Assembly (NCBI RefSeq): GCF_014212315.1
Contig: NZ_JACKXE010000001.1
Span: 3,100,001 to 3,164,000 of the forward strand
DNA: 64,000 nt
Source of the DNA: Nocardioides luti
Lineage (GTDB): Bacteria > Actinomycetota > Actinomycetes > Propionibacteriales > Nocardioidaceae
Direction of reading: 5' to 3'
The translations under genes and the position numbers were made by a program. The notes beneath the pieces are model-generated. The model was given only the letters and a program-made list of their open reading frames with translations, made no database searches and was not told where the DNA came from. Shown here piece by piece: positions 1 to 64,000 of this stretch (positions within the stretch are counted from its first letter, which is position 1; every line of letters begins with the position of its first letter).

Positions 1-188
1 ATCGCGCGGCGCTGGAGCGAGGTGTGGACGACGTCGGGCAGCAGCCCGGCCTCCTTGAGCTGGACGCCACCGCGGACGGCCTCGTCACGGCCCTTGTCGG
101 TGAGGGCCACGTCGACCCAGCCGGTGAAGAGGTTCTTGGCGTTCCACTCGCTCTCGCCGTGGCGGAGCAGGATCAGGGTGTGGGTCAT
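1..188 (-). CDS. gpmA: 2,3-bisphosphoglycerate-dependent phosphoglycerate mutase, 5' part
   Basis: The first 62 codons read [19 protein letters not shown] and continue with [13 protein letters not shown]. This is the N-terminus of cofactor-dependent phosphoglycerate mutase, with the RHGE phosphohistidine motif at residues 9-12. The enzyme interconverts 3- and 2-phosphoglycerate in glycolysis and gluconeogenesis. The gene runs off the left edge of the window, so the rest is not seen. Its ATG lies two bases after the stop codon of the lipoprotein gene upstream, so the two are probably cotranscribed. Confidence 0.95.
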
Positions 189-190
189 GG

Positions 191-763
191 TCACTCCGAC
201 GGGGACGCGGACGGGCTCGCGGAGGACGACTCCGACGGGGACTCGGACGGGCTCTCCGAGGGGGCGTCGGACGGGCTGGCGCTCGCCCCGCCCGAGATGT
301 CGAGGCCGGCGTACTCGCCCGTGGCGGTCACGACCGGCACCTTGAGCGTGACGCGCTCACCGCTGCCGAAGGTGACGGTGATGGGGAGGTACTCGCCGGC
401 CTTGAAGGTGCCGGACACCGGCACGCCGCCGTTGGTGGCGAGGTTGACGAAGCCACCGGGCGGGATCGTGAGGGCGCTGAAGTCGCCCGGCTGGATCGTG
501 TTGCCGTCGGCGCCGGCGATCGACTCGAAGGTCGCCTCCTTCGCCTGGTCGTTGTTGGAGAACGACGCGATGAAGGTGCCCGAGTCGTCCGCGGCGGAGA
601 CCACGATCGCGGAGAGCACGTCGACCTTCCCGGAGCGGTCGGTGGCGCCGTTCTGGATCGTGTTGACCCGGTCGGTCGCGTAGTTGAAGCCGCAGGCGGT
701 CAGCGCGGGGGCGGACAGCAGCAGGGCGCCCAGGGCGAGTGCGGTCGAGCGTCGGAGGTGCAT
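191..763 (-). CDS. LpqE-like secreted lipoprotein
   Basis: A 190-residue lipoprotein. The signal peptide ends in the lipobox LTAC with the lipidated cysteine at residue 24. The mature part is a beta-rich domain of about 130 residues, followed by a Ser/Pro/Glu low-complexity tail after about residue 160. In mycobacteria the lipoprotein LpqE lies beside carD, and this gene also lies near carD, so I read it as the LpqE counterpart. It probably acts at the outer face of the membrane; its function is unknown to me. It starts at the ATG at 763 because the signal peptide begins there. gpmA follows after two bases on the same strand. Confidence 0.75.
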
Positions 764-896
764 CTTCAGGCCTTCGCAGGTCGTCGGCGGGCACCAGGGG
801 GACCTGGCTGCGGTGCCGGTACGGCGGGGTGGTGGTGCCCAGACTAGTGGGCGCGCGCGAGGCTCGCCCGACTGGTCACCGGGCGGTCCCGACGGG

Positions 897-1814
897 TCAC
901 TGGGACAGGCCGACGGCGTTGCCGGTGAGCAGCAGCGCCGCGACCACGATCGCGGTCGCGACCGAGCCGAGGACGAGCAGCTTGGTGGCGCCGGTGCGCA
1001 GCGCGAGCCGCAGCGGCAGGTGCTTCCAGCCGTCGGCGTTGTCGGGGACCAGCCCGGGCAGGGCGCGCAGCACGTGCACGCACACGCCCAGCAGTGCGGC
1101 CAGCACGGTGATGGCGATCTCGGGCGGGTTGCCGGTGGCGTCGCCGCCCCAGCCGCCGTACGACAGGAACGCGGGCAGCAGGGCGAACGACACCGCCCAC
1201 GGCAGCCACGAGAGCAGGCCACGGCGGAGCGCGACGTTGCCGAGCAGGCCGACGACCAGCGAGACGAGGTAGGCGCTGCCGGCGGTGACGCCGTTGGCGA
1301 CGGAGAGGGGGACGACGAGCAGCACGCCCACGATCAGGGCGAACCAGACGGTCCCGGCGTCGAGCTGGCCGAGCGCGACCGGCTTGCCGGCGAGCTCGTG
1401 GCGGCGGTCGCGGGCCGCGTCGACGATGTCGTTGTGCCAGCCGAGGATGGTCTGGCCGACGAGCACGGTGACGAAGACCAGGCCGAGCTCGCGCGTCGTA
1501 CGCCCCGCCAGCGCGGCCGCGGCGGCGACGCCGAGCGCGGTGACGACGGCCTGGCGCGGGTGGCCGGCGCGCAGCAGCAGTACGGGGCCGAGGGTGCCGA
1601 GCGAGAGCCGGCGCCCGGCGCGCCGCTGCGGCTGCACCGGCGCGGTCACGGCGGTGGCGAGCGGCTCGGTCGTGGTCGCGCCCGTGGCGCGGCGAGGGGC
1701 GGGGGCGGTGCCGGACGCGGTGTCCGCGGCAGTCGCCGACGCGGCCGCGGGGGCCGCTCCCACGCCCTCGTCGGGGAGGTCCTTCTTCTTGCGCGCACGC
1801 CGCGTCATCACCAT
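897..1814 (-). CDS. UbiA-family prenyltransferase-like membrane protein
   Basis: About 305 residues: a basic and Ala-rich cytoplasmic N-terminus of about 90 residues, then seven to eight hydrophobic segments. The motif GWHNDIVDAARDRRHELAGK resembles the first Asp-rich motif (NDxxDxxxD) of UbiA prenyltransferases, which join isoprenyl chains to aromatic or sugar acceptors in the membrane. The second Asp-rich motif is weak (DNADGW), so the substrate is uncertain and a SCO3242-like enzyme of unknown acceptor is likely. Starts at 1814 (ATG), 1811 (GTG) and 1808 (ATG) are all possible. It lies upstream of the lipoprotein on the same strand with a 133-base gap and is divergent from carD. Confidence 0.7.
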   Translation of the reverse strand: MVMTRRARKKKDLPDEGVGAAPAAASATAADTASGTAPAPRRATGATTTEPLATAVTAPVQPQRRAGRRLSLGTLGPVLLLRAGHPRQAVVTALGVAAAAALAGRTTRELGLVFVTVLVGQTILGWHNDIVDAARDRRHELAGKPVALGQLDAGTVWFALIVGVLLVVPLSVANGVTAGSAYLVSLVVGLLGNVALRRGLLSWLPWAVSFALLPAFLSYGGWGGDATGNPPEIAITVLAALLGVCVHVLRALPGLVPDNADGWKHLPLRLALRTGATKLLVLGSVATAIVVAALLLTGNAVGLSQ

Positions 1815-1981
1815 GGTCGGCAGTATCCGCCAACGGGCTCCCGCAGGTCGTGATTCGCCCGCTTTGGCGCCCCCGGGTCGCGCGCCGGACACCCGGCCCA
1901 CCATACGAACGGCGATTCTGTCAAGCCCACAATGTGCCTCTGACCTGCGCAAACGTGAACGGGGCCGCTTCCGAGCCGTGT

Positions 1982-1987
1982 TAGAAT
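1982..1987 (+). promoter_or_regulatory. Candidate -10 element of carD
   Basis: TAGAAT matches the actinobacterial -10 pattern TANNNT. It lies 27 bases before the carD ATG, leaving room for a short leader with a purine-rich ribosome binding site (AGGAAGGGG, 1996-2004). No convincing -35 box is visible. Confidence 0.55.
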
Positions 1988-2014
1988 GGTCACCTAGGAA
2001 GGGGTACCTCACAC

Positions 2015-2500
2015 ATGACTTTCACCGTCGGCGAAACGGTTGTTTACCCAAATCACGGGGCCGCGATCATCGAGGACATCGAGACGCGCACCATCAAGGG
2101 GGAGGACCGGGAATACCTCGTCCTTCGGATTGTCGCCCAGCAGGACCTGGTCGTTCGCGTCCCGTCCTGCAACCTCGACCTGGTCGGGGTGCGCGACGTG
2201 GTCGACAAGGAGGGCCTGGACCGTGTGTTCGACGTCCTCCGGGCGGCCCACGTGGAGGAGCCGACCAACTGGTCGCGCCGCTACAAGGCCAACCTCGAGA
2301 AGCTCCACAGCGGCGACGTGCTGAAGGTCGCCGAGGTCGTGCGTGACCTGTGGCGCCGCGAGCGCGACCGCGGGCTCTCGGCCGGTGAGAAGCGGATGCT
2401 GGCCAAGGCGCGCCAGATCCTCGTCTCCGAGCTGGCCCTGGCCGAGCACACCAACGAGGACAAGGCCGAGGCCATCCTCGACGAGGTCCTCGCCTCCTGA
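2015..2500 (+). CDS. carD: CarD-family RNA polymerase-binding transcription regulator
   Basis: A 161-residue protein beginning [19 protein letters not shown], the CarD/TRCF RNA-polymerase-interaction domain (residues 1-60), followed by a helical DNA-binding part. The [14 protein letters not shown] segment and the length match mycobacterial CarD (162 residues). CarD binds the polymerase beta subunit and stabilises open complexes, notably at rRNA promoters. It has a strong ribosome binding site and is followed by a perfect 15-bp hairpin, so it is probably transcribed alone. Confidence 0.95.
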
Positions 2501-2514
2501 TCGACACCGATCTC

Positions 2515-2548
2515 CACGCTGCCCCCGGGTCACCCCGGGGGCAGCGTG
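2515..2548 (+). terminator. Hairpin terminator after carD
   Basis: The arms CACGCTGCCCCCGGG (2515-2529) and CCCGGGGGCAGCGTG (2534-2548) form a perfect 15-bp stem with a TCAC loop, 14 bases after the carD stop codon. There is only a short T run (ATTTCGG) after it, as is usual for terminators in GC-rich actinobacteria. Confidence 0.8.
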
Positions 2549-2579
2549 CATTTCGGGGTCCGCCGCCGCCGGACCGGGC

Positions 2580-2627
2580 GGACGTCATACGGTCTGAGGG
2601 CCATGACCCACGATGCGTATGACGTCC
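2580..2627. repeat. Inverted repeat spanning the start codon of the short IspD-like gene
   Basis: GGACGTCATACG (2580-2591) and CGTATGACGTCC (2616-2627) are perfect 12-bp inverted arms around 24 bases. The start ATG at 2603 lies in the loop, and the right arm is inside codons 5-9. The left arm also contains TACGGT (2588-2593), a possible -10 element. The same arm (GGACGTCATACGG) recurs at 55617-55664 with an unrelated loop, so it belongs to a dispersed repeat family. Confidence 0.7.
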
Positions 2628-3199
2628 CCGAGTCCCCGCCCGCGCTCGGCTCCGTCGTGGAGCAGGACCGCGGGTCGCTGCCGTTCGCCCTGGTCCACGG
2701 CGAGGCGCTGGTCGCCTGCGCGTCCTGGGCGCTGGGCGACGCCGGGGTGCTGGCCGTCGACGTCGGCACCGAGTGGGCCGGTCTGGTCGACGCCGAGGAG
2801 CCGTTCGTGCTGCACGACGCGCTCTGCCCGATGACCCCGGCCTCCTTCATCGCCGCGTGCGTCACGGCCGCCGTCGAGCACGACCGGGTCGTGGTCGGGG
2901 TCCGGCCGGTGACCGACACCGTCAAGCACGTCGGCCCCGACGGCGACGCCGACGGCCCTGTCCTCGTCGGCGCGACCGTCGACCGGTCCACGCTGGCCGC
3001 GGTCGTCTCGCCGATCGTGCTGCCGGCGTCCGTCGTCGCCGCGCTGGACGGCCTGCCGACGCTGGACTTCGCCGACCTGGTCGCCGCCCTGGCCGAGCGG
3101 TTCCCCGTCGAGCTGCTCGGGGCCCCGGCCGAGGCCCGCCGGGTCGGGTCGGCCGACGACGTACGCCTCCTCGAGGCGCTCACCGGCCCTCCCCGCTGA
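2603..3199 (+). CDS. Short, divergent IspD-like protein lacking the nucleotide-binding motif
   Basis: A 198-residue protein that aligns by eye with IspD (MEP cytidylyltransferase) along its length. LHDALCP (70-76) corresponds to the HDAARP loop, PVTDTVK (102-108) to the APVRDTMK segment of E. coli IspD, and TVDRSTL (125-131) to TVDR. The N-terminal GxGxRxG loop, the following lysine, the TPQ motif (here SP at 136-137) and the C-terminal NxK motif are absent or changed, and about 50 residues of the nucleotide domain are missing. It is therefore unlikely to be a cytidylyltransferase alone. It converges on the full-length ispD. The two proteins have lost complementary residues, so a partner role in a mixed dimer is my inference. 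The ATG at 2603 is preceded by GAGGG. Confidence 0.7.
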   Translation: MTHDAYDVPESPPALGSVVEQDRGSLPFALVHGEALVACASWALGDAGVLAVDVGTEWAGLVDAEEPFVLHDALCPMTPASFIAACVTAAVEHDRVVVGVRPVTDTVKHVGPDGDADGPVLVGATVDRSTLAAVVSPIVLPASVVAALDGLPTLDFADLVAALAERFPVELLGAPAEARRVGSADDVRLLEALTGPPR

Positions 3200-3221
3200 C
3201 GCGAGCGGGCGGGCGGGCCGG

Positions 3222-3280
3222 TAGTCCGCCACGTTCTGGTCGCTCCGAGCCCGCCGCAGCGACAGGTTCGTGGCGGACTA
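3222..3280. terminator. Nested inverted repeat between convergent genes
   Basis: TAGTCCGCCACG (3222-3233) pairs with CGTGGCGGACTA (3269-3280). Inside, GTCGCT (3239-3244) pairs with AGCGAC (3258-3263). The right outer arm contains the ispD stop codon. The position between convergent genes suggests a bidirectional terminator. Confidence 0.65.
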
Positions 3281-3982
3281 TCCCGCCGCGGGCCGCCCCG
3301 GGGCGAGACGGGTCGCGAGGGCGACGTCCTCGGGGAAGGTGATCTTCAGGTTGAGCGAGGTGCTCGGCACGGCCGCGATGCGGACGTCGGTGTAGCGCTC
3401 CAGGCAGCCCGCGGTGTCGGTGGCGTCGAAGCCGTCGTGCTCGGCGAGGCGGTACGCCGTCAGCAGGTCGCCCGCGCGGAAGGCCTGCGGCGTCTGGACC
3501 CCCGCGAGGCCGGCGCCGGCGGCGGTCGGAGGAGCGTCGGGGGCGACGACGAGCAGGTGGTCGAGCGGTGCCACCGGGATCGCCCCGCCGTGCTCGCGGG
3601 CGGCGGCGATCGTGGCGGCCCAGAGCGCCTCCCCGGCCAGCGGCCGCGCGCCGTCGTGGATCACGACCACGTCGACGGCGCCGGACTCGATGTCGGGGGT
3701 GAGGGCGCGCAGCGCGTTCCACTCCGAGCGGTGCCGTGTCTCGCCGCCGTCGACGACCAGCACCTCCCGGTTGCCGAGCCACGGCGTGACCGCGTCGGCG
3801 ACGTCGTCGCGCTCGTCGGGCCGGACCACCAGCACCAGCCGGTGCACGTCCGGCTGCGCGAGCGCGTCGCGCAGCGACCACACCAGCACCGGGGCGTCGC
3901 CCAGCGGCAGCAGGACCTTGTTGACGCCGGCCCCCACGCGGGTCCCGGCGCCGGCGGCGAGGATGACGACGGCGGCGGGCAC
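3278..3982 (-). CDS. ispD: 2-C-methyl-D-erythritol 4-phosphate cytidylyltransferase
   Basis: A 234-residue protein with most IspD landmarks: [10 protein letters not shown] (8-17) for CTP phosphates, Lys22, GGETRHRS (79-86), VIHDGARP (107-114), VQTPQAF (162-168), TD at 188-189 and NLKITFPED (211-219). It makes CDP-methylerythritol in the MEP isoprenoid pathway. The arm segment is unusual. Where other IspD proteins carry DT(M/I/V)K and TVDR, this one has PLDHLLVV and GLAGV (139-161), so it lacks the Thr and Arg that bind MEP. The short IspD-like protein facing it keeps them. The start is a GTG at 3982, six bases after a TAGACT hexamer, so the transcript is probably leaderless. Confidence 0.88.
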
Positions 3983-3988
3983 GCGCGG

Positions 3989-3994
3989 AGTCTA
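3989..3994 (-). promoter_or_regulatory. Candidate -10 element, leaderless ispD
   Basis: TAGACT on the minus strand lies six bases before the GTG start of ispD, the spacing expected when transcription starts at the first base of the start codon. Confidence 0.5.
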
Positions 3995-4001
3995 GGCGGC
4001 C

Positions 4002-4904
4002 TCAGTAGATCGGCTGGTCCGACCGCAGCGACGGGTAGGCCGTCAGCGGGGGCAGGTCGCCGACGCGCTCGTGGTCAGGCCCGGAGCCGGTGCCGTCGGA
4101 GGCCTGCGCGGCGATCGGGTCGCCGTCGGCGTCGAGGTAGGTGATCCGGTCCAGGGCGTTGAAGCCGAGGTTCGAGCCCATCGAGTCGATCGAGGCGCCC
4201 GGGGGCAGGTCCAGGAGACGGTTGAGGACGACGTAGCCGTCCCGCGCCGTGACCGTCGCGTGCGTGCCGTCCCCGAAGTCGTAGCGCACCTGCGCCACCT
4301 CGTCGGGCAGGCGGTCCGTCGTGGAGATCGCCCATGTCGGGCACGACTCGTCGGCCCGCCCGTCGACCAGGCCGCAGCCGCCCCCGAACGAGTAGCTCGT
4401 CGACCGGCTGGTGCCGGAGGCGTCGTACACCGTCATGCCGGAGGAGAACTCCTGGTTGTCCAGGTGCACGAAGCACTCCGCCCAGTGGGCGCCGTCGCCG
4501 GACTCGATCGCCAGGATCACCTGGTGCGCGGTGCGCTCCTGGGCCTTCACGACCGGGGTGCCGGCGTCGAAGATCAGGCCGGTCGCGTCGGCGGACTGGT
4601 TGCCGTCACGGCACTGGCGCAGCAGGGTCGCGTCCGAGCGCGGCGCCTCGGAGGTGCCCTGGCTCGCCACCGGTACGTCGCGCCCGTCGCGGGCCGTGCC
4701 CGGACCGCCGCCGGCCACCGCCTGGACGGAGCCGGCGATCGCGAGGACCGCGACGGCCGCCCCCGCCCCGGTCAGCAGGCGTCGGCGGCGCAGCAGCCGG
4801 CGTCCGGCGCTCACCCCGGGGTCGCCGGCGAACGCCCCGCCGGCGGGCTCGCGGCGTACGGCGTCGTCGAGGAGGTCGTGGAAGTCGGTCGAGTTCATGC
4901 TCAT
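4002..4904 (-). CDS. Single-pass membrane protein, probable partner of the SigE-family sigma factor
   Basis: A 300-residue protein with a cytoplasmic N-terminus of about 42 residues, one transmembrane segment (about 44-65) preceded by RRLLRRRR, and a 235-residue extracytoplasmic domain with several cysteines. Its ATG overlaps the sigma factor stop codon by four bases (ATGA), so the two are translationally coupled. This layout is common for sigma factors and membrane anti-sigma or sensor proteins, but there is no HxxxCxxC zinc anti-sigma motif. An anti-sigma role is inferred from context only. Confidence 0.6.
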   Translation of the reverse strand: MSMNSTDFHDLLDDAVRREPAGGAFAGDPGVSAGRRLLRRRRLLTGAGAAVAVLAIAGSVQAVAGGGPGTARDGRDVPVASQGTSEAPRSDATLLRQCRDGNQSADATGLIFDAGTPVVKAQERTAHQVILAIESGDGAHWAECFVHLDNQEFSSGMTVYDASGTSRSTSYSFGGGCGLVDGRADESCPTWAISTTDRLPDEVAQVRYDFGDGTHATVTARDGYVVLNRLLDLPPGASIDSMGSNLGFNALDRITYLDADGDPIAAQASDGTGSGPDHERVGDLPPLTAYPSLRSDQPIY

Positions 4905-5404
4905 CGTCGGGATCCCTCCGTGGTGTCGGACATCAGCTGGTGGAGCCGCTCGAGGGCTCGTGAGGTGTGGCTCTTGACGGTGCCCTCGGAGATCCGCAGG
5001 TCACGCGCCGTCTCGGTGACGGACATCCCCATCCAGTGCCGCAGCACGACGGTCTTGCGCTGCATCTCCGGCAGCTGCAGCAGGGCCAGCACCAGGTCGT
5101 GCCGGTCGCCCGGGTCGACCCCGGGTGCGGTCGGGTGGTCGTAGCCCTCCAGCCCGGCGCGCTCGCGCCTCCACGGCCGGCGGTGCTCGTCGATCGTGCT
5201 GCGCAGGATCGTCTGGCGCACGTAGGCGTCCTCCGCGGCCGCCCGGCGCACCCGCGGCCACGCGACGTACAGCTTGGCCAGCGCGTTCTGCACGATGTCG
5301 TCGGCGGTGTGCCAGTCGCCGCACAGGGCGTAGGCCATCCGCCGCAGCTGCGGTCGTCTCGCCTGGGCGTAGTCGGTGAACTCCGCCCTCCGGTCGCTGC
5401 TCAT
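4901..5404 (-). CDS. SigE-family RNA polymerase sigma factor
   Basis: A 167-residue group 4 sigma factor. Region 2 (about 10-75) includes LRRMAYALCGDWHTADDIVQ, and region 4 (about 105-160) includes LPEMQRKTVVLRHWMGMSV and ISEGTVKSHTSRALERL, a helix-turn-helix that reads the -35 box. The length is typical of the actinobacterial SigE-like family. The ATG at 5404 is preceded by AGGAGC. It is divergent from the nitrate operon, with 246 bases between start codons, and coupled to a membrane protein downstream. Its target promoter sequence cannot be deduced here. Confidence 0.85.
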   Translation of the reverse strand: MSSDRRAEFTDYAQARRPQLRRMAYALCGDWHTADDIVQNALAKLYVAWPRVRRAAAEDAYVRQTILRSTIDEHRRPWRRERAGLEGYDHPTAPGVDPGDRHDLVLALLQLPEMQRKTVVLRHWMGMSVTETARDLRISEGTVKSHTSRALERLHQLMSDTTEGSRR

Positions 5405-5520
5405 CCGTGCTCCTGTCGGTCCCGAGGTGTCAGTCCCGAGAGAGACGGGGCCTCGCGAGGTTCGGTTGTCACGCGCACGCCCGATTCTCGCCCTCCGGGG
5501 TTTCCAGGGCCGCCGGGTCC

Positions 5521-5553
5521 GTGAGGTCGTGAGGTCTGTGAGGCCGTGAGGAC
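5521..5553. repeat. Four tandem GTGAGG direct repeats in the sigma factor/narK intergenic region
   Basis: GTGAGGTC, GTGAGGTC, TGTGAGGCC and GTGAGGAC follow one another with a period of 8-9 bases, midway between the divergent sigma factor and narK genes. Direct repeats in such a place often bind a regulator. I cannot assign one. Confidence 0.5.
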
Positions 5554-5650
5554 AAGTTGACCTCGGCGAGAGACCGGCGTGCAGCGAGGCGAAACCTCGA
5601 CTGCCGAGAGTGAGGTCGTCAGCCACCACGGAACCCCCCAGGAGCAGCCC

Positions 5651-7129
5651 ATGTCCGCGACCGCCCCCACCGAACGGCGCACCGGCCGCTGGATCGACGA
5701 CTGGCGCCCCGAGGACGCCGCCTTCTGGGAGGGCGGCGGCCGACAGGTCGCGCGCCGCAACCTGGTGTGGTCGATCTTCGCCGAGCACCTCGGCTTCTCG
5801 GTCTGGCTGATCTGGAGCGTCAGCTCGGCGTTCCTGGTCGCGACCGGCTTCGACTACAGCCCCCAACAGCTGTTCCTCCTGGTCGCGCTGCCGAACCTGG
5901 TCGGCTCGCTGCTGCGGCTGCCCTACACCTTCGCCGTCCCGAAGTTCGGCGGCCGCAACTGGACGATGACGAGCGCCGCGCTGCTGCTGGTGCCGACGCT
6001 CGGTTTCGCGTACGCCGTGCAGCGGCCGGACACGCCGTACTGGGCCTTCTGCCTAATCGCGGCCACCGCCGGCCTCGGCGGCGGCAACTTCGCCTCGTCG
6101 ATGGCGAACATCAACTTCTTCTACCCCTCCGCCAAGAAGGGCGCCGCGCTCGGGCTCAACGCCGCGGGCGGCAACCTCGGCGTCTCGCTGATCCAGCTCT
6201 TCCTGCCGGTGATCGTGGGTGGCGCGGGCATCTTCGGCCTGGTCAAGGCCGCCGACGGCGGCGTGCACCTCGAGCGGGCCGCGTGGGTGTACGCCGGCCT
6301 CGCCGTGGTGGCCACGCTGGCGGCGTACCTCTTCATGGACAACCTCGGCACCGCGAAGTCGACGCCCCGCGAGCAGCTGCAGGTCGTCCGGAAGCCGCAG
6401 ACCTGGATCATGGCGTTCCTCTACATCGGAACCTTCGGCTCGTTCATCGGCTACTCCGCGGCGATGCCGCTGCTGATCAAGCTCAACTTCTGGGTGCCGG
6501 ACCCGGCGCCGCTCGGCACCGGCATCTACTTCGCCTACTTCGCCTTCCTCGGCGCGCTGGTCGGCTCCGCGACGCGGCCGCTCGGCGGCTGGCTCGCCGA
6601 CACGTACGGCGGCGCGAAGGTCACCCTCGGCGCCTTCGTCGGCATGGTGGTCTTCACGCTCGTCGTGCTGTGGACGCTGACGCAGCTCACCCCGAACCCG
6701 ACCGCGGACCCGGCGATCGCCACCGAGAACCAGGCGTGGTTCCCCGCGTTCCTCGTCGCCTTCCTCCTCGTCTTCGCCTCGACCGGCATCGGCAACGGCT
6801 CGACCTACAAGATGATCCCCGCGATCTGGCGCACCGAGGCCGAGCGCTCGACGGCTCCCGGCACCCCCGAGCGCGACGCCGCGCTGCTGCGCGGCACCAA
6901 GCAGGCCTCGGCGGCGATCGGCGTCATCGGGGCGGTCGGCGCGATGGGCGGCTTCCTGATCCCGCTGGCCTTCAGCTCGCCGTGGGTCGACAACCCGCTG
7001 TCGGCGACCAAGGGCGCGTTCATGGTCTTCACCGGCTTCTACGTCGTGTGCGCGCTGGTCACCTGGGCGGTCTACCTGCGCCGGCCCGCCACCGCGAAGG
7101 CGACCGGCCTCGCCGGCGCCCGGATCTGA
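5651..7129 (+). CDS. narK: Nitrate/nitrite transporter of the NarK/NasA major facilitator family
   Basis: A 492-residue protein with about 12 membrane segments. It carries the nitrate-porter features FxxNxxFFYP (ANINFFYPSAKKGAALGLNA, near 150-170) and a second glycine-rich signature near 400-425 (STGIGNGSTYKMIP). It imports nitrate and may export nitrite. The ATG at 5651 is preceded by AGGAGCAG. It is the first gene of the nitrate assimilation cluster, and the reductase gene starts seven bases after its stop codon. Confidence 0.92.
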   Translation: MSATAPTERRTGRWIDDWRPEDAAFWEGGGRQVARRNLVWSIFAEHLGFSVWLIWSVSSAFLVATGFDYSPQQLFLLVALPNLVGSLLRLPYTFAVPKFGGRNWTMTSAALLLVPTLGFAYAVQRPDTPYWAFCLIAATAGLGGGNFASSMANINFFYPSAKKGAALGLNAAGGNLGVSLIQLFLPVIVGGAGIFGLVKAADGGVHLERAAWVYAGLAVVATLAAYLFMDNLGTAKSTPREQLQVVRKPQTWIMAFLYIGTFGSFIGYSAAMPLLIKLNFWVPDPAPLGTGIYFAYFAFLGALVGSATRPLGGWLADTYGGAKVTLGAFVGMVVFTLVVLWTLTQLTPNPTADPAIATENQAWFPAFLVAFLLVFASTGIGNGSTYKMIPAIWRTEAERSTAPGTPERDAALLRGTKQASAAIGVIGAVGAMGGFLIPLAFSSPWVDNPLSATKGAFMVFTGFYVVCALVTWAVYLRRPATAKATGLAGARI

Positions 7130-7136
7130 CCTCGCC

Positions 7137-9230
7137 ATGACCGACACCCACTGCCCCTACTGCTCCCTGCAGTGCGGGATGAAGGTGACCGGGCGGCGGT
7201 CGCCGGAGGTGTCGGCCTGGCCGGAGTTCCCCGTCAACGAGGGCGCGTTGTGCCGCAAGGGCTGGACGGCGACCGGGCTCGTCGGCAGCCGCGAGCGGCT
7301 CACGACCCCGCTGCTGCGGGACCGGGCGACCGGGGAGTTCCGCCCGGTCGGCTGGGACGAGGCGCTCGGCGTCGTCGCCGACCGGCTCCGTGCGCTGCGC
7401 GCCGCGCACGGGCCCGACACGGTCGGCGTCTTCGGCGGCGGCGGGCTGACGAACGAGAAGGCCTACCAGCTCGGCAAGTTCGCCCGGGTCGCGCTCGGCA
7501 CCAGCCAGATCGACTACAACGGCCGCTGGTGCATGAGCTCGGCCGCGTCGGCCGGGACGAAGGCGTTCGGCCTGGACCGCGGGCTGCCGTTCCCGCTCGC
7601 GGACCTCGAGCAGACCGACGTCGTCGTGCTGGTCGGCTCCAACCTCGCCGAGACGATGCCCCCCGCGGCCCGCCACCTCGACCGGCTGCGCGAGCGCGGC
7701 GGCCGAGTCGTCGTCGTCGACCCCCGCGTCACGGCGACCGCCGAGCGCGCCGACCTCGTCGTCCAGCCGGTCCCCGGCACGGACCTGGCCCTCGCGCTGG
7801 GCGTCCTGCACCTGCTCGTGGCCGGCGGCCACGTCGACGAGGAGTACGTCGCCACCCGGACGACCGGCTTCGACGACGTCCGCCGCGCCGTCGCGGCGTG
7901 GTGGCCCGAGCGGGTCGAGCGGGTCACCGGCGTGCCGGTCGAGGAGCTCCGCGCCCTGGTCGCGCTGCTCACCGGCGCCGACAAGGTGGTGGTGCTCACC
8001 GCCCGCGGGGCCGAGCAGCACAGCCAGGGCACCGACACCGTGCTCGCCTGGATCGACGTGGCCCTGGCGCTGGGGCAGTGCGGGACGACGTACGGCGGCT
8101 ACGGCTGTCTGACCGGTCAGGGCAACGGCCAGGGTGGCCGCGAGCACGGCCAGAAGGCCGACCAGCTGCCGGGCTACCGGATGATCGACGACCCGGCCGC
8201 GCGCGAGCACGTCGCCGGCGTGTGGGGTGTCCCGGCCGACCAGCTGCCGGGCAGGGGGCGCTCGGCCTACGAGCTCCTCGACGTCCTCGGCACCCCGACC
8301 GGCCCGCAGGCGCTCCTGGTCTTCGGCTCCAACATCGTGGTCTCCGCGCCGAACGCCACCCACGTCACGCGGCGGCTGGAGTCCCTCGACCTCCTGGTCG
8401 TCGCCGACCTCGTGCTGTCCGAGACCGCCGCGATCGCCGACGTCGTCCTGCCGGTCACGCAGTGGGCCGAGGAGACCGGCACCATGACCAACCTCGAGGG
8501 CCGGGTGATCCTGCGCCAGCAGGCGCTGACCCCGCCCACCGGTGTACGCAGCGACCTCGAGGTCCTGCACGGGCTGGCCGTCCGCCTCGAGGCGCCCGTG
8601 CCGTTCGCGACCGATCCCGAGGAGGTCTTCGCCGAGCTCGGCCGGGCCTCGGCGGGCGGCCGGGCGGACTACGCGGGCATCACCTACGACCGGATCCGCG
8701 CCGAGCACGGGGTGTTCTGGCCGTGCCCGGACGCCGACCACCCCGGCACGCCGCGGATGTTCCTCGACGGCTTCGCCACCCCGGACGGTCGGGCCCGCTT
8801 CCACGCGGTCGAGCACCGCGGCGCGGCCGAGCAGCCGTGCGCGGACTACCCGCTGCACCTCACCACCGGGCGGGTGCTCGCGCAGTACCAGTCCGGCGCC
8901 CAGACCCGTCGCGTCCGCGCGCTCACCGACACCGGCCCCTTCGTCGAGCTGCACCCCCTGCTCGCCCGCCGGCTCGGCACCGCCGACGGCGAGCCGGTCA
9001 CGGTCACCACCCGCCGCGGCTCGATGACCGCACCGGCGCGGGTGGTCGCGACGATCCGCCCCGACACCGTCTTCGTCCCCTTCCACTGGGTCGGGGCGAA
9101 CCGGCTCACCAACGACGCCCTCGACCCGTCCAGCCGGATGCCGGAGTTCAAGGTGTGCGCGGCGTCGGTGATGGCGGCGGGCCGCGCGTCCGGTGCGACC
9201 CGCGAGCAGCCGGCGGGGGTGCCGGCATGA
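7137..9230 (+). CDS. Assimilatory nitrate reductase catalytic subunit (molybdopterin, [4Fe-4S])
   Basis: A 697-residue member of the molybdopterin oxidoreductase family, NasA/NarB type. The N-terminal [4Fe-4S] ligands are Cys6, Cys9, Cys13 and Cys39 (HCPYCSLQCG, then LCRKG). The bis-MGD binding regions follow, including GQGNGQGGREHGQK, and a molydop-binding domain closes the protein (LTTGRVLAQYQSGAQTRR). It reduces nitrate to nitrite in the cytoplasm. The family is typically 650-750 residues, so it looks complete. Its stop codon overlaps the ATG of the flavoprotein gene by four bases, which suggests that protein is the electron donor. Confidence 0.92.
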   Translation: MTDTHCPYCSLQCGMKVTGRRSPEVSAWPEFPVNEGALCRKGWTATGLVGSRERLTTPLLRDRATGEFRPVGWDEALGVVADRLRALRAAHGPDTVGVFGGGGLTNEKAYQLGKFARVALGTSQIDYNGRWCMSSAASAGTKAFGLDRGLPFPLADLEQTDVVVLVGSNLAETMPPAARHLDRLRERGGRVVVVDPRVTATAERADLVVQPVPGTDLALALGVLHLLVAGGHVDEEYVATRTTGFDDVRRAVAAWWPERVERVTGVPVEELRALVALLTGADKVVVLTARGAEQHSQGTDTVLAWIDVALALGQCGTTYGGYGCLTGQGNGQGGREHGQKADQLPGYRMIDDPAAREHVAGVWGVPADQLPGRGRSAYELLDVLGTPTGPQALLVFGSNIVVSAPNATHVTRRLESLDLLVVADLVLSETAAIADVVLPVTQWAEETGTMTNLEGRVILRQQALTPPTGVRSDLEVLHGLAVRLEAPVPFATDPEEVFAELGRASAGGRADYAGITYDRIRAEHGVFWPCPDADHPGTPRMFLDGFATPDGRARFHAVEHRGAAEQPCADYPLHLTTGRVLAQYQSGAQTRRVRALTDTGPFVELHPLLARRLGTADGEPVTVTTRRGSMTAPARVVATIRPDTVFVPFHWVGANRLTNDALDPSSRMPEFKVCAASVMAAGRASGATREQPAGVPA

Positions 9231-10600
9231 GCGAGCGCCTGGTCGTCGTCGGCAACGGGATGGCCGCGAACCGGCTGCTCGACGACCTCGCCGTGCGCGG
9301 GTACGACGGGCACGTCACCGTGCTCGGCGACGAGCCCGTGCCGGCGTACAACCGGATCCTGCTGAGCGCCGTCCTCGAGGGCAGCCACCCCCGCGGCGCG
9401 ATCGCGCTGCCGGAGCGCACCCCGGACCGCACCGACCTGCGGCTCGGGACGCGCGTGCTCGAGGTCGACCGGGAGCGCCGCGAGGTGATGCTGGTCGACG
9501 GCGAGCGGATCGGCTACGACCGGCTGGTCCTCGCGACCGGCAGCATCCCCACCCTGCCCCCGATCCGCGGGCTGGTGCGGATGGACGGCCAGCTGCACCC
9601 GAAGGTGCACGCCTTCCGCAGCCTGGCCGACTGCGAGCGGCTCGACGCGGCGATCGCGGGCGACCTGCGGGGCGTCGTCGTCGGCGGCGGCCTGCTCGGC
9701 CTCCAGGTCGCGCGGGTGCTGACCCTGCGCGGGGTCGCGACCGAGGTCGTCGAGGGCGCCGAGCACCTGCTCGCCAGCCAGGTCGGCACGCCCGGCGGGA
9801 AGGTCCTCGCCCGCGACCTGCGCCGGCTCGGGACCGCCGTCTACACCGGCACCCGCGCGGTCCGGCTCACCGACGCGGGGCTCGTCCTCGACAACGACTA
9901 CACCCTCGAGACCGACCTCGTCGTGCTCACCGCCGGCGGCCGGCCGAGCACCGCGCTCGCCCGGCGCGCCGGACTGATGGTGCGGCGGGGCGTCGTCGTG
10001 GACGGCCGCCTCGCCTCGGTCACCGACGACCGGGTCCACGCGATCGGTGACTGCGCCGAGCACCGCGGCGTCACCACCGGCTTCGTCCCGCCGGCCTGGG
10101 AGCAGGCCACGGCACTGGCCGACCAGCTGACCGGCGGCACCACGGCGTACGCCGGCTCCCGCACCGTCGCCCGCCTCCGCGCCACCGGCCTCGAGGTCGC
10201 CGTGCTCGGCGACCCGGAGCGCGCCGACGGCGAGGTCGTCGAGATGACGAACCCGCTGGCCGGGACCTACCGCAAGCTCGTCGTCCGCGACGGCGCGATC
10301 GTGGCCGCGGCCCTGGTCGGCGACCTGTCCCGGATCGGCCTGATCACCCAGCTCTACGACCGCCGCACCGTCCTCGGCCCGCTCGAGCCCGGCGAGCTGC
10401 TCGTGCCCGAGTCGGCCGCGGCGCCCGCGCCGCTCACCGACGAGGTCGAGGTGTGCGCCTGCGCCGGGGTCAGCGCCGGGCGGGTCCGGGCCTGCGCGGA
10501 CCTCGACGACGTACGCCGCACCACCCGCGCCACCACCGGCTGCGGCGGGTGCGGACCGGTCGTCCGCCAGCTGCTCGGTGCCGCCCCGGCCCCGGTCTGA
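9227..10600 (+). CDS. FAD-dependent NAD(P)H oxidoreductase with BFD-type [2Fe-2S] domain, probable nitrate reductase electron-transfer subunit
   Basis: A 457-residue protein. Residues 1-310 form a pyridine nucleotide-disulfide oxidoreductase fold with two dinucleotide loops (VVVGNGMAANRLL at 4-16 and VVVGGGLLGLQVAR near 145-158) and the FAD motif VHAIGDCAEH. Residues 310-390 resemble the NirB linker. The C-terminal BFD-like [2Fe-2S] domain has CxC near 408 and CGGC near 438. It resembles the N-terminal half of NirB and the NasB subunit. Translational coupling to the nitrate reductase suggests it passes electrons from NAD(P)H to that enzyme. Confidence 0.82.
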   Translation: MSERLVVVGNGMAANRLLDDLAVRGYDGHVTVLGDEPVPAYNRILLSAVLEGSHPRGAIALPERTPDRTDLRLGTRVLEVDRERREVMLVDGERIGYDRLVLATGSIPTLPPIRGLVRMDGQLHPKVHAFRSLADCERLDAAIAGDLRGVVVGGGLLGLQVARVLTLRGVATEVVEGAEHLLASQVGTPGGKVLARDLRRLGTAVYTGTRAVRLTDAGLVLDNDYTLETDLVVLTAGGRPSTALARRAGLMVRRGVVVDGRLASVTDDRVHAIGDCAEHRGVTTGFVPPAWEQATALADQLTGGTTAYAGSRTVARLRATGLEVAVLGDPERADGEVVEMTNPLAGTYRKLVVRDGAIVAAALVGDLSRIGLITQLYDRRTVLGPLEPGELLVPESAAAPAPLTDEVEVCACAGVSAGRVRACADLDDVRRTTRATTGCGGCGPVVRQLLGAAPAPV

Positions 10601-10619
10601 CGCTCGCCGCACCCCATTC

Positions 10620-10646
10620 GTTTTCACGCCTGTTACACGCCGAAAC
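10620..10646 (-). promoter_or_regulatory. Candidate GlnR box upstream of nirB
   Basis: On the minus strand the sequence reads GTAAC, six bases, GAAAAC (10636 down to 10620). This fits the actinobacterial GlnR half-site pair GTNAC-N6-GAAAC. On the plus strand GTTAC-N5-GAAAC (10632-10646) overlaps it. The site is centred about 47 bases upstream of the transcription start predicted from the -10 hexamer, an activator position. GlnR activates nitrite reductase genes in related actinobacteria. GlnR itself is not in this window. Confidence 0.55.
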
Positions 10647-10667
10647 CGCCCCACAACACAGCCGCCC

Positions 10668-10673
10668 TACCGT
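10668..10673 (+). promoter_or_regulatory. Candidate -10 element of nirB
   Basis: TACCGT matches TANNNT and lies 24 bases before the nirB ATG. The leader carries a ribosome binding site, GGGAAGGA. Together with the GlnR-like site this marks an internal promoter in the nitrate cluster. Confidence 0.45.
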
Positions 10674-10697
10674 CGAAGCACCAGGGAAGGACCTCCC

Positions 10698-13253
10698 ATG
10701 ACCCACCTCCGCAGGACCCTCGTCGTGGCCGGCCACGGGATGGTCGGGCACCGCTTCGTGCAGGCGGCGATCGAGCGCGGGCTCACGGAGACCTACGACG
10801 TCGTCGTCGTGGGGGAGGAGCCGCGCGCGGCCTACGACCGGGTCGCCCTGACGTCGTTCTTCGCCGCCGGGAGCGCCGACGCGCTGTCGCTGCTGCCGGA
10901 CGGCCGCTACGACGATCCGCGGGTCCGCCTCACCCTGGCCACCACGGTCACCGCCGTGGACCGCGAGGCCCGCACGGTCACGCTGGACGACGGGACCGTG
11001 CAGGCCTACGACGCCCTGGTGCTCGCGACCGGCTCCGCCCCGTTCGTCCCGCCGGTCGAGGGCCGCGACCTCGACGGCTGCTTCGTCTACCGCACGATCG
11101 AGGACCTCGAGGCGATCCGCGCGGCCTCGCTGACCGCCACCCGGGGCGTGGTCGTCGGGGGCGGGCTGCTCGGGCTCGAGGCCGCGAACGCGCTCGTCCA
11201 GCTCGGCCTGGAGACCCACGTGGTCGAGATGGCGCCGCGGCTGATGCCGATGCAGCTCGACGCCGCCGCGGGCAGCACCCTGGTCCGCCACATCGAGAAG
11301 CTCGGCGTCCACGTGCACGCCGGCGCCGCGACCCGGTCCGTCACCGGCACCGACCGCGTCACGGGCGTCGAGCTCGCGGACGGCCACGTCCCGGCCGACC
11401 TCGTCGTCTTCTCCGCCGGCGTCCGCCCGCGCGACCAGCTGGCTCGCACCAGCGGCCTCCCGGTCGCCGAGCGCGGCGGCGTACTCGTCGACGAGCAGTG
11501 CCGCACCGTCGACCCCCACGTCTTCGCGATCGGCGAGTGCGCGGCGCCCGGAGGCACGATGTACGGCCTGGTCGCCCCCGGCTACGCGATGGCGGAGGTC
11601 GTCGTCGACGCGCTGCTCGACGGCCCCGGCACCTTCACCGGCGCCGACATGTCCACCAAGCTCAAGCTGCTCGGCGTCGACGTGGCGTCCTTCGGCGACG
11701 CGTTCGCCACCACCGAGGGCTCCCTCGAGCTGGTCTTCTCCGACGCGGTCGCGGGGATCTACAAGAAGCTCGTCGTCACCGAGGACGGGACCCGGCTGCT
11801 CGGCGGCATTTTGGTCGGCGACGCGTCGGCGTACGGCATCCTGCGCCCGATGGTCTCCAGCGGCATCGCGCTGCCGGCGAACCCGGAGGAGCTGATCCTC
11901 CCGGCGAGCCGCGGGGGGACGCCCGCGGGTGCGGCCGGCCTGCCCGACGAGGCCCAGGTCTGCTCGTGCAACGACGTCACCAAGGGCGAGATCCGCACGG
12001 CGGTCGCGGCCACCACCGGCCACGCCTGCGAGGACCTCGCCTGCGTGAAGAGCTGCACTTCGGCCGGCACCACCTGCGGCTCGTGCGTGCCGGTCGTCAA
12101 GACGATCATCGAGGACCACTTCGCCTCGGTCGGCAAGGTCGTCGACAAGGGCCTGTGCGAGCACTTCGCGCTGACGCGGCAGGAGCTCTTCGACCTGGTC
12201 GCGGTGCACGGCTACCGCCGCTTCGACGAGCTCGTCGAGGCGCACGGGCGCGGCCGCGGCTGCGACGTCTGCAAGCCCGTCGTCGCGAGCATCCTGGCCA
12301 GCCAGTTCAACGGCCACGTGCTCGCCGAGGACACCGTCGCGCTGCAGGACACCAACGACGCCTACCTCGCGAACATCCAGCGCAACGGCACCTACTCCGT
12401 CGTGCCGCGCATCCCCGGCGGCGAGATCACGCCCGAGAAGCTGATCGTGATCGGCGAGGTGGCCCGCGACTTCAACCTCTACACGAAGATCACCGGCGGC
12501 CAGCGCATCGACCTCTTCGGTGCCCGGATGGAGGAGTTGCCCGCGATCTGGAGGCGGCTCGTCGACGCGGGCTTCGAGTCCGGCCACGCCTACGGCAAGT
12601 CGCTGCGCACGGTGAAGTCGTGCGTCGGGTCGACGTGGTGCCGGTACGGCGTGCAGGACTCGACCAGCCTCGCGATCCTCCTGGAGCTGAGGTACCGCGG
12701 GCTGCGCTCGCCCCACAAGCTCAAGGGCGGGGTCAGCGGCTGCGCGCGCGAGTGCGCCGAGGCGCGGGGCAAGGACTTCGGGGTCATCGCGACCGAGAAG
12801 GGCTGGAACCTCTACGTCGGCGGCAACGGCGGCGCGAACCCGGCCCACGCGCGGCTGCTCGCCGGCGACCTCGACAACGAGACGCTGGTCCGCTACCTCG
12901 ACCGGTTCCTCATGTACTACGTCCGCACCGCCGACCGGCTGCAGCGGACGGCGCCTTGGATCGACGCCCTGGAGGGCGGCCTGGACCGGGTGCGTGAGGT
13001 CGTCGTCGACGACGTCCTCGGCCTCGGGGCCGACCTCGAGGACGCCATGACCCGGCACGTCGGGTCCTACTTCGACGAGTGGAAGGCCACCGTGGACGAC
13101 GAGGAGAAGCTGGCCCGGTTCGTGTCGTTCGTGAACGCGCCCGGCACGCCCGACCCGAACATCACCTTCGGCACCGAGCGCGGGCAGATCACGCCCTCGA
13201 CCTCGGCGGAGCCCGTCGTGCTCGGCACGTCGATCCCGGTCGGGGCGCCATGA
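10698..13253 (+). CDS. nirB: NADH-dependent assimilatory nitrite reductase, large subunit
   Basis: An 851-residue protein, the usual NirB length. In order it has an FAD/NAD domain (VVAGHGMVGHRFVQAAI at the start), a BFD-like [2Fe-2S] domain (VCSCNDV and CGSCVPVVK, about 417-475), a ferredoxin-like nitrite reductase half domain, and the siroheme/[4Fe-4S] module. The cluster ligands CVGSTWC lie near residue 641 and GCAREC near 681. With NirD it reduces nitrite to ammonium in the cytoplasm using NADH. The nirD ATG overlaps its stop codon by four bases. Confidence 0.95.
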   Translation: MTHLRRTLVVAGHGMVGHRFVQAAIERGLTETYDVVVVGEEPRAAYDRVALTSFFAAGSADALSLLPDGRYDDPRVRLTLATTVTAVDREARTVTLDDGTVQAYDALVLATGSAPFVPPVEGRDLDGCFVYRTIEDLEAIRAASLTATRGVVVGGGLLGLEAANALVQLGLETHVVEMAPRLMPMQLDAAAGSTLVRHIEKLGVHVHAGAATRSVTGTDRVTGVELADGHVPADLVVFSAGVRPRDQLARTSGLPVAERGGVLVDEQCRTVDPHVFAIGECAAPGGTMYGLVAPGYAMAEVVVDALLDGPGTFTGADMSTKLKLLGVDVASFGDAFATTEGSLELVFSDAVAGIYKKLVVTEDGTRLLGGILVGDASAYGILRPMVSSGIALPANPEELILPASRGGTPAGAAGLPDEAQVCSCNDVTKGEIRTAVAATTGHACEDLACVKSCTSAGTTCGSCVPVVKTIIEDHFASVGKVVDKGLCEHFALTRQELFDLVAVHGYRRFDELVEAHGRGRGCDVCKPVVASILASQFNGHVLAEDTVALQDTNDAYLANIQRNGTYSVVPRIPGGEITPEKLIVIGEVARDFNLYTKITGGQRIDLFGARMEELPAIWRRLVDAGFESGHAYGKSLRTVKSCVGSTWCRYGVQDSTSLAILLELRYRGLRSPHKLKGGVSGCARECAEARGKDFGVIATEKGWNLYVGGNGGANPAHARLLAGDLDNETLVRYLDRFLMYYVRTADRLQRTAPWIDALEGGLDRVREVVVDDVLGLGADLEDAMTRHVGSYFDEWKATVDDEEKLARFVSFVNAPGTPDPNITFGTERGQITPSTSAEPVVLGTSIPVGAP

Positions 13254-13645
13254 CGCCGGCCGTGCCGCCGCCCCCGCCGCCGTCCTCTGCCGCGCACCGG
13301 ACGCCCGAGGAGTGGCAGCCGGTGTGCCGGGTCGCCGAGCTCGAGGTCGAGCGCGGGGCCACGGCGCTGGTGCACGGGCAGGCGATCGCGATCTTCCGCA
13401 CCCACGACGACCAGGTCTACGCGCTGGGCAACCACGACCCCTTCGCCAAGGCCTCGGTCCTCGCCCGGGGCATCGTCGGCACCCGCGGGGACACGCCGTT
13501 CGTCGCCTCGCCGATGCACAAGCACGCCTTCGACCTCCGCAGCGGGCGCTGCCTCGACGACCGGAACGTCTCCGTGCCGTCGTACGACGTCCGCGTGGTC
13601 GAGGGCGTCGTCCTCGTCGGCCAGCGCAAGTCCGACGCGGCCTGA
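13250..13645 (+). CDS. nirD: Nitrite reductase small subunit, Rieske-like
   Basis: A 131-residue protein with a proline-rich N-terminus (about 1-20) and then the NirD Rieske-like beta domain (WQPVCRVAELEVERGATAL to the end). The Rieske Cys/His ligand pairs are replaced, as is normal for NirD, so no cluster is expected. It is the small subunit of NADH nitrite reductase. It starts at the ATG overlapping nirB, giving a typical size. Confidence 0.9.
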   Translation: MTPAVPPPPPPSSAAHRTPEEWQPVCRVAELEVERGATALVHGQAIAIFRTHDDQVYALGNHDPFAKASVLARGIVGTRGDTPFVASPMHKHAFDLRSGRCLDDRNVSVPSYDVRVVEGVVLVGQRKSDAA

Positions 13646-13648
13646 GCC

Positions 13649-14806
13649 ATGACGTCCCCCGAGCCCGCTGCCTCCGCCGCCGGTCCTGCTGCCGGCCCTG
13701 CCGCCGGCCCGCTCGACGGCTTCCACGTCGGCGTGACCGCCGCGCGGAAGGTCGACGAGCAGATCGCGCTGCTCGAGCGGCGCGGCGCCCGGATCGAGTG
13801 GGCGCCGGCGCTGTCGCTGGACCCCAACCACGTCGACGACGACCAGCTCCGGGCGGCGACCGACGAGGTGCTCGCGCGGCCGGTCGACCTGTTCCTCGCG
13901 ACCACCGGGGTCGGGATGAAGGCGTGGTTCGAGGCGACGGCCCGGTGGGGGATCCTCGACGACCTGCTCGGTGCGCTCGGCCGGGCCGAGATCCTCGCGC
14001 GCGGGCCGAAGAGCGTCGGCGCGCTGCGTCGCCAGGGCCTGCGCGAGCTGTGGGCGCCGGAGTCGGAGTGCTTCGAGGACGTGCTGGCGCACCTGCGCGG
14101 CCGCGACCTCGCCGGCGTCCGCATCGTCGTGCAGGAGCACGGCCAGTCGCTGTCGATGGCCTCGCACGCGCTGCGGCGGCAGGGGGCCGACGTGACCGTG
14201 GTGACGGTCTACCGCGTCGAGGGGGCCGAGGACCCGGCCCCGATGTTCCGGATGGTCGACCTGATCGCGGACCGCAAGCTCGACGCCGTCACGTTCACCT
14301 CCGCGCCGGCCGTGGCGGCACTGATGGACGCCGCCGGTGTCACCGGGCGCCGCGACGAGGTGGTCGCGGCGTTCCAGGCGGACGTCGTCGCGACCTGCGT
14401 CGGGCCGGTCACCGCGGCGGCCTTCGAGCTGTGGGGGGTGCCCGCGATCGTGCCGGAGCGCTCCCGGCTCGGCGCGATGGTCAAGCTGATGGAGACCGAG
14501 CTGCCGGCGCGGCGCTCCGGCACCGCGATCCCCGTCGCGGGGCGGCTGCTGGTGCTGCACGGCGACCGGGTGCTGCTCGACGGCCTCGAGGTCAAGATGT
14601 CCGCGGCGCCGCTGGCCGTCCTGCAGGCGCTGGCCGTCAACCCCGGCCACGTCGTGTCGCGGCCCGAGCTCCTCGCCGCGCTTCCGAGCGGCCAGGCCAG
14701 CTCCGAGCACGCCGTCGAGATGGCGGTCGCCCGGGTGCGCGCCGCGATCGGGACACGGCTGGTCGCGACGGTCGTGAAGCGTGGCTACCGGCTGGTGGTG
14801 GCGTGA
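13649..14806 (+). CDS. Uroporphyrinogen-III synthase fused to a winged-helix domain (NnaR-like)
   Basis: A 385-residue fusion. Residues about 20-265 are a HemD-type uroporphyrinogen-III synthase domain, which closes the tetrapyrrole ring on the route to siroheme. Residues about 285-385 are an OmpR-type winged-helix domain ending VVKRGYRLVVA. In mycobacteria and streptomycetes this fusion is NnaR, which works with GlnR to activate nitrate and nitrite assimilation genes. It lies three bases after nirD and abuts the chelatase gene (TGATG). A direct role as DNA-binding co-activator of this operon is likely; whether the synthase domain is active cannot be judged. Confidence 0.85.
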   Translation: MTSPEPAASAAGPAAGPAAGPLDGFHVGVTAARKVDEQIALLERRGARIEWAPALSLDPNHVDDDQLRAATDEVLARPVDLFLATTGVGMKAWFEATARWGILDDLLGALGRAEILARGPKSVGALRRQGLRELWAPESECFEDVLAHLRGRDLAGVRIVVQEHGQSLSMASHALRRQGADVTVVTVYRVEGAEDPAPMFRMVDLIADRKLDAVTFTSAPAVAALMDAAGVTGRRDEVVAAFQADVVATCVGPVTAAAFELWGVPAIVPERSRLGAMVKLMETELPARRSGTAIPVAGRLLVLHGDRVLLDGLEVKMSAAPLAVLQALAVNPGHVVSRPELLAALPSGQASSEHAVEMAVARVRAAIGTRLVATVVKRGYRLVVA

Positions 14807-15480
14807 TGCGGCTCGTCACGGTGGCGCACGGGACCCGCTACGCGCCGGGCAACGACGTCGCACGTGAGATCGCCGCCGCGGCCGGTGCCCGCCTCGGGGT
14901 GAGCGCCTCGGCGGCGTACGTCGAGCTGTGCGAGCCGTCCTTCGCCTCCGTCGTCGCGGCCACCTCCGTCCCGACGGTGGCGGTACCGCTGCTGCTCTCC
15001 ACCGGCTTCCACGTGCGCCAGGACCTGCCGGCGGCCGTCGCCGCCGCCGGGCCCGCGCACCCGGTCGTGCTGACGCCGACCCTCGGACCCCACCCGCTGC
15101 TGGCCGCCGCCCAGGCGGCCCGCCTGGTCGCGGCGGGGGCCCGGCCGGGGCAGCAGGTGGTGCTCGTCGCCGCGGGATCCCGGGACCCGCGGACCGACCC
15201 CGACCTGGCTCGGGCCGCGGCGCTGCTCGCCGCGGCCTGGGGCGGGCCGGTGGAGCTCGCCACCCTGACCGGCCGCGGTCCGCGCCCCGCGGACGTCGTC
15301 CGGCGCGGGGCGGTCGCGTCGCCGTACCTCCTGGCGCCCGGGCACTTCGCCGACCGCGCCCGCGACGAGTCGCTCGCCGCCGGCGCCGCCTTGGTCGCCG
15401 ACGTCATCGGCCCGCACCGGTTCGTCGCCGAGCTCGTCGCCCGGCGGTTCCGGGCCCTCGCGCCGGCTGTCGCTGCCTGA
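14806..15480 (+). CDS. Sirohydrochlorin chelatase, CbiX/SirB type
   Basis: A 224-residue protein made of two CbiX-like halves. The first begins RLVTVAHGTRYAPGNDVAR and includes LLLSTGFHVRQD. The second includes VLVAAGSRDPRTD and YLLAPGHFADR. The histidines at 7 and in GFHV are the likely metal ligands. It would insert iron into sirohydrochlorin to make siroheme for NirB. A cobalt chelatase role is possible in principle, but the position at the end of the nitrite reductase operon favours siroheme. Confidence 0.82.
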   Translation: MRLVTVAHGTRYAPGNDVAREIAAAAGARLGVSASAAYVELCEPSFASVVAATSVPTVAVPLLLSTGFHVRQDLPAAVAAAGPAHPVVLTPTLGPHPLLAAAQAARLVAAGARPGQQVVLVAAGSRDPRTDPDLARAAALLAAAWGGPVELATLTGRGPRPADVVRRGAVASPYLLAPGHFADRARDESLAAGAALVADVIGPHRFVAELVARRFRALAPAVAA

Positions 15481-15501
15481 CTCATGCGTCGTGGCGGCCC
15501 T

Positions 15502-15573
15502 CTGTAACGCGGTGTCCACGTAGCTGCCGCGGCGCTGCAGCACCGCACGAGTGACGTGGACACCGCGTTACAG
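15502..15573. terminator. 20-bp inverted repeat between convergent chelatase gene and ispF
   Basis: Perfect arms CTGTAACGCGGTGTCCACGT (15502-15521) and its complement (15554-15573) flank a 32-base loop. The loop holds a smaller GCTGC/GCAGC pair (15523-15527, 15537-15541). It lies between the 3' ends of convergent genes, so a bidirectional terminator is the simplest reading. The arm length is exceptional. Confidence 0.7.
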
Positions 15574-15614
15574 CGGCGGGCGTGCCGGCGGGGTACGGCG
15601 TGCCGGCCGGCGGG

Positions 15615-16118
15615 TCAGGCCGGCGCGACCACCAGCGCCGTCGCGATGGCCGCGACTCCCTCACCGCGGCCGGTCAGACCCAGTCCGTCGGTGGTCGTCG
15701 CGGAGACGGTGACGGGGGCGCCGACGGCGGCGGAGAGGGCGGCCTCGGCCTCGGCCCGGCGGGGCCCGACCTTCGGGCGGTTGCCGATCACCTGGACGGC
15801 CACGTTGCCGATCTCGAAGCCCGCGGCGCGGAGCCGGCGGGCGGTCTCGCCGAGCAGGGCGGCGCCGGACGCACCGGCCCACTCCGGCTCCGACGTACCG
15901 AAGTTCGACCCCAGGTCGCCCAGCCCGGCCGCCGACAGCAGCGCGTCGCAGGCGGCGTGCGCGGCGACGTCCGCGTCGGAGTGTCCCTCGAGTCCTCGGG
16001 GCTCGTCCGGCCAGGAGAGCCCGGCCAGGAAGAGCGGGACGCCGTCGACGAGGCGGTGGACGTCGGTGCCGACGCCGATCCTCGTTCTGTAAGGACTTGG
16101 GTGCACAGCCGTGATCAT
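15615..16118 (-). CDS. ispF: 2-C-methyl-D-erythritol 2,4-cyclodiphosphate synthase
   Basis: A 167-residue IspF with the zinc site GTDVHRL near the N-terminus, [20 protein letters not shown] in the middle and [14 protein letters not shown] near the C-terminus. It cyclises CDP-methylerythritol 2-phosphate in the MEP pathway. The ATG at 16118 gives the usual length. It lies 11.6 kb from ispD, whereas the two are usually adjacent. Its start codon is only 20 bases from the divergent start of the next gene. Confidence 0.95.
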
Positions 16119-16138
16119 GCCTGAGTCACACTGGAGCG

Positions 16139-17692
16139 GTGAGCGCACCCAAGTGGACCTGGTCCCTCGCCGGCCTCGTCGCCGGCGCGGCGGGTCTGGC
16201 GACGAGCTTCTTCGTGGCGATGGCGATGACCATCCGCGAGTCGCCGGTGGTCGCCGTGGCGGAGCTCGTCATCCGGCTCACGCCCGGTGCGGTGGCCGAG
16301 AAGGTCATCTCGGTGCTCGGCACCAACGACAAGCCGTTCCTCGTCCTGATGGTGCTGCTGCTGACCGGCCTGGTGTTCGCCTGGGCGGGTCGGTTGGCCC
16401 AGCGCTCGGTGTGGGCGTCGGCGATCGTCTTCGCCGCCCTCGGGATCCTCGGCGCCGTCGCGGTCGCCCTCCAGCGCGGCACCGGCGTGGTCGACCAGCT
16501 GCCGATCCTGGTCGGCTTCGTGACCTGGCTGGTCGCGCTCTCCCTCCTCACGGCGCCGCTGCAGCGGGCCGAGCAGGCCCTCGCCTCGCCTTCGAGCACG
16601 GCCGGTACGCCGGCCCGCCCGGCCGCCCACCACCGACGGTCGTTCCTCATCGGTGCCGGGGCGATGGGCGCCGTCGCGCTCGCCGTCTGGTTCGTCGGCG
16701 ACATCGTCGGCCGCGGTCGCCGCCACGTCGAGGAGACCCGCCGCCTGCTCCGCCTCAACGGCGTCAGCGAGCCGGCCGTCCCCGCCTCCACGCGCGTGGG
16801 CGTCGACGGCGTGTCGCCGTGGATGACCCCGACGTCCGACTTCTACCGGATCCACACCGCCATCGTGGTCCCGACGATCGAGCCGTCCGACTGGCAGCTG
16901 CGCATCCACGGGATGGTCGACAAGGAGATCGTCCTGAGCTACCAGGACCTGGTCGCCCGGGAGTTCACCGAGGGCTGGATCACCCTCAACTGCGTCTCCA
17001 ACACGGTCGGCGGCAACCTGGTCGGCAACGCGTGGTGGAGCGGCGTACGCCTCGCCGACATCCTCGCCGAGGCCGGCGTCCAGGACGGCGCCGACGCCGT
17101 GCTCCAGACCTCCGACGACGGCTGGACCTGCGGGACCCCGGTCGCCGCCCTCACCGACGACCGCAACGCGATGCTCGCCATCGCGATGAACGGCAAGCCG
17201 CTGCCCATCGACCACGGCTTCCCCGTGCGCACGATCGTGCCGGGGCTGTACGGCTACGTGTCCGCCACCAAGTGGGTCGTGGACATGGAGGTCACGCAGT
17301 TCAGCAAGATCGCGGCGTACTGGACCGAGAAGGGCTGGGGCGAGAAGGGCCCCGTCAAGATGGCCTCGCGCATCGACGTCCCGCGCGCCGGCGACGAGGT
17401 CCCCGCGGGCTCCGTCGCCATCGGTGGTGTCGCGTGGTCGCAGCACACCGGCATCTCGGCCGTGGAGATCGCGTACGACGGCGGCGACTGGCAGCCCGCC
17501 GAGCTCGCCGGCGCCCCCACCGATGACGCGTGGGTGCAGTGGAAGGCCGTCGTGGACCTCGAGAAGGGTGACCACGTCGTCCGCGTCCGCGCGACCGACA
17601 AGGACGGTCTCGTGCAGACCGGCGTCGAGCGCGACGTCCTCCCCGACGGTGCCACCGGCTGGCACACCGTCGGGTTCACGGTCAACGCCTGA
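16139..17692 (+). CDS. Membrane-anchored molybdopterin-dependent oxidoreductase, sulfite oxidase-like
   Basis: A 517-residue protein. The N-terminal 140 residues hold about four membrane segments, and a further hydrophobic stretch follows HHRRS (about 167-190). The rest is an external catalytic part with the oxidoreductase molybdopterin-binding domain (about 225-400) and a Mo-co dimerisation domain (about 410-517). Cys285 in [15 protein letters not shown] is the expected molybdenum ligand. Substrate unknown; sulfite or another S- or N-oxide is possible. The GTG at 16139 gives the natural N-terminus. No cytochrome partner gene is adjacent. Confidence 0.82.
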
Positions 17693-17702
17693 CGCGTACC
17701 GC

Positions 17703-17777
17703 CCGACAGGAGGAACTCGGGCGACCCGCCCGAGCCACGCCTGCTACCGTGCCGCGCGGGGGACTTCCTCCTGTCGG
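17703..17777. terminator. Compound inverted repeat after the molybdoenzyme gene
   Basis: CCGACAGGAGGAA (17703-17715) pairs with TTCCTCCTGTCGG (17765-17777), 13 bp perfect. Immediately inside the left arm, CTCGGGCG (17716-17723) pairs with CGCCCGAG (17727-17734) across three bases. It begins ten bases after the stop codon, so the inner hairpin can act as a terminator. The next gene is on the same strand. Confidence 0.65.
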
Positions 17778-17896
17778 CCGGGCCGCTCCGGTTCTCCACA
17801 GGCCGTCACCGAGCCCTTTTCGCCTCGTTGATCCTTCGTTAGCGTGCTGGGGTGCCGCCTGGTCGGGGCGGCGTTCCCTCGGGGAAGGAACGAGGT

Positions 17897-18472
17897 GTGA
17901 GGCGCTCTCGGGTGGTGCTGGTCGCGGGTCTGCTCGCCCTGTCGCTGGGGCTGGGTGCGTGCTCGGGCGACCACCCCCAGCCCAAGATCGCCCCGCCCGA
18001 GTCCTCCGCGCCGACCTCCGGGTCGCCGTCAGCGGAGCCGGGGCCTGTCGAGCCGACGATGCCGGCCGCGGCGAAGAGACATGACGCTGCCGGGGCGGAG
18101 GCGTTCGTGGAGTACTACTGGGAGCTCGTCAACTACGCCCAAGCGACCGGCGAGGTTGCACAGCTCAGGCAGGTCGCGCTTAAGTCTTGTTCCGCTTGCA
18201 GCGGCGGACTGCGGGGGATAGTCGATACCTACGAAGCCGGTGGCTCGATCACCGGCGGGGAGATCGAGGTGGTCACAAGACGAGCTTCACCGTTCTCGGC
18301 GGGACCCAGGTCCGGCTTCACGGTGACGGTGATAGTCGCGACCACGGCGCAGACCGTCAAGGCCCCGGGCAAGCGGACCAAGCACCTCGACCCCGGCCGA
18401 ACCAAGATCCAGTTGGTGGTTCAGAGGACGCGCGCTAACTGGATGATCGGTCGCTGGGATGTGCTGACATGA
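17897..18472 (+). CDS. DUF6318-type lipoprotein
   Basis: A 191-residue lipoprotein from a GTG at 17897, preceded by GGAAGGAAC. The lipobox is GLGAC with the modified Cys at 22. A Pro/Ser-rich linker runs to about residue 65, followed by a compact domain with EAFVEYYWELVNYA and CSAC, which resembles DUF6318. Function unknown. From about 18100 base composition drops below that of the flanking genes. It is coupled to the next gene by an ATGA overlap. Confidence 0.65.
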   Translation: MRRSRVVLVAGLLALSLGLGACSGDHPQPKIAPPESSAPTSGSPSAEPGPVEPTMPAAAKRHDAAGAEAFVEYYWELVNYAQATGEVAQLRQVALKSCSACSGGLRGIVDTYEAGGSITGGEIEVVTRRASPFSAGPRSGFTVTVIVATTAQTVKAPGKRTKHLDPGRTKIQLVVQRTRANWMIGRWDVLT

Positions 18473-19314
18473 CGCGGGGGCGCTTGATCTTGGTGCTGGT
18501 GACCGCGATGCTCGCCTGCCTGTTCTCCACACTTGGCAGCGGTAGGGCAGAAGCAGCATGCGGCAGTAGCTCGAGCGGTGGGACGACATCTGCCGGCGCA
18601 GGGGCGAACCAATTCATCATCGACGGCCAGACCGCAAATAGTGGATCTGGCTCCTGTTCATCCACTCAAGGAGCAAGCTCCGTGGCGTCCCAGCCGGGGA
18701 CTTGGCACGAAGAGGTGATGTGCGCGTTCGGTGGGCAAGGTCAATGTCTAGATCCTCAGACCTGCCCTGATGGGACAGCGATGATCCATCAATGGTTCGT
18801 CACGGATGCAGGACAGGTCCTGAGTGACGCCTACGTGTGTCCCGCCGAAGGCACCCCTGTAGCTCCGGCCCAGATCACGAACGCACTGGTCCTGCGGGCG
18901 CTGCGCCGCATCGACCTCCCGGGCTCGGAGCTGGTGGTGCAGCCGCCGGGCGGGACGACGCTGGTGAACTTCGAGACGAACTTCTACACCGAGCAGGGGG
19001 AGTTCACGAGGACGGTGCGGCTGCTCGGTCGCCGGGTGGACCTGCGGATCTGGCCGAGCCGGTTCCGGTGGGAGTTCGGGGACGGTGCGTCGTTGTCGTC
19101 GGAGTCGGCGGGGGCGGCGTACCCGGACCTGGAGATCACCCACGACTACGCCCGCAAGGGCGTGGTGAGCCCGAGCGTGGACACGACGTACGCCGCGGAG
19201 TTCCGCGTCGACGGGGGACCGTGGCGTCAGGTGACGGGCACGGTCACGATCGCGGGGGCGCCCGCGCAGCTCGAGGTGACCACGGCGCGGCCGGTGCTGG
19301 TCGGCACCCGCTGA
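18469..19314 (+). CDS. Exported PKD-like domain protein
   Basis: A 281-residue protein with a signal peptide (about 1-30, ending GRAEA). A cysteine-containing Ser/Gly-rich part (30-130) follows, then a domain with WEFGDGASL and TYAAEFRVDGGPWRQVTGTV that looks like a PKD/Ig-like extracellular fold. It is translationally coupled to the DUF6318 lipoprotein, so the pair likely works together at the cell surface. The 5' half has a lower GC content than the 3' half. Function unknown. Confidence 0.65.
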   Translation: MTRGRLILVLVTAMLACLFSTLGSGRAEAACGSSSSGGTTSAGAGANQFIIDGQTANSGSGSCSSTQGASSVASQPGTWHEEVMCAFGGQGQCLDPQTCPDGTAMIHQWFVTDAGQVLSDAYVCPAEGTPVAPAQITNALVLRALRRIDLPGSELVVQPPGGTTLVNFETNFYTEQGEFTRTVRLLGRRVDLRIWPSRFRWEFGDGASLSSESAGAAYPDLEITHDYARKGVVSPSVDTTYAAEFRVDGGPWRQVTGTVTIAGAPAQLEVTTARPVLVGTR

Positions 19315-19398
19315 TCCTTCGTCCAGCGTGAGGCGGACCGAACGACGGGAGGTGCCGCTCTCCCTGTCGGCCTGTACGCCGCCGGGGTCGCGGTGTCG

Positions 19399-19523
19399 TA
19401 GGATCCGGCCGAACTGTCTAGACCGGTAGTTCAGACGCCCGCATCCGCGGGTAGGTAGCGCCGGCAACGTCGTTCGGCCGGGGGCCGAAGCGGTACACGT
19501 ACGTCCGAGGGGGACACCGTCAC
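19399..19523 (+). other. Possible structured 5' leader of the surface protein gene
   Basis: A possible -10 (TAGGAT, 19399-19404) is followed by about 120 bases of leader with several potential stems: GAACT...AGTTC around GTCTAGAC, CCCGC/GCGGG just before TAGGTAGCG, and TTCGGCC/GGCCGAA with a GGG loop. The ribosome binding site GAGGGGG lies just before the ATG. The piece GGGTAGGTAGCG recalls part of the GEMM c-di-GMP aptamer, but the rest of that aptamer is not recognisable. I treat it as an unassigned structured leader. Confidence 0.35.
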
Positions 19524-20708
19524 ATGAAGATCTTCGCGGCACTGGCCGCGTCCGTCCTGGCGCTGGGGGTCGGCACGCTCACCGCGTCGCCGGCGAGCGC
19601 CCACACACCCGACATCAGTGCGAGCTGCGACGGCGTCCACGTCGGCGCGACGGCGTACGACCCCGCCATGGTGAACCGCTGGTCGGTGACGATCAACGGC
19701 AACACGCAGGACGGGACCTTCGCGGACTCGTTCGACCAGACCTTCAACGTGCCGCAGGGGGGCTTCGCGAGCACCTGGTCGGCGTTCGTCGAGGCCGAGG
19801 ACGGTGACTTCCACTTCGAGAGCTCCGGGACCGTCGGGCCTTGCGGCGGCCCGCCGCCCAAGGTCGACGTGTGCAAGGACCTGCCCGCGGACCAGCCTGT
19901 CGGCACGGACTGCACGCAGCCCCCGGACGTGCAGCGCGTCGAGAGCGGTGCGGCCGAGGGATGTGCCGTCGTCCTCGAGGGCACGTCGTACGGCGCCGGC
20001 TCGCTGACCTACGACAAGCAGTACACCGACACGTTCCTGTTCAACCTGGTCACCAACACCTGGGACCTGATCACGGACACCTCCCCGAGCGTGGCGAACA
20101 TCGTCTTCACGCCGTGGAGCATCGCCCAGCAGGTCAAGCACGGCTGCACCAAGCAGTCCACGCAGCCGCCCGCCCTGCACTCGACCAAGAAGAAGACGCG
20201 CATCGACTGCGGTGACAACGTCCGGATCACCACGGTCACGACGACCACCACGCCGTACGTCTACGACGACGCGACCAACACCTGGGTCCTCGGTGAGCCC
20301 GTCGTGCACGTGAGCACCACCCAGGAGCCGGTCCACGCCGGTGACTGTGCCGGTGGCACCCAGGGTCCCGGCACCAACAACCCGGGCGGCAACGACAGCA
20401 CCGACGTGGCGCCGGCCCAGGCGCACACCTCCACCAGCGGCCCGCAGGTCCTGCCCGCCTCGGCCCCGGCCCCGCTGCTGCCGTCGTCCACGACGACCGT
20501 CCCGAACGCCGCTGACGCGGGTCTCGCCGGCCGTGCGAACGTCCTGGCGGCCGCCGTCACCGCGCCGTTCGCGGCGATCATGCCGACGTCCTCGCCGATG
20601 TCGCGCGACGCCGGTCTCGCGACGCTGCTCCTGATGGCCGGCCTGGCCTGCACCGCGGCGGCGTTCCGCACCCGCCTGGCGCCCCGCACCCGGACGCACA
20701 AGCACTGA
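19524..20708 (+). CDS. Secreted surface protein with C-terminal membrane anchor
   Basis: A 394-residue protein. The signal peptide is about 1-26 (ending SPASA). An extracellular region with paired cysteines follows, then a Ser/Thr/Pro-rich stalk (about 280-330). A C-terminal hydrophobic segment (ATLLLMAGLACTAAAFRTRL) and a basic tail suggest membrane anchoring. No LPXTG motif is present. I do not recognise a family. It has a long leader and ends at a 15-bp hairpin, so it is probably a single-gene unit. Confidence 0.65.
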   Translation: MKIFAALAASVLALGVGTLTASPASAHTPDISASCDGVHVGATAYDPAMVNRWSVTINGNTQDGTFADSFDQTFNVPQGGFASTWSAFVEAEDGDFHFESSGTVGPCGGPPPKVDVCKDLPADQPVGTDCTQPPDVQRVESGAAEGCAVVLEGTSYGAGSLTYDKQYTDTFLFNLVTNTWDLITDTSPSVANIVFTPWSIAQQVKHGCTKQSTQPPALHSTKKKTRIDCGDNVRITTVTTTTTPYVYDDATNTWVLGEPVVHVSTTQEPVHAGDCAGGTQGPGTNNPGGNDSTDVAPAQAHTSTSGPQVLPASAPAPLLPSSTTTVPNAADAGLAGRANVLAAAVTAPFAAIMPTSSPMSRDAGLATLLLMAGLACTAAAFRTRLAPRTRTHKH

Positions 20709-20719
20709 TCCACCGCATC

Positions 20720-20765
20720 GCCGAGTCGGCGTGGACGTCCTCCGGAACGGCCACGCCGACTCGGC
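20720..20765. terminator. 15-bp hairpin between convergent genes
   Basis: GCCGAGTCGGCGTGG (20720-20734) pairs with CCACGCCGACTCGGC (20751-20765) across 16 bases, followed by ATTTCGG. The GCCGAGTCGGC core is itself a near-palindrome and is the same core that forms the array at 35988-36197. Confidence 0.75.
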
Positions 20766-20793
20766 ATTTCGGGGCAGGTCCGCGCCGGCCCGG

Positions 20794-22101
20794 CTACCAG
20801 TTGGTGGGGGTGCCTCCGGGCAGCGGGTGCGCGTCGTCGGTGATCACGTAGGCCAGCCCGCCCGAGCGCGGCAGCCAGGCGTTCTCGAACTGACCGCGGT
20901 CGTAGGTCCGCCGGACGCCGGCCCGGCGCTGCGCGGCCGGGTCGTTGACGACCACGTCGCCGGACGCCGTGAAGCCGACGACGACGACCAGGTGCCCGTT
21001 CGTGGAGGAGATCGGGGCGCCGGTCAGCTCGCCGGGGCCGAACGAGATCGACGCGACGACCGGGATGCCCGCCACGACGAACGCCTCCGCCTCGCGCAGC
21101 GACCGCAGCCGCGTCACGAAGGCGTGCCCGGCCAGCGGGGCGGCGTACGCCGTGTTGAAGGGCCAGTTCCCCGTGCCCTCGTACGCCGTGTCGTAGGTCG
21201 CCCGCGCGGCCTGGTCGACCCACGGGTCGACGTGGCCCTGCGGCACCCAGGCCGAGGCCGTGGCCGGGGGCAGCGCGTCGTAGTAGGCCAGCACCATCGA
21301 GGTCGACGTGGGCGAGCACCAGGCCTCGCCCCCGCCGCCGTACTCCGTGTAGTCGCCGTCGTGCACCATCTGCGACATCCGCGGCACGTCGAGCACCACG
21401 CCGCGCGCCGCGCGGCCCGGGCGGGACGTCGTCACCGACGAGACCGTCGGCAGCCGCGAGGCCATCGCGCCGATCGTGTCGACGGTCGGGCTCGCTGACG
21501 AGGCGCCGGTGCGGCGCATCAGCGAGACCCGCAGCTGCCACGACGTGAGGCCGGCGGCGTCGCGCGCCCGCCAGGTGTCCACCGCCACGTCGGCGAGGTC
21601 GTCGGACTGACCGGCGACGGAGGTCCGCCGCACGAACCGGTCGCCGGAGGCCCACCGGCCGAGCGAGTCCCAGCTCGACGTCGAGCCCGCCGCCGACCGG
21701 CCGCGCACCTCGACCTCGATCCGGCTGTTGCGGGGCGTCGTCGCCGACCAGGACGACACGAGCTCGGTCAGGCCGAAGCCGGGGGAGACCCACGGCGAGG
21801 ACCAGCGCCCCACGTCGTACGTCGTCCCGCCGTAGCGCCGCTGCGCGACGGGTGCCCCGGGCGCGAGCGCGAGCCGACCGGCCGTGGTGACGCGGGTGCC
21901 GGCCGGGGTTCCGGTGCCCAGCTCGTCGACGGTGTCCCACTGCGTGTAGGTGATCGGCCGGGCCGCGGCCCGGCTCTCACCAGGAGCGACGGAGGCCGCC
22001 GCCGGCGCGGCGGAGGCACCGGCAGGCGCGGTGAGACCCAACGGGATCGCGAGCACGGCGGCCAGAGCGGGGGCGAGGGCGGCGGTGAGAGGGCGGCGCA
22101 C
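20794..22101 (-). CDS. Exported C39-like peptidase domain protein
   Basis: A 435-residue protein with a signal peptide (about 1-32). A beta-rich N-terminal half (about 45-225) is followed by a papain-like peptidase C39-type domain (about 235-425). Likely catalytic residues are Cys262 ([13 protein letters not shown]), His370 ([12 protein letters not shown]) and Asn386/Asp387 (VVNDPAA). Proteins of this kind are found secreted in Nocardioides and Streptomyces; the substrate is unknown. The start is a GTG at 22101, seven bases after TACCGT. Confidence 0.78.
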
Positions 22102-22108
22102 GCGAGGA

Positions 22109-22114
22109 ACGGTA
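22109..22114 (-). promoter_or_regulatory. Candidate -10 element, leaderless C39-like gene
   Basis: TACCGT on the minus strand, seven bases before the GTG start. Confidence 0.45.
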
Positions 22115-22184
22115 CGCGTGAAACGCCACTTCCGCCCCAGGAGTCACAGGATCCGACGATGCGGAGCGCAGACCGTTACGCCTC

Positions 22185-22190
22185 TAGAAT
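22185..22190 (+). promoter_or_regulatory. Candidate -10 element, leaderless cysS
   Basis: TAGAAT lies seven bases before the GTG start of cysS, and no ribosome binding site is present between them. Confidence 0.6.
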
Positions 22191-22197
22191 CACCCGG

Positions 22198-23643
22198 GTG
22201 ACCTTCAGGCTCTTCGACACCGCGACCCGCGAAGTCCGTGACTTCGTCCCCCTCGAGGAGGGGAAGGCCGGCCTCTACGTCTGCGGTCTCACGGTCCAGA
22301 GCGAGCCCCACGTCGGTCACGTCCGCTCGGCCGTCAACTTCGACGTGCTCCAGCGCTGGCTGCGCCACACCGGCCACGAGGTGACGTTCATCCGCAACGT
22401 CACCGACATCGACGACAAGATCCTCACCAAGGCCGCCGAGCAGGGCCGCCCCTGGTACAACCTCGCCTACGTCATGAAGGGCGAGCTCGACAAGGCGTAC
22501 GCCGCCCTGAACGTCGCCCCGCCGACGTACGAGCCCGCCGCCACCGGCCACGTCCCCGAGATGATCGAGCTGATCGGCACGCTGATCGGCCGCGGGCACG
22601 CCTACGCCGCCGAGGACGGCTCCGGCGACGTCTACTTCGACGTGCGGAGCTGGCCGCAGTACGGCGAGCTGACCCGTCAGGGCATCGACGACATGGAGGC
22701 CGCGGAGGACGCGGACCCGCGCGGCAAGCGCGACCCCCGCGACTTCGCGCTGTGGAAGGGCTGGAAGAAGGCCACCGAGCCCGAGACCGCCGCCTGGCCG
22801 AGCCCGTGGGGCCCCGGTCGCCCCGGCTGGCACATCGAGTGCTCGGCGATGGCCGGCAAGTACCTCGGCCACGCCTTCGACATCCACGGCGGCGGCGTCG
22901 ACCTGCGCTTCCCGCACCACGAGAACGAGCAGGCCCAGTCCCGCGCCGCGGGGCACCCCTTCGCGTCGTACTGGATGCACAACGCATGGATCACCACCGC
23001 CGGCGAGAAGATGAGCAAGTCGCTCGGCAACTCGCTGCTGATCCCCAACGTGCTGGAGCGCTTCCGCGGCATCGAGCTGCGCTACTACCTCGTCGCCGCG
23101 CACTACCGCAGCCACGTCGAGTTCAGCTTCGAGGCGCTGGAGGAGGCCGCGGTCGGCTTCCGCCGGATCGAGGGCTTCCTCGAGCGCGCCTCCGAGGTGC
23201 TCGGCGGTCTCGGAGCGGGCTCCGACGCGACCCCCGCCGGGATGCCGTGCGCCGACTTCGTCACCGCGATGGACGACGACCTCGGCACGCCCGCGGCCGT
23301 CGCCGCGATCCACGAGGTCGCCCGTGAGGGCAACAAGCTGCTCGCGGCCGGCGACTCGGCCGCGCTCCGCGGCACCGCCGGCTCGGTGCTGGCCATGCTC
23401 GACGTCCTCGGCCTCTCGCCGTACGACGTCGCGTGGACCAGCGAGGCCGGCAAGAACGACCAGAAGCTCACCGCCGCCGTGGACGCCCTCGTCCGCGGCC
23501 TGCTCGACCAGCGCGCCCAGGCGCGCGCGGCGAAGGACTTCGCCGCCGCCGATGCGATCCGCGACCAGATCAAGGCCGCGGGCATCGAGGTCGAGGACAC
23601 CCCGAACGGACCCAAGTGGTCACTGGAAGCAGGCAACAACTGA
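22198..23643 (+). CDS. cysS: Cysteine--tRNA ligase
   Basis: A 481-residue class I synthetase. Cys29 begins the zinc site (YVCGLTV), the HIGH motif is PHVGH (37-41), Cys215, His240 and Glu244 complete the zinc site ([14 protein letters not shown]), and KMSKS is at 271-275. It charges tRNA-Cys. The GTG at 22198 is chosen because residues from [10 protein letters not shown] onward match the family start and a -10 hexamer sits just upstream. rlmB starts at the last base of its stop codon (TGATG). Confidence 0.97.
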
Positions 23644-24593
23644 TGGCTGGCAACTCGCAGCGCAAGGGCGCGATCAAGAAGAGCGGCAAGGGCAACCCCA
23701 CCGTCGGCTCCGGCGGCCGGGTCCGTCGCGGGCTCGAGGGCCGCGGCCCGACGCCCAAGGCCAAGGACCGCCCGAACCACAAGGTCTACAAGCAGGTCAA
23801 CAAGGTCGACAAGTCCGCCGCCGCCCGCCCGAAGCGGCGCGCGACCGGGCACACCGACGCCGAGTGGATCGCCGGGCGCAACTCCGTCGTCGAGGCGCTG
23901 CGCGAGGGGGTGCCGGTGACCGGGGTGTACGTCGCCGAGGGCGCCGAGCGCGACGGCCGCCTGCGCGAGGCCTTCAAGCTGGCCGCCGAGAAGGGGCTCA
24001 CGCTCCTCGAGGTCACCCGCAACGAGATGGACCGGATGACCAGCGGGGCCGTGCACCAGGGCCTGGCCGCGCGCATCCCGTCGTACGAGTACGCCCACGC
24101 CGACGACCTCATCGGCTTCGCCGAGGCGAACGGCGAGCAGCCGCTGATCGTCGCGCTCGACCAGGTCACCGACCCGCGCAACCTCGGTGCCGTCGTGCGC
24201 AGCGCGGCCGGCTTCGGCGCCCACGGCGTCGTGATCCCGGAGCGCCGCGCGGCCGGCATGACCGCCAGCGCGTGGAAGACCAGCGCCGGCGCGGCCGCCC
24301 GGATCCCGGTGGCCCAGACGGTCAACATGGTCCGCCAGCTCAAGGCCTACCAGGACGCCGGCTGCATGGTCGTCGGCCTCGCGGCCGACGGCGACGTCGC
24401 GCTGCCGGACTTCGAGCTGGCCGACGGCCCGCTCGTGCTCGTGGTCGGCTCCGAGGGCAACGGCCTCTCGCGCCTGGTCGCCGAGACCTGCGACCAGCTG
24501 CTGTCGATCCCGATGGCCAACCAGTTGGAGTCGCTCAACGCCGGGGTGGCCGCGTCGGTGACGCTCTACGCGATCGCCCAGGCGCGCGCCTGA
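23643..24593 (+). CDS. rlmB: 23S rRNA 2'-O-ribose methyltransferase, RlmB/TrmH family
   Basis: A 316-residue SpoU-family enzyme. It has a basic, disordered N-terminal extension (1-75) as in other actinobacteria, a substrate-binding domain (WIAGRNSVVEALREG, about 76-150), and the SPOUT domain with DPRNLGAVVRSA, VGSEGNGLSRL and IPMANQLESLNAGVA (motifs 1-3). It methylates a ribose in 23S rRNA; the exact position is not proven. cysS and rlmB are adjacent in many actinobacteria. Confidence 0.93.
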   Translation: MAGNSQRKGAIKKSGKGNPTVGSGGRVRRGLEGRGPTPKAKDRPNHKVYKQVNKVDKSAAARPKRRATGHTDAEWIAGRNSVVEALREGVPVTGVYVAEGAERDGRLREAFKLAAEKGLTLLEVTRNEMDRMTSGAVHQGLAARIPSYEYAHADDLIGFAEANGEQPLIVALDQVTDPRNLGAVVRSAAGFGAHGVVIPERRAAGMTASAWKTSAGAAARIPVAQTVNMVRQLKAYQDAGCMVVGLAADGDVALPDFELADGPLVLVVGSEGNGLSRLVAETCDQLLSIPMANQLESLNAGVAASVTLYAIAQARA

Positions 24594-24595
24594 TC

Positions 24596-26116
24596 GTGCG
24601 CCCGACCCTGCGGCGCGCGACGGTGCTCCGCGCCACGGCGTACGCCGCGGTGTGGCTGCTGGTCACGCTCGCGGCGTTTCCGCTGCTGTTCCTGGTGAGC
24701 AGCCGCACCGTGGTGCTGGCCAGCCACGACGCGGTGCTGCGGCCGAACCTGACCGGCCAGGTCGTGGTGCACACCGGTCCGGTCCTGCCGGACTTCCGCC
24801 GCGACTCCGGGCACCGGATCGGGGTCGACATCCGGCTCGGCAAGACCGAGGCGCAGTCGACCGACGAGCTGGTTCAGCGCTACGCCTACATCGCCAGCCA
24901 GCCCGAGGGGCAGGTCGCGAAGGTGCGCGAGGCGCTGGCGGACATGGCGTACGCCGCCGCCGTCCGGGCCGCGGTGATCGGCCTGCTCCCGGTCCTGGTC
25001 TGGCTGCTCGTCGGGCGGCGTCGTCGCCGCGAGCTGCTTGTCCGCAGCCGCAGCCCCGGCGGGCTCGTCGCGGCCGCGACGGTCGCACTGCTGGTGATCG
25101 GCGTGTGGGAGCCGTGGACCGACGAGGAGGACACCGTCGAGGAGCAGCGGCCCTGGACGTCGCTGGCCACCTTCTTGGGCCCGGAGGTCCGGCTGCCCGA
25201 CGAGGTGCAGGGCATCGAGGTGCGCGGCGACGTGACCACCCAGCAGACCCGTCGCCTGGTCGAGAGCGCGATCGCGACCTACGACAAGAGCAAGCAGTTC
25301 TACGCGACCGCCGCCCGCCAGGCCGCGAACCTCGGCCTCCGCGTGCCCGAGCCCGGCGACACCGTCGTCACGCTGGTCTCCGACCGGCACGACAACATCG
25401 GCATGGACGCCGTGGCGCGCGCGATCGGCGACGCCGGCGGTGCGACGGCGACCTTCGACGCCGGTGACGACACGTCCTCGGGCAAGAGCTGGGAGGCGTT
25501 CTCCCTCGACTCCGTCACCGCCGCCTTCGACGACCTCGACCGCTGGGGCGTCGCCGGCAACCACGACAACGGCACGTTCGTACGCCGCTACCTCGCCGAC
25601 CGCGGCTGGCGGATGCTCGACGGCGAGGCCGTGGACGGGCCGGGCGGCAGCACCCTGCTCGGCGTCGACGACCCGCGTGCGAGCGGTCTGGGCGCGTGGC
25701 GCGAGGAGACCGGGCTCAGCTTCGAGGAGGTCGGCAGCCGGCTCTCCGACGTCGCCTGCGACAGCGACGAGCGGGTCGCCACGATCCTCGTCCACGACGC
25801 CAACCTCGCCCGCGAGGCGCTCGCCCGCGGCTGCGCGGACCTGGTGGTCGGCGGCCACCTCCACGTGCAGGTCGGCCCCACGCGCGTCGTCGGCAGCAAC
25901 GGCGAGGCGGGGTACTCCTACACCACCGGCACGACCGGCGGCGCGGCGTACGCCATCGCCGTGGGGAGCAAGCCCAAGCGCGAGGCCGAGGTCACGCTGA
26001 TCACCTACCGCGACGGCCGACCGGTCGGGCTGCAGCCGGTGACGCTGCAGACCAACGGGGTCTTCGAGGTCGGGGACTACGTCCCGCTGCACCTCGCCGG
26101 CGACGCTCAGAAGTAG
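24596..26116 (+). CDS. Membrane metallophosphoesterase
   Basis: A 506-residue protein with two or three membrane segments in the first 180 residues (about 15-35, 125-140 and 155-170), then an external calcineurin-like phosphoesterase domain. Visible metal motifs are SDRHDN (near 262), DAGDDTSSG (near 288), AGNHDNG, LVHDAN and GGHLHVQ. Substrate unknown. The GTG at 24596 follows the rlmB stop by two bases. Its 3' end overlaps the convergent acetyltransferase gene by ten bases. Confidence 0.82.
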   Translation: MRPTLRRATVLRATAYAAVWLLVTLAAFPLLFLVSSRTVVLASHDAVLRPNLTGQVVVHTGPVLPDFRRDSGHRIGVDIRLGKTEAQSTDELVQRYAYIASQPEGQVAKVREALADMAYAAAVRAAVIGLLPVLVWLLVGRRRRRELLVRSRSPGGLVAAATVALLVIGVWEPWTDEEDTVEEQRPWTSLATFLGPEVRLPDEVQGIEVRGDVTTQQTRRLVESAIATYDKSKQFYATAARQAANLGLRVPEPGDTVVTLVSDRHDNIGMDAVARAIGDAGGATATFDAGDDTSSGKSWEAFSLDSVTAAFDDLDRWGVAGNHDNGTFVRRYLADRGWRMLDGEAVDGPGGSTLLGVDDPRASGLGAWREETGLSFEEVGSRLSDVACDSDERVATILVHDANLAREALARGCADLVVGGHLHVQVGPTRVVGSNGEAGYSYTTGTTGGAAYAIAVGSKPKREAEVTLITYRDGRPVGLQPVTLQTNGVFEVGDYVPLHLAGDAQK

Positions 26117-27330
26117 TCGCGGATGTGCACCCGGCGCCCGCCCAGGAGGGCGTCGAGCGTCGCGTCGTGGTGGTCGGGGCCGGTGAGGTGGCCGGCCAGC
26201 CGCAGGCTGCCGCAACCCTGCGCGCCGGCGTAGGCCAGCGCGAGGCCCTGCGGCGTGAAGGTCGGTACGCCGTCGGGCGCGTCGACCCGCTCGCAGCGGG
26301 TGGGACCGCCGGCGGGCGCGGTCACCAGGCGGTAGTCGCCGTCGAGCATCCCTAGCGGGTCGCCCGCGACCGCGAAGGTGACGTCGGCGTCGATGCCGAA
26401 CGCGCGGGCCGTGAAGGCGCCGGCGACGTCGAGCACGCGCAGCATGTAGGACCGCGACTCGACCAGCCGCCACCCGGCCGTCGGGAGCACCAGCCGCGCG
26501 ACGTCGTCGCCCGAGGTCTCGAGGTGCACGTGGCCGGTCACCGCGCCGAACGAGCCGAGGACCCGCCACAGCGCCCGCGTCGCGTCCGCGGTCAGCCCGA
26601 GCAGGTCGCTCACCTCGATCGTCGACGTGGCGTCGTACCCCTGACCGCGGTCCCAGCTCGCGAAGCCCACGACCTTGCCGTCCTCCTCCGCCAGCGTGAC
26701 GCCGGTGAACGAGTCGACGAACTCCTCGGCGTCGGCCGCGAACGACGGCCCGCTGCGGGTGAGCGGCCCGTTCTGCGCCGCCGCCCAGGTGTCGTAGACG
26801 TGCCGCACGGCGTCGAAGTCGGCGGTGGTCGCCCGGCGCACGGTCGTCCGCTCGGGTCGCCGGACCCGCTCGAGGTCGGCGGTGCGGATCTCGACGGTGT
26901 CCTTGGCGCCCACGACCTCGTAGCCCAGCCCGCGGTAGATCCCCGGCGCCGTCGGGAACAGCGTCGAGACGACCTCGCCGCTACCCGCCGCCTCCACGAG
27001 CAGCTCGCGGAGCAGCGGGGCCAGCAGGCCGTCGCCGCGGTGCTCGGCGACGACCGTCACGCCCGCCACCCCGCACGTCGCGACCCGGGCGCCGCCGAAC
27101 CAGGAGTGGAACTCCCGCCCCACCACCCGCGCCAGCAGCCGGTCCCCCTCGAAGGTGCCCCAGGTGTGCCGCCCCGGCGCGACCGAGCCGGCCGGCGTCG
27201 GCGGCGTCGCCCCGGCCGGCATCACCCCGAAGGCCTCGCCGCCCAGCTTCAGCGACTGCTCGAAGTCCTCGACGGTCAGGTGGCGGGTGGTGCGGCTCGT
27301 GCGGGCGGGTGCGGGATCGGGCGAGACCAT
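26107..27330 (-). CDS. Eis-like GNAT-family N-acetyltransferase with SCP2-like C-terminus
   Basis: A 407-residue protein with the three-part Eis layout: an N-terminal GNAT domain (about 10-145, acetyl-CoA loop [15 protein letters not shown]), a second GNAT-like domain (about 150-290), and an SCP2-like domain (about 300-407). The protein ends in HIRDYF, as Eis-type enzymes end in an aromatic carboxylate. Such enzymes acetylate amines, including aminoglycosides. The physiological substrate here is unknown. The ATG at 27330 is six bases from TACGTT, so the transcript is likely leaderless. Confidence 0.85.
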
Positions 27331-27336
27331 GGGCGC

Positions 27337-27342
27337 AACGTA
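27337..27342 (-). promoter_or_regulatory. Candidate -10 element, leaderless acetyltransferase gene
   Basis: TACGTT on the minus strand, six bases before the ATG. Confidence 0.5.
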
Positions 27343-27384
27343 CCGGGCGCGGCAGCCACCGCCCACCGGGATTCCGGCGGTTCC

Positions 27385-27400
27385 TAGGACGTCCTACGAT
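27385..27400 (+). promoter_or_regulatory. Candidate -10 element and overlapping palindrome of the acyl-CoA dehydrogenase gene
   Basis: TACGAT (27395-27400) lies six bases before the ATG. The perfect palindrome TAGGACGTCCTA (27385-27396) overlaps it by two bases and could be an operator. No regulator can be named. Confidence 0.45.
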
Positions 27401-27406
27401 CGAGCC

Positions 27407-28555
27407 ATGGCCACCACCGTCGACCGACTGCTGCCCACCGACGAGGCCGAGGCGCTCCTGGAGCTGACCCGGCAGATCGCGACCAAGGAGCTGGCGCCGC
27501 AGGTCGCCGAGCTCGAGGAGCAGGGCACCTTCCCTGCGGAGGCCTACGCCCTGCTCGGCAAGTCGGGGCTGCTGAGCCTCCCGTTCGCCGAGGAGCACGG
27601 CGGCGGCGCGCAGCCCTACGAGGTCTACCTCCAGGTCGTCGAGGAGATCGCGACGGCGTGGCCCAGCGTCGGCGTCGGCACCAGCGTGCACTCGCTGACC
27701 GCGTCGGTCGTCGCGGCCAACGGCAGTTCCGAGCTGTGCGCGACGTGGCTGCCGCGGATGCTGTCGGGCGACTGGCTCGGCGCCTACTGCCTCTCCGAGC
27801 CGCAGGCCGGCTCCGACGTGAGCGGCATCCGGACCAAGGCGGTGCGGGACGGCGACGCGTACGTCGTCACCGGCACCAAGCAGTGGATCAGCAACGGCTC
27901 CTGCGCCGACTACTACATCCTCTTCGCCCGGACCTCCGAGGACGCCAAGCGCGGCCTCTCGGCGTTCGTCGTCCCGGCCGACACGGCCGGGATGAGCTTC
28001 GGCGCCCCCGAGAAGAAGATGGGGCTGGCCTGCGACGTCACCACCCAGGTGCTCTTCGACGGTGCCCGGATCCCCGCCGACCAGCTGATCGGCGAGGAGG
28101 GCGCCGGCATGAAGGTCGCGCTCTCCGCGCTCGACGCCGGTCGTCTCGGCATCGCCGCGGTCGCCACGGGCATCGCCCAGTCGGCGCTGGCCCACGCGGT
28201 CGCGTACGCCGGGGAGCGGCGGCAGTTCGGGCAGGCGATCGGCCAGTTCCAGGGCCTGCAGTTCCTGCTCGCCGACATGGCCGCGGACGTCGAGCGCGCG
28301 CGGGCGACGTACCTCCACGCCGCCCGCCTCAAGGACGCCGGCCGTCCCTTCTCCCGCCAGGCCTCGATCGCCAAGCTCACCGCCACCGACGCCGCCATGA
28401 AGGTCACGACCGACGCGGTCCAGGTGCTCGGCGGCAACGGCTACACGCGCGACTACCCCGTCGAGCGGCTCTTCCGCGACGCCAAGGTGACCCAGATCTT
28501 CGAGGGCACCAACCAGATCCAGCGCATGGTGATCGGGCGCGACCTCCTCCGCTGA
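27407..28555 (+). CDS. Acyl-CoA dehydrogenase
   Basis: A 382-residue flavoprotein of usual family length. FAD-binding signatures are [13 protein letters not shown] (about 127-139) and KQWISNG. The C-terminal helical domain contains [16 protein letters not shown] and [15 protein letters not shown], and the catalytic glutamate lies in IFEGTNQIQ (near 366). It oxidises acyl-CoA to enoyl-CoA in fatty-acid or branched-chain degradation. The exact chain specificity is not determined. It is a single gene followed by the ABC importer operon. Confidence 0.92.
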
Positions 28556-28633
28556 CGCCCGCCCCCTCCCTCGGCGACCGGAAAGCCGGACATGTGTCCG
28601 GCGTCACCTTCTTCCGCATGCCTCGTTGAGAAC

Positions 28634-28647
28634 TAGTACGTGTTCTA
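28634..28647. promoter_or_regulatory. KstR-like operator upstream of the ABC importer operon
   Basis: TAGTACGTGTTCTA fits TNNAACNNGTTNNA with one mismatch and sits inside the longer dyad CTAGTACGTGTTCTAG (28633-28648). It lies 23 bases before the ATG of the substrate-binding protein gene. Two closer matches occur elsewhere in this window. Confidence 0.45.
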
Positions 28648-28669
28648 GAAACGTTGCGCGGAGGGAACC

Positions 28670-30163
28670 ATGCTCGAGCGTCGTGTGCGTCCGGACCGTC
28701 GGGGAGCGACCCGTCGGGGGTCGCTCGCCCTGTCCGCGGGGGTGGCGGTGCTGTCCCTGGTGCTCGCCGCCTGCGGCTCCCAGCTCGACCCCGGCACGGT
28801 GGCGCAGGTCAACGGCGGCGCGGCCGGTGCGCAGGGCGGCACGGTGCCCGGCGGCGACGGCTCCGGCACCCAGGCCGACGGGACCGCCCCCGGCAGCACC
28901 GGCGGCGGCGCCGGCAGCAGCACGACCGGCGGTGGCGGCACCACCGGCGGTGACGGCGGCGGGGGCGGCGGCAGCGCCCCGACCGGCGACGGCGCCAATG
29001 CGCCGACCGGCCAGACCAAGGCGGGCGGCTGCGACGGCTTCAAGAACGGCCCCGGCATCACCGACTCCACGATCACGATCGGCAACTCCTCCGACATCTC
29101 CGGCCCGGTGCCCGGCCTCTTCGAGCAGAGCCAGGACGCGGTCAAGGCGTACGTCGCCTACTTCAACCAGACCAGCGACATCTGTGGCCGCAAGCTGGCC
29201 CTCAAGGCCTACGACAGCCGCACCGACGCCTCGGCCGACCAGCAGGCCTACACCAAGGCCTGCGACGAGACCTTCGCGATGGTCGGCTCGATGTCGGCCT
29301 TCGACTCCGGCGGCGCCGGTGCCGCCGAGGGCTGCGGCCTGCCGGACATCCGCACCGCCGCCGTCACCGGCGACCGGGACTCCTGCGGCACCTGCTTCGG
29401 CGCCCAGTCGACCAACGCCGCCGAGTTCGAGAACGCCGTCCCGGACTACGTGAAGAAGAACTTCCCCGACGCCGCGGCCCACGCCGCGATGCTCTACATC
29501 AACGCGGGCGCGGCGGCCGAGAACGGCAAGATCCAGGCCGAGGCGATGGGCCGGCGCGGGATGCACTTCGACTACGTGCAGGGCATCGACGTCTCGGAGT
29601 TCAACTACGCGCCGTACGTCCAGCAGATGAAGGACAAGGGCGTGAACTACGTCCAGATGATCGCGTCGCCCGCGCAGTTCGTCCGCCTCGCCCAGGCGAT
29701 GCAGCAGCAGGGCTTCGACCCCGACGTCTTCATGCTCGACCCCACGGCGTACAGCCCCGACTACGTCGAGAACGGCGGCGACGCCGCCGAGGGCACCACG
29801 GTGTTCGTGAACTTCACGCCGTTCGAGGAGGCCTCCAGCAACAAGGAGGAGCAGCTCTACCTCTCCTGGCTCCAGCAGGTGAAGCCCGGCGCCAAGCCCG
29901 GCTTCTTCGGCCTCTTCGCGTGGTCCGCGGCGCGGCTCTTCGTCCAGCAGGCCACGGCGCTGGGCGGCAAGCTGACCCGCGACGCGATGGTCCAGAGCGT
30001 CAGCAAGGTCGACGACTGGACGGCCAACGGCCTGCACTCGCCGCAGCACGTGGGGTCCAAGCACACCGGCGACTGCTGGCGCTTCCTGCAGCTCAAGGGC
30101 GGGAAGTGGACGCCGGTCGGCGGCACGAAGTACGCCTGCAACGGCGTCACGACGGTGAACTGA
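28670..30163 (+). CDS. Branched-chain-amino-acid-type ABC transporter substrate-binding lipoprotein
   Basis: A 497-residue lipoprotein with lipobox LAAC and lipidated Cys35. A Gly/Ser/Thr-rich linker (about 40-118) follows, then a type I periplasmic-binding fold (Peripla_BP_6, about 125-497) beginning GITDSTITIGNSSDISGPV. Several cysteine pairs (for example CGTC near 243) suggest disulfides. It captures a small ligand outside the membrane for the permease encoded next. The ligand is unknown; the family includes binders of amino acids, aromatic acids and steroid breakdown products. The ATG is preceded by GGAGGGA. Confidence 0.85.
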   Translation: MLERRVRPDRRGATRRGSLALSAGVAVLSLVLAACGSQLDPGTVAQVNGGAAGAQGGTVPGGDGSGTQADGTAPGSTGGGAGSSTTGGGGTTGGDGGGGGGSAPTGDGANAPTGQTKAGGCDGFKNGPGITDSTITIGNSSDISGPVPGLFEQSQDAVKAYVAYFNQTSDICGRKLALKAYDSRTDASADQQAYTKACDETFAMVGSMSAFDSGGAGAAEGCGLPDIRTAAVTGDRDSCGTCFGAQSTNAAEFENAVPDYVKKNFPDAAAHAAMLYINAGAAAENGKIQAEAMGRRGMHFDYVQGIDVSEFNYAPYVQQMKDKGVNYVQMIASPAQFVRLAQAMQQQGFDPDVFMLDPTAYSPDYVENGGDAAEGTTVFVNFTPFEEASSNKEEQLYLSWLQQVKPGAKPGFFGLFAWSAARLFVQQATALGGKLTRDAMVQSVSKVDDWTANGLHSPQHVGSKHTGDCWRFLQLKGGKWTPVGGTKYACNGVTTVN

Positions 30164-30170
30164 GACCGCC

Positions 30171-32201
30171 ATGAGCTCGCTGCTGTCCTTCACGATCCTG
30201 GGTCTCTTCACCGGGGCGGCGTACGCCATCGCCGCGAGCGGCCTCGTGCTGACCTACACCACCACGCGGGTCTTCAACATCGCGCACGGGGCGTTCGGCA
30301 TGGTCATGGCCTTCACGTTCTGGGACTTCAGCCAGCGCCAGGGCATGCCGACGTGGCTGGCGCTCGTCCTCGTGCTCGGGGTGGTGGCGCCCGGCACCGG
30401 CTGGTTCATCCAGCGGTTCGTCACCCGCGGGCTCGGCGAGGGCCCGGTCAGCGTGGCGCTCGTCGTCACCGTCGGTCTGTTCGTCGGCTGCATCGGGCTG
30501 GCCCAGCAGATCTGGCCGCCGGCGGCGCGCACCGTGCCGCCCTTCCTGCCCGCCAGCGGCTTCCAGGTCGGCGGCACCTACGTCACCGCGCACCAGGTGA
30601 TCACGATCGTGCTGTCCGTCGTGGTCGCGCTGCTGCTCTACCTCCTGCTCAACCGCACCCGCATCGGCACGGCCATGCGCGCCTCGGTCGACAACCCCGA
30701 GCTGCTCAAGCTCTTCGGCGGCAAGCCGCAGCAGGTCGCCTCGCTCTCGTGGGCGATCGGCACCTCGCTCGCGGCGCTCGCCGGCATCCTGCTCGTGCCG
30801 ATCATCGGGCTCGACTACTACGCCCTCACGCTGCTCGTCATCAACGCGTACGCCGCCGCGATGCTCGGCCGGCTCAAGAGCCTGCCGCTCACCTTCGTCG
30901 GCGCGATGGGGCTCGGGATCCTGCAGTCCTTCGCGGTGGCCTACCTGCCGACCCAGGGCGCGCTCTCCAACATCCGGGCCGTCGTCCCGGCGCTGTTCCT
31001 CTTCGTGGTGATCGTGCTGATGCCGCAGGCGCAGCTCCGCATCGGCCAGGTCAAGGGCATCGTCTCCGCGCCGCTGCCGTCGCTCACCCGGGCGCTGGGC
31101 TGGGGTGCCGCGCTCGTCGTCCTCGCGGCGCTGCTCGCGGCCGGCTTCTCGCAGGCCAACCTGCTGCTGGTCGGCACCGCGGCGACGTACGCCATGGTGA
31201 TGCTGTCGCTGGTCCTGCTCACGGGGTACGGCGGCCACGTCTCGCTCGCGCAGTTCACGTTCGCCGGGGTCGGCGCGCTGGCCTACGCCAAGCTCGACCA
31301 GCCGAACCTCTACGGGCTGCTGCTCTCCGCGCTGATCGCCGCGGCCGTCGGCGCCCTGGTGGCGCTGCCGGTGCTCAGGCTGACCGGGCTCTACCTCGCG
31401 CTCTCGACGCTCGCCTTCGGCGTGCTGATGGACAAGATGATCTTCCAGGCCGACTACGCCTTCGGCTACAACGGCACCGTCAAGGCCGACCGGCTCTCGA
31501 TCCTCGGGGCCTCGATCGACTCGACGGGCGCCTACGTCGTGGTCATGGTCGGGTTCTTCGTGCTGATGGGGCTGGGCCTGCTGGCGCTGCGTCGCGGGGC
31601 GCTCGGCCGGCTGCTGATCGCGATGCGCGACAGCCCGCAGGCCTGCGGCACCCTCGGCCTGGACCTGCGCTGGTTCCGCGTCGGGCTCTTCGGTGTCTCG
31701 GCCGGGATGGCCGGGCTGGCGGGCGGCCTCTTCGCGGGGCTGCGCGGCACCATCGGCGCCGCCGACTTCCAGTTCTTCAACAGCCTGCCGCTGCTGCTCC
31801 TCGCGGTCGTCTTCGGCGTCACCTCCGTGACCGGGGCCGCGCTCGGCGGCGTCGGCCTGATGCTGCTGCCGGTCTTCCAGAGCGGCAACCCGTCCCTGGC
31901 GGGCGCGATCTTCGCGGTCATCGGCTTCGGCGCCGTCGCGCTCGGTCGCGACCCCAACGGTCTCGCCAACCTGGTCTTCGGGCTGGGACGCCGGCTCGAC
32001 CGCCGCTTCGGCGACGACCTGCGGGCGCGGATCCCGCTGGTGGGCGCCCGGGGGACCGCACCGGCCGCCCCCGGGTCCGACGGCTCCGTCGAGGTGCCGC
32101 TGAGCCGGATCGAGGGCCGAGCCCCTGCTCCCGCCCCGGTCCCCGCCACCGCGCCCGTCCCCGGCCCCGCGAAGGAGGTGCCCGCCCATGTCGCTCCTTG
32201 A
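30171..32201 (+). CDS. Fused LivH-LivM permease of the ABC importer
   Basis: A 676-residue membrane protein combining two permeases. Residues 1-290 are LivH-like (GLFTGAAYAIAASGLVLTY at the start, NAYAAAMLGRLKSLPLT). Residues about 310-610 are LivM-like (LLTGYGGHVSLAQFTFAGVGA, ALSTLAFGVLMDKMIF, and the ATPase-contact loop AMRDSPQACGTLGLDL). A proline-rich tail (about 615-676) follows. The two are usually separate genes. The livG gene starts 14 bases inside its 3' end. Confidence 0.9.
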   Translation: MSSLLSFTILGLFTGAAYAIAASGLVLTYTTTRVFNIAHGAFGMVMAFTFWDFSQRQGMPTWLALVLVLGVVAPGTGWFIQRFVTRGLGEGPVSVALVVTVGLFVGCIGLAQQIWPPAARTVPPFLPASGFQVGGTYVTAHQVITIVLSVVVALLLYLLLNRTRIGTAMRASVDNPELLKLFGGKPQQVASLSWAIGTSLAALAGILLVPIIGLDYYALTLLVINAYAAAMLGRLKSLPLTFVGAMGLGILQSFAVAYLPTQGALSNIRAVVPALFLFVVIVLMPQAQLRIGQVKGIVSAPLPSLTRALGWGAALVVLAALLAAGFSQANLLLVGTAATYAMVMLSLVLLTGYGGHVSLAQFTFAGVGALAYAKLDQPNLYGLLLSALIAAAVGALVALPVLRLTGLYLALSTLAFGVLMDKMIFQADYAFGYNGTVKADRLSILGASIDSTGAYVVVMVGFFVLMGLGLLALRRGALGRLLIAMRDSPQACGTLGLDLRWFRVGLFGVSAGMAGLAGGLFAGLRGTIGAADFQFFNSLPLLLLAVVFGVTSVTGAALGGVGLMLLPVFQSGNPSLAGAIFAVIGFGAVALGRDPNGLANLVFGLGRRLDRRFGDDLRARIPLVGARGTAPAAPGSDGSVEVPLSRIEGRAPAPAPVPATAPVPGPAKEVPAHVAP

Positions 32202-33015
32202 GATCGACGACGTCGTCGTGCAGTTCGGCGGCGTGACCGCCGTGGACGGTGCGTCGTTCGCCGCCGGGGCGGGCCGGATCACCGGGCTGATCGGCCCGAA
32301 CGGCGCCGGCAAGACGACCTGCTTCAACGTGATCAGCGGGCTGCAGCGCCCCACCAAGGGAGCCGTCCGCTTCGACGGCCGGACCGTCACCTCGATGCCG
32401 GTGCACCGCCGCTCCAAGCGGGGGATGGGGCGCACCTTCCAGCGGCTCGAGGCGTTCGGCTCGCTGAGCGTCCGCGACAACGTCCGGGTCGCCTTCGACA
32501 TCCACCGCGGGGTGACCGGCCTGGTGCGACCCGCCGCCGCGAACGTCGACGCCCTCCTCGAGCGGGTCGGCATCGCGGCGTACGCCCGGGAGCGCGCCGA
32601 CGCCATCCCCACCGGCACCGCCCGCCTGCTCGAGCTGGCCCGCTGCCTGGCCGGCGACCCGAAGATGCTGCTGCTCGACGAGCCGTCCTCGGGCCTCGAC
32701 GAGGCCGAGACCGACGCGTTCGGCGAGCTGCTCGCCGGTCTCGCGGCCGAGGGTCGCGGGATCCTCATGGTCGAGCACGACATGGACCTGGTGATGACGG
32801 TCTGCGACGAGATCCACGTCCTCGACTTCGGGCGCGTGATCGCCTCGGGGGCGCCCGCCGACATCCGCTCCGACCGGCGGGTCCAGGAGGCCTACCTCGG
32901 CTACTCCGAGGACGCCGCCGACGACGCCGAGGCCTCGACCGGGGACGCCGACCCGGCCGACACCCGCCACGACCTGCCGCCGGTCGCGGCCGAGCTCTCG
33001 GAGGTGCCGCGATGA
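32188..33015 (+). CDS. LivG-type ABC transporter ATP-binding protein
   Basis: A 275-residue ATPase with Walker A GPNGAGKTT near 36-44 and Walker B MLLLDEPSSGLDEAE. The C-loop is degenerate (PTGTARLLELARCLAG in place of LSxGxxxxxE...ALA), so the canonical ATP site may depend on the partner ATPase. A switch histidine is present in MVEHDMDLV. The last 30 residues are an acidic tail. The strong ribosome binding site GAAGGAGG lies inside the permease gene. Confidence 0.9.
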   Translation: MSLLEIDDVVVQFGGVTAVDGASFAAGAGRITGLIGPNGAGKTTCFNVISGLQRPTKGAVRFDGRTVTSMPVHRRSKRGMGRTFQRLEAFGSLSVRDNVRVAFDIHRGVTGLVRPAAANVDALLERVGIAAYARERADAIPTGTARLLELARCLAGDPKMLLLDEPSSGLDEAETDAFGELLAGLAAEGRGILMVEHDMDLVMTVCDEIHVLDFGRVIASGAPADIRSDRRVQEAYLGYSEDAADDAEASTGDADPADTRHDLPPVAAELSEVPR

Positions 33016-33719
33016 GCGTCCCGATCCTCGAGGTCGTCGACCTCCACGCGGCGTACGGCCGGATCGAGGTGCTGCGCGGCGTCGACCTCGCCGTCCCCAA
33101 GGGCGCGGTGATGGCGCTGCTCGGGCCCAACGGCGCCGGCAAGTCGACGCTGGTCAAGGTGATCAGCGGCCAGAAGGCCGCGACCTCCGGCGACATCCAC
33201 CTCGGCGGCGTGCACGTGCAGGGCGCCGCGCCGGAGGAGCTGTCGCGGCTCGGCCTCTGCACCGTCCCCGAGGGCCGCTCGGTCTTCCCGAACCTCACGG
33301 TCGAGGAGAACCTCACGCTGATGTCGTACGCCGGGGTGTCGGCCGGCGCGGTGCTCGAGACGGCGTACTCCTACTTCCCGCGGCTGCACCAGCGCCGCAC
33401 CCAGCTCGCCGGCACCATGTCCGGCGGTGAGCAGCAGATGCTCGCGATGTCGCGGGCGCTCGCATCCGACCCGGCGCTGCTGCTGCTCGACGAGCTGTCG
33501 ATGGGGCTGGCGCCGCTGATCGTCGACGAGCTCTACGAGACCGTCGCCCAGATCGCGCAGAGCGGCGTCTCGATCCTCTGCATCGAGCAGTTCGCGCGCA
33601 CCGCCCTGCGCGTGTCCGACTACGCGGCGGTGATGAGCGGCGGCCGGATCGTCGCCACCGGCGAGCCGGCCGAGATCCTCGCCACCATGTCCGACGTCAT
33701 CCTCGGAGGAGCAGCATGA
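33012..33719 (+). CDS. LivF-type ABC transporter ATP-binding protein
   Basis: A 235-residue ATPase with all motifs intact: Walker A GPNGAGKST, signature MSGGEQQML, Walker B LLLLDELSMGL and the switch region CIEQFARTAL. It pairs with the LivG-type ATPase to power the importer. ATGA overlaps join it to the genes on both sides. Confidence 0.92.
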   Translation: MSVPILEVVDLHAAYGRIEVLRGVDLAVPKGAVMALLGPNGAGKSTLVKVISGQKAATSGDIHLGGVHVQGAAPEELSRLGLCTVPEGRSVFPNLTVEENLTLMSYAGVSAGAVLETAYSYFPRLHQRRTQLAGTMSGGEQQMLAMSRALASDPALLLLDELSMGLAPLIVDELYETVAQIAQSGVSILCIEQFARTALRVSDYAAVMSGGRIVATGEPAEILATMSDVILGGAA

Positions 33720-35404
33720 CCAGCACCAGGACCACCTCGCAGCGGTTCGTCCGCTCGCTCGCTGCCACCGCCGTCGTCGGCGTGATGCTGCCGGTCGCGG
33801 CCGCTGCTCCCGCCCGGGCGGAGGGTGGTGGCGACGCGCCGTACGCCGGCTTCAGCACCGAGGCCGTCGCGACCCCCGTCAAGATCGAGGTCTACGAGCC
33901 GACCATCCCGGTCCCGGCGACGCCCCAGGCGGAGCTGAGCCTGGGCTACTCCAAGGTCGCCGCCGACACCGGCAGCTCGGCCGGGCGCGCGAGCTACCTG
34001 TGGCCCGGCGACGCGGTCGGCGAGGGCTTCAAGACGATCGTCGAGAACCTCGGCCTCCCGCAGGAGGTCAGCGGCCCGCTGGCGGAGGGCGGCTACCCGT
34101 TCCAGGTGAACTCGACGTACCCCTCCGGCGAGAACAGCCAGGCCGACGAGCCGTTCCCGGGCATGGTGATGCGCACGTCGTCGGGGGAGAGGACGACCTC
34201 CGCGCAGACCGGCTACTCGACGAACTGCCAGGTCGACGACGGCGGCTCGGGCTCGGGTGACGGCGGGGGTGGCACGCCCGGCGTGCCCGGTCTCCCGCCG
34301 CTGCCGGGTCTTCCCGGACTCCCGGGGGCGGGCAGATCGGGCGGCTCCAGTGCCGCCGACGCCGCCGCGGCGCTGCTCGGAGGCGGTACGACGAGCGCGT
34401 CGGGCAAGCACAGCGGCAAGTCGGCCCAGGAGGAGAAGGCGTCGTGCCAGCTGCCGGCCGAGCTCGCCGCGCTGGTCGACTTCGGCGGGTACGCCTCCAC
34501 CAGCACCTCCACGAACACCGGCTCGAAGGTCGGCGCGACCTCGAAGGCGCACCTCGCCGACATCGACCTGCTCGGCGGTGTCATCACGATCTCCGACGTG
34601 CACGCGCAGGCGCTCACCACCAGCAACGGCCACCGGACCAAGCCCTCGGGCGGGTCGGGCTACGGCACCCTTGCGATCGCGGGGCAGGAGTTCACGATCG
34701 GGCCCGACGGCATCCACGCGGCCGGCCAGTCCCAGCCGATCCCGGGTCTCCCGGACGACCCGGCCAAGGCCCTCGAGCAGCTCGGGATCACGATCACGGT
34801 GCCGAAGCCGGCGTACGAACGCGACGGTGACCAGGCCACCAGCCAGGTGGCCGCGCTGGTGGTCCAGCTCGACACCAAGCAGCTGCGCAGCAAGCTCGAC
34901 GGCGTCCCGTTCGACGAGATCGTCGGCGCCGTGCCGGACGAGGCCGGCCAGCTCAAGAGCCTCCTCGGCGCCCTCGTGCACCTGTCGCCGCGGTTCGTGG
35001 TCACCCTGGGTGACGTGACCAGCCTGGTCGACACCGTGCAGGCCCTCGAGACCACGCCGCCCAGCACGCCGGACGACCCCGCCTCGACGAACCCGTCCGG
35101 TGGCGACGGCGCCGGCGGCAGCACCACCGGTGGCGCCACCGCCCCCTCGGCCGGTGCTCCCGCTGCGCCGGGTGGCGACGCCCCCGCCGGTGACGGCGCG
35201 GACGGCGACCTGACCGACGCCGCCCCCGCGGCGGCCGGCCTGCCCCCGTTGTTCTCGATCCCGGGCGTCCTGCTCGTGGGTGGCATCGCCCTGGCCGCCG
35301 TGGGGGGCAGCTACTTCCGCAAGATCGGCGCCCTGGCCCTCGGTGGCACCGGCGCCTGCCCGCACGGCCTCGACAGCGGCCTGCCCGACCTCCGAAAGGC
35401 CTGA
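33716..35404 (+). CDS. Exported membrane-anchored protein of the ABC importer operon
   Basis: A 562-residue protein. The signal peptide is about 1-36 (ending APARA). A beta-rich region (about 40-165) is followed by a Gly/Pro-rich linker (GVPGLPPLPGLPGLPGAG, about 183-205), a second globular region (about 240-450), and a Ser/Pro/Gly/Ala stalk. One C-terminal membrane segment (IPGVLLVGGIALAAVGG, about 510-528) precedes a short cytoplasmic tail. I recognise no family. The ATGA overlap with livF shows it belongs to the transporter operon, so a role in ligand capture or delivery through the envelope is plausible. Confidence 0.7.
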   Translation: MTSTRTTSQRFVRSLAATAVVGVMLPVAAAAPARAEGGGDAPYAGFSTEAVATPVKIEVYEPTIPVPATPQAELSLGYSKVAADTGSSAGRASYLWPGDAVGEGFKTIVENLGLPQEVSGPLAEGGYPFQVNSTYPSGENSQADEPFPGMVMRTSSGERTTSAQTGYSTNCQVDDGGSGSGDGGGGTPGVPGLPPLPGLPGLPGAGRSGGSSAADAAAALLGGGTTSASGKHSGKSAQEEKASCQLPAELAALVDFGGYASTSTSTNTGSKVGATSKAHLADIDLLGGVITISDVHAQALTTSNGHRTKPSGGSGYGTLAIAGQEFTIGPDGIHAAGQSQPIPGLPDDPAKALEQLGITITVPKPAYERDGDQATSQVAALVVQLDTKQLRSKLDGVPFDEIVGAVPDEAGQLKSLLGALVHLSPRFVVTLGDVTSLVDTVQALETTPPSTPDDPASTNPSGGDGAGGSTTGGATAPSAGAPAAPGGDAPAGDGADGDLTDAAPAAAGLPPLFSIPGVLLVGGIALAAVGGSYFRKIGALALGGTGACPHGLDSGLPDLRKA

Positions 35405-35409
35405 TCCCG

Positions 35410-35985
35410 ATGTCCACGACCTCGTCCGCCCCGGCCACGACTGCCGCTCCCGCCGCCCCGGCCTCCCGCACCACGCCGCTGCCCCGGGCCGGCAGCCGCG
35501 GCGGCTCGGGCGCCGCCCCGCTCAAGGACAACCACGCCCAGCTGCTCCAGGTCGTGCTGTTCTGGGCGGGCGCGATCCTGCTGCCGCTCGGCCTCGTCGT
35601 CATCGTGCTGGGGTGGTACGGCGCGGCCAACACGCCCTACCAGTACGACCAGCTGTCCTACCTCGTCTCCGGCGGCCTGCTCGGCCTCGGGCTCACCTTC
35701 GCGGGCGGGTTCCTGTACTTCGGCGCCTGGCTCGCCCGGATCGCCGCCGACGGCCGCGAGTCCTCCAAGCGCCTCGCCGACACCCTCCTCGTGCTCGCCG
35801 ACGTGACCTCGCGCGCGGCCGCCCAGGCCGACAACGGCGTCGACGTCTCCGCCCTGCCGGTCACCGCCGGCGACGGCACCACGATGCACCGCCGCGACTG
35901 CTCCCTCGTCGCCCACCGCGCCGACCTCGCCCCCGTCGGCGAGGACAACGGCCACCTCACCGCCTGCCGCGTCTGCCGCCCGTAA
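35410..35985 (+). CDS. Two-pass membrane protein with C-terminal His-Cys...Cys-x2-Cys motif
   Basis: A 191-residue protein with a Thr/Pro/Ala-rich N-terminus (1-40) and two membrane segments (about 48-70 and 84-106). The cytoplasmic tail ends with MHRRDC (Cys164, His160) and TACRVCRP (Cys186, Cys189). This pattern resembles the small zinc-binding fold of Ada-like domains and would suit one metal ion. It starts five bases after the surface protein gene and ends the ABC importer operon. Function unknown; a signalling or assembly role is conceivable. Confidence 0.7.
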   Translation: MSTTSSAPATTAAPAAPASRTTPLPRAGSRGGSGAAPLKDNHAQLLQVVLFWAGAILLPLGLVVIVLGWYGAANTPYQYDQLSYLVSGGLLGLGLTFAGGFLYFGAWLARIAADGRESSKRLADTLLVLADVTSRAAAQADNGVDVSALPVTAGDGTTMHRRDCSLVAHRADLAPVGEDNGHLTACRVCRP

Positions 35986-35987
35986 CC

Positions 35988-36197
35988 CGCCGAGTCGGCG
36001 CGTCTGCAGATCCTGGAGGTGCCGAGTCGGCGCATCTGCAGATCCTGGAGCGCCGAGTCGGCGCATCTGCAGATGGCACCGGGACATCCGCGTCGAGTCG
36101 AGGGTGAGTTTCTGCAGTAGCGCCGACTCGGCGGTCCGCACGTCTGCAGTAGCGCCGACTCGGCGGTCCGCACGTCTGCAGTAGCGCCGACTCGACG
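35988..36197. repeat. Head-to-head array of about 32-bp palindromic repeats between convergent genes
   Basis: The odd palindrome CGCCGAGTCGGCG occurs at 35988-36000, 36020-36032 (first base changed) and 36051-36063, each followed by TCTGCAGAT. A degenerate copy lies at 36091-36103. The inverted form CGCCGACTCGGCG occurs at 36121-36133, 36153-36165 and 36185-36197 (changed at one base), each preceded by CTGCAGTAG. Spacing is 30-32 bp except one 40-bp step. The whole array is an inverted repeat made of repeats and fills the space between two convergent stop codons. It may terminate transcription from both sides. Confidence 0.85.
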
Positions 36198-36200
36198 GGC

Positions 36201-37439
36201 TCAGGAGTCCAGCAGGTCGGGGTCCGGGTCCTCGTCGGCGGCGGCCACGGCCTCCTCGGGCTTCTGCGCGAGGACGTTGTAGATGTAGTCGCGGGCGGTG
36301 TCGAAGATGTCGACCATGGTGCCGGCGCGCTCGGAGAGATACCACCGGTGCACGAGGATCTCGTGGAAGATCTCGGCCGGCTCGAGCTTGCCGCGCGCCT
36401 CGGGCGGCACCATCGCCATGAGCGGCTCGTAGATCTTCGTCAGCCAGCGGTTGGCCACCAGGGCGCGGTCCTCGCGGCCGAGGTCGAAGTGCGCCGCGAA
36501 CGCCGCGATGTCGTTGAGCAGCCGCCGCGCCTGGGCGTCCTCGACGTTCAGGCCGGTCAGCGCCTGCAGCTCGCGCTGGTGGTGGCCGAGCTCGACGACG
36601 CGCGGCTGGATGCGCACCTGGTCGCCGTCGAAGTCGGTGACGATGTCGATCTCCTCGACGTCGAAGCCGAGGTCGTTGAGCCGCTCGATGCGCTGCTCGA
36701 TCCGCCACATCTCCTCGGTCGAGAACTCCTCCTCGGCGGTGAGCTCGTCCCACAGCGCGTGGTAGCGGTCGGCGAGCATCTCGACGATCTCGTGCGCCTG
36801 CACCTCGGCGTCGAGGGACTCGCTGGCCTGCAGATCGAGCAGCTCGGCGAAGACGTTCTCGGTCGCGACGGTGAGGTCGTACTCCCGCATGCTCGCGGAC
36901 AGGCTGGACTTGAGCTCGCCGGTCTCGGCGTCGACGAGGTACGCCGCGAAGCCGCCCGCGCTGCGCCGGAAGAGCACGTTCGAGAGCGACACGTCACCCC
37001 AGTAGAAGTCCGCCAGGTGCAGCCGCACCAGCAGCACCACCATCGCGTCGATCAACGACGGCAGGTTGTCGGCGGTCAGCCCGTGCGAGAACAGGCTGCG
37101 GTAGGGCAGCGAGAAGCGCAGGTGCTCGGTCATCAGCGCGGCCGGCAGCTCCTCGTCGTCGTCGTCCTCACGACCGGTCACGACGCCCTGCGGCACGACG
37201 GCGGGCAGGCCGAGCCGCTGCAGGTCGCGCAGGAGGCGGTACTCCCGGAAGGCGATCTCCTCGACGGTCTCCTTCACGGCGTACGTCCGGTCGTGCAGCC
37301 GCACGATCCGCACGACGTGCCGCGACAGGCCGCGGGGGAGCGGGACGAGGAAGTCGTCGCTCCACTCCTCGAGGGGGAGGTTCCACGGGAGGGTGACGAT
37401 CGCCGGGTCCGGCCGGCTCGCGACGATCCGGAGTGCCAT
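36201..37439 (-). CDS. DUF4032 protein, kinase-like fold
   Basis: A 412-residue cytoplasmic protein. The first 250 residues look like a lipopolysaccharide-kinase or Rio-like fold: RTYAVKETVEEIAFREYRLL (candidate lysine and glutamate), LHLADFYWGDVSLSNVLF (like the HxDxxxxN catalytic loop) and YLVDAETGEL (like DFG). The C-terminal half matches DUF4032. Function unknown in this family. The ATG at 37439 is chosen because TACGCT lies seven bases upstream. Confidence 0.78.
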   Translation of the reverse strand: MALRIVASRPDPAIVTLPWNLPLEEWSDDFLVPLPRGLSRHVVRIVRLHDRTYAVKETVEEIAFREYRLLRDLQRLGLPAVVPQGVVTGREDDDDEELPAALMTEHLRFSLPYRSLFSHGLTADNLPSLIDAMVVLLVRLHLADFYWGDVSLSNVLFRRSAGGFAAYLVDAETGELKSSLSASMREYDLTVATENVFAELLDLQASESLDAEVQAHEIVEMLADRYHALWDELTAEEEFSTEEMWRIEQRIERLNDLGFDVEEIDIVTDFDGDQVRIQPRVVELGHHQRELQALTGLNVEDAQARRLLNDIAAFAAHFDLGREDRALVANRWLTKIYEPLMAMVPPEARGKLEPAEIFHEILVHRWYLSERAGTMVDIFDTARDYIYNVLAQKPEEAVAAADEDPDPDLLDS

Positions 37440-37446
37440 GCGCAGC

Positions 37447-37452
37447 AGCGTA
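37447..37452 (-). promoter_or_regulatory. Candidate -10 element, leaderless DUF4032 gene
   Basis: TACGCT on the minus strand, seven bases before the ATG. Confidence 0.45.
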
Positions 37453-37482
37453 GTGGTGCCGGTGGTCGACGTCAGGGCGGTG

Positions 37483-39309
37483 TCAGAGCCGCCAGACCCC
37501 GAACGTCGCACCCGCGCAGGCCGGGATCGTGACGACGCCGTCGATCGAGGTCAGCGCCTCGTCGGCGAGCAGCGGCGTGCCGTCGACGAAGCCGAGCGGG
37601 CCGGCGGGCAGGTCGATGTGGACGCCGGCGTCGCGCCGCGCGGCCACCAGCAGCGAGCCGGACGGGTGCTCGCGGACGAAGACCAGCGCGTCCTCGTCGA
37701 CGTGCGCCCAGCGCAGACCGCCGCGGCGCAGGGCGTCGTGCTCGGTGCGCAGCCGCGCGAGCGAGGCGTACGTCGCGAACGTCTCGCCGTCCCACGTCTC
37801 CGGGCGATCCCACGGCATGGTGCGCCGCGAGTCCTCGCCGAGCACGCCCTCGAGGCCGATCTCGTCACCGGCGAAGACCATCGGGACGCCGGGCAGCGTG
37901 AACTGCAGGCCGGCGGCCACCCGGTGCGCGGCGCCGGAGCCGGTGACCGTGCGGATCCGGGCGCTGTCGTGCGAGCCGAGGATGTTCCACGACTGCGAGG
38001 AGGCGCGCCAGCCGTAGCGCGCCTGCCACTCGCGCAGCGTCCGCTGCACCGCCGGGCCGCCGCGGCGGGGCACCTGCACCGGCCGGCCGAAGGCACGGGC
38101 CTGGGAGTCCGGGTCGCGCAGCCACGACCACACCGGCCAGGAGAAGCCGGAGTAGTTCATCGTGCCGTGCCAGCCGTCGCCGTCGAGGTCGCCCGAGGCG
38201 TCGTGGTTGTGCTCGCCGATCACGAGCGGGTCCGGTCGCTCGGCGTCGGCGGTGCGGCGCACGGCGCGGGCGACGTCGTGGTTGACGTCGAGCATCCCGA
38301 GCCGCCCGGTCATGTTGGCGACGTCGATGCGCCAGCCGTCCACGTCGTACGGCGGGCGCAGCCAGCGCGCCACGACGCTGTCACTGCCCTCGACCATCGC
38401 GGCGCGCAGGCCCGGGTCGGCGAGGTTGAGCTTGGGCAGGGTGCCGTGGCCCATCCAGCACTCGTAGCTGCCGTCGTGGCCGAAGTAGTACCAGCTGCGG
38501 GTCGGCGAGGCCGGGTCCCGCGAGGCCGAGACGAACCACTCGTGGGTGTCGCCGGTGTGGTTGGTCGTGAGGTCGCCCAGCAGCCGCATGCCGCGCTCGT
38601 GCACCGCCGTCGACAGGCGGGCGTAGGCGTCGTCGCCGCCGAGCAGCGGGTCGACGCCGTCGAAGGTCGAGGCGTTGTAGCGGTGGTTGCTCTCGCCCGG
38701 GAAGACCGGGGTCGTGTAGAGGATCGTCGCGCCGACCTCGGTCACGTGGTCGAGGTGCTCGGTCAGGCCGTCCAGGTCGCCGCCGAAGAGCTGCAGCGGG
38801 GTGTGCGGGTCGGAGCCCTCGAAGACGACCTCGTCGTCCCACCCGGCCGGCACCGCCCAGGCCGGCGTCGGCCGCTCGTCGGCGGCCGCGGAGCGCGCGA
38901 AGCGGTCCGGGAACACCTGGTAGACCACGCCGTCGCGCCCCCAGTCCGGCGCCGCCGCGTGCGAGGTGATCCGGTAGTCGAAGGCGTCCGGCGGGTCGTG
39001 CGCCACGATGCCGGCACCGGTCAGCCAGCGCTGGTCGCCGTGCTCGTCGGCGAGCAGGAAGCGGTAGTGCGTCACCGGGTTGTGCACCGGCAGCGTGCCC
39101 TCCCACCAGACGCTGTGCTCGTCGTGCGCGACGACGGCGCAGGCGTGGTACGTCGGCTCCGCGTCGTACGTCGTGCGGATCCAGACCGCCTCGACCGGGT
39201 CGCCGGCCCAGGTGCGGACCCGCACCGGGACGGCCCAGCCGAGCGTGGGCACCTCCTGGTCGACGTACGTCGGGGAGCCGTCGTGGTGGGGCTCGTGCAG
39301 GAGGCTCAT
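37483..39309 (-). CDS. GH13 alpha-glucosidase/cyclomaltodextrinase-type glycosidase
   Basis: A 608-residue protein. An N-terminal beta-sandwich (about 1-115) resembles the CBM34-like domain of neopullulanase-type enzymes, and the (beta/alpha)8 domain begins DGVVYQVFPDRF (126-137). Catalytic residues are Asp329 (GWRIDVAN), Glu366 (VIGEHNHD) and Asp448 (LGSHDSAR). No signal peptide is present, so it acts in the cytoplasm on maltodextrins or related alpha-glucans. It is translationally coupled to soxR upstream (ATGA overlap), an unexpected partnership. Confidence 0.88.
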   Translation of the reverse strand: MSLLHEPHHDGSPTYVDQEVPTLGWAVPVRVRTWAGDPVEAVWIRTTYDAEPTYHACAVVAHDEHSVWWEGTLPVHNPVTHYRFLLADEHGDQRWLTGAGIVAHDPPDAFDYRITSHAAAPDWGRDGVVYQVFPDRFARSAAADERPTPAWAVPAGWDDEVVFEGSDPHTPLQLFGGDLDGLTEHLDHVTEVGATILYTTPVFPGESNHRYNASTFDGVDPLLGGDDAYARLSTAVHERGMRLLGDLTTNHTGDTHEWFVSASRDPASPTRSWYYFGHDGSYECWMGHGTLPKLNLADPGLRAAMVEGSDSVVARWLRPPYDVDGWRIDVANMTGRLGMLDVNHDVARAVRRTADAERPDPLVIGEHNHDASGDLDGDGWHGTMNYSGFSWPVWSWLRDPDSQARAFGRPVQVPRRGGPAVQRTLREWQARYGWRASSQSWNILGSHDSARIRTVTGSGAAHRVAAGLQFTLPGVPMVFAGDEIGLEGVLGEDSRRTMPWDRPETWDGETFATYASLARLRTEHDALRRGGLRWAHVDEDALVFVREHPSGSLLVAARRDAGVHIDLPAGPLGFVDGTPLLADEALTSIDGVVTIPACAGATFGVWRL

Positions 39310-39797
39310 CGGGGGCTCCGTGGGTGATCGGGGGCGGGGGTGCCGGAAGGAGGCGCGGTCGTCGCGCCGGGCTCGAGGAGGACGGCGCCGCGGCCGCGGG
39401 CGGCGACCTCGTCGTCGGGGTTGGTCAGGGCACAGGTGCGCAGGCTCAGGCAGCCGCAGCCGATGCAGCCGTCGAGGGTGTCGCGCAGCCGCTCGAGGCG
39501 CTCGATCTGCTCGTCGAGGCGAGGCCGCCAGGCCCGGCTGAGCCGGGTCCAGTCGGCCTTGGTGGGGGCGTGGTCGGCGGGCAGGGTCGCCAGGGCGTCG
39601 GCGATCTCGTCCAGGCTGAGCCCCACCTGCTGGGCGGTGCGAATGAACGCGACCCGGCGCAGCGCCGCCTGCGGGTAGCGCCGCTGGTTGCCCGAGGTCC
39701 GCTCCGAGGCCAGCAGCCCGCGGGACTCGTAGAACCGGATCGCCGACGTCGCCACCCCGGCGCGCTCGGCCAGGTGGCCGATGGTCAGGGCGGACAT
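39306..39797 (-). CDS. soxR: SoxR-type redox-sensing MerR-family regulator
   Basis: A 163-residue protein with a MerR helix-turn-helix (IGHLAERAGVATSAIRFYES, 6-25), a dimerisation helix (about 85-110) and the SoxR [2Fe-2S] motif CIGCGCLSLRTC with Cys111, 114, 116 and 122. SoxR activates genes on oxidation of its cluster by redox-cycling compounds. A SoxR-box-like dyad lies 19 bases upstream of its start, so it may control its own operon, which includes the GH13 gene. Confidence 0.92.
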   Translation of the reverse strand: MSALTIGHLAERAGVATSAIRFYESRGLLASERTSGNQRRYPQAALRRVAFIRTAQQVGLSLDEIADALATLPADHAPTKADWTRLSRAWRPRLDEQIERLERLRDTLDGCIGCGCLSLRTCALTNPDDEVAARGRGAVLLEPGATTAPPSGTPAPDHPRSPR

Positions 39798-39815
39798 GGG
39801 GTCAAGGGTTCCGTC

Positions 39816-39835
39816 ACCTCAACCGAACTTCAAGT
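39816..39835 (-). promoter_or_regulatory. SoxR-box-like dyad
   Basis: On the minus strand ACTTGAAGTTCGGTTGAGGT resembles the SoxR box (ACCTCAAGTTAACTTGAGGT). The outer 7-base arms match each other at five positions. It lies directly upstream of soxR, where MerR-type regulators bind between the -35 and -10 boxes. Confidence 0.45.
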
Positions 39836-39848
39836 CGGGGCCCGCACC

Positions 39849-39862
39849 TAGAACACGTTCTA
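39849..39862. promoter_or_regulatory. KstR-like operator upstream of the SDR gene
   Basis: TAGAACACGTTCTA is an exact match to TNNAACNNGTTNNA and sits within CTAGAACACGTTCTAG. A possible -10 (TACGGT) follows at 39873-39878, so the operator would cover the -35 region. The SDR ATG is at 39918. Confidence 0.65.
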
Positions 39863-39917
39863 GTTCGACTGGTACGGTCGGCGCCGGCACCCACCCCCCG
39901 TCCGATCGGAGACCACC

Positions 39918-40658
39918 ATGACCAGCACCCCCGCGAGCGGCGGCGTCAGCGGCCGGGTCGTCGTCGTCACCGGGGCGGCGTCCGGCGTCGGCCACGCGAC
40001 CGCGGCGATGTTCCGCGACGCGGGCGACACGGTCTTCGGCCTCGACCTGCACCCGACGGTCCCCGAGGGCGTGACGTACGTCGAGTGCAACGTCGGCGAC
40101 AAGGCCTCGGTCGACGCGGCGATCGCCACCTGCGCGGCGTCCGGGCGGATCGACGTGCTCGCGAACGTGGCCGGCATCGTCCAGTTCGGCCGGTTCGAGC
40201 AGATCACCGAGGCGGAGTTCGACCGCGTCCACGCCGTCGACCTCAAGGGCCCGTTCCTGACCATGCAGGCCGCGCTGCCGCACCTCAAGGCGTGCGGCGG
40301 CAACATCGTCAACGTGTCGTCGGTGGCCGGCCGGGTGCCGCAGCCCTACGCCACGGCGTACGCCGCCGCCAAGGGCGGGCTCACCACGCTCACCCAGGCG
40401 CTCGCCCTCGAGCTCTCGCCGGTCGGCATCCGCGTGAACGCGATCTGCCCCGGCACGGTGGACACCCCGATGGTCGCGCACGTCGCCAGCATCTTCCCCG
40501 CGGACCTCGAGCCGCGGCTGGCCGACCGGCTGCTCATGCAGCTCCCGGGCGCGGCCATCGCGCCGGCCGAGATCGCCGGGGCGATCCGCTACCTCGCCTC
40601 CCCGGAGGCCCGGATGATCACCGGTGCGGTGCTCGCCTTCGACGGCGGCATGAGCTGA
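39918..40658 (+). CDS. Short-chain dehydrogenase/reductase
   Basis: A 246-residue classical SDR. The NAD(P) loop is TGAASGVG (18-25), NVAG is at 83-86, the catalytic serine is in NVSS (132-135), and Tyr148 and Lys152 form YAAAK. CPGTVDTPM and the C-terminal FDGGM are also typical. Asp42 (FGLDLH) after the second strand suggests NAD rather than NADP. The substrate is not evident; the KstR-like operator upstream hints at steroid or terpenoid metabolism. Confidence 0.85.
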   Translation: MTSTPASGGVSGRVVVVTGAASGVGHATAAMFRDAGDTVFGLDLHPTVPEGVTYVECNVGDKASVDAAIATCAASGRIDVLANVAGIVQFGRFEQITEAEFDRVHAVDLKGPFLTMQAALPHLKACGGNIVNVSSVAGRVPQPYATAYAAAKGGLTTLTQALALELSPVGIRVNAICPGTVDTPMVAHVASIFPADLEPRLADRLLMQLPGAAIAPAEIAGAIRYLASPEARMITGAVLAFDGGMS

Positions 40659-40753
40659 CTGCTTCTCGACTTCATGTCCGGGGATGAGGCCGCTGTCGTC
40701 GCACGTCGGCCGTTCGTGGCTAGGGCAGGGCGGCGACACCGCGACCAGATGTC

Positions 40754-40759
40754 TACGAT
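40754..40759 (+). promoter_or_regulatory. Candidate -10 element of the tRNA-Thr gene
   Basis: TACGAT matches TANNNT and lies 23 bases before the tRNA 5' end. Confidence 0.45.
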
Positions 40760-40782
40760 TGACGGGCACCCCTCGGGTGCGT

Positions 40783-40855
40783 GCCGCGTTAGCTCAGATG
40801 GCAGAGCGTCGCCCTTGTAATGCGAATGTCGAGAGTTCGATTCTCTCACGCGGCT
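40783..40855 (+). tRNA. tRNA-Thr, anticodon TGT
   Basis: The cloverleaf can be drawn by hand. Acceptor arms are GCCGCGT and ACGCGGC, the D stem is GCTC/GAGC, the anticodon loop is CTTGTAA with TGT at 40816-40818, and the T arm is GAGAG TTCGATT CTCTC. Total length is 73 bases including the discriminator T. CCA is not encoded. Confidence 0.92.
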
Positions 40856-40872
40856 CTGTCGGCGCTGACTCG

Positions 40873-40878
40873 TACGGT
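40873..40878 (+). promoter_or_regulatory. Candidate -10 element, leaderless HNH gene
   Basis: TACGGT lies six bases before the ATG of the HNH gene. Readthrough from the tRNA gene is an alternative source of transcription. Confidence 0.4.
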
Positions 40879-40884
40879 TCCCGC

Positions 40885-41289
40885 ATGTTCACGTGTCAGG
40901 GATGTGGCGCGGTCCTCGCCGGGCGCGCCTCGCGCGTCTTCTGCAGCAACGCGTGCCAGCGCGAGAAGGAGCGTCAGTTGCTCGTTTCGGCCTGGCTGGC
41001 GACGGGGATCGCTCACCCCGGCACGGGGCGTCACCATTACGTTCGTCGCTTCCTGCTCGAAGCGCAGGCTGGCTCATGTGCGCGGTGCGGGGTGCGGTCC
41101 GAATGGAACGGCGAGCCGCTTGCTTTCGTTCTCGACCATGTCGACGGCGACGCGGAGAACAACCGTCGCGAGAACCTACGGCTGGTCTGCCCGAACTGTG
41201 ACTCCCAGCTGCCCACCTACAAGAGCCGCAATCGTGGGCGAGGGCGTCATGCTCGGCGCGAGCGCTACGCACGGGGCGAGTCGTACTGA
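40885..41289 (+). CDS. Small zinc-finger HNH endonuclease-like protein
   Basis: A 134-residue protein. An N-terminal zinc finger uses Cys4, Cys7, Cys20 and Cys24. An HNH-like fold has zinc cysteines CxxC at 65/68 and 102/105, catalytic-type His85 (LDHVDGDAENN) and Asn92, then a basic tail. It starts 29 bases after tRNA-Thr. The DNA is less GC-rich than its neighbours, which with the tRNA-side position suggests horizontal acquisition. Such stand-alone HNH proteins act in phages, in DNA repair or in restriction; the role here is unknown. Confidence 0.75.
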   Translation: MFTCQGCGAVLAGRASRVFCSNACQREKERQLLVSAWLATGIAHPGTGRHHYVRRFLLEAQAGSCARCGVRSEWNGEPLAFVLDHVDGDAENNRRENLRLVCPNCDSQLPTYKSRNRGRGRHARRERYARGESY

Positions 41290-41305
41290 GGTCACCGCCG
41301 ACGCG

Positions 41306-42586
41306 TCACTTCTTCTTCGGCCCCTTGCCGGGTCCCTTGCCGGGCCCCTTGTCCTTGGGCGGCTTCGGCTCCTTGCCGGGCGCGGGCGGCGTGACCGCGG
41401 GGGTCGACGACGTCGTCGGGGCCGGCTCCGAGGTGGTCCCGCTGGGGGAGGCGTCGGTCGAGGGCGTGCCCGACGGCGACGTCCGGGCCGGGGTCGGGGT
41501 GGTGTCCGAGCCCGGGTCCGTGCCGCCGTCCGAGCCGGTCGAGGACGCGATGCCGGCCACGACGATGAGCAGCAGGATCGCGGCGCCGACGGCGGCGACG
41601 GGGCGCAGGTGCGGCGGCATCCGGCGCGCCGCGGCCGCGAGGGCTGCGGGCTGGCGGGCGAGGGCGTCGCCGGCACGGTCGATGGCCGAGGCGCCGCCAG
41701 CCGCGGACGCGGTCGGCACGGGTGTGGGCTGCGAGAGCAGCATCGTCCGGGTGGCCTCGTCGGGCACCGCCGCGACGGGGGCGGCGCCGGGCTCGGGCGC
41801 GTCGCGCAGCCGGGTGGCGACCTCGGCGGCCGAGGGGCGGTCGGCAGCCTCGCGCGCGGTCATCGAGGTGAGCAGGTCGCGCAGGTCGCCGGGCAGGTCC
41901 GCGGGCACGTCCGGCGGACGGTGCAGCCGTGCGAGGGCGGCCTCCGTCGGCGTGCCGGGGTAGGCCCGGACCGCCGTCAGCGTCTCCAGCAGCACCAGCC
42001 CGAGGGAGTAGACGTCGGCCGCCGGCGTGAGGTCCTCGCCGAGCACCTGCTCGGGGGAGAGGTACGCCGCCGTGCCGATCGCATGGCCCGTCTGGGTGTG
42101 CCGGACGGTGTCCCCGATGAGTCGCGCGATGCCGAAGTCGGCGAGCTTGACCCGGTCCCCTTCCCCGACGAGGACGTTGCCGGGCTTGACGTCGCGGTGG
42201 ACCACCCCGCGCTCGTGGATGTAGGCGAGCGCGTCGGCGACCTGGGCGCCCAGGTCCCGGGTCCGGGCGGCGTCGAGCGGCTGCCGGTCGCAGAGGGCGC
42301 CGAGGGTCGGCCCCTCGACGAGCTCCATCACCAGGAACGGCCGCTCGTGCGTGATGCCGGCGTCCAGCACCATGACCAGGCCGGGGTTGTTGAGCCCGGC
42401 CAGGGTGCGTGCCTCGGCGGTGAACCGACGTCGGTCGGACTCGTCGCCGGTCGGGTCGCGCAGCACCTTGACCGCGACGCTGCGGCCCAGCAGCAGGTCC
42501 CGGGCGCGGTGCACGTCGGCCATGCCACCGCGCCCGAGGACGTCGCCGAGCTCGTAGCGGTCCGCCAGGACCTCGGGGTCGCTCAT
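41306..42586 (-). CDS. Membrane-anchored Ser/Thr protein kinase (PknB-like)
   Basis: A 426-residue protein. The kinase domain (about 8-265) has the glycine loop LGRGGMADV, Lys40, the catalytic loop HRDVKPGNV with Asp132 and DFG at 150-152. One membrane segment (AAILLLIVVAGIASS, about 320-335) is followed by a short external Ser/Thr/Pro-rich and Lys/Gly/Pro-rich tail without PASTA repeats. The ATG at 42586 is preferred because GACGAGG lies at the right distance. An upstream ATG at 42613 would add nine residues. Confidence 0.9.
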   Translation of the reverse strand: MSDPEVLADRYELGDVLGRGGMADVHRARDLLLGRSVAVKVLRDPTGDESDRRRFTAEARTLAGLNNPGLVMVLDAGITHERPFLVMELVEGPTLGALCDRQPLDAARTRDLGAQVADALAYIHERGVVHRDVKPGNVLVGEGDRVKLADFGIARLIGDTVRHTQTGHAIGTAAYLSPEQVLGEDLTPAADVYSLGLVLLETLTAVRAYPGTPTEAALARLHRPPDVPADLPGDLRDLLTSMTAREAADRPSAAEVATRLRDAPEPGAAPVAAVPDEATRTMLLSQPTPVPTASAAGGASAIDRAGDALARQPAALAAAARRMPPHLRPVAAVGAAILLLIVVAGIASSTGSDGGTDPGSDTTPTPARTSPSGTPSTDASPSGTTSEPAPTTSSTPAVTPPAPGKEPKPPKDKGPGKGPGKGPKKK

Positions 42587-42631
42587 CGATGCCTCGTCGT
42601 CACGAGGCGACATCTTCCCAGACGGTCCGGC

Positions 42632-43240
42632 TCACTGCTCCGCGAGCATCGCCTTCATCCCCTCGACCTCGGCGGCCTGGCCCTGCGCGATGGATCGTGC
42701 GAGGGCGACGGAGTCGGCGTACTCGCCGTCCGCGACCTCGGTCTCGGCCATGGTGATCGCGCCCTCGTGGTGCTGGATCATCATCTGCAGCCACAGCGTC
42801 TCGAAGTCCGCGTCGGGCGCGTCCTCGAGCTGCTGCATCTCGTCGGCGGTCATCATCCCGGGCATCGAGCCGCCCATGTCCATCTCCTCGCCGCTGTCGG
42901 CGTGGCTGTGGTCGCGGCCGGTCTCCGGGACGGGCTGGTCCCAGTCCTTCAGCCAGCCGGCCATCTGCTCGATCTCGGGGCCCTGGGCGTCGAGGATCCG
43001 GCCGGCGAGCTTCTCGAACGCCGGGTCGAGGTCGCGCTTGTAGGTCAGGTCGACCATCGAGAGCGCCTGGGCGTGGTGCGGGATCATGTCGGTCGCGAAG
43101 GCGACGTCGGCGTCGTTGAAGGGCTGCGACGCGGGGATGGTGCTGCCGGCGCTGGAGTCGGCGGAGTCGTCGCCGCCGCAGGCGGTCAGGGCGAGCGCGG
43201 CGACGGTCAGGAGCGCGGCGAGGCGCGGTGCGTGCTTCAT
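42632..43240 (-). CDS. DUF305 lipoprotein
   Basis: A 202-residue lipoprotein with lipobox LTAC and Cys21. The DUF305 domain is a ferritin-like helical bundle with paired HH motifs, MIPHHAQALSM and MMIQHHEGAITMA, and a Met/His-rich loop (about 115-140) that may bind copper or another metal. Proteins of this family are often linked to metal resistance. The gene follows a DUF6153-type gene on the same strand, a common pairing. Confidence 0.88.
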   Translation of the reverse strand: MKHAPRLAALLTVAALALTACGGDDSADSSAGSTIPASQPFNDADVAFATDMIPHHAQALSMVDLTYKRDLDPAFEKLAGRILDAQGPEIEQMAGWLKDWDQPVPETGRDHSHADSGEEMDMGGSMPGMMTADEMQQLEDAPDADFETLWLQMMIQHHEGAITMAETEVADGEYADSVALARSIAQGQAAEVEGMKAMLAEQ

Positions 43241-43303
43241 GGGGTGGTCCTGTCTGGTGTGTGGGGGCATGGCTGAGGGCGGTCGCTCGGGGCGACCGGC
43301 CGC

Positions 43304-43696
43304 TCAGCAGCGGTACACGGACAGGAGCGCGGGCGTCGGTGGGTCGGGGGCGCGGCTGCGCGGCGACGGTGCGCGCGCGGGGGCGAGCCGGGGGAGCGCC
43401 CAGGGAGTACGTCGGCCGGCCACCGCGACGACGTACGCCGCCAGCAGGCCGCCGAGCAGGATCGCCACGCACAGCGGCATCGCCATGCCGGCCATGCCGT
43501 CGTGCGACGCGGAGGCGGCCGCCTGGTGCGCGGTGGGGGCCGCCGCGTCGACGGCCCCGGAGGCCACGGAGGTCATGGCGGCCATCGGCGCCATCGCGTC
43601 GTGGGCGGCGTCGTGGTCGCCGAGCCCGTGCATCCCGAAGAGGCCGGCCACGACCAGGACGGGCGTGACCAGCGACCAGCGCAGGCGGGGCGTCAC
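43304..43696 (-). CDS. DUF6153-like small membrane protein
   Basis: A 130-residue protein with a first hydrophobic segment (about 8-24), a His/Met/Ala-rich external loop (GLGDHDAAHDAMAPMAAM and SHDGMAGMAM), a second membrane segment (about 74-92) and a basic Pro-rich tail. The pattern matches DUF6153 proteins that accompany DUF305. The His/Met-rich loop suggests a metal, probably copper. It is followed by the DUF305 lipoprotein gene after 63 bases. Confidence 0.7.
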   Translation of the reverse strand: MTPRLRWSLVTPVLVVAGLFGMHGLGDHDAAHDAMAPMAAMTSVASGAVDAAAPTAHQAAASASHDGMAGMAMPLCVAILLGGLLAAYVVAVAGRRTPWALPRLAPARAPSPRSRAPDPPTPALLSVYRC

Positions 43697-43717
43697 GCCC
43701 TCACGATACGGAGGCGG

Positions 43718-44578
43718 TCAACGCAGCCGGCGTACGTCGAAGGTGAGCGGCGGGGTCGCGATCGCGTCCTGGGCCGCGACCAGCTGGATCTCCCGGGTGC
43801 CGGCGGCGATCGTCGCCTCCAGCACCGCGAAGACCGACGACGTCGTCGCCGCGAGCGCCTCGGCCGGCGACCCGGTCGTGAGCAGGTGCGCGAGGTAGAG
43901 CGCCGCGGTCACGTCGCCGCACCCGTTCGGCGCGATCGGCAGCTGGGGGGTGGTGACGGCCCACGCGCCGTCGTCCGAGACGGCGACGACGTCCAGCGAC
44001 CCGTCCGGCACCTGGTCGTGGAGGACGCTCGTCACGAGGACGTCGCGGGGCCCGCGGGCCCGGACCGCGTCGACCGCGGCCAGGACCTCGTCGAGGGTGG
44101 TCGTCGTCGTGCCGGCGAGGAAGTCGAGCTCGAAGTGGTTGGGTGTGAGGACGTCGGCGGCCGGCAGCACGGTGTCGCGCATGAACTCCGGGATGCCCGG
44201 TCGCACGAACATGCCGCGGCCCACGTCGCCCATGACGGGGTCGCAGCAGTAGACCGCGTCCGGGTTCAGCGACTTCACCCGCGCGACGGCGTCGAGGATC
44301 ACCGCGCCCACCGCCGGGTCGCCCTGGTAGCCGGACAGCACGGCGTCCGCCTCGCCCAGGACGCCGCGGTCGCCGATGCCGGCGATCACCTCGGCGACGT
44401 CGGCGGCCGGCAGCAGCGGGCCGCGCCACGCGCCGTACCCCGTGTGGTTGGAGAAGTGCACGGTCAGCACCGGCCAGACCTCGTGGCCGAGGCGCTGCAG
44501 CGGGAAGACGGCGGCGGAGTTGCCGACGTGGCCGTAGGCGACCGAGGACTGCACGGACAGGATCTTCACGGGTCCCAT
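43718..44578 (-). CDS. pdxY: Pyridoxal/pyridoxine kinase
   Basis: A 286-residue ribokinase-superfamily enzyme that begins, after MGPV, with KILSVQSSVAYGHVGNSA, the PdxY/PdxK signature. It contains GYQGD, CDPVMGD, LTPNHFELDFL and NGCGDVTAALYL (anion hole and catalytic Asp). It phosphorylates B6 vitamers to PLP precursors. The ATG at 44578 is preferred over 44581 because GGGAGG then lies at a normal distance. Its promoter region is shared with the divergent GMC gene and contains a KstR-like site. Confidence 0.9.
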   Translation of the reverse strand: MGPVKILSVQSSVAYGHVGNSAAVFPLQRLGHEVWPVLTVHFSNHTGYGAWRGPLLPAADVAEVIAGIGDRGVLGEADAVLSGYQGDPAVGAVILDAVARVKSLNPDAVYCCDPVMGDVGRGMFVRPGIPEFMRDTVLPAADVLTPNHFELDFLAGTTTTTLDEVLAAVDAVRARGPRDVLVTSVLHDQVPDGSLDVVAVSDDGAWAVTTPQLPIAPNGCGDVTAALYLAHLLTTGSPAEALAATTSSVFAVLEATIAAGTREIQLVAAQDAIATPPLTFDVRRLR

Positions 44579-44627
44579 CATCGCCCTCCCGGCGGTCCGG
44601 TCGGGCGCCGGTCGTCCCTGTACGCAC

Positions 44628-44647
44628 AAACTAGAACGCGTTACAGT
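44628..44647. promoter_or_regulatory. KstR-like operator overlapping divergent -10 elements
   Basis: TAGAACGCGTTACA (44632-44645) matches TNNAACNNGTTNNA exactly. It overlaps TACAGT (44642-44647), a possible -10 for the GMC gene, and TAGTTT on the minus strand (44633 down to 44628), a possible -10 for pdxY. A repressor bound here could block both promoters. Confidence 0.6.
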
Positions 44648-44715
44648 TATCCGGCGTGTGGTGGGCGCCACACCGGCTGAGACAGCACCGGACCGAGCAC
44701 AGCGAGGGTGGACAG

Positions 44716-46341
44716 ATGGCCAAGACGGGTCCGTACAGGAACGAGGCCGACTACGTCGTCGTCGGCTCGGGCAGCTCCGGGGCCGCGATCGCCGGTCGTC
44801 TGGCCCAGTCCGGGGCGAGCGTGATCGTCCTCGAGGCCGGCAAGAGCGACGACCAGTTCCTGGTGAAGAAGCCCGGGATGATCGGCCCGATGCACGCGGT
44901 GCCGCAGATCAAGGCCAAGGTCGACTGGGGCTTCTACTCCACGCCGCAGAAGCACCTGCTGGACCGGAAGATGCCGGTCCCGCGGGGCAAGGTGGTCGGC
45001 GGCTCGAGCTCGATCAACGGCATGGTCTACGTCCGCGGCAACCGGGCGAACTACGACTCCTGGGCGGCCGAGGGCAACACCGGCTGGGACGCGGACAGCG
45101 TCAACGGGGCGTACCAGCGCATGGAGGACTTCGAGGACGGCGCCAACGAGTACCGCGGCGCCGGCGGCCCGATCCGGATCACCCGCAACAAGACCCCGCA
45201 GGAGGGCACCCTCCACTTCATCCAGGCCACCGCGGACACGCTCGGCGTCAAGGTCCTCGACGACTACAACGGCGCCTCGCAGGAGGGCGTCAGCCGCATG
45301 CAGCAGAACGCCGCCGACGGGCTGCGCTACAGCGCGTCGCGCGGCTACCTCCACCACCTCGACGTCCCGACGCTGCAGCTGCAGTCGGAGGTGATGGTCA
45401 CCCGGATCGTGATCGAGAACGGCCGCGCCACCGGGGTCGTCGTCACGGACAAGAAGGGCGGCACCCGCACCATCCGCGCGGGCAAGGAGGTCATCCTCTC
45501 GGCCGGCTTCGTCGGCTCGCCCCAGCTGCTGATGCTCTCCGGGATCGGTCACGCCCAGCACCTGCGCGACCACGGCATCACGCCGGTCGCGGACCTGCCG
45601 GTCGGCGACAACCTGCACGACCACATGTTCCACGCGCTGACCTTCCACGCGACCTCGTCGACGATGAAGGGCAACGCCTCGTTCTTCGCCAAGGGGCTGC
45701 TCAAGGAGATCACCCGCGGCGGCACGTTCCTGGCCAACTCGGTCTTCGAGTCCGTCGCGTTCCTGCGCACCTCGCAGGCCACGGACGTGCCCGACCTGCA
45801 GCTGCACCTGCTGCCGTGGTCGTACGTCTCCCCGAACCAGGACGCCCCGATCCGTCACGACGTGGACCCGCGTACGTCGATCACGCTGCTGTCGACGCTG
45901 ATCTACCCCAAGAGCCGCGGCACGCTGCGGCTGGCGTCGCGCGACCCGCTGGCGACCCCGCTGATCGACTTTCAGTACCTCGCCGACCCGGCCGACCTCG
46001 AGGTGCTCGCCGAGGGCTCCGAGATGGTCCGCGAGATCATGGGCGGCGCCGCCATGGGCGGCCACGTCAAGGAGGAGATCCACCCCGGGAGCAAGCTCAA
46101 GGGCTCCGAGCTGCGCGACGCGATCCTCAACCGCGCGACGTCGGTCTACCACGGCGTCGGGACCTGCCGGATGGGTGTCGACGAGCTCGCCGTCGTCGGG
46201 CCGGACCTCAAGGTCCGCGGCATCGACGGGCTCCGGGTCTGCGACGCCTCGATCATGCCGTCGATCACCGGCGGCAACACCAACGCGCCCGCGATCATGA
46301 TCGGCGAGCGCGGCGCCGACCTCGTCCTCGGAAGGGCCTGA
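44716..46341 (+). CDS. GMC-family FAD-dependent alcohol oxidoreductase
   Basis: A 541-residue protein. The FAD loop GSGSSG (17-22) lies in VVVGSGSSGAAIAGRLA, the GMC signature GKVVGGSSSINGMVY follows near 90-105, and the C-terminal active-site histidine is in YHGVGTCRMG with NTNAPAIMIGERGAD near the end. It oxidises a primary alcohol to an aldehyde; choline-dehydrogenase-like enzymes and oxidases of terpenoid alcohols share this form. An aldehyde dehydrogenase gene starts four bases after its stop codon, so the pair likely converts an alcohol to an acid. Confidence 0.88.
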   Translation: MAKTGPYRNEADYVVVGSGSSGAAIAGRLAQSGASVIVLEAGKSDDQFLVKKPGMIGPMHAVPQIKAKVDWGFYSTPQKHLLDRKMPVPRGKVVGGSSSINGMVYVRGNRANYDSWAAEGNTGWDADSVNGAYQRMEDFEDGANEYRGAGGPIRITRNKTPQEGTLHFIQATADTLGVKVLDDYNGASQEGVSRMQQNAADGLRYSASRGYLHHLDVPTLQLQSEVMVTRIVIENGRATGVVVTDKKGGTRTIRAGKEVILSAGFVGSPQLLMLSGIGHAQHLRDHGITPVADLPVGDNLHDHMFHALTFHATSSTMKGNASFFAKGLLKEITRGGTFLANSVFESVAFLRTSQATDVPDLQLHLLPWSYVSPNQDAPIRHDVDPRTSITLLSTLIYPKSRGTLRLASRDPLATPLIDFQYLADPADLEVLAEGSEMVREIMGGAAMGGHVKEEIHPGSKLKGSELRDAILNRATSVYHGVGTCRMGVDELAVVGPDLKVRGIDGLRVCDASIMPSITGGNTNAPAIMIGERGADLVLGRA

Positions 46342-46345
46342 CTCC

Positions 46346-47917
46346 ATGGCACAGCCCACGACCCTGCAGCGCCCCGCGTCGATCACCGACGCCTTCCTCC
46401 AGCAGCTCGTCGCCCGGGTGCCGTCCACCAGCGGCGGGACCTGGAAGCTCACCGAGGTCTACTCCGGTGAGGTCCTCGTCGAGCTGCCTCAGTCCACGCT
46501 GGCGGACATCGAGCAGGCCTTCGCCACCGCGCGCGCGGCGCAGCGGGAGTGGGCGGCCCGGCCGCTGTCGGAGCGGCTCGCCGTCTTCAAGCGTGCGCAC
46601 TCGCTCTTCCTCGACAACGCCCAGACGACCACCGACCTGATCCAGGTCGAGAGCGGCAAGAACCGCCGGATGGCGATCGAGGAGACCTGCGACCCGCCGA
46701 TGGTGATGAGCCACTACCTCAAGCGCGCGGCCAAGCTGCTCGCCCCGGTGAAGCGCGGCGGGCCGGTGCCGTTCGTCTCGACCTCGACCGAGATCCGCCA
46801 GCCCAAGGGCGTCGTGGGGATCATCGCGCCCTGGAACTTCCCCTTCGCGACCGGCATCTCGGACTCCATCTCCGCGCTCATGGCCGGCAACGCGATCGTG
46901 CTCAAGCCGGACAACAAGACGGCGCTCTCGCCGCTCTACGGCATCCAGATGCTCGAGGAGGCCGGGCTGCCGAAGGGGCTCTTCCAGGTGGTCTGCGGCG
47001 AGGGTCCGGACATCGGCCCGACGCTGATCGACAACGCCAACTACGTGATGTTCACCGGCTCCACGGCCACCGGGCGGGTGATCGGCGAGCGTGCCGGGCG
47101 CAACCTGATCGGCTGCTGCCTCGAGCTCGGCGGCAAGAACCCGATGATCGTGCTCGAGGACGCGGACCTCGAGGAGGTCGTCCAGGGCGCGCTGTTCGGG
47201 GCCTTCGGCAACACCGGCCAGATCTGCATGCACATCGAGCGGATGTACCTCCCGCGCTCGCGCTACGAGGAGTTCAGGGCGAAGTTCGTCGCCGCCACCG
47301 AGGCGCTGACCCTCGGGGCGTCGTACGACTTCGGTCCCGACGTCGGCTCGCTCGTCTCCGTCGAGCAGCGCGACCGGGTGCAGTCCCATGTCGAGGACGC
47401 CGTCGCCAAGGGGGCAAACGTGGTGACGGGCGGCAAGCCGCGCCCCGACCTCGGGCCGGCGTTCTTCGAGCCGACGATCCTCGAGGGCGTCACGCCGGAC
47501 ATGCTCGCCGGCTCCGTCGAGACCTTCGGGCCGGTGGTGGCGCTGTACGCCTACGACACCGTCGACGAGGCCGTCGCGCTCGCGAACGACACCGACTACG
47601 GCCTGAACGCCTCGGTCTGGGGCGGTGACCTCGCGAACGCCTGCCAGGTGGGCCGGCGCATCGAGTCCGGCAACGTGAACGTCAACGACATCCTGGCGAC
47701 CGCGTTCGCGTCGAAGGGCACCCCGTCCGGTGGCGTCAAGCAGTCCGGCGTCGGCGCCCGCCACGGCGACCAGGGCCTGCTGAAGTACACCGACGTGCAG
47801 AACCTCGCCGTCCTCAAGAAGCAGGTGATGGGCGCGCGGCCCGGCCAGGACTACGACGCCTACGTCAAGGGGATGCTGGGCGGCCTGCGGATGATGCGCA
47901 AGACCCGCATCCGCTGA
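46346..47917 (+). CDS. NAD(P)-dependent aldehyde dehydrogenase, succinate-semialdehyde dehydrogenase-like
   Basis: A 523-residue aldehyde dehydrogenase. The cofactor region contains IAPWNFPF (160-167) and FTGSTATGR (236-244). The general base Glu260 is in LELGGKNP and the catalytic Cys294 in GNTGQICMHIER. Overall it resembles the succinate-semialdehyde dehydrogenase group. In this operon it probably oxidises the aldehyde made by the GMC enzyme, whatever that is. Confidence 0.9.
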   Translation: MAQPTTLQRPASITDAFLQQLVARVPSTSGGTWKLTEVYSGEVLVELPQSTLADIEQAFATARAAQREWAARPLSERLAVFKRAHSLFLDNAQTTTDLIQVESGKNRRMAIEETCDPPMVMSHYLKRAAKLLAPVKRGGPVPFVSTSTEIRQPKGVVGIIAPWNFPFATGISDSISALMAGNAIVLKPDNKTALSPLYGIQMLEEAGLPKGLFQVVCGEGPDIGPTLIDNANYVMFTGSTATGRVIGERAGRNLIGCCLELGGKNPMIVLEDADLEEVVQGALFGAFGNTGQICMHIERMYLPRSRYEEFRAKFVAATEALTLGASYDFGPDVGSLVSVEQRDRVQSHVEDAVAKGANVVTGGKPRPDLGPAFFEPTILEGVTPDMLAGSVETFGPVVALYAYDTVDEAVALANDTDYGLNASVWGGDLANACQVGRRIESGNVNVNDILATAFASKGTPSGGVKQSGVGARHGDQGLLKYTDVQNLAVLKKQVMGARPGQDYDAYVKGMLGGLRMMRKTRIR

Positions 47918-47981
47918 CCGCGTGCGTCGGGTCGACGGGCGCCGGGGCGGCGTGCGCCGGGGTGGCGTCGGCGGGCCACCG

Positions 47982-47987
47982 TAGGGT
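47982..47987 (+). promoter_or_regulatory. Candidate -10 element, leaderless aldo/keto reductase gene
   Basis: TAGGGT lies six bases before the ATG. Confidence 0.5.
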
Positions 47988-47993
47988 CGACGC

Positions 47994-48953
47994 ATGAGCG
48001 ACATGGACTATCGCCCCCTGGGTGACTCGGGCCTGATGGTGAGCGCGGTCGGCATCGGCTGCAACGCGTTCAGCCGGCGCGTCGACCTCGACGGCGTACG
48101 CGACATCCTCAGCGCCGCGCGCGACGTCGGCGTCACGCTGCTCGACACCGCGGACGTGTACGGCGACCCCGCCGGCGGCAGCGAGTCGCTGCTCGGCGAG
48201 GCGCTGCAGGGTCAGCGCGACGAGTTCGTCGTCGCGACGAAGTTCGGCATGGACATGCGCGGTGCCAACGGCGCGGACCACGGCGTGCGCGGCTCGCGAC
48301 GCTACGTGCGCCGGGCCGTCGAGGCCTCGCTGACCCGGCTCGGCACCGACCACATCGACCTCTACCAGCTGCACGTGCCGGACGAGGTGACGCCGATCGA
48401 GGAGACCCTCTCGGTGCTGACCGACCTGGTCCGCGAGGGCAAGATCCGCTACCTCGGCTGCTCGAACTTCGACGGCTGGCAGGTCGCCGACGCCGACTGG
48501 ACGTCGCGGACGTCCGGGCTCGAGCGTTTCGTGTCCGTGCAGAACCGCTACTCGCTGCTCGACCGTGCGATCGAGGACGAGGTGGTCCCCGCGTGCGAGC
48601 AGTACGGCCTCGGCATCCTGCCGTTCTTCCCGCTCGAGTACGGCCTGCTCACCGGCAAGTACCGCCGCGGTCAGGGCGCTCCCGACGGCTCGCGGGCCGC
48701 CTTGGACCCGAGCCGTGCGCAGTGGCTGGAGCAGGCCGACTGGGACCGGATCGAGGCGGTCGAGGCGTACGCCGCGGCGCGCGACCTGTCCGTGCTGGAC
48801 GTCGCGATCGCGGGGCTGGCCGCCCAGCCCGCCGTGTCGTCGGTGATCTCGGGGGCGACGTCCGGCGACCAGGTGCGTGCGAATGCCGCCGCCCTGCGCT
48901 GGGACCCCACCGAGGCCGACCTGGTCGAGCTGGACGAGCTCACCGCGTCGTAG
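47994..48953 (+). CDS. Aldo/keto reductase
   Basis: A 319-residue member of the aldo/keto reductase family. The start is RPLGDSGLMVSAVGIGCNAF, the catalytic tetrad region has DTADVYGD (Asp, Tyr) and VVATKFG (Lys), and IDLYQLHVPD supplies the His. NADPH-binding features lie near the C-terminus (VSSVISGATSGDQV). Substrate unknown. It has its own probable promoter and converges on the dioxygenase gene. Confidence 0.88.
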   Translation: MSDMDYRPLGDSGLMVSAVGIGCNAFSRRVDLDGVRDILSAARDVGVTLLDTADVYGDPAGGSESLLGEALQGQRDEFVVATKFGMDMRGANGADHGVRGSRRYVRRAVEASLTRLGTDHIDLYQLHVPDEVTPIEETLSVLTDLVREGKIRYLGCSNFDGWQVADADWTSRTSGLERFVSVQNRYSLLDRAIEDEVVPACEQYGLGILPFFPLEYGLLTGKYRRGQGAPDGSRAALDPSRAQWLEQADWDRIEAVEAYAAARDLSVLDVAIAGLAAQPAVSSVISGATSGDQVRANAAALRWDPTEADLVELDELTAS

Positions 48954-48991
48954 CCGCCCGTCGGTTGGTCGGCTGGTCGGGGTGGGCGGCT
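48952..48991. terminator. Hairpin joining two convergent stop codons
   Basis: AGCCGCCC (48952-48959) pairs with GGGCGGCT (48984-48991) across 24 bases. The arms overlap the stop codons of the genes on both sides, which suits a bidirectional terminator. Confidence 0.5.
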
Positions 48992-49764
48992 CAGGCGACC
49001 TGCAGCGACCGCTTCGAGAGTCCGAGCCAGAAGCCGTCGATGACCTGGAGGCCGGGCTCGTCGGGCGTGGTGGCGGCGCCCAGCGTGACGAAGAGCGGCG
49101 TGTAGTGCTCGACGGTGGGGTGGGCGTAGGGCATGCCCGGGGCCTTGGTGGCGTACGCCGCGAGCTCGTCGACGTCGCCGCGCGCCATCGCCTCGCCGGC
49201 CCAGGCGTCGAAGTCCTTCGACCAGCCGGGGGCCGGTGCGTCGAGGCGGTAGTCGGTGAGGAACGGCAGCCCGTGGGTGAGGAAGCCGGAGCCGATGATG
49301 AGCACGCCCTCGTCGCGCAGCGGGCGGAGCCGCTCGCCCAGCTTCATCAGCCGGACGGGGTCGGAGGTCGGGAGCGACATCTGCAGGACCGGGATGTCGG
49401 CGTCGGGGTACATGATCCGCAGCGGCACCCAGGCGCCGTGGTCGAGCCCGCGGCTGGCGTGCTGGTGGACCGGCTCGGTGCTCGGCATCATCGCGGCGAT
49501 GCGCGTGGCCAGCGCGGTCGCGTCGGGCGTCTCGTAGGTCATCCGGTAGTACTTCTGGTCGAAGCCGCCGAAGTCGTAGACCAGGGGCGCGCCGCTGGCG
49601 CTGAGGCTGACGGGTGCCGACTCCCAGTGCGCGCTGACGATGAGGATGGCCGTCGGGCGGGGGAGGTCGCCGGCCCAGGCGGCGAGCTGGCCGGACCAGG
49701 TGGGGTCGTCGAGGAGCGGCGGGGCTCCGTGGCCGATGTACAGGGCAGGCATGCGTGCGTTCAC
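48991..49764 (-). CDS. DODA-type extradiol dioxygenase family protein (YgiD-like)
   Basis: A 257-residue member of the class III extradiol dioxygenase (LigB-like) family. Metal-ligand histidines are visible in LYIGHGAPP (near 12), SAHWES, LDHGAWVPL and EHYTPLF. Members open aromatic rings such as DOPA, but the bacterial YgiD group has an uncertain substrate. The GTG at 49764 is preferred because TTGGAG precedes it; an ATG at 49752 is the alternative. It follows ung by 28 bases on the same strand. The gap and the end of ung are AT-rich, with a TTTGATATTCAA near-dyad at 49779-49790. Confidence 0.82.
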   Translation of the reverse strand: MNARMPALYIGHGAPPLLDDPTWSGQLAAWAGDLPRPTAILIVSAHWESAPVSLSASGAPLVYDFGGFDQKYYRMTYETPDATALATRIAAMMPSTEPVHQHASRGLDHGAWVPLRIMYPDADIPVLQMSLPTSDPVRLMKLGERLRPLRDEGVLIIGSGFLTHGLPFLTDYRLDAPAPGWSKDFDAWAGEAMARGDVDELAAYATKAPGMPYAHPTVEHYTPLFVTLGAATTPDEPGLQVIDGFWLGLSKRSLQVA

Positions 49765-49792
49765 AACGACTCCAATGGTTTGATATTCAACT

Positions 49793-50485
49793 TTATTCCA
49801 TCGGGAGCGACCAGTCCACTTCCGCACCGCCCTGCCGGACCAGCAGGGCGTTGACCGCGCTGAACGGCCGCGAGCCGAAGAAGCCGCGGTGCGCCGAGAG
49901 CGGCGACGGGTGCGGGGACTCGACGGCCGGGACGGGATCCAGCATCGGCTTCAGCTTGCGGGCGTCCGCGCCCCACAGGATGGCCGCGCACGGCCCACCC
50001 CGGGCGGCCAGCGCCGCGATGGCCCGCTCGGTGACCGGCTCCCAGCCGCGCCCGCGGTGGCTGTTCGAGTCGCCGGGCCGGACAGTCAGGGTCCGGTTCA
50101 GGAGCATCACCCCGCGGTCCGCCCAGGCGGTCAGGTCGCCGTGCCGCGGCGGCACGACACCGAGGTCGTCGCGCAGCTCGGAGTAGATGTTGACCAGGCT
50201 GGGCGGCAGCGGCCACACGTCCCGGCGTACGGCGAAGCTCAGCCCGATCGGGTGCTGCGGGTTGGGGTAGGGATCCTGCCCCACGATGAGCACGCGGACG
50301 TCCGCCAGCGGCCGCTGGAACGCCCGGAAGACCGACTCGCCGCTCGGCTGGTAGGGCCGCCCGGCGGCCAGCTCGTCGCGCAGGAACTGCCCCATCGTCG
50401 CGATCCGGTCCTCGACCGGCGCCAGCGCCTCGGCCCAGTCGGGGGCCATCAGCCGGCGGTCGACGAGGGTGGCGAGGGTGCTCAT
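49793..50485 (-). CDS. ung: Uracil-DNA glycosylase
   Basis: A 230-residue family 1 uracil-DNA glycosylase with GQDPYP (69-74, catalytic Asp71), [14 protein letters not shown] and the DNA-intercalation loop [13 protein letters not shown] with His192. It removes uracil from DNA. The ATG at 50485 lies six bases after TAGCGT, so the transcript is probably leaderless. Confidence 0.96.
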
Positions 50486-50491
50486 GACGTC

Positions 50492-50497
50492 ACGCTA
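50492..50497 (-). promoter_or_regulatory. Candidate -10 element, leaderless ung
   Basis: TAGCGT on the minus strand, six bases before the ATG of ung. Confidence 0.5.
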
Positions 50498-50521
50498 GCC
50501 GGGCCGTCCGTCGCGCTCACC

Positions 50522-50624
50522 GGCGGACTTTCCGGGGAAAGCTGTCACTTTCCGGGTGTTGCAACACCCGGAAAGCGCCAAATTCCCCGGATATCCGGGG
50601 AAATCGACAGCCCCTGTCACCGCC
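50522..50624. repeat. Cluster of nested and tandem palindromes
   Basis: Three palindromes lie side by side: CTTTCC/GGAAAG around two bases at 50528-50541, a perfect 28-base palindrome at 50548-50575 (CTTTCCGGGTGTTG and its complement), and a perfect 20-base palindrome TTCCCCGGATATCCGGGGAA at 50583-50602. GCTGTC (50541-50546) pairs with GACAGC (50606-50611) around the last two, and GGCGG (50522-50526) can pair with CCGCC (50620-50624). It follows the stop codon of the propeller gene and precedes ung on the same strand, so it probably terminates the upstream operon. Confidence 0.8.
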
Positions 50625-51720
50625 AGAACGCCCGCCGCGGCAGGTACGGCTTCCGCCCCCGCTCGCCGACCCAGACGTCGAGGACGGCGTGGTGGGCGGT
50701 GTCGCCGAAGAACGACTGGTTGGCGACCAGGACCCGGCGGCCGAGGAACGTCGCGGAGGAGGGGGTGTCGAAGGGGATCGACGAGCCGTTGTCGCCGTTG
50801 GCGGAGGCGTCGGGGAAGCGCCCGACCTCCGTCCCGGCCGCCGTCAGCTCGACGAGCTGGTTGGAGAGGCCGGCGTTCGAGACGTAGAGGTGGCCCGAGC
50901 GGGCGATCCCGAAGCCGTCCGGCAGGTCGCCGGGGTTCGAGGTCCACAGGGTCGACAGCGAGCCGGGGCGGCCCGAGCGCAGCAGCGGCAGGTGGTAGAG
51001 CTTGCCGTTCACGGGCACCGAGCCGTCGGTCGCGGTCGACTGCTGAGTGATCAGGAAGTCGCGGCGCCCGGGGCGGTAGACCAGCCCGGCGGTGCCGAAC
51101 TCCGACCCGTCGAGCTCGGGCGAGGCGAACCAGATCCTCGGCTTCTGGGTCTTCCGGGGGATCTTCCAGATGACGGCCTGGCCGTAGTCGCTGACGTAGA
51201 GCGCCCCACCCGGGCCCCAGGTCGCGTAGTTCGGGATCGCGGGGTAGTCCGTCGCGTTGGGCGAGCAGTCCGGCGCCGTGGTCCCGGGCGAGCAGGTCGG
51301 CAGGTCGGGCAGCGTCGCCCAGCGGTGGAACCTCCCGGTGCGGGTGTCGAGCGTGCGCACCGACGCGGTCGACTTCTCGAGCAGGACGAGGCGGCCGCGA
51401 CGGTCCTGGTTGGCGACCTGGACGCCGTGGTCCTCGGACAGCCTCTGGTGCGGCACCGTCCACGAGCGCAGCAGCGTGCCGCGCGAGGACCACTCGAAGA
51501 CCCGCGAGTGCTGGGTGTCGCCCTGCGGGTTGGTGTAGGTGCCGGCGTACGCCCGGCCGTTGCGGTGCACGAAGACGTACGCCGGGTAGCCCGGCGCCGG
51601 CACGGCGGAGAACACGCGGGTGTCCCACTTCTCGCGGGCGGGTGCCGCGTCGGCGCCGGCGGGCGCACCGAGGGTCAGGCCGAGGCAGGCGGCTGCGGCG
51701 AGGGCGAGGATCCGCCTCAC
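50617..51720 (-). CDS. Exported beta-propeller protein (SMP-30/NHL-like)
   Basis: A 367-residue protein with a signal peptide (about 1-26, ending GADAA). Repeated beta-blade patterns follow, such as YPAYVFVHRNGRAYAGTY, GPGGALYVSDYGQAVIWK and PDGFGIARSGHLYVSNAG, typical of SMP-30 or NHL propellers. Such proteins can be lactonases or non-enzymatic binders. The GTG at 51720 overlaps the amine oxidase stop codon by four bases, so the two exported proteins are made together and may act on the same compound. Confidence 0.72.
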   Translation of the reverse strand: MRRILALAAAACLGLTLGAPAGADAAPAREKWDTRVFSAVPAPGYPAYVFVHRNGRAYAGTYTNPQGDTQHSRVFEWSSRGTLLRSWTVPHQRLSEDHGVQVANQDRRGRLVLLEKSTASVRTLDTRTGRFHRWATLPDLPTCSPGTTAPDCSPNATDYPAIPNYATWGPGGALYVSDYGQAVIWKIPRKTQKPRIWFASPELDGSEFGTAGLVYRPGRRDFLITQQSTATDGSVPVNGKLYHLPLLRSGRPGSLSTLWTSNPGDLPDGFGIARSGHLYVSNAGLSNQLVELTAAGTEVGRFPDASANGDNGSSIPFDTPSSATFLGRRVLVANQSFFGDTAHHAVLDVWVGERGRKPYLPRRAFWR

Positions 51721-53264
51721 AGCTTGTCCAGGACCTCGACGGCGGCGCGCTCGCCCGAGCGCACCGCGCCGTCCATGTAGCCGGTCCAGTAGGTCGACGT
51801 CTCGGTCCCGGCCCAGTGCACGCGGCCGAAGGGGCGCCGGATGGCGGAGCCGAACTCGACCATGGTGCCGGGCGCGTAGTTCGCGACCGGGCCGCCGGTC
51901 GTCCACTTCTCCTTGGTCCAGTCGTGCTCGACGTACCCGATCGGCTCGAGCGCCTCGTCGCCGAACAGCGCGGCGAAGCCCTCGAGCACGGCCTTCTTGC
52001 GCTTGGCCTTGCTGAGCACGCCGTACTCCCGCCAGGTCGCGCCGCCGACGAACGCCAGGAGCACGCCCGGGCCGCCGGACTTCGGGGTGTTGTCGAAGAC
52101 CGCGCGGCAGGCGCCCGCGTCGTTGAGACCGAAGCCGTTGAGGCCGGCGTCGCGCCAGAAGGGCTTCTCGTAGATCGCGTCGCACTTCATCAGCTGGCCC
52201 ATGTCGAGGTGGCGCAGCAGCTCCTTGCGCCGGCGCGGGAGCCGGGGGAACCAGTCGATGTCGAGCACCAGCGGCGGGGGAGCGGCCACGATGACCCGCT
52301 TGGCGCGCACGGCGCCGCGGGCGGTGTGCACGATCGCGTGGCCGTCCTTCTGCTCGATCCGGTGGACCGGCGCGGAGAGCGCGACGATGTCGCCGAGCTT
52401 CGCGGCGAGCCGCAGCGGGATGAGCTGGGAGCCGCCGACGAAGCGGCGCTCCTGGGCGCCGTCGGCGGTGTCGGAGTTGCGCTCGAAGGTGCCGACGTTC
52501 TGCTCGTCGCCCGAGCAGGCGACGTACCAGAGCACGTAGAGGAAGGAGAGCTCGTTCGGGTCGGCGCCGAAGCCCGGCTGGGTCCAGCACTCGATGATGT
52601 TCTCCGTGCCGTCCTTGTTGGCGGCGTTCGCCCGGATCCACTCGCCGAAGGTCATCGCGTCCCACTCGGCCGCGCGCGGGTGCGTCCACGGGGCGTCGAC
52701 CGGGATCTCGGCGGCGTACTGGTCGATCTGCATGAGCAGGTTGCCGGCGTCGGGGAGGATCGTCGGGTCCGGCGGGACGGTGCCGGTGTACTCCAGGCGG
52801 CCGGTCGTCGAGGAGACGTAGACCGAGCTGCCGGTGTTGTACTCCTTGAAGGTCGGGACCTTCATCTCCTTCGCGAGCCTCGCGATGTGGGTCTGGGTCG
52901 CGCCGATGAAGGCGCCGCCGGACTCGATCGTCTCGCCGTGGGTCCCCGGACCGCGCAGGTGGTGGTTGAGCACCCGGCCGCCGACCCGGTCGCGCGCCTC
53001 GACCAGGAGGACGTCGTGGCCCTTGCGGGCGACCTTGCGGGCCGCGACCAGGCCGGAGATGCCGCCGCCGACGACGACCACGTCGACCTTGCGGGGGAGT
53101 CGGCCCTGCAGCGAGCCGGCCGCGTCGGCGGGCGCCGCGAAGGCGCCGGTGCCGAGGGCGAGGCCGCCCAGGGATACGCCGCCGAGGAGGGTACGGCGGG
53201 CGACGGAGGTCGTGCCCGCGCCCGGCGCGGTGGTGGGGGTGCTGAGCGGGGACTGCTGGGTCAT
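51717..53264 (-). CDS. Exported flavin monoamine oxidase
   Basis: A 515-residue protein with a twin-arginine signal (SVARRTLLGGVSLGGLAL, Arg23-Arg24). The FAD loop VVVGGGISGLVAARKVA lies near 63-79, followed by ARDRVGGRV. The C-terminal FAD region contains VHWAGTETSTYWTGYMDGA. It oxidises amines outside the membrane, releasing aldehyde, ammonia and hydrogen peroxide. The amine is unknown. It is coupled to a propeller protein and divergent from a TetR gene, which may control it. Confidence 0.88.
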   Translation of the reverse strand: MTQQSPLSTPTTAPGAGTTSVARRTLLGGVSLGGLALGTGAFAAPADAAGSLQGRLPRKVDVVVVGGGISGLVAARKVARKGHDVLLVEARDRVGGRVLNHHLRGPGTHGETIESGGAFIGATQTHIARLAKEMKVPTFKEYNTGSSVYVSSTTGRLEYTGTVPPDPTILPDAGNLLMQIDQYAAEIPVDAPWTHPRAAEWDAMTFGEWIRANAANKDGTENIIECWTQPGFGADPNELSFLYVLWYVACSGDEQNVGTFERNSDTADGAQERRFVGGSQLIPLRLAAKLGDIVALSAPVHRIEQKDGHAIVHTARGAVRAKRVIVAAPPPLVLDIDWFPRLPRRRKELLRHLDMGQLMKCDAIYEKPFWRDAGLNGFGLNDAGACRAVFDNTPKSGGPGVLLAFVGGATWREYGVLSKAKRKKAVLEGFAALFGDEALEPIGYVEHDWTKEKWTTGGPVANYAPGTMVEFGSAIRRPFGRVHWAGTETSTYWTGYMDGAVRSGERAAVEVLDKL

Positions 53265-53353
53265 GTCGGCTCCACGGTGTTGATCCGGACCGGTGGTCCA
53301 GAGGGGGCGTTCCCGAGAGAAGATGAACATGTGTCAGATTCCGGTTCTTACTC

Positions 53354-53359
53354 TACACT
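53354..53359 (+). promoter_or_regulatory. Candidate -10 element, leaderless TetR gene
   Basis: TACACT lies seven bases before the ATG of the regulator gene. Upstream, GAAC and GTTC half-sites (within 53325-53350) flank the middle of the intergenic region and may be part of an operator. Confidence 0.45.
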
Positions 53360-53366
53360 CGATCCC

Positions 53367-54020
53367 ATGCCTGCGGTACGGACCCCGAATTCCCCCCCGA
53401 AGCGACGGGTCCCGCGGCAGGAGCGCAGCCGCCGCCGCGTCGAGGGTCTCCTCGACGCGGCGGCCCGGCTGGTCGTCGACCACGGCGTGGAGTCGCTGAC
53501 CACCCGCGACATCGCCGAGGCCGCCGGTGCGCCGGTCGCCTCGCTCTACCAGTACTTCGCCGACAAGGAGGACCTCCTCCTCGCCCTCGCGCAGCGCGAC
53601 ATGGAGGAGATGGACGCCCAGGTCGTGGAGGACCTGGCCGGCATCGAGGAGCTCACCGTCGCCACGCTGGTGCGCACCACGATGCTGGCGTTCGTGTCGG
53701 TCTACCACCGCCGCCGGGCCTTCGTCGAGATCTATCTCCGCGGTCGCAGCAACCCGTCCGTCAACCAGTTCGGCCGCGAGCACAACGCCCGGGTCGCCGC
53801 GGACCTGCACGCCTACGCCCTCGACGCCGGGCTGGCCGGCCCGGACCTCACCCCCGCGATGGCCGTGCTGGCCGTCGAGGTCGGCGACCGGGTCTTCCAG
53901 CTGGCCTTCGAGCACGACGCCGAGGGCGACCCCGTCCTGATCGAGGAGGGCATCACGATGGTGACGTCCTACCTCGAGCGCTACGCCACCCCCGCCGGGC
54001 TCACCGGCGTCCGACCGTGA
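53367..54020 (+). CDS. TetR-family transcriptional regulator
   Basis: A 217-residue regulator. The N-terminal helix-turn-helix (LTTRDIAEAAGAPVASLYQY, near 48-67) is typical of TetR, and the rest is a helical ligand-binding domain. The leader is basic (PPKRRVPRQERSRRR). Its stop codon overlaps the GTG of the aldolase gene, so it heads an aldolase-kinase operon, and it is divergent from the amine oxidase operon. Either or both could be its targets. Confidence 0.88.
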   Translation: MPAVRTPNSPPKRRVPRQERSRRRVEGLLDAAARLVVDHGVESLTTRDIAEAAGAPVASLYQYFADKEDLLLALAQRDMEEMDAQVVEDLAGIEELTVATLVRTTMLAFVSVYHRRRAFVEIYLRGRSNPSVNQFGREHNARVAADLHAYALDAGLAGPDLTPAMAVLAVEVGDRVFQLAFEHDAEGDPVLIEEGITMVTSYLERYATPAGLTGVRP

Positions 54021-54676
54021 CGACGGCGTACGACGGCGCGCGCGACGCGGTCGCTGCGGCGTCCCGCCGGCTGGCCGATGCGGGGCTGCTGGTCGGCACC
54101 GCCGGCAACGTCTCGGTGCGCGGCGACGGCTGGGTGGCGGTCACCGCCACCGGGGTCGTCCTGGCCGACTGCACCGCCGAGCACGTCAGCGTCGTCGCGG
54201 ACGACGGCTCCCTCCTCGCGGGCACGCTCGCGCCCACGTCCGAGCTGGCGCTGCACCAGGGGGTGTACCGCACCACCGCCACGGGGGCGGTGGTGCACAC
54301 CCACGCGCCGTTCTCGACCGCCGTCGCCTGCGTGCTCGACGAGCTGCCGGTGCTGCACTACCAGCAGCTCCTGCTCGGCGGGGCGATCGCCGTGGCGCCG
54401 TACGCCACCTTCGGCAGCGACGACCTCGCCGCCCACGTCCGCGACGCGCTCGCCGGGCGGCAGGCGGCCCTGATGGCCAACCACGGGTCCGTCGCGGTCG
54501 GCGCCGACCTCGACGCGGCCGTCGAGCACGCGCTGCTGCTCGAGTGGCTCTGCCAGCTGCAGCACCGGGCCAGCGCCCTCGGCACGCCGCGCGTGCTCAC
54601 CGAGGCCCAGCAGACCGACGTCATCGAGGCGGCGATCCGCCTCCGCTACGGGACCACCCAGGAGAACCCCACATGA
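54017..54676 (+). CDS. Class II aldolase/adducin-family protein
   Basis: A 219-residue protein of the fuculose-phosphate aldolase group. Zinc-ligand histidines are in VVHTHAPFS, and GNVS, SELALHQGVY and MANHGSVAVG are also conserved. It would cleave a sugar phosphate to dihydroxyacetone phosphate and an aldehyde. The GTG at 54017 overlaps the TetR stop codon and the kinase gene overlaps its 3' end, giving a regulator-aldolase-kinase unit. The sugar is unknown and no isomerase gene is next to it. Confidence 0.88.
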   Translation: MTTAYDGARDAVAAASRRLADAGLLVGTAGNVSVRGDGWVAVTATGVVLADCTAEHVSVVADDGSLLAGTLAPTSELALHQGVYRTTATGAVVHTHAPFSTAVACVLDELPVLHYQQLLLGGAIAVAPYATFGSDDLAAHVRDALAGRQAALMANHGSVAVGADLDAAVEHALLLEWLCQLQHRASALGTPRVLTEAQQTDVIEAAIRLRYGTTQENPT

Positions 54677-55599
54677 GCACCATGAAGATCGCCACCGTCG
54701 GCGTGCACGTCCTCGACACCCACGTGATCGGCATCGAGTCGATCCCCGACGGCTCCGACGGCCAGCTCGTGGAGACGATCCGGTTCTCGCCGGCCGGCAC
54801 GGCGGGTGGGACGGCGATCGTGCTGAGCCGGCTCGGTGCCGAGGTGCTGAGCTTCGGGGCGGTCGGCACCGACCCGATCGCCACTAGCCTGCTGGCGATG
54901 CTCGAGGCCGAGGGCGTCGCGACGGCCGGCCTGGTCCGCAAGGCCGAGCACCAGACGTCCGCCTCGGTGATCCCGGTGCGCCCGAACGGCGACCGCCCCG
55001 CCTGGCACTGCATCGGGGCGAACGGCGCCTTCACCCCCGAGGACCTCCCGCTGACCGCGCTCGACGGCATCACCCACCTGCACCTGGGCGGGCCGGAGTT
55101 CCTCGGCGGCCCGGCCGCGGGCGAGCTGCTCGCCCACGCGCGCTCGATCGGGGCGACCACGTCGGTCGACGTGCTGGCGCCCGGGGACCCCGACCTGCTG
55201 GCCTGGATCCAGGACGCCTTCCCCCACACCGACTACCTCCTGCCGAACGACGAGCAGGTGCTCGGCTTCACCGGCGCCGCCTCGCTCGAGGAGGGCGCCC
55301 GCGCGCTGGTCGCGCTCGGCGTCGGCTGCGTCGCCGTCACCCAGGGCGCCGAGGGTGCGCTGGTGGTCACCGCCGACGAGACGATCGAGGTGCCGGCGTA
55401 CCCCGTCGACGTCGTCGACACCACCGGCTGCGGCGACGCCTTCTCGGCCGGCTTCCTCCGCGGCCTGTCGCTCGGCCGCTCGCCCCGCGAGGCCGCCCAG
55501 CTCGGCTGCGCCACCGCCGCCCAGGTCGCCCAGGGCCTCGGCACCGACCACGGCTCCTACGACCTCGCCTCCGTCGACGAGTTCCTCGCCTCGTCCTGA
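54673..55599 (+). CDS. PfkB-family carbohydrate kinase
   Basis: A 308-residue ribokinase-family sugar kinase. FSPAGTAGGTAIVLSRLG is the substrate-binding N-terminal motif, and VVDTTGCGDAFSAGFLRG near 250 holds the anion hole and catalytic Asp. It probably phosphorylates the sugar that the coupled aldolase then cleaves. The ATG overlaps the aldolase stop (ATGA). Confidence 0.9.
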   Translation: MSTMKIATVGVHVLDTHVIGIESIPDGSDGQLVETIRFSPAGTAGGTAIVLSRLGAEVLSFGAVGTDPIATSLLAMLEAEGVATAGLVRKAEHQTSASVIPVRPNGDRPAWHCIGANGAFTPEDLPLTALDGITHLHLGGPEFLGGPAAGELLAHARSIGATTSVDVLAPGDPDLLAWIQDAFPHTDYLLPNDEQVLGFTGAASLEEGARALVALGVGCVAVTQGAEGALVVTADETIEVPAYPVDVVDTTGCGDAFSAGFLRGLSLGRSPREAAQLGCATAAQVAQGLGTDHGSYDLASVDEFLASS

Positions 55600-55616
55600 G
55601 CGGGCTCGCCTCCCCA

Positions 55617-55664
55617 GGACGTCATACGGGCGGTGCAGCCGCTTGCTCCCTCCGTATGACGTCC
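55617..55664. terminator. 13-bp inverted repeat between convergent genes, same arm as at 2580
   Basis: GGACGTCATACGG (55617-55629) pairs with CCGTATGACGTCC (55652-55664) across 22 bases that include a small GCGG/CCGC hairpin. It lies between convergent stop codons. Twelve of its thirteen arm bases form the arm at 2580-2627. Confidence 0.7.
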
Positions 55665-55674
55665 CAGCGGGACG

Positions 55675-57129
55675 TCAGCGACGGGTGGGGGTGCTGAGGC
55701 GGCCGAGGAACGCGACCAGCAGCGCCTCGCGCATCGCGGGCGACGCGACGTCGAGCATCGCGTTGACCTCGGCCATCCGCTCGGGCAGCGCCAGGCCACC
55801 GGAGCCGGCGCCACCAGCCTCACCCACCAGCCCCGACGCCGCGAGCAGCCCGTCGAAGTCGGCGTCGGAGAGCGTCGCGGGGTCCAGCGCCGCGATGTAC
55901 GCCGCCACGTCGGGGTCCACGGTGACCGGACCGGCCGCCACGGCAGCGGCCACCGCGTCCGCGAGCGCCGCGAGGAACTCGTCGACCAGCGGCAGGGTCG
56001 CCGCGCTCACCGAGAGGTGGACGGTCGGGGGCTGGCCGGCGTACGACATCTGGGGCTGGACGTACCACCCGCGCGCGGCCATCTCGTCGCACACGGTGAA
56101 CGCGTCGCAGGTCGCGTCGGTCGCCATCGCGACCAGGGTCGAGTCGGGGGAGACGACCAGGCGCAGCGGCGCGAGCCCCGCCTCCGACGCGAGGCCCGCG
56201 ACGATGCGGTCCACCGCCTCGAACACGTCGCGGGTCAGCCGCTCGTAGCCCGCGTCGCCCAGCGTCTGCACCACGGCCCAGGCGCCGGCCAGCGGCCCGC
56301 CGGACTTCGTGGACTGCATCGTGGAGTTCAGCATCGTGTAGCCCGGCCACCCGGCCGCCGCGAAGAACTGCGGCCGCCGCTGCGCGGCCGTCCGGTGCAG
56401 CAGCAGCGAGGCGCCCTTGGGGGCGTAGGCGTACTTGTGCAGGTCGACCGAGATCGAGGTGACGCCCTCGACGGCGAAGGTCCACGGCGGCACCGCGCGC
56501 CCGAGCCGGGCGGCGTAGGGCAGCACCCACCCGCCGATGCACGCGTCGACGTGGCACCGGATGCCCCGGGCCGCGGCCATCGCGGCGAGCTCGGTGACGG
56601 GGTCCACCACGCCGTGGGCGTACGACGGCGCGCTGGTCACCACGAGCACGGTCCGCTCCGGTGCCTCGTCGACCGCCGCCGTCATGGCGGCGACGTCGGC
56701 GCGGAAGTCGGCACCGACGGGGACCAGCACCAGCTCGACGCCGAAGTAGTGGGCGGCCTTGTGGAAGGCGGCGTGCGCGGTGTCCGGCGCGACCATCCGC
56801 GGACGGGTGACCTCGGGCCGGGCGTCGCGCGCGGACTGCACCGCGAGCAGCACCGACTCGGTGCCCCCCGAGGTGGCCGTGCCGACCGCGCCGGGCGGGG
56901 CGTCGAGCAGGTCGCACGCGAAGCCGACGAGGTCGTTCTCCATCGTCAGCAGGCTGGGGAACGCCGTGGGGTCGAGGCCGTTCGACCCGGCGAACTGCGC
57001 CACCGCCGCACGCCCCACCGCGTCGACCTCGGCCAGCCCGGAGTCGTAGACGTAGGCGAGGGTGCGGCCGCCGTGGACCGGCAGGTCGCCCGCCTGGAGC
57101 TCGCGGAGACGGGCGGTCAGGTCGGTCAT
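55675..57129 (-). CDS. PLP-dependent lyase/decarboxylase, sphingosine-1-phosphate lyase-like
   Basis: A 484-residue group II PLP enzyme. GTATSGGTES (83-92) binds the phosphate, HVDACIGGW (193-201) holds the PLP-binding Asp, and Lys232 in VDLHKYAYAPKG forms the Schiff base. The DLHKYAYAPKG motif is closest to sphingosine-1-phosphate lyases, although amino acid decarboxylases are related. A C-terminal extension of about 100 residues is Ala-rich. It is coupled (ATGA) to a transporter gene upstream, which may import the substrate or a related compound. Confidence 0.82.
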   Translation of the reverse strand: MTDLTARLRELQAGDLPVHGGRTLAYVYDSGLAEVDAVGRAAVAQFAGSNGLDPTAFPSLLTMENDLVGFACDLLDAPPGAVGTATSGGTESVLLAVQSARDARPEVTRPRMVAPDTAHAAFHKAAHYFGVELVLVPVGADFRADVAAMTAAVDEAPERTVLVVTSAPSYAHGVVDPVTELAAMAAARGIRCHVDACIGGWVLPYAARLGRAVPPWTFAVEGVTSISVDLHKYAYAPKGASLLLHRTAAQRRPQFFAAAGWPGYTMLNSTMQSTKSGGPLAGAWAVVQTLGDAGYERLTRDVFEAVDRIVAGLASEAGLAPLRLVVSPDSTLVAMATDATCDAFTVCDEMAARGWYVQPQMSYAGQPPTVHLSVSAATLPLVDEFLAALADAVAAAVAAGPVTVDPDVAAYIAALDPATLSDADFDGLLAASGLVGEAGGAGSGGLALPERMAEVNAMLDVASPAMREALLVAFLGRLSTPTRR

Positions 57130-58499
57130 GAGACCCCTTCGGTCGTGGGTGCGGAGGAGCCGGGCGAAGAGCCGGACGGGGAGCCGTCCACCGCGCCCGC
57201 GTCGAGCGCGTAGCGCCGCAGCCAGAGCAGGCTCAGCAGCGTGAGGGCGGTCGGCAGCAGCGAGAAGCCGACGACGATCGCGGCGACGGCCGAGCCGGGC
57301 TGGGCGACGTCGCCGTCGGTGGATGAGCGGTAGCCGCCCAGCGCCAGGGCGAGCGCGAAGACGCCGGGGCCGAGCGCGAGCCCCAGCGTCTCGCCCGCGG
57401 TCCAGACGCCGGTGTAGACGCCGGCCCGGTTGGAGCCGGTGCGGCGCGCGTCGACCGCGGCCGCGTCGGGCAGCATCGCCAGCGGGAAGACCTGGCACCC
57501 GGCGTACCCGACCCCGACGAGCACCACGGCCGCGAACACGACCGCGGGCGGGGCGGTCCGGGCCGTGACCGCGAGCAGGGCGCCCGCGGCGAGGACGAGC
57601 GAGGACAGGACGTAGCCGCGCTTCTTGCCGACCCGCTCGCCGACCCGCGCCCACACCGGCGTCAGCAGCAGCGCCGGCCCGACGAAGCAGACGAACAGGA
57701 TCGTGGCGGCGCCCTTGCGCTCGAGCACGTCGCTGGCGAGGTAGTCGACGCCGGCGAGCATGCAGCCGGTCGCGAGCGCCTGGATGACGAACGTCGTGAG
57801 CAGCAGCCGGAAGTCCCGGGCGGTGGCGACGATCCGCAGCTGGTCGCGCAGCGAGCCGGCCCCCGGCTCCGTGCGGCCGACCGGCGCGTGGCGGGTGCCG
57901 CGGTAGGCGCTGACGACCCCGACCAGGATCACCAGCGCCATGGCGACGCCCATGATCCGGTAGCCCGCCCGGCCGCCGACGGCGTCGCGGATCACCGGGG
58001 CGGTCGCGCCCGCGAGCATGATCGTGAAGGCGAGGATCGCCACCCGCCAGGTCATCAGCCGGGTGCGCTCGTCGTACGACGACGTCATCTCCGCCGGCAT
58101 CGACACGAACGGCACCTGGAAGAAGGCGTACGCCGTCGCGCAGGCCAGGAACATCACGAGCACCCACGCGGCCTCGGCGACGCGCCCCATCTCCGGGGCG
58201 GCGAACAGCAGCGCGAAGCCGAGCGCCAGGGCGATCCCGGCGCGCAGCAGCCACGGGCGGCGCGGGCCCCGCGGGTCAACCGTGCGGTCGCTGATCCGGC
58301 CCGCGACCGGGTTGAGGACGACGTCCCACGCCTTCGGCAGGAACACGATGAACCCGGCCGCGAGGGCCGCGATCCCGAGGCTGTCGGTGAGGTAAGGCAG
58401 GAGCATCAGCCCCGGGACCGTGCCGAACGCCCCGGTCGCCACGGACCCCGAGCCGTAGCCGATCCGGACGCCGCGGCTGAGCTGGTCGGTGGCGGGCAT
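57126..58499 (-). CDS. MFS transporter, GPH-like sugar:cation symporter family
   Basis: A 457-residue protein with about 12 membrane segments. Features of the glycoside-pentoside-hexuronide (MFS_2) group are visible: PKAWDVVLNPVAGRISDRT near 50-68 and GPRRPWLLRAGIAL. A drug or lipid role is also possible, since MFS_2 includes lysophospholipid carriers. The ATG at 58499 lies six bases after TAGCCT. It is coupled to the PLP lyase gene downstream. Confidence 0.82.
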   Translation of the reverse strand: MPATDQLSRGVRIGYGSGSVATGAFGTVPGLMLLPYLTDSLGIAALAAGFIVFLPKAWDVVLNPVAGRISDRTVDPRGPRRPWLLRAGIALALGFALLFAAPEMGRVAEAAWVLVMFLACATAYAFFQVPFVSMPAEMTSSYDERTRLMTWRVAILAFTIMLAGATAPVIRDAVGGRAGYRIMGVAMALVILVGVVSAYRGTRHAPVGRTEPGAGSLRDQLRIVATARDFRLLLTTFVIQALATGCMLAGVDYLASDVLERKGAATILFVCFVGPALLLTPVWARVGERVGKKRGYVLSSLVLAAGALLAVTARTAPPAVVFAAVVLVGVGYAGCQVFPLAMLPDAAAVDARRTGSNRAGVYTGVWTAGETLGLALGPGVFALALALGGYRSSTDGDVAQPGSAVAAIVVGFSLLPTALTLLSLLWLRRYALDAGAVDGSPSGSSPGSSAPTTEGVS

Positions 58500-58505
58500 G
58501 CAGGG

Positions 58506-58511
58506 AGGCTA
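58506..58511 (-). promoter_or_regulatory. Candidate -10 element, leaderless MFS gene
   Basis: TAGCCT on the minus strand, six bases before the ATG. Confidence 0.5.
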
Positions 58512-58530
58512 GCGGCGCCGGACCCGCCGG

Positions 58531-59937
58531 TCAGCGAGACAGCGCGCGCGACCCGCCGGAGCCGTAGCGGCGCGACGGGTTGGACCCGATCTTGTCGGGC
58601 GCGGCCTTCCGGACCGGCGCCTTCCTCGCTGCCGCCTTCTTGGTCGGCGCCTTCTTCGCGGGGGCGGCCTTCTTGGTGGCGGCCGCCTGCTTGGCAGGAG
58701 ACTTCGTGGCGGGGGCCTTCTTCGCGGCCGCCTTCTTCGTCGCCGCCTTCTTCGTCGCGACCTTCTTCGCTGCCGGGACGACCTTCTCCACGGCGGCCTT
58801 CTTGGCGGCCGGGCTCTTCCTGGCCGTACGCCGGGTGCGGACCGCCGGGGCGGGCAGCGTCTCGCCCTCGGCGTCGGAGGACCACTGGCTGATCCACTCG
58901 TCCATCACCGCCCAGGTGCTGTTGCGGGCGGAGCGGCCGGTGAGCATGCCGAGGTGGCCGCCGGGGACGATCTCGAAGCGGACCTCCTTCGCCCCCTTCA
59001 GCAGCGGCACCACGGCCTTGACCGCGGCGACCGGGGCGATGCCGTCGGTCGATCCTGCGAAGACCAGGACCGGAGCCTTGATGTTGGCCACCGAGATGGT
59101 GCGGTCGCCGAACTCGATGGCGCCGGTGACGAGCGCGTTGCCCTTCACGAACCGGTGGTAGAGCTGCCCGAACGTGCGGCCGGGGTAGGCGATCATGTTG
59201 TCCATGAAGCGGTCCACCGCCTCGAGCTGCGCCAGGAAGTCGGTGTCGTCGAGGTGGCTGGCCACGGCCAGCGGCTTGGTGACGAGCTTCTGGAAGGACG
59301 ACAGCTGGAAGGCCCAGCGCACCAGCGGCTTCGGGGCGCCGCCGAGCGCCTGGTAGGTCCGGGTGATGCCCTTGCCGGGCGCGATGTTCAGCAGCGGCCG
59401 CAGCGGCGCGACCATCGGCACCAGCTTCACGTCGAAGGGTGACCCGACGGCGGTGACGGAGGCGATCGGCAGGTCCGGGCGGTCCGCGGCCGTGAGCAGC
59501 GTGAAGATCCCGCCGAGGCTCCAGCCGACCACGTGCACCGGCCTGCCGCCGGCGTGCGCGGACGCCTCGAGGATCGCGGCGGGCACGACCTCGTCGATCC
59601 AGTGCTCCATGCCGAGGTTGCGGTCCTTGAAGGAGACCTGGCCGTACTCGACGAGGTACGTCGGGCGGCCGGCGCCCACGAAGTGCTCGACCAGCGAGCA
59701 CCCGCGGCGCAGGTCGAAGCACAGGGCCGGCGCGGCCAGCGGCGTGACCAGGAGGACGGGGTCGCCCTGCTCCTTGACCTTGGCCGAGGGCCGGTAGTGG
59801 TAGAGCTCGCGCAGCATGCCCTCGTCGATGAGGGTGCGGGGCATCGGGCGGAGATCGGCCAGTCCGCCGTACAACATCTTGTGCGCGACGTTGCTGGCAG
59901 CAGAGACGACCTGATCGGGCTTCGGGATCAGATCCAT
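58531..59937 (-). CDS. PHA synthase-like alpha/beta hydrolase with histone H1-like tail
   Basis: A 468-residue protein. Residues about 1-350 are an alpha/beta hydrolase of the PhaC type, with nucleophile motif HVVGWSLGGIF (Ser140 where polymerising PhaC enzymes have Cys), FAGSTDGIAP for the acid and GGHLGMLTG for the histidine. Residues about 365-468 are a Lys/Ala/Pro-rich tail with many KKAA and KKAP repeats, like histone H1 or mycobacterial HupB. Serine in place of cysteine argues for a hydrolase rather than a polymerase. The tail could bind DNA or granule surfaces. The ATG at 59937 is six bases after TAACTT. Confidence 0.82.
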   Translation of the reverse strand: MDLIPKPDQVVSAASNVAHKMLYGGLADLRPMPRTLIDEGMLRELYHYRPSAKVKEQGDPVLLVTPLAAPALCFDLRRGCSLVEHFVGAGRPTYLVEYGQVSFKDRNLGMEHWIDEVVPAAILEASAHAGGRPVHVVGWSLGGIFTLLTAADRPDLPIASVTAVGSPFDVKLVPMVAPLRPLLNIAPGKGITRTYQALGGAPKPLVRWAFQLSSFQKLVTKPLAVASHLDDTDFLAQLEAVDRFMDNMIAYPGRTFGQLYHRFVKGNALVTGAIEFGDRTISVANIKAPVLVFAGSTDGIAPVAAVKAVVPLLKGAKEVRFEIVPGGHLGMLTGRSARNSTWAVMDEWISQWSSDAEGETLPAPAVRTRRTARKSPAAKKAAVEKVVPAAKKVATKKAATKKAAAKKAPATKSPAKQAAATKKAAPAKKAPTKKAAARKAPVRKAAPDKIGSNPSRRYGSGGSRALSR

Positions 59938-59943
59938 GGACGC

Positions 59944-59949
59944 AAGTTA
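59944..59949 (-). promoter_or_regulatory. Candidate -10 element, leaderless PhaC-like gene
   Basis: TAACTT on the minus strand, six bases before the ATG. Confidence 0.45.
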
Positions 59950-59966
59950 CCGGAGAGTCGGGTGCA

Positions 59967-59980
59967 GCGGAGCGCTCCGC
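59967..59980. terminator. 14-base palindrome downstream of otsA
   Basis: GCGGAGCGCTCCGC is perfectly self-complementary and lies 38 bases after the otsA stop codon, upstream of the next gene on the same strand. It may end the otsA transcript. Confidence 0.4.
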
Positions 59981-60017
59981 CACGTTGTCCTGCCCACACC
60001 GGCCGCACCGGCCCGGG

Positions 60018-61457
60018 TCAGGAGCGCTTGGCGGGCCGCACGGACTTGCCGTGCGAGGGGCGGACGGCGGCCAGCTCCTCGAGGAAGGCGTCGGCCCAGG
60101 CCGCGACGTCGTGCTGCAGGACCTGCTTGCGCATCGCCTTCATCCGGCGGGTCAGGTCGCGCTCGTCGGCGGCGAACGCCTCGAGCAGCGCGGCCTTCAT
60201 GCCGTTGATGTCGTAGGGGTTCACCAGCCAGGCCTGGCGCAGCTCCTCGGCCGCGCCGGCGAACTCGGAGAGCACCAGGGCGCCGTCGCTGTCGAAGCGG
60301 CAGGCGACGTACTCCTTGGCGACGAGGTTCATGCCGTCGCGGAACGGCGTGACGACCATGATGTCGGCGGCGCGGTAGAGCGCCGCCATCTCCTCGCGCG
60401 GGTAGGAGGAGTGCAGGTAGGAGATCGCGGGCTTGCCGATCTTGCCGAGGTCGCCGTTGATGCGGCCGACGAGGCGGTCGATGTCGTCGCGCAGGATGCG
60501 GTACTGCTCGACGCGCTCGCGCGACGGCGTCGCCACCTGGACGAAGACCGCGTCCTCGACGTCGAGCCGGCCGTCGGCGATCAGCTCGCTGAAGGCGCGC
60601 AGCCGCGACAGGATGCCCTTGGTGTAGTCGAGCCGGTCGATGCCCAGGAACACCTTGCGCGGGTTGCCGAGCGCGGCCCGGATCTCGGCGGCGCGCTCGG
60701 TGACCGCCTCGGAGCGGGCCAGCTCCTCGAAGCCGGCCGCGTCGATCGAGATCGGGAAGGCGCCGGCGCGGACCGTGCGGCCGTCGGGCAGGTAGACCAG
60801 GTCGCGGTGCGTCTTGTGGCCGACCCGCTGGCGGACCAGGCGGACGAAGTTCTGCGAGCCGCCGGCGAGCTGGAAGCCGACGAGGTCGGCGCCGAGGAGG
60901 CCCTCGAGGATCTGGCGGCGCCACGGCAGCTGCTGGAAGAGCTCGGCCGGGGGGAACGGGATGTGGAGGTAGAACCCGATGCGCAGGTCTGGCCGCAGGT
61001 CGCGGAGCATCTGCGGGACCAGCTGGAGCTGGTAGTCGTGGACCCACACCGTGGCGCCCTCGGAGGCCAGCTCGGCGGCCTTCTCGGCGAAGCGCCGGTT
61101 GACCGAGACGTAGGAGTCCCACCACTCGCGGTGGAAGGCCGGCTTGGCCACGACGTCGTGGTAGAGCGGCCACAGGGTGGCGTTCGAGAAGCCCTCGTAG
61201 AAGTTCTCGATCTCGTCGGGGCTCATCGTCATCGGGACCAGGTCGAGGCCCTCGAACTCGAAGCGCTCGAGGTCCTGCTCGGTGCCGCCCGGCCAGCCGA
61301 TCCAGACGCCGTCGTTGGCCCGCAGGACGGGCTCGATCGCGGTGACCAGGCCGCCCGGCGACGTGCGCCAGCCGGGGGTACCGTCGGGCAGGGTCACCCG
61401 GTCGACCGGCAGCCTGTTGGCGACGATGACGAGGTCGGACGATCCGGTGGAGGGCAC
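60018..61457 (-). CDS. otsA: Trehalose-6-phosphate synthase
   Basis: A 479-residue GT20 enzyme. Conserved landmarks include [12 protein letters not shown] at the start, [56 protein letters not shown] and [17 protein letters not shown]. It joins UDP- or GDP-glucose with glucose-6-phosphate to make trehalose-6-phosphate in the cytoplasm. The start is a GTG at 61457, six bases after TAGGGT. The matching phosphatase gene begins at 63594 on the other strand. Confidence 0.97.
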
Positions 61458-61463
61458 GGCCCA

Positions 61464-61469
61464 ACCCTA
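61464..61469 (-). promoter_or_regulatory. Candidate -10 element, leaderless otsA
   Basis: TAGGGT on the minus strand, six bases before the GTG start. Confidence 0.5.
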
Positions 61470-61486
61470 GGCGCTGGCCCTGACAC

Positions 61487-61507
61487 CCACCCCGCCCGAG
61501 GGGGTGG
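61487..61507 (-). terminator. Hairpin after the Gfo/Idh gene
   Basis: CCACCCC (61487-61493) and GGGGTGG (61501-61507) form a 7-bp stem with a 7-base loop, just after the stop codon of the oxidoreductase gene on the minus strand. Confidence 0.5.
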
Positions 61508-61515
61508 GGTGGCGG

Positions 61516-62562
61516 TCAGCCCGCGTCGGCGGCGTACCGCACGCCGATCTGGGCCCGCACGTCGTCCATCTGCCGCATCAGCGTGAGCGTCTGGGCGTGC
61601 GGCACCAGCGGACTCTCGCGCAGGCCCTCGGCCAGGCAGCGCTGCACCTCGACGGCCTCGTTGCCGTAGCCGGAGCCGATGACCGGCTCGTCGCCCTCGA
61701 TGCGCACCGGCTCGCCCAGCCCGACGTCGTCGTTGGAGCCGCCGTCGTCGAACGGCGTGAACAGCGCGTACGCCGGGTGGTGGAAGTCCTCGAGGGTGAT
61801 CCGGCCCCGGTCGGTCGCGATCGCGGCGGCGCGCGAGGACCACGACGTCATCGACGCGGTCATCGTGGCGACCGCGCCGCCCGGGTAGCGCCCCACCACG
61901 GCGACGTCGAGGTCCGCCCCGGCCTCGGACAGGACCGCGGTCGCCCGGAGCTCCTCGGCCTCGCCGAGCAGCAGGTGCGCCAGCGTGAGCGGGTAGATCC
62001 CCATGTCCAGGAGCGCGCCCGCGCCCAGCGCCGGGTCGAGCATCCGGTCGGTCGGGGCGGCGTCCACGCGGAAGCCGAGCTCCGCGTGCAGCTGGCGCGG
62101 CGTCCCGAAGCGCCCGTCGGCGAGGTCGCGGCGCAGGCGGCGGACGACCGGGTGGCAGGCGGTCCACATCGCCTCCATCAGGAAGCGGTCGTGCTCGCGG
62201 GCGAGCGCGACCATCGCCTCGGCGTCCGCGGTGGTGAGCGTCAGCGGCTTCTCGCAGAGCACGTGCTTGCCGGCCGCGAACGCCAGCGCCGCGTGCTCGA
62301 GGTGCAGGGAGTGCGGGCTGGCGACGTACACGACGTCGACGTCGGGGTCCTCGACCAGCGCCTCGTAGGAGGAGTGCGCCGTGCGGGCGCCGTGCTCGGC
62401 GGCGAAGGCCTGCGCGGACTCCTCGCGGCGCGAGCCGACCGCGGCCAGCTCGGCGCCGGGCACCAGGGCGAGGTCGCGGGCGAAGCTGTGGGCGATCTTG
62501 CCGGTCGCGAGGATGCCCCAGCGGGTGGGGGAGGAGCCGGCCCCGGGTGTCGTCTGCGTCAT
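61516..62562 (-). CDS. Gfo/Idh/MocA-family oxidoreductase
   Basis: A 348-residue protein. The N-terminal Rossmann domain has WGILATGKIAHSFARDLAL (about 16-34) and YVASPHSLHLEHAALAFAAGKHVLCEKPLTL shared by the family in pieces (EKP near 98-100). A C-terminal alpha/beta substrate domain contains LLDMGIYPLTLA. It is an NAD(P)-dependent sugar or polyol dehydrogenase; the substrate is unknown. The ATG at 62562 is seven bases after TAGGCT. Confidence 0.88.
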   Translation of the reverse strand: MTQTTPGAGSSPTRWGILATGKIAHSFARDLALVPGAELAAVGSRREESAQAFAAEHGARTAHSSYEALVEDPDVDVVYVASPHSLHLEHAALAFAAGKHVLCEKPLTLTTADAEAMVALAREHDRFLMEAMWTACHPVVRRLRRDLADGRFGTPRQLHAELGFRVDAAPTDRMLDPALGAGALLDMGIYPLTLAHLLLGEAEELRATAVLSEAGADLDVAVVGRYPGGAVATMTASMTSWSSRAAAIATDRGRITLEDFHHPAYALFTPFDDGGSNDDVGLGEPVRIEGDEPVIGSGYGNEAVEVQRCLAEGLRESPLVPHAQTLTLMRQMDDVRAQIGVRYAADAG

Positions 62563-62569
62563 GGTGGCG

Positions 62570-62575
62570 AGCCTA
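62570..62575 (-). promoter_or_regulatory. Candidate -10 element, leaderless Gfo/Idh gene
   Basis: TAGGCT on the minus strand, seven bases before the ATG. Confidence 0.45.
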
Positions 62576-62601
62576 GGGGTGGTGGCCCCGGCGCGGGCCC
62601 C

Positions 62602-62623
62602 GCGAGTCGCGCCCGCGACTCGC
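62602..62623. repeat. 10-bp inverted repeat in a divergent promoter region
   Basis: GCGAGTCGCG (62602-62611) pairs with CGCGACTCGC (62614-62623) across two bases. It lies between the divergent Gfo/Idh and DUF3263 genes, just upstream of the -35 of the latter, so an operator is as likely as a hairpin. Confidence 0.55.
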
Positions 62624-62632
62624 CGGATGCGA

Positions 62633-62662
62633 ATGACATCCGTGTGGTTCGTCGCCTACAGT
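62633..62662 (+). promoter_or_regulatory. Promoter of the DUF3263 gene
   Basis: ATGACA (62633-62638) and TACAGT (62657-62662) are 18 bases apart and resemble a housekeeping promoter. A leader of about 35 bases with GGGGAGA precedes the ATG at 62702. Confidence 0.6.
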
Positions 62663-62701
62663 GGTCCCACCACCACACATTCCACCCCGGGGAGACTGCG
62701 C

Positions 62702-62998
62702 ATGGACGCCGCGAACGCCCTCCACGGCCACGAGGCCGAGGCCGCGTCGAGCCTCAGCGACCGGGACCGGGACATCCTGGAGTTCGAGCGCCAGTGGTGG
62801 AAGTACGCCGGCGCCAAGGAGACCGCGGTCCGCGAGAAGTTCGACATGAGCTCCACGCGCTACTACCAGGTGCTCAACGCCCTCATCGACCGCCCCGAGG
62901 CCATCGAGGCCGACCCGCTGCTCGTGCGCCGGCTGCGACGCCTCCGGGCCGCCCGCCAGCGCCAGCGCTCGGCCCGCCGCCTCGGCTTCGAGGTCTGA
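62702..62998 (+). CDS. DUF3263 protein
   Basis: A 98-residue cytoplasmic protein. The core LSDRDRDILEFERQWWKYAGAK (split across 18-39) and the helix-turn-helix-like MSSTRYYQVLNALIDRPEA are typical of the actinobacterial DUF3263 family, whose basic C-terminus suggests nucleic acid binding. Function unknown. It is followed after three bases by a LytR_C gene, a conserved actinobacterial pairing. Confidence 0.88.
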   Translation: MDAANALHGHEAEAASSLSDRDRDILEFERQWWKYAGAKETAVREKFDMSSTRYYQVLNALIDRPEAIEADPLLVRRLRRLRAARQRQRSARRLGFEV

Positions 62999-63001
62999 GC
63001 C

Positions 63002-63520
63002 GTGCCCCGCACCCCTCGTCGCCGCGACCAGCGCGGCGTGGTCTTCCCCAGCCCGGTCGTGATGCTCAGCATCATCGCCGTCGCCATGGCCGGCATCGCC
63101 TACGTCGCCACCCGCGGCCAGGAGCCGACCGAGCGCGAGGTCACCACGGTCTCCCGCAAGGCCGACCCGACGCCGACGGCCACCCCCTCCACGCCGGTGA
63201 AGACCGACAAGGAGAAGAAGAAGCCCGCCAAGCCGCAGGTCCAGCGCGGCAAGGTCTACGTCGAGGTCTACAACAACTCCGGGATCACCGGGCTCGCGGG
63301 CCGGATCGCCACCCAGGCGACCGACGCCGGCTGGCAGGTCGTCGGCTCCGACAACTGGTACGGCACCATCCCGACCTCCACCGTCTACTACCCGCAGCGC
63401 CTCAAGGCCGCGGGCAAGATGCTGGCGCTCGACCTCGGCATCCAGCGCGTGATGCCCGCCGTCGACGGCCCGATGCGCCTCGACCGGCTCACGGTCGTGC
63501 TCACCGCCGACGCCGCGTAA
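63002..63520 (+). CDS. LytR C-terminal domain membrane protein
   Basis: A 172-residue protein with one membrane anchor (about 14-36), a Thr/Pro/Lys-rich linker (about 45-78) and a LytR_C domain (about 80-172) beginning VYVEVYNNSGITGLAGRIA. The domain occurs in cell-wall-linked proteins. It starts at a GTG three bases after the DUF3263 stop codon, so both share one transcript. Confidence 0.88.
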   Translation: MPRTPRRRDQRGVVFPSPVVMLSIIAVAMAGIAYVATRGQEPTEREVTTVSRKADPTPTATPSTPVKTDKEKKKPAKPQVQRGKVYVEVYNNSGITGLAGRIATQATDAGWQVVGSDNWYGTIPTSTVYYPQRLKAAGKMLALDLGIQRVMPAVDGPMRLDRLTVVLTADAA

Positions 63521-63593
63521 CCTCCGCCACTCGCCCCGGCCTCGCCCGGACGGGGGTTGTCCGGGTCGCTCCGGCATCTGGTTGGGTTGGGGC

Positions 63594-64000
63594 ATGGACT
63601 TCACCTCGGTCGAGGGAGAGCAGCGGTACGCCGCCCTGGTGCGCGCCGCCGCCGACACGGTGGTCGGTCTCGACTTCGACGGCGTGCTGTCGCCGATCGT
63701 GGACGACCCCGCCGCCGCGCACATCCACCCGGACGCGGGCGAGGTCCTCGTCGAGCTGGCCGGCCAGGTGCGCGCGATCGCGGTCATCACCGGTCGTCCG
63801 GCCCGCCAGGCGCTCGACCTCGGCGGCCTCGAGGAGGTCGGCCAGGCGGTGGGCGACGCCGGCAAGGAGCTCTACGTCTTCGGGCAGTACGGCAACGAGC
63901 GGTGGAGCTCGACCAACCGCCGGGTGATCTCGCCCCGGCCGCCGGCCGGCCTCGCGACCTTCCTGCGCGAGGTGCCCCGGGTGCTGCGTCGCGCAGACGC
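63594..64000 (+). CDS. otsB: Trehalose-6-phosphate phosphatase, 5' part
   Basis: The first 135 codons are visible before the right edge of the window. The HAD-family motif GLDFDGVLSPI (about 25-35) contains the nucleophile Asp, and ITGRPARQAL is motif II. It removes phosphate from trehalose-6-phosphate, completing the route begun by OtsA, whose gene lies 2.1 kb away on the other strand. Confidence 0.9.
   Translation, partial: MDFTSVEGEQRYAALVRAAADTVVGLDFDGVLSPIVDDPAAAHIHPDAGEVLVELAGQVRAIAVITGRPARQALDLGGLEEVGQAVGDAGKELYVFGQYGNERWSSTNRRVISPRPPAGLATFLREVPRVLRRAD

Follow-up and report, generated by a model that had tools for sequence, protein, structure and literature searches.

Why two IspD-like genes lie next to each other, each without motifs that the other retains, is the question raised by the 64,000-nt stretch of a 4.5-Mb genome analyzed here (the window). 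The subunits of an ordinary IspD homodimer both perform catalysis and arm donation for one another; it is in this homodimeric form that IspD is known, and it is studied as a target of antibiotics and herbicides. The third enzyme of isoprenoid synthesis appears to be split over two neighbouring genes in Nocardioides and close relatives. Judging from the comparison of sequences described below, we consider it highly probable that the long and the short protein together form a MEP cytidylyltransferase that is an obligate heteromer, with the arm donated in trans by the short chain.

The locus starts with the gene of a CarD-family regulator (positions 2015-2500, forward strand; PF21095 and PF02559 above cut-off), which lies directly upstream of the short gene and marks the ancestral carD-ispD neighbourhood. 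The short IspD-like gene (2603-3199, forward strand, ATG start) encodes the proposed arm-donating subunit of 198 amino acids. It is followed, with 78 bp between the reading frames, by the convergent long ispD gene (3278-3982, reverse strand, GTG start), encoding the proposed catalytic subunit of 234 amino acids, which has lost its arm. Both positions and the convergent orientation agree with the original prediction. The ispF gene, whose product acts further on in the MEP pathway, is found within the window at 15615-16115 on the reverse strand (frame end 15615, start not fixed; PF02542 178.9 bits at G000:C1:3115630-3116082).

The motifs ascribed to the two proteins by the original prediction were all recovered. 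The long protein keeps the AAGAGTRVG loop, K22, HDGARP, TPQAF and NLK, and its arm motifs are replaced by PLDHLLVV and GLAGV. The short protein keeps HDA, RPVTDTVK (residues 101-108, positions 2903-2926, forward strand) and TVDR (residues 125-128, positions 2975-2986, forward strand), and is devoid of the CTP loop, TPQ and NxK; the HD of its HDAAR is retained and the arginine is lost (R109 in 0 of 150 distinct short proteins, Cys in 149). Both are members of the Pfam family PF01128 (146.4 bits for the long and 31.8 for the short protein, cut-off 27), and the curated threshold for IspD in NCBIfam, that of TIGR00453 (181.3 bits), is reached by neither chain on its own (149.1 and 28.4 bits, respectively). 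The score of the long protein with the ribitol-5-phosphate cytidylyltransferase (TarI) model NF001183, 73.6 bits, is below the cut-off of 166.

Conservation of individual residues was followed in the numbering of E. coli IspD (L252), whose R20, K27, D106, R109, T140, R157, T165 and K213 we take to have roles in MEP binding and catalysis. The counts cover 151 distinct long and 150 distinct short proteins, after removal of near-identical sequences (4-mer Jaccard at least 0.95) and of short proteins that score below 90 bits or span 120 model positions or fewer, including the donors of G077, G096 and G066. Published work on the B. subtilis enzyme describes the CTP triphosphate as being held by Arg15, Lys22 and Lys209 (PMC5099578); other papers describe the beta-arm as making the dimer, whose interface forms the active site (PMC11796317), and the MEP site as contained in the arm (PMC11770629). 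The division of these residues between the long and short proteins is almost absolute, and complementary. R20, K27, R85, H105, D106, R109 and T165 are present in all 151 long proteins and K213 in 149, whereas on the catalytic side the short proteins have R20, K27, R109 and K213 in none of 150 cases and T165 in two. Conversely, the arm residues D139, T140 and R157 occur in 150 of 150 short proteins, D156 in 149 and K142 in 148, against three long proteins with D139, one with T140 and none with K142 or R157. The arm motif D[TS]x[KR] is found in 149 of the 150 short proteins and in 0 of the 151 long ones, whose arm span falls short by about six residues (median 19 versus 25). In the long protein of the window, the corresponding degenerate region comprises residues 140-159 (3506-3565, reverse strand). 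Both sets are kept by 21 single-chain relatives from the family sample, with R20, K27, R109, T165 and K213 in all 21, Thr or Ser at position 140 in 21, and at position 157 Arg in 20 and Lys in one. The donors left out of the counts also have arms, namely DTVK and TVDR in G077, DTLK and TVDR in G066, and DTVT and VDR in G096; in the last of these, the first search ran into an internal stop codon, and the short profile is matched from position 65 only.

Structural models of the two proteins, predicted separately as single chains, are in agreement with this division. The AlphaFold2 model of the short protein (pLDDT 93.1) is folded like IspD, and its arm is formed by strands 108-112 and 120-125; its best matches are mycobacterial IspDs, headed in PDB by 3okr_D of M. 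tuberculosis (Z 17.9 over 170 residues, rmsd 2.5). The model of the long protein (pLDDT 92.9) matches IspD and TarI across nearly its full length, with IspD 1vpa_A as the best PDB match (Z 29.0, 216 residues, rmsd 2.1), and its residues 140-159 form a coil without strand at the place where IspD has the beta-arm.

Distribution of the two genes was examined in nested samples of genomes. In the genus sample, the long gene is present in 58 of 59 genomes and the short gene in all 58 of these, 57 times in the stretch around the long gene and once, in G014, about 2.5 kb away; such recurrence rules out chance or a sequencing artefact. The 59th genome, G003, has neither gene; it does contain an IspD-SDR fusion, along with a partial match of the GlmU type. 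G150 of the family sample, also a member of the genus, lacks both the long and the short gene and has instead a stand-alone relative of the IspD domain of the fusion. In the family sample, the long gene (called at more than 240 bits with profile A2, followed by matches of 144 bits at most) is found in 60 of 120 genomes, each with a short gene; 21 of these 60 are members of the genus, so that the two samples overlap. The expectation that an arm-less IspD is always accompanied by the short gene thus held without exception in the 58 genus and 60 family genomes bearing the long gene. In the fragmented genome G172 of the family sample, the short gene is present and no long gene was found, the stretch with the short gene ending about 240 bp past it. 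The 80 named loci matching the short profile bear in nearly all cases the label Nocardioides, and in a few that of Marmoricola, Pimelobacter or an unclassified MAG. Outside the family, the profile gave weak matches only (E up to 1e-12, at most 65 bits), in 6 of 147 order-sample and 25 of 396 phylum-sample genomes, with the best 22 and the best 8 candidates per genome scored, respectively; the sole match inspected among them, L281, is a canonical IspD interrupted by a contig end. Within the sampled genomes, the split is a feature of one family.

Counted by loci, several of which share genomes, the long gene (above 240 bits) and the short gene (above 90 bits) were each found 186 times and together 181 times, and 180 of the 181 two-gene loci are convergent, L058 having both genes on the same strand. 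Ten loci with one gene only were examined as apparent exceptions. The long gene is present at L126 and L165, where the match is in pieces, and at L140, where it lies in two frames; it is located about 1.7 kb off at L087 (L211), and at L055 the short gene is about 2.5 kb from the long one (L259). L206 and L207 lie on separate contigs of a single genome, and the short proteins of L193, L196 and L201 fall below the 90-bit or the length cut.

Both genes are under purifying selection, with a median dN/dS of 0.224 for the long and 0.249 for the short gene in 65 pairs of related loci, the pairs being non-independent; the closeness of the two values indicates that the short gene is not drifting. The short proteins fall into subtypes A and B and the long proteins into subtypes I and II, and among 144 loci there are 134 A-I, 10 B-II and 0 mixed combinations. 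Distances between long proteins correlate with those between short proteins at 0.805, and at 0.76 after correction for CarD (140 loci), which, changing slowly, is a weak control for species divergence. The analysis of covariation between the two proteins (144 pairs, Neff 102; MI with APC) yielded no contact-like signal, and chain ends made up most of the top pairs.

The arm itself can be traced through rearrangements of the short gene. Five B-type loci, out of ten, still have the older short-A gene, from which the arm (approximately model positions 101-125) is excised in frame, and it is short-B that bears the arm there. These arm-less copies are located at L043 3289-3867, L210 3312-3854 and L200 3373-3909 on the reverse strand, L167 2749-3519 on the forward strand, and G040:C14:112620-113144 on the reverse strand (G040 goes with L038); they stand outside the residue counts, where one best short protein per locus was kept, or have too small a span. 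No short-A gene was seen within the fetched stretch at the other five B-type loci. In G077, the donor (L196 1463-1744, forward strand) is reduced to 93 amino acids, nearly the arm only, encoded between carD and the long ispD gene, and still scores 31.6 bits with PF01128.

The genomic context of the pair is that of the MEP pathway. The pathway enzymes searched, Dxr and IspF, are both present in the source genome, and each occurs in 58 of the 59 genus genomes, the exception being G048, which is 85% complete; HMG-CoA synthase was found in 0 of the 59. Another complete IspD in this genome had been named by the original prediction as an observation that would speak against it, and a second intact PF01128 protein does exist there, a 475-aa IspD-SDR fusion (L001, G000:C1:1846894-1850559; 1462-2889, forward strand). 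The objection does not extend to most of the genus: in 41 of the 59 genomes the long protein is the only full-length PF01128 protein among the matches listed (E to about 4e-7), besides GlmU-type partial matches, and a second full-length protein of the fusion type is present in 18, the source genome included. The fusion type was recognised by its long open frame, and the SDR domain was checked with Pfam in two cases. Therefore, the pair need not be essential in the source genome and should be the MEP cytidylyltransferase in the 41 genomes.

The IspD domain of the fusion scores 175.8 bits with TIGR00453 (cut-off 181.3) and 148.1 with the ribitol-5-phosphate model (cut-off 166). Fusions form a separate clade, and all 7 of those in the tree set carry T140 and R157 together with the catalytic residues on a single chain. 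For six sister-genus genomes (G078, G104, G093, G103, G070 and G065), the matches listed for the long profile (to E 1.9e-9) consist of the fusion alone; these genomes have IspF, and a search for HMG-CoA synthase found none. G003 resembles them. In such genomes the fusion may be the working IspD, and since some IspF-bearing sister genera list it alone as a full-length match, another protein apparently can serve as IspD within the family. In the source genome, it is possible that the fusion is a back-up or has another job. A further IspD-like group, with the motifs PESMRR and SQTPHG (L221, L223, L229), was observed in G086, and adjoins the pair in G089 and G130.

The competing explanation put forward together with the original prediction was a degenerate, inactive paralogue. 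In this reading the short protein is a decaying IspD, and the long protein would act without it, either monomeric or as a homodimer devoid of arms. Loss of the whole CTP loop and of the catalytic lysines, as well as a PF01128 score barely above the cut-off (31.8 versus 27), speaks for it; however, the arm residues are invariant in 150 of 150 distinct short proteins, and the gene is under purifying selection close to that of its neighbour (0.249 versus 0.224). Moreover, it accompanies the long gene in all 58 genus genomes that bear the latter and is missing jointly with it from G003 and G150, and decay would not have spared precisely the motif that the long protein has lost, so that we consider this explanation very improbable. 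Pseudoenzyme partners commonly regulate, and the short protein might instead be an inhibitor or a sensor acting on the long one and not a donor of catalytic residues. Such a role would be compatible with the IspD-like core that it has beyond the arm and with the persistence of arm-less short-A cores at five loci, but it leaves unexplained both the loss of the arm from the long protein and the 93-aa, nearly arm-only form of G077, and we give it only a slight chance.

A different alternative accepts the heteromer and changes its substrate: the pair would be a cytidylyltransferase for another alcohol phosphate, for instance ribitol-5-phosphate, and the fusion would be the MEP enzyme of the source genome. 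It is in line with the fusion-type protein of 18 of the 59 genus genomes, the source genome among them, and with those IspF-bearing sister genera that show the fusion only among their full-length matches. It is difficult to reconcile with the 41 of 59 genomes where the long protein is the sole full-length PF01128 protein listed, although Dxr and IspF are each present in 58 of 59, with the 67 of 189 loci where ispF is on the strand of the long gene and upstream of it, and with the score of 73.6 bits against a cut-off of 166 in the ribitol-5-phosphate model; another substrate thus seems most unlikely.

The preferred explanation remains a heteromeric IspD, probably acting on MEP. The prediction that one chain supplies catalysis and the other chain the arm is supported by co-occurrence, by the invariant arm and by purifying selection on the short gene. 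Also in favour of the heteromer are the complementary residue loss, the matched subtypes, the excision of the short-A arm where short-B has one, the 93-aa donor of G077, the distribution of the pathway enzymes and the separate models of the two chains. Points against it are the covariation result, the second intact PF01128 protein of the source genome, the fusion as sole full-length match in some IspF-bearing sister genera, the slowly changing species control, the deviating donor of G096 and the persistence of arm-less short-A cores. On such genomic evidence we infer an interface and physical contact of the two proteins, 1:1 stoichiometry, MEP as the substrate and mutual dependence; the long and short proteins probably each work only with the other. 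The long protein would bind CTP and carry the catalytic residues, and the short one, its own nucleotide site lost, would serve as the partner, with its beta-arm (DTVK...TVDR) entering the active site of the long protein, binding MEP and holding the dimer together. One of the two active sites of the homodimer would thereby have been abandoned, each chain retaining what the surviving site needs, and every long-short pair would have one functional active site, with CTP held by the long chain and the MEP site completed by the arm of the short one. It is also likely that the obligate hetero-oligomer arose from a two-chain active site divided between diverged paralogues, that the pairing is partner-specific, that the donor can be reduced to about 93 residues, and that the first donor can retain a core devoid of the arm where a second one (B) exists.

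The proposed enzyme shares with the ordinary IspD homodimer the fold, the CTP-binding and catalytic residues of the long protein, the arm motifs of the short one, the MEP pathway in the same genomes and, in many loci, ispF beside the long gene. It differs in that the residue sets are placed on two genes, neither product reaches the TIGR00453 cut-off by itself, and each pair would have a single active site where the homodimer has two. The IspD-SDR fusion and TarI-like ribitol-5-phosphate cytidylyltransferases have the PF01128 domain and the fold in common with the pair, whereas the fusion has catalytic and arm residues on a single chain and a clade of its own. Catalytic subunits with a degenerate activating paralogue are represented by the trypanosome AdoMetDC/prozyme and by DHDDS/NgBR, where an inactive paralogue is required by the active one, as is proposed here; what sets the present pair apart is that the long protein, the proposed active chain, has in its turn lost just what the short one keeps. 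A literature search, with most subscription journals lying outside it, turned up neither an account of a heteromeric IspD nor one of the Nocardioides IspD. If the proposal is true, it would show a route from a homodimer with shared active sites to an obligate heteromer, and the approximately 150 natural sequence pairs are available for study as a natural test of cis- versus trans-acting residues. Genome annotation, in turn, may score two IspD genes for one enzyme.

The origin of the split was approached through gene order and phylogeny. In 180 of 188 split loci, the short gene follows carD on the same strand and within 400 bp; carD is further away in three of the others, on the other strand in one and missing from the stretch in four. 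Among the 25 single-chain loci without a long gene, 15 have carD directly before ispD on the same strand, 13 of these with ispF on the opposite strand beyond it, and the other ten, largely of the fusion clade, have neither carD nor ispF in the stretch. The short gene thus occupies the ancestral place of ispD. In the split loci where ispF is not upstream of the long gene on its strand, it is absent from the stretch in 84 and otherwise placed in 38. The phylogenetic tree (86 rows, quick method, SH-aLRT support only, drawn with a midpoint root) unites 29 short proteins in one clade (99) and 24 long proteins in another (99), and is compatible either with one duplication giving rise to both genes or with acquisition of the long one. 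Further along the window, as judged by eye from the translations, a sigma-factor-like gene (approximately 4901-5866, reverse strand) and the gene following it (4002-4904, reverse strand) adjoin the long ispD gene, and positions 5579-10600 hold an apparent nitrate assimilation cluster with a transporter, a molybdopterin oxidoreductase and an FAD-dependent reductase.
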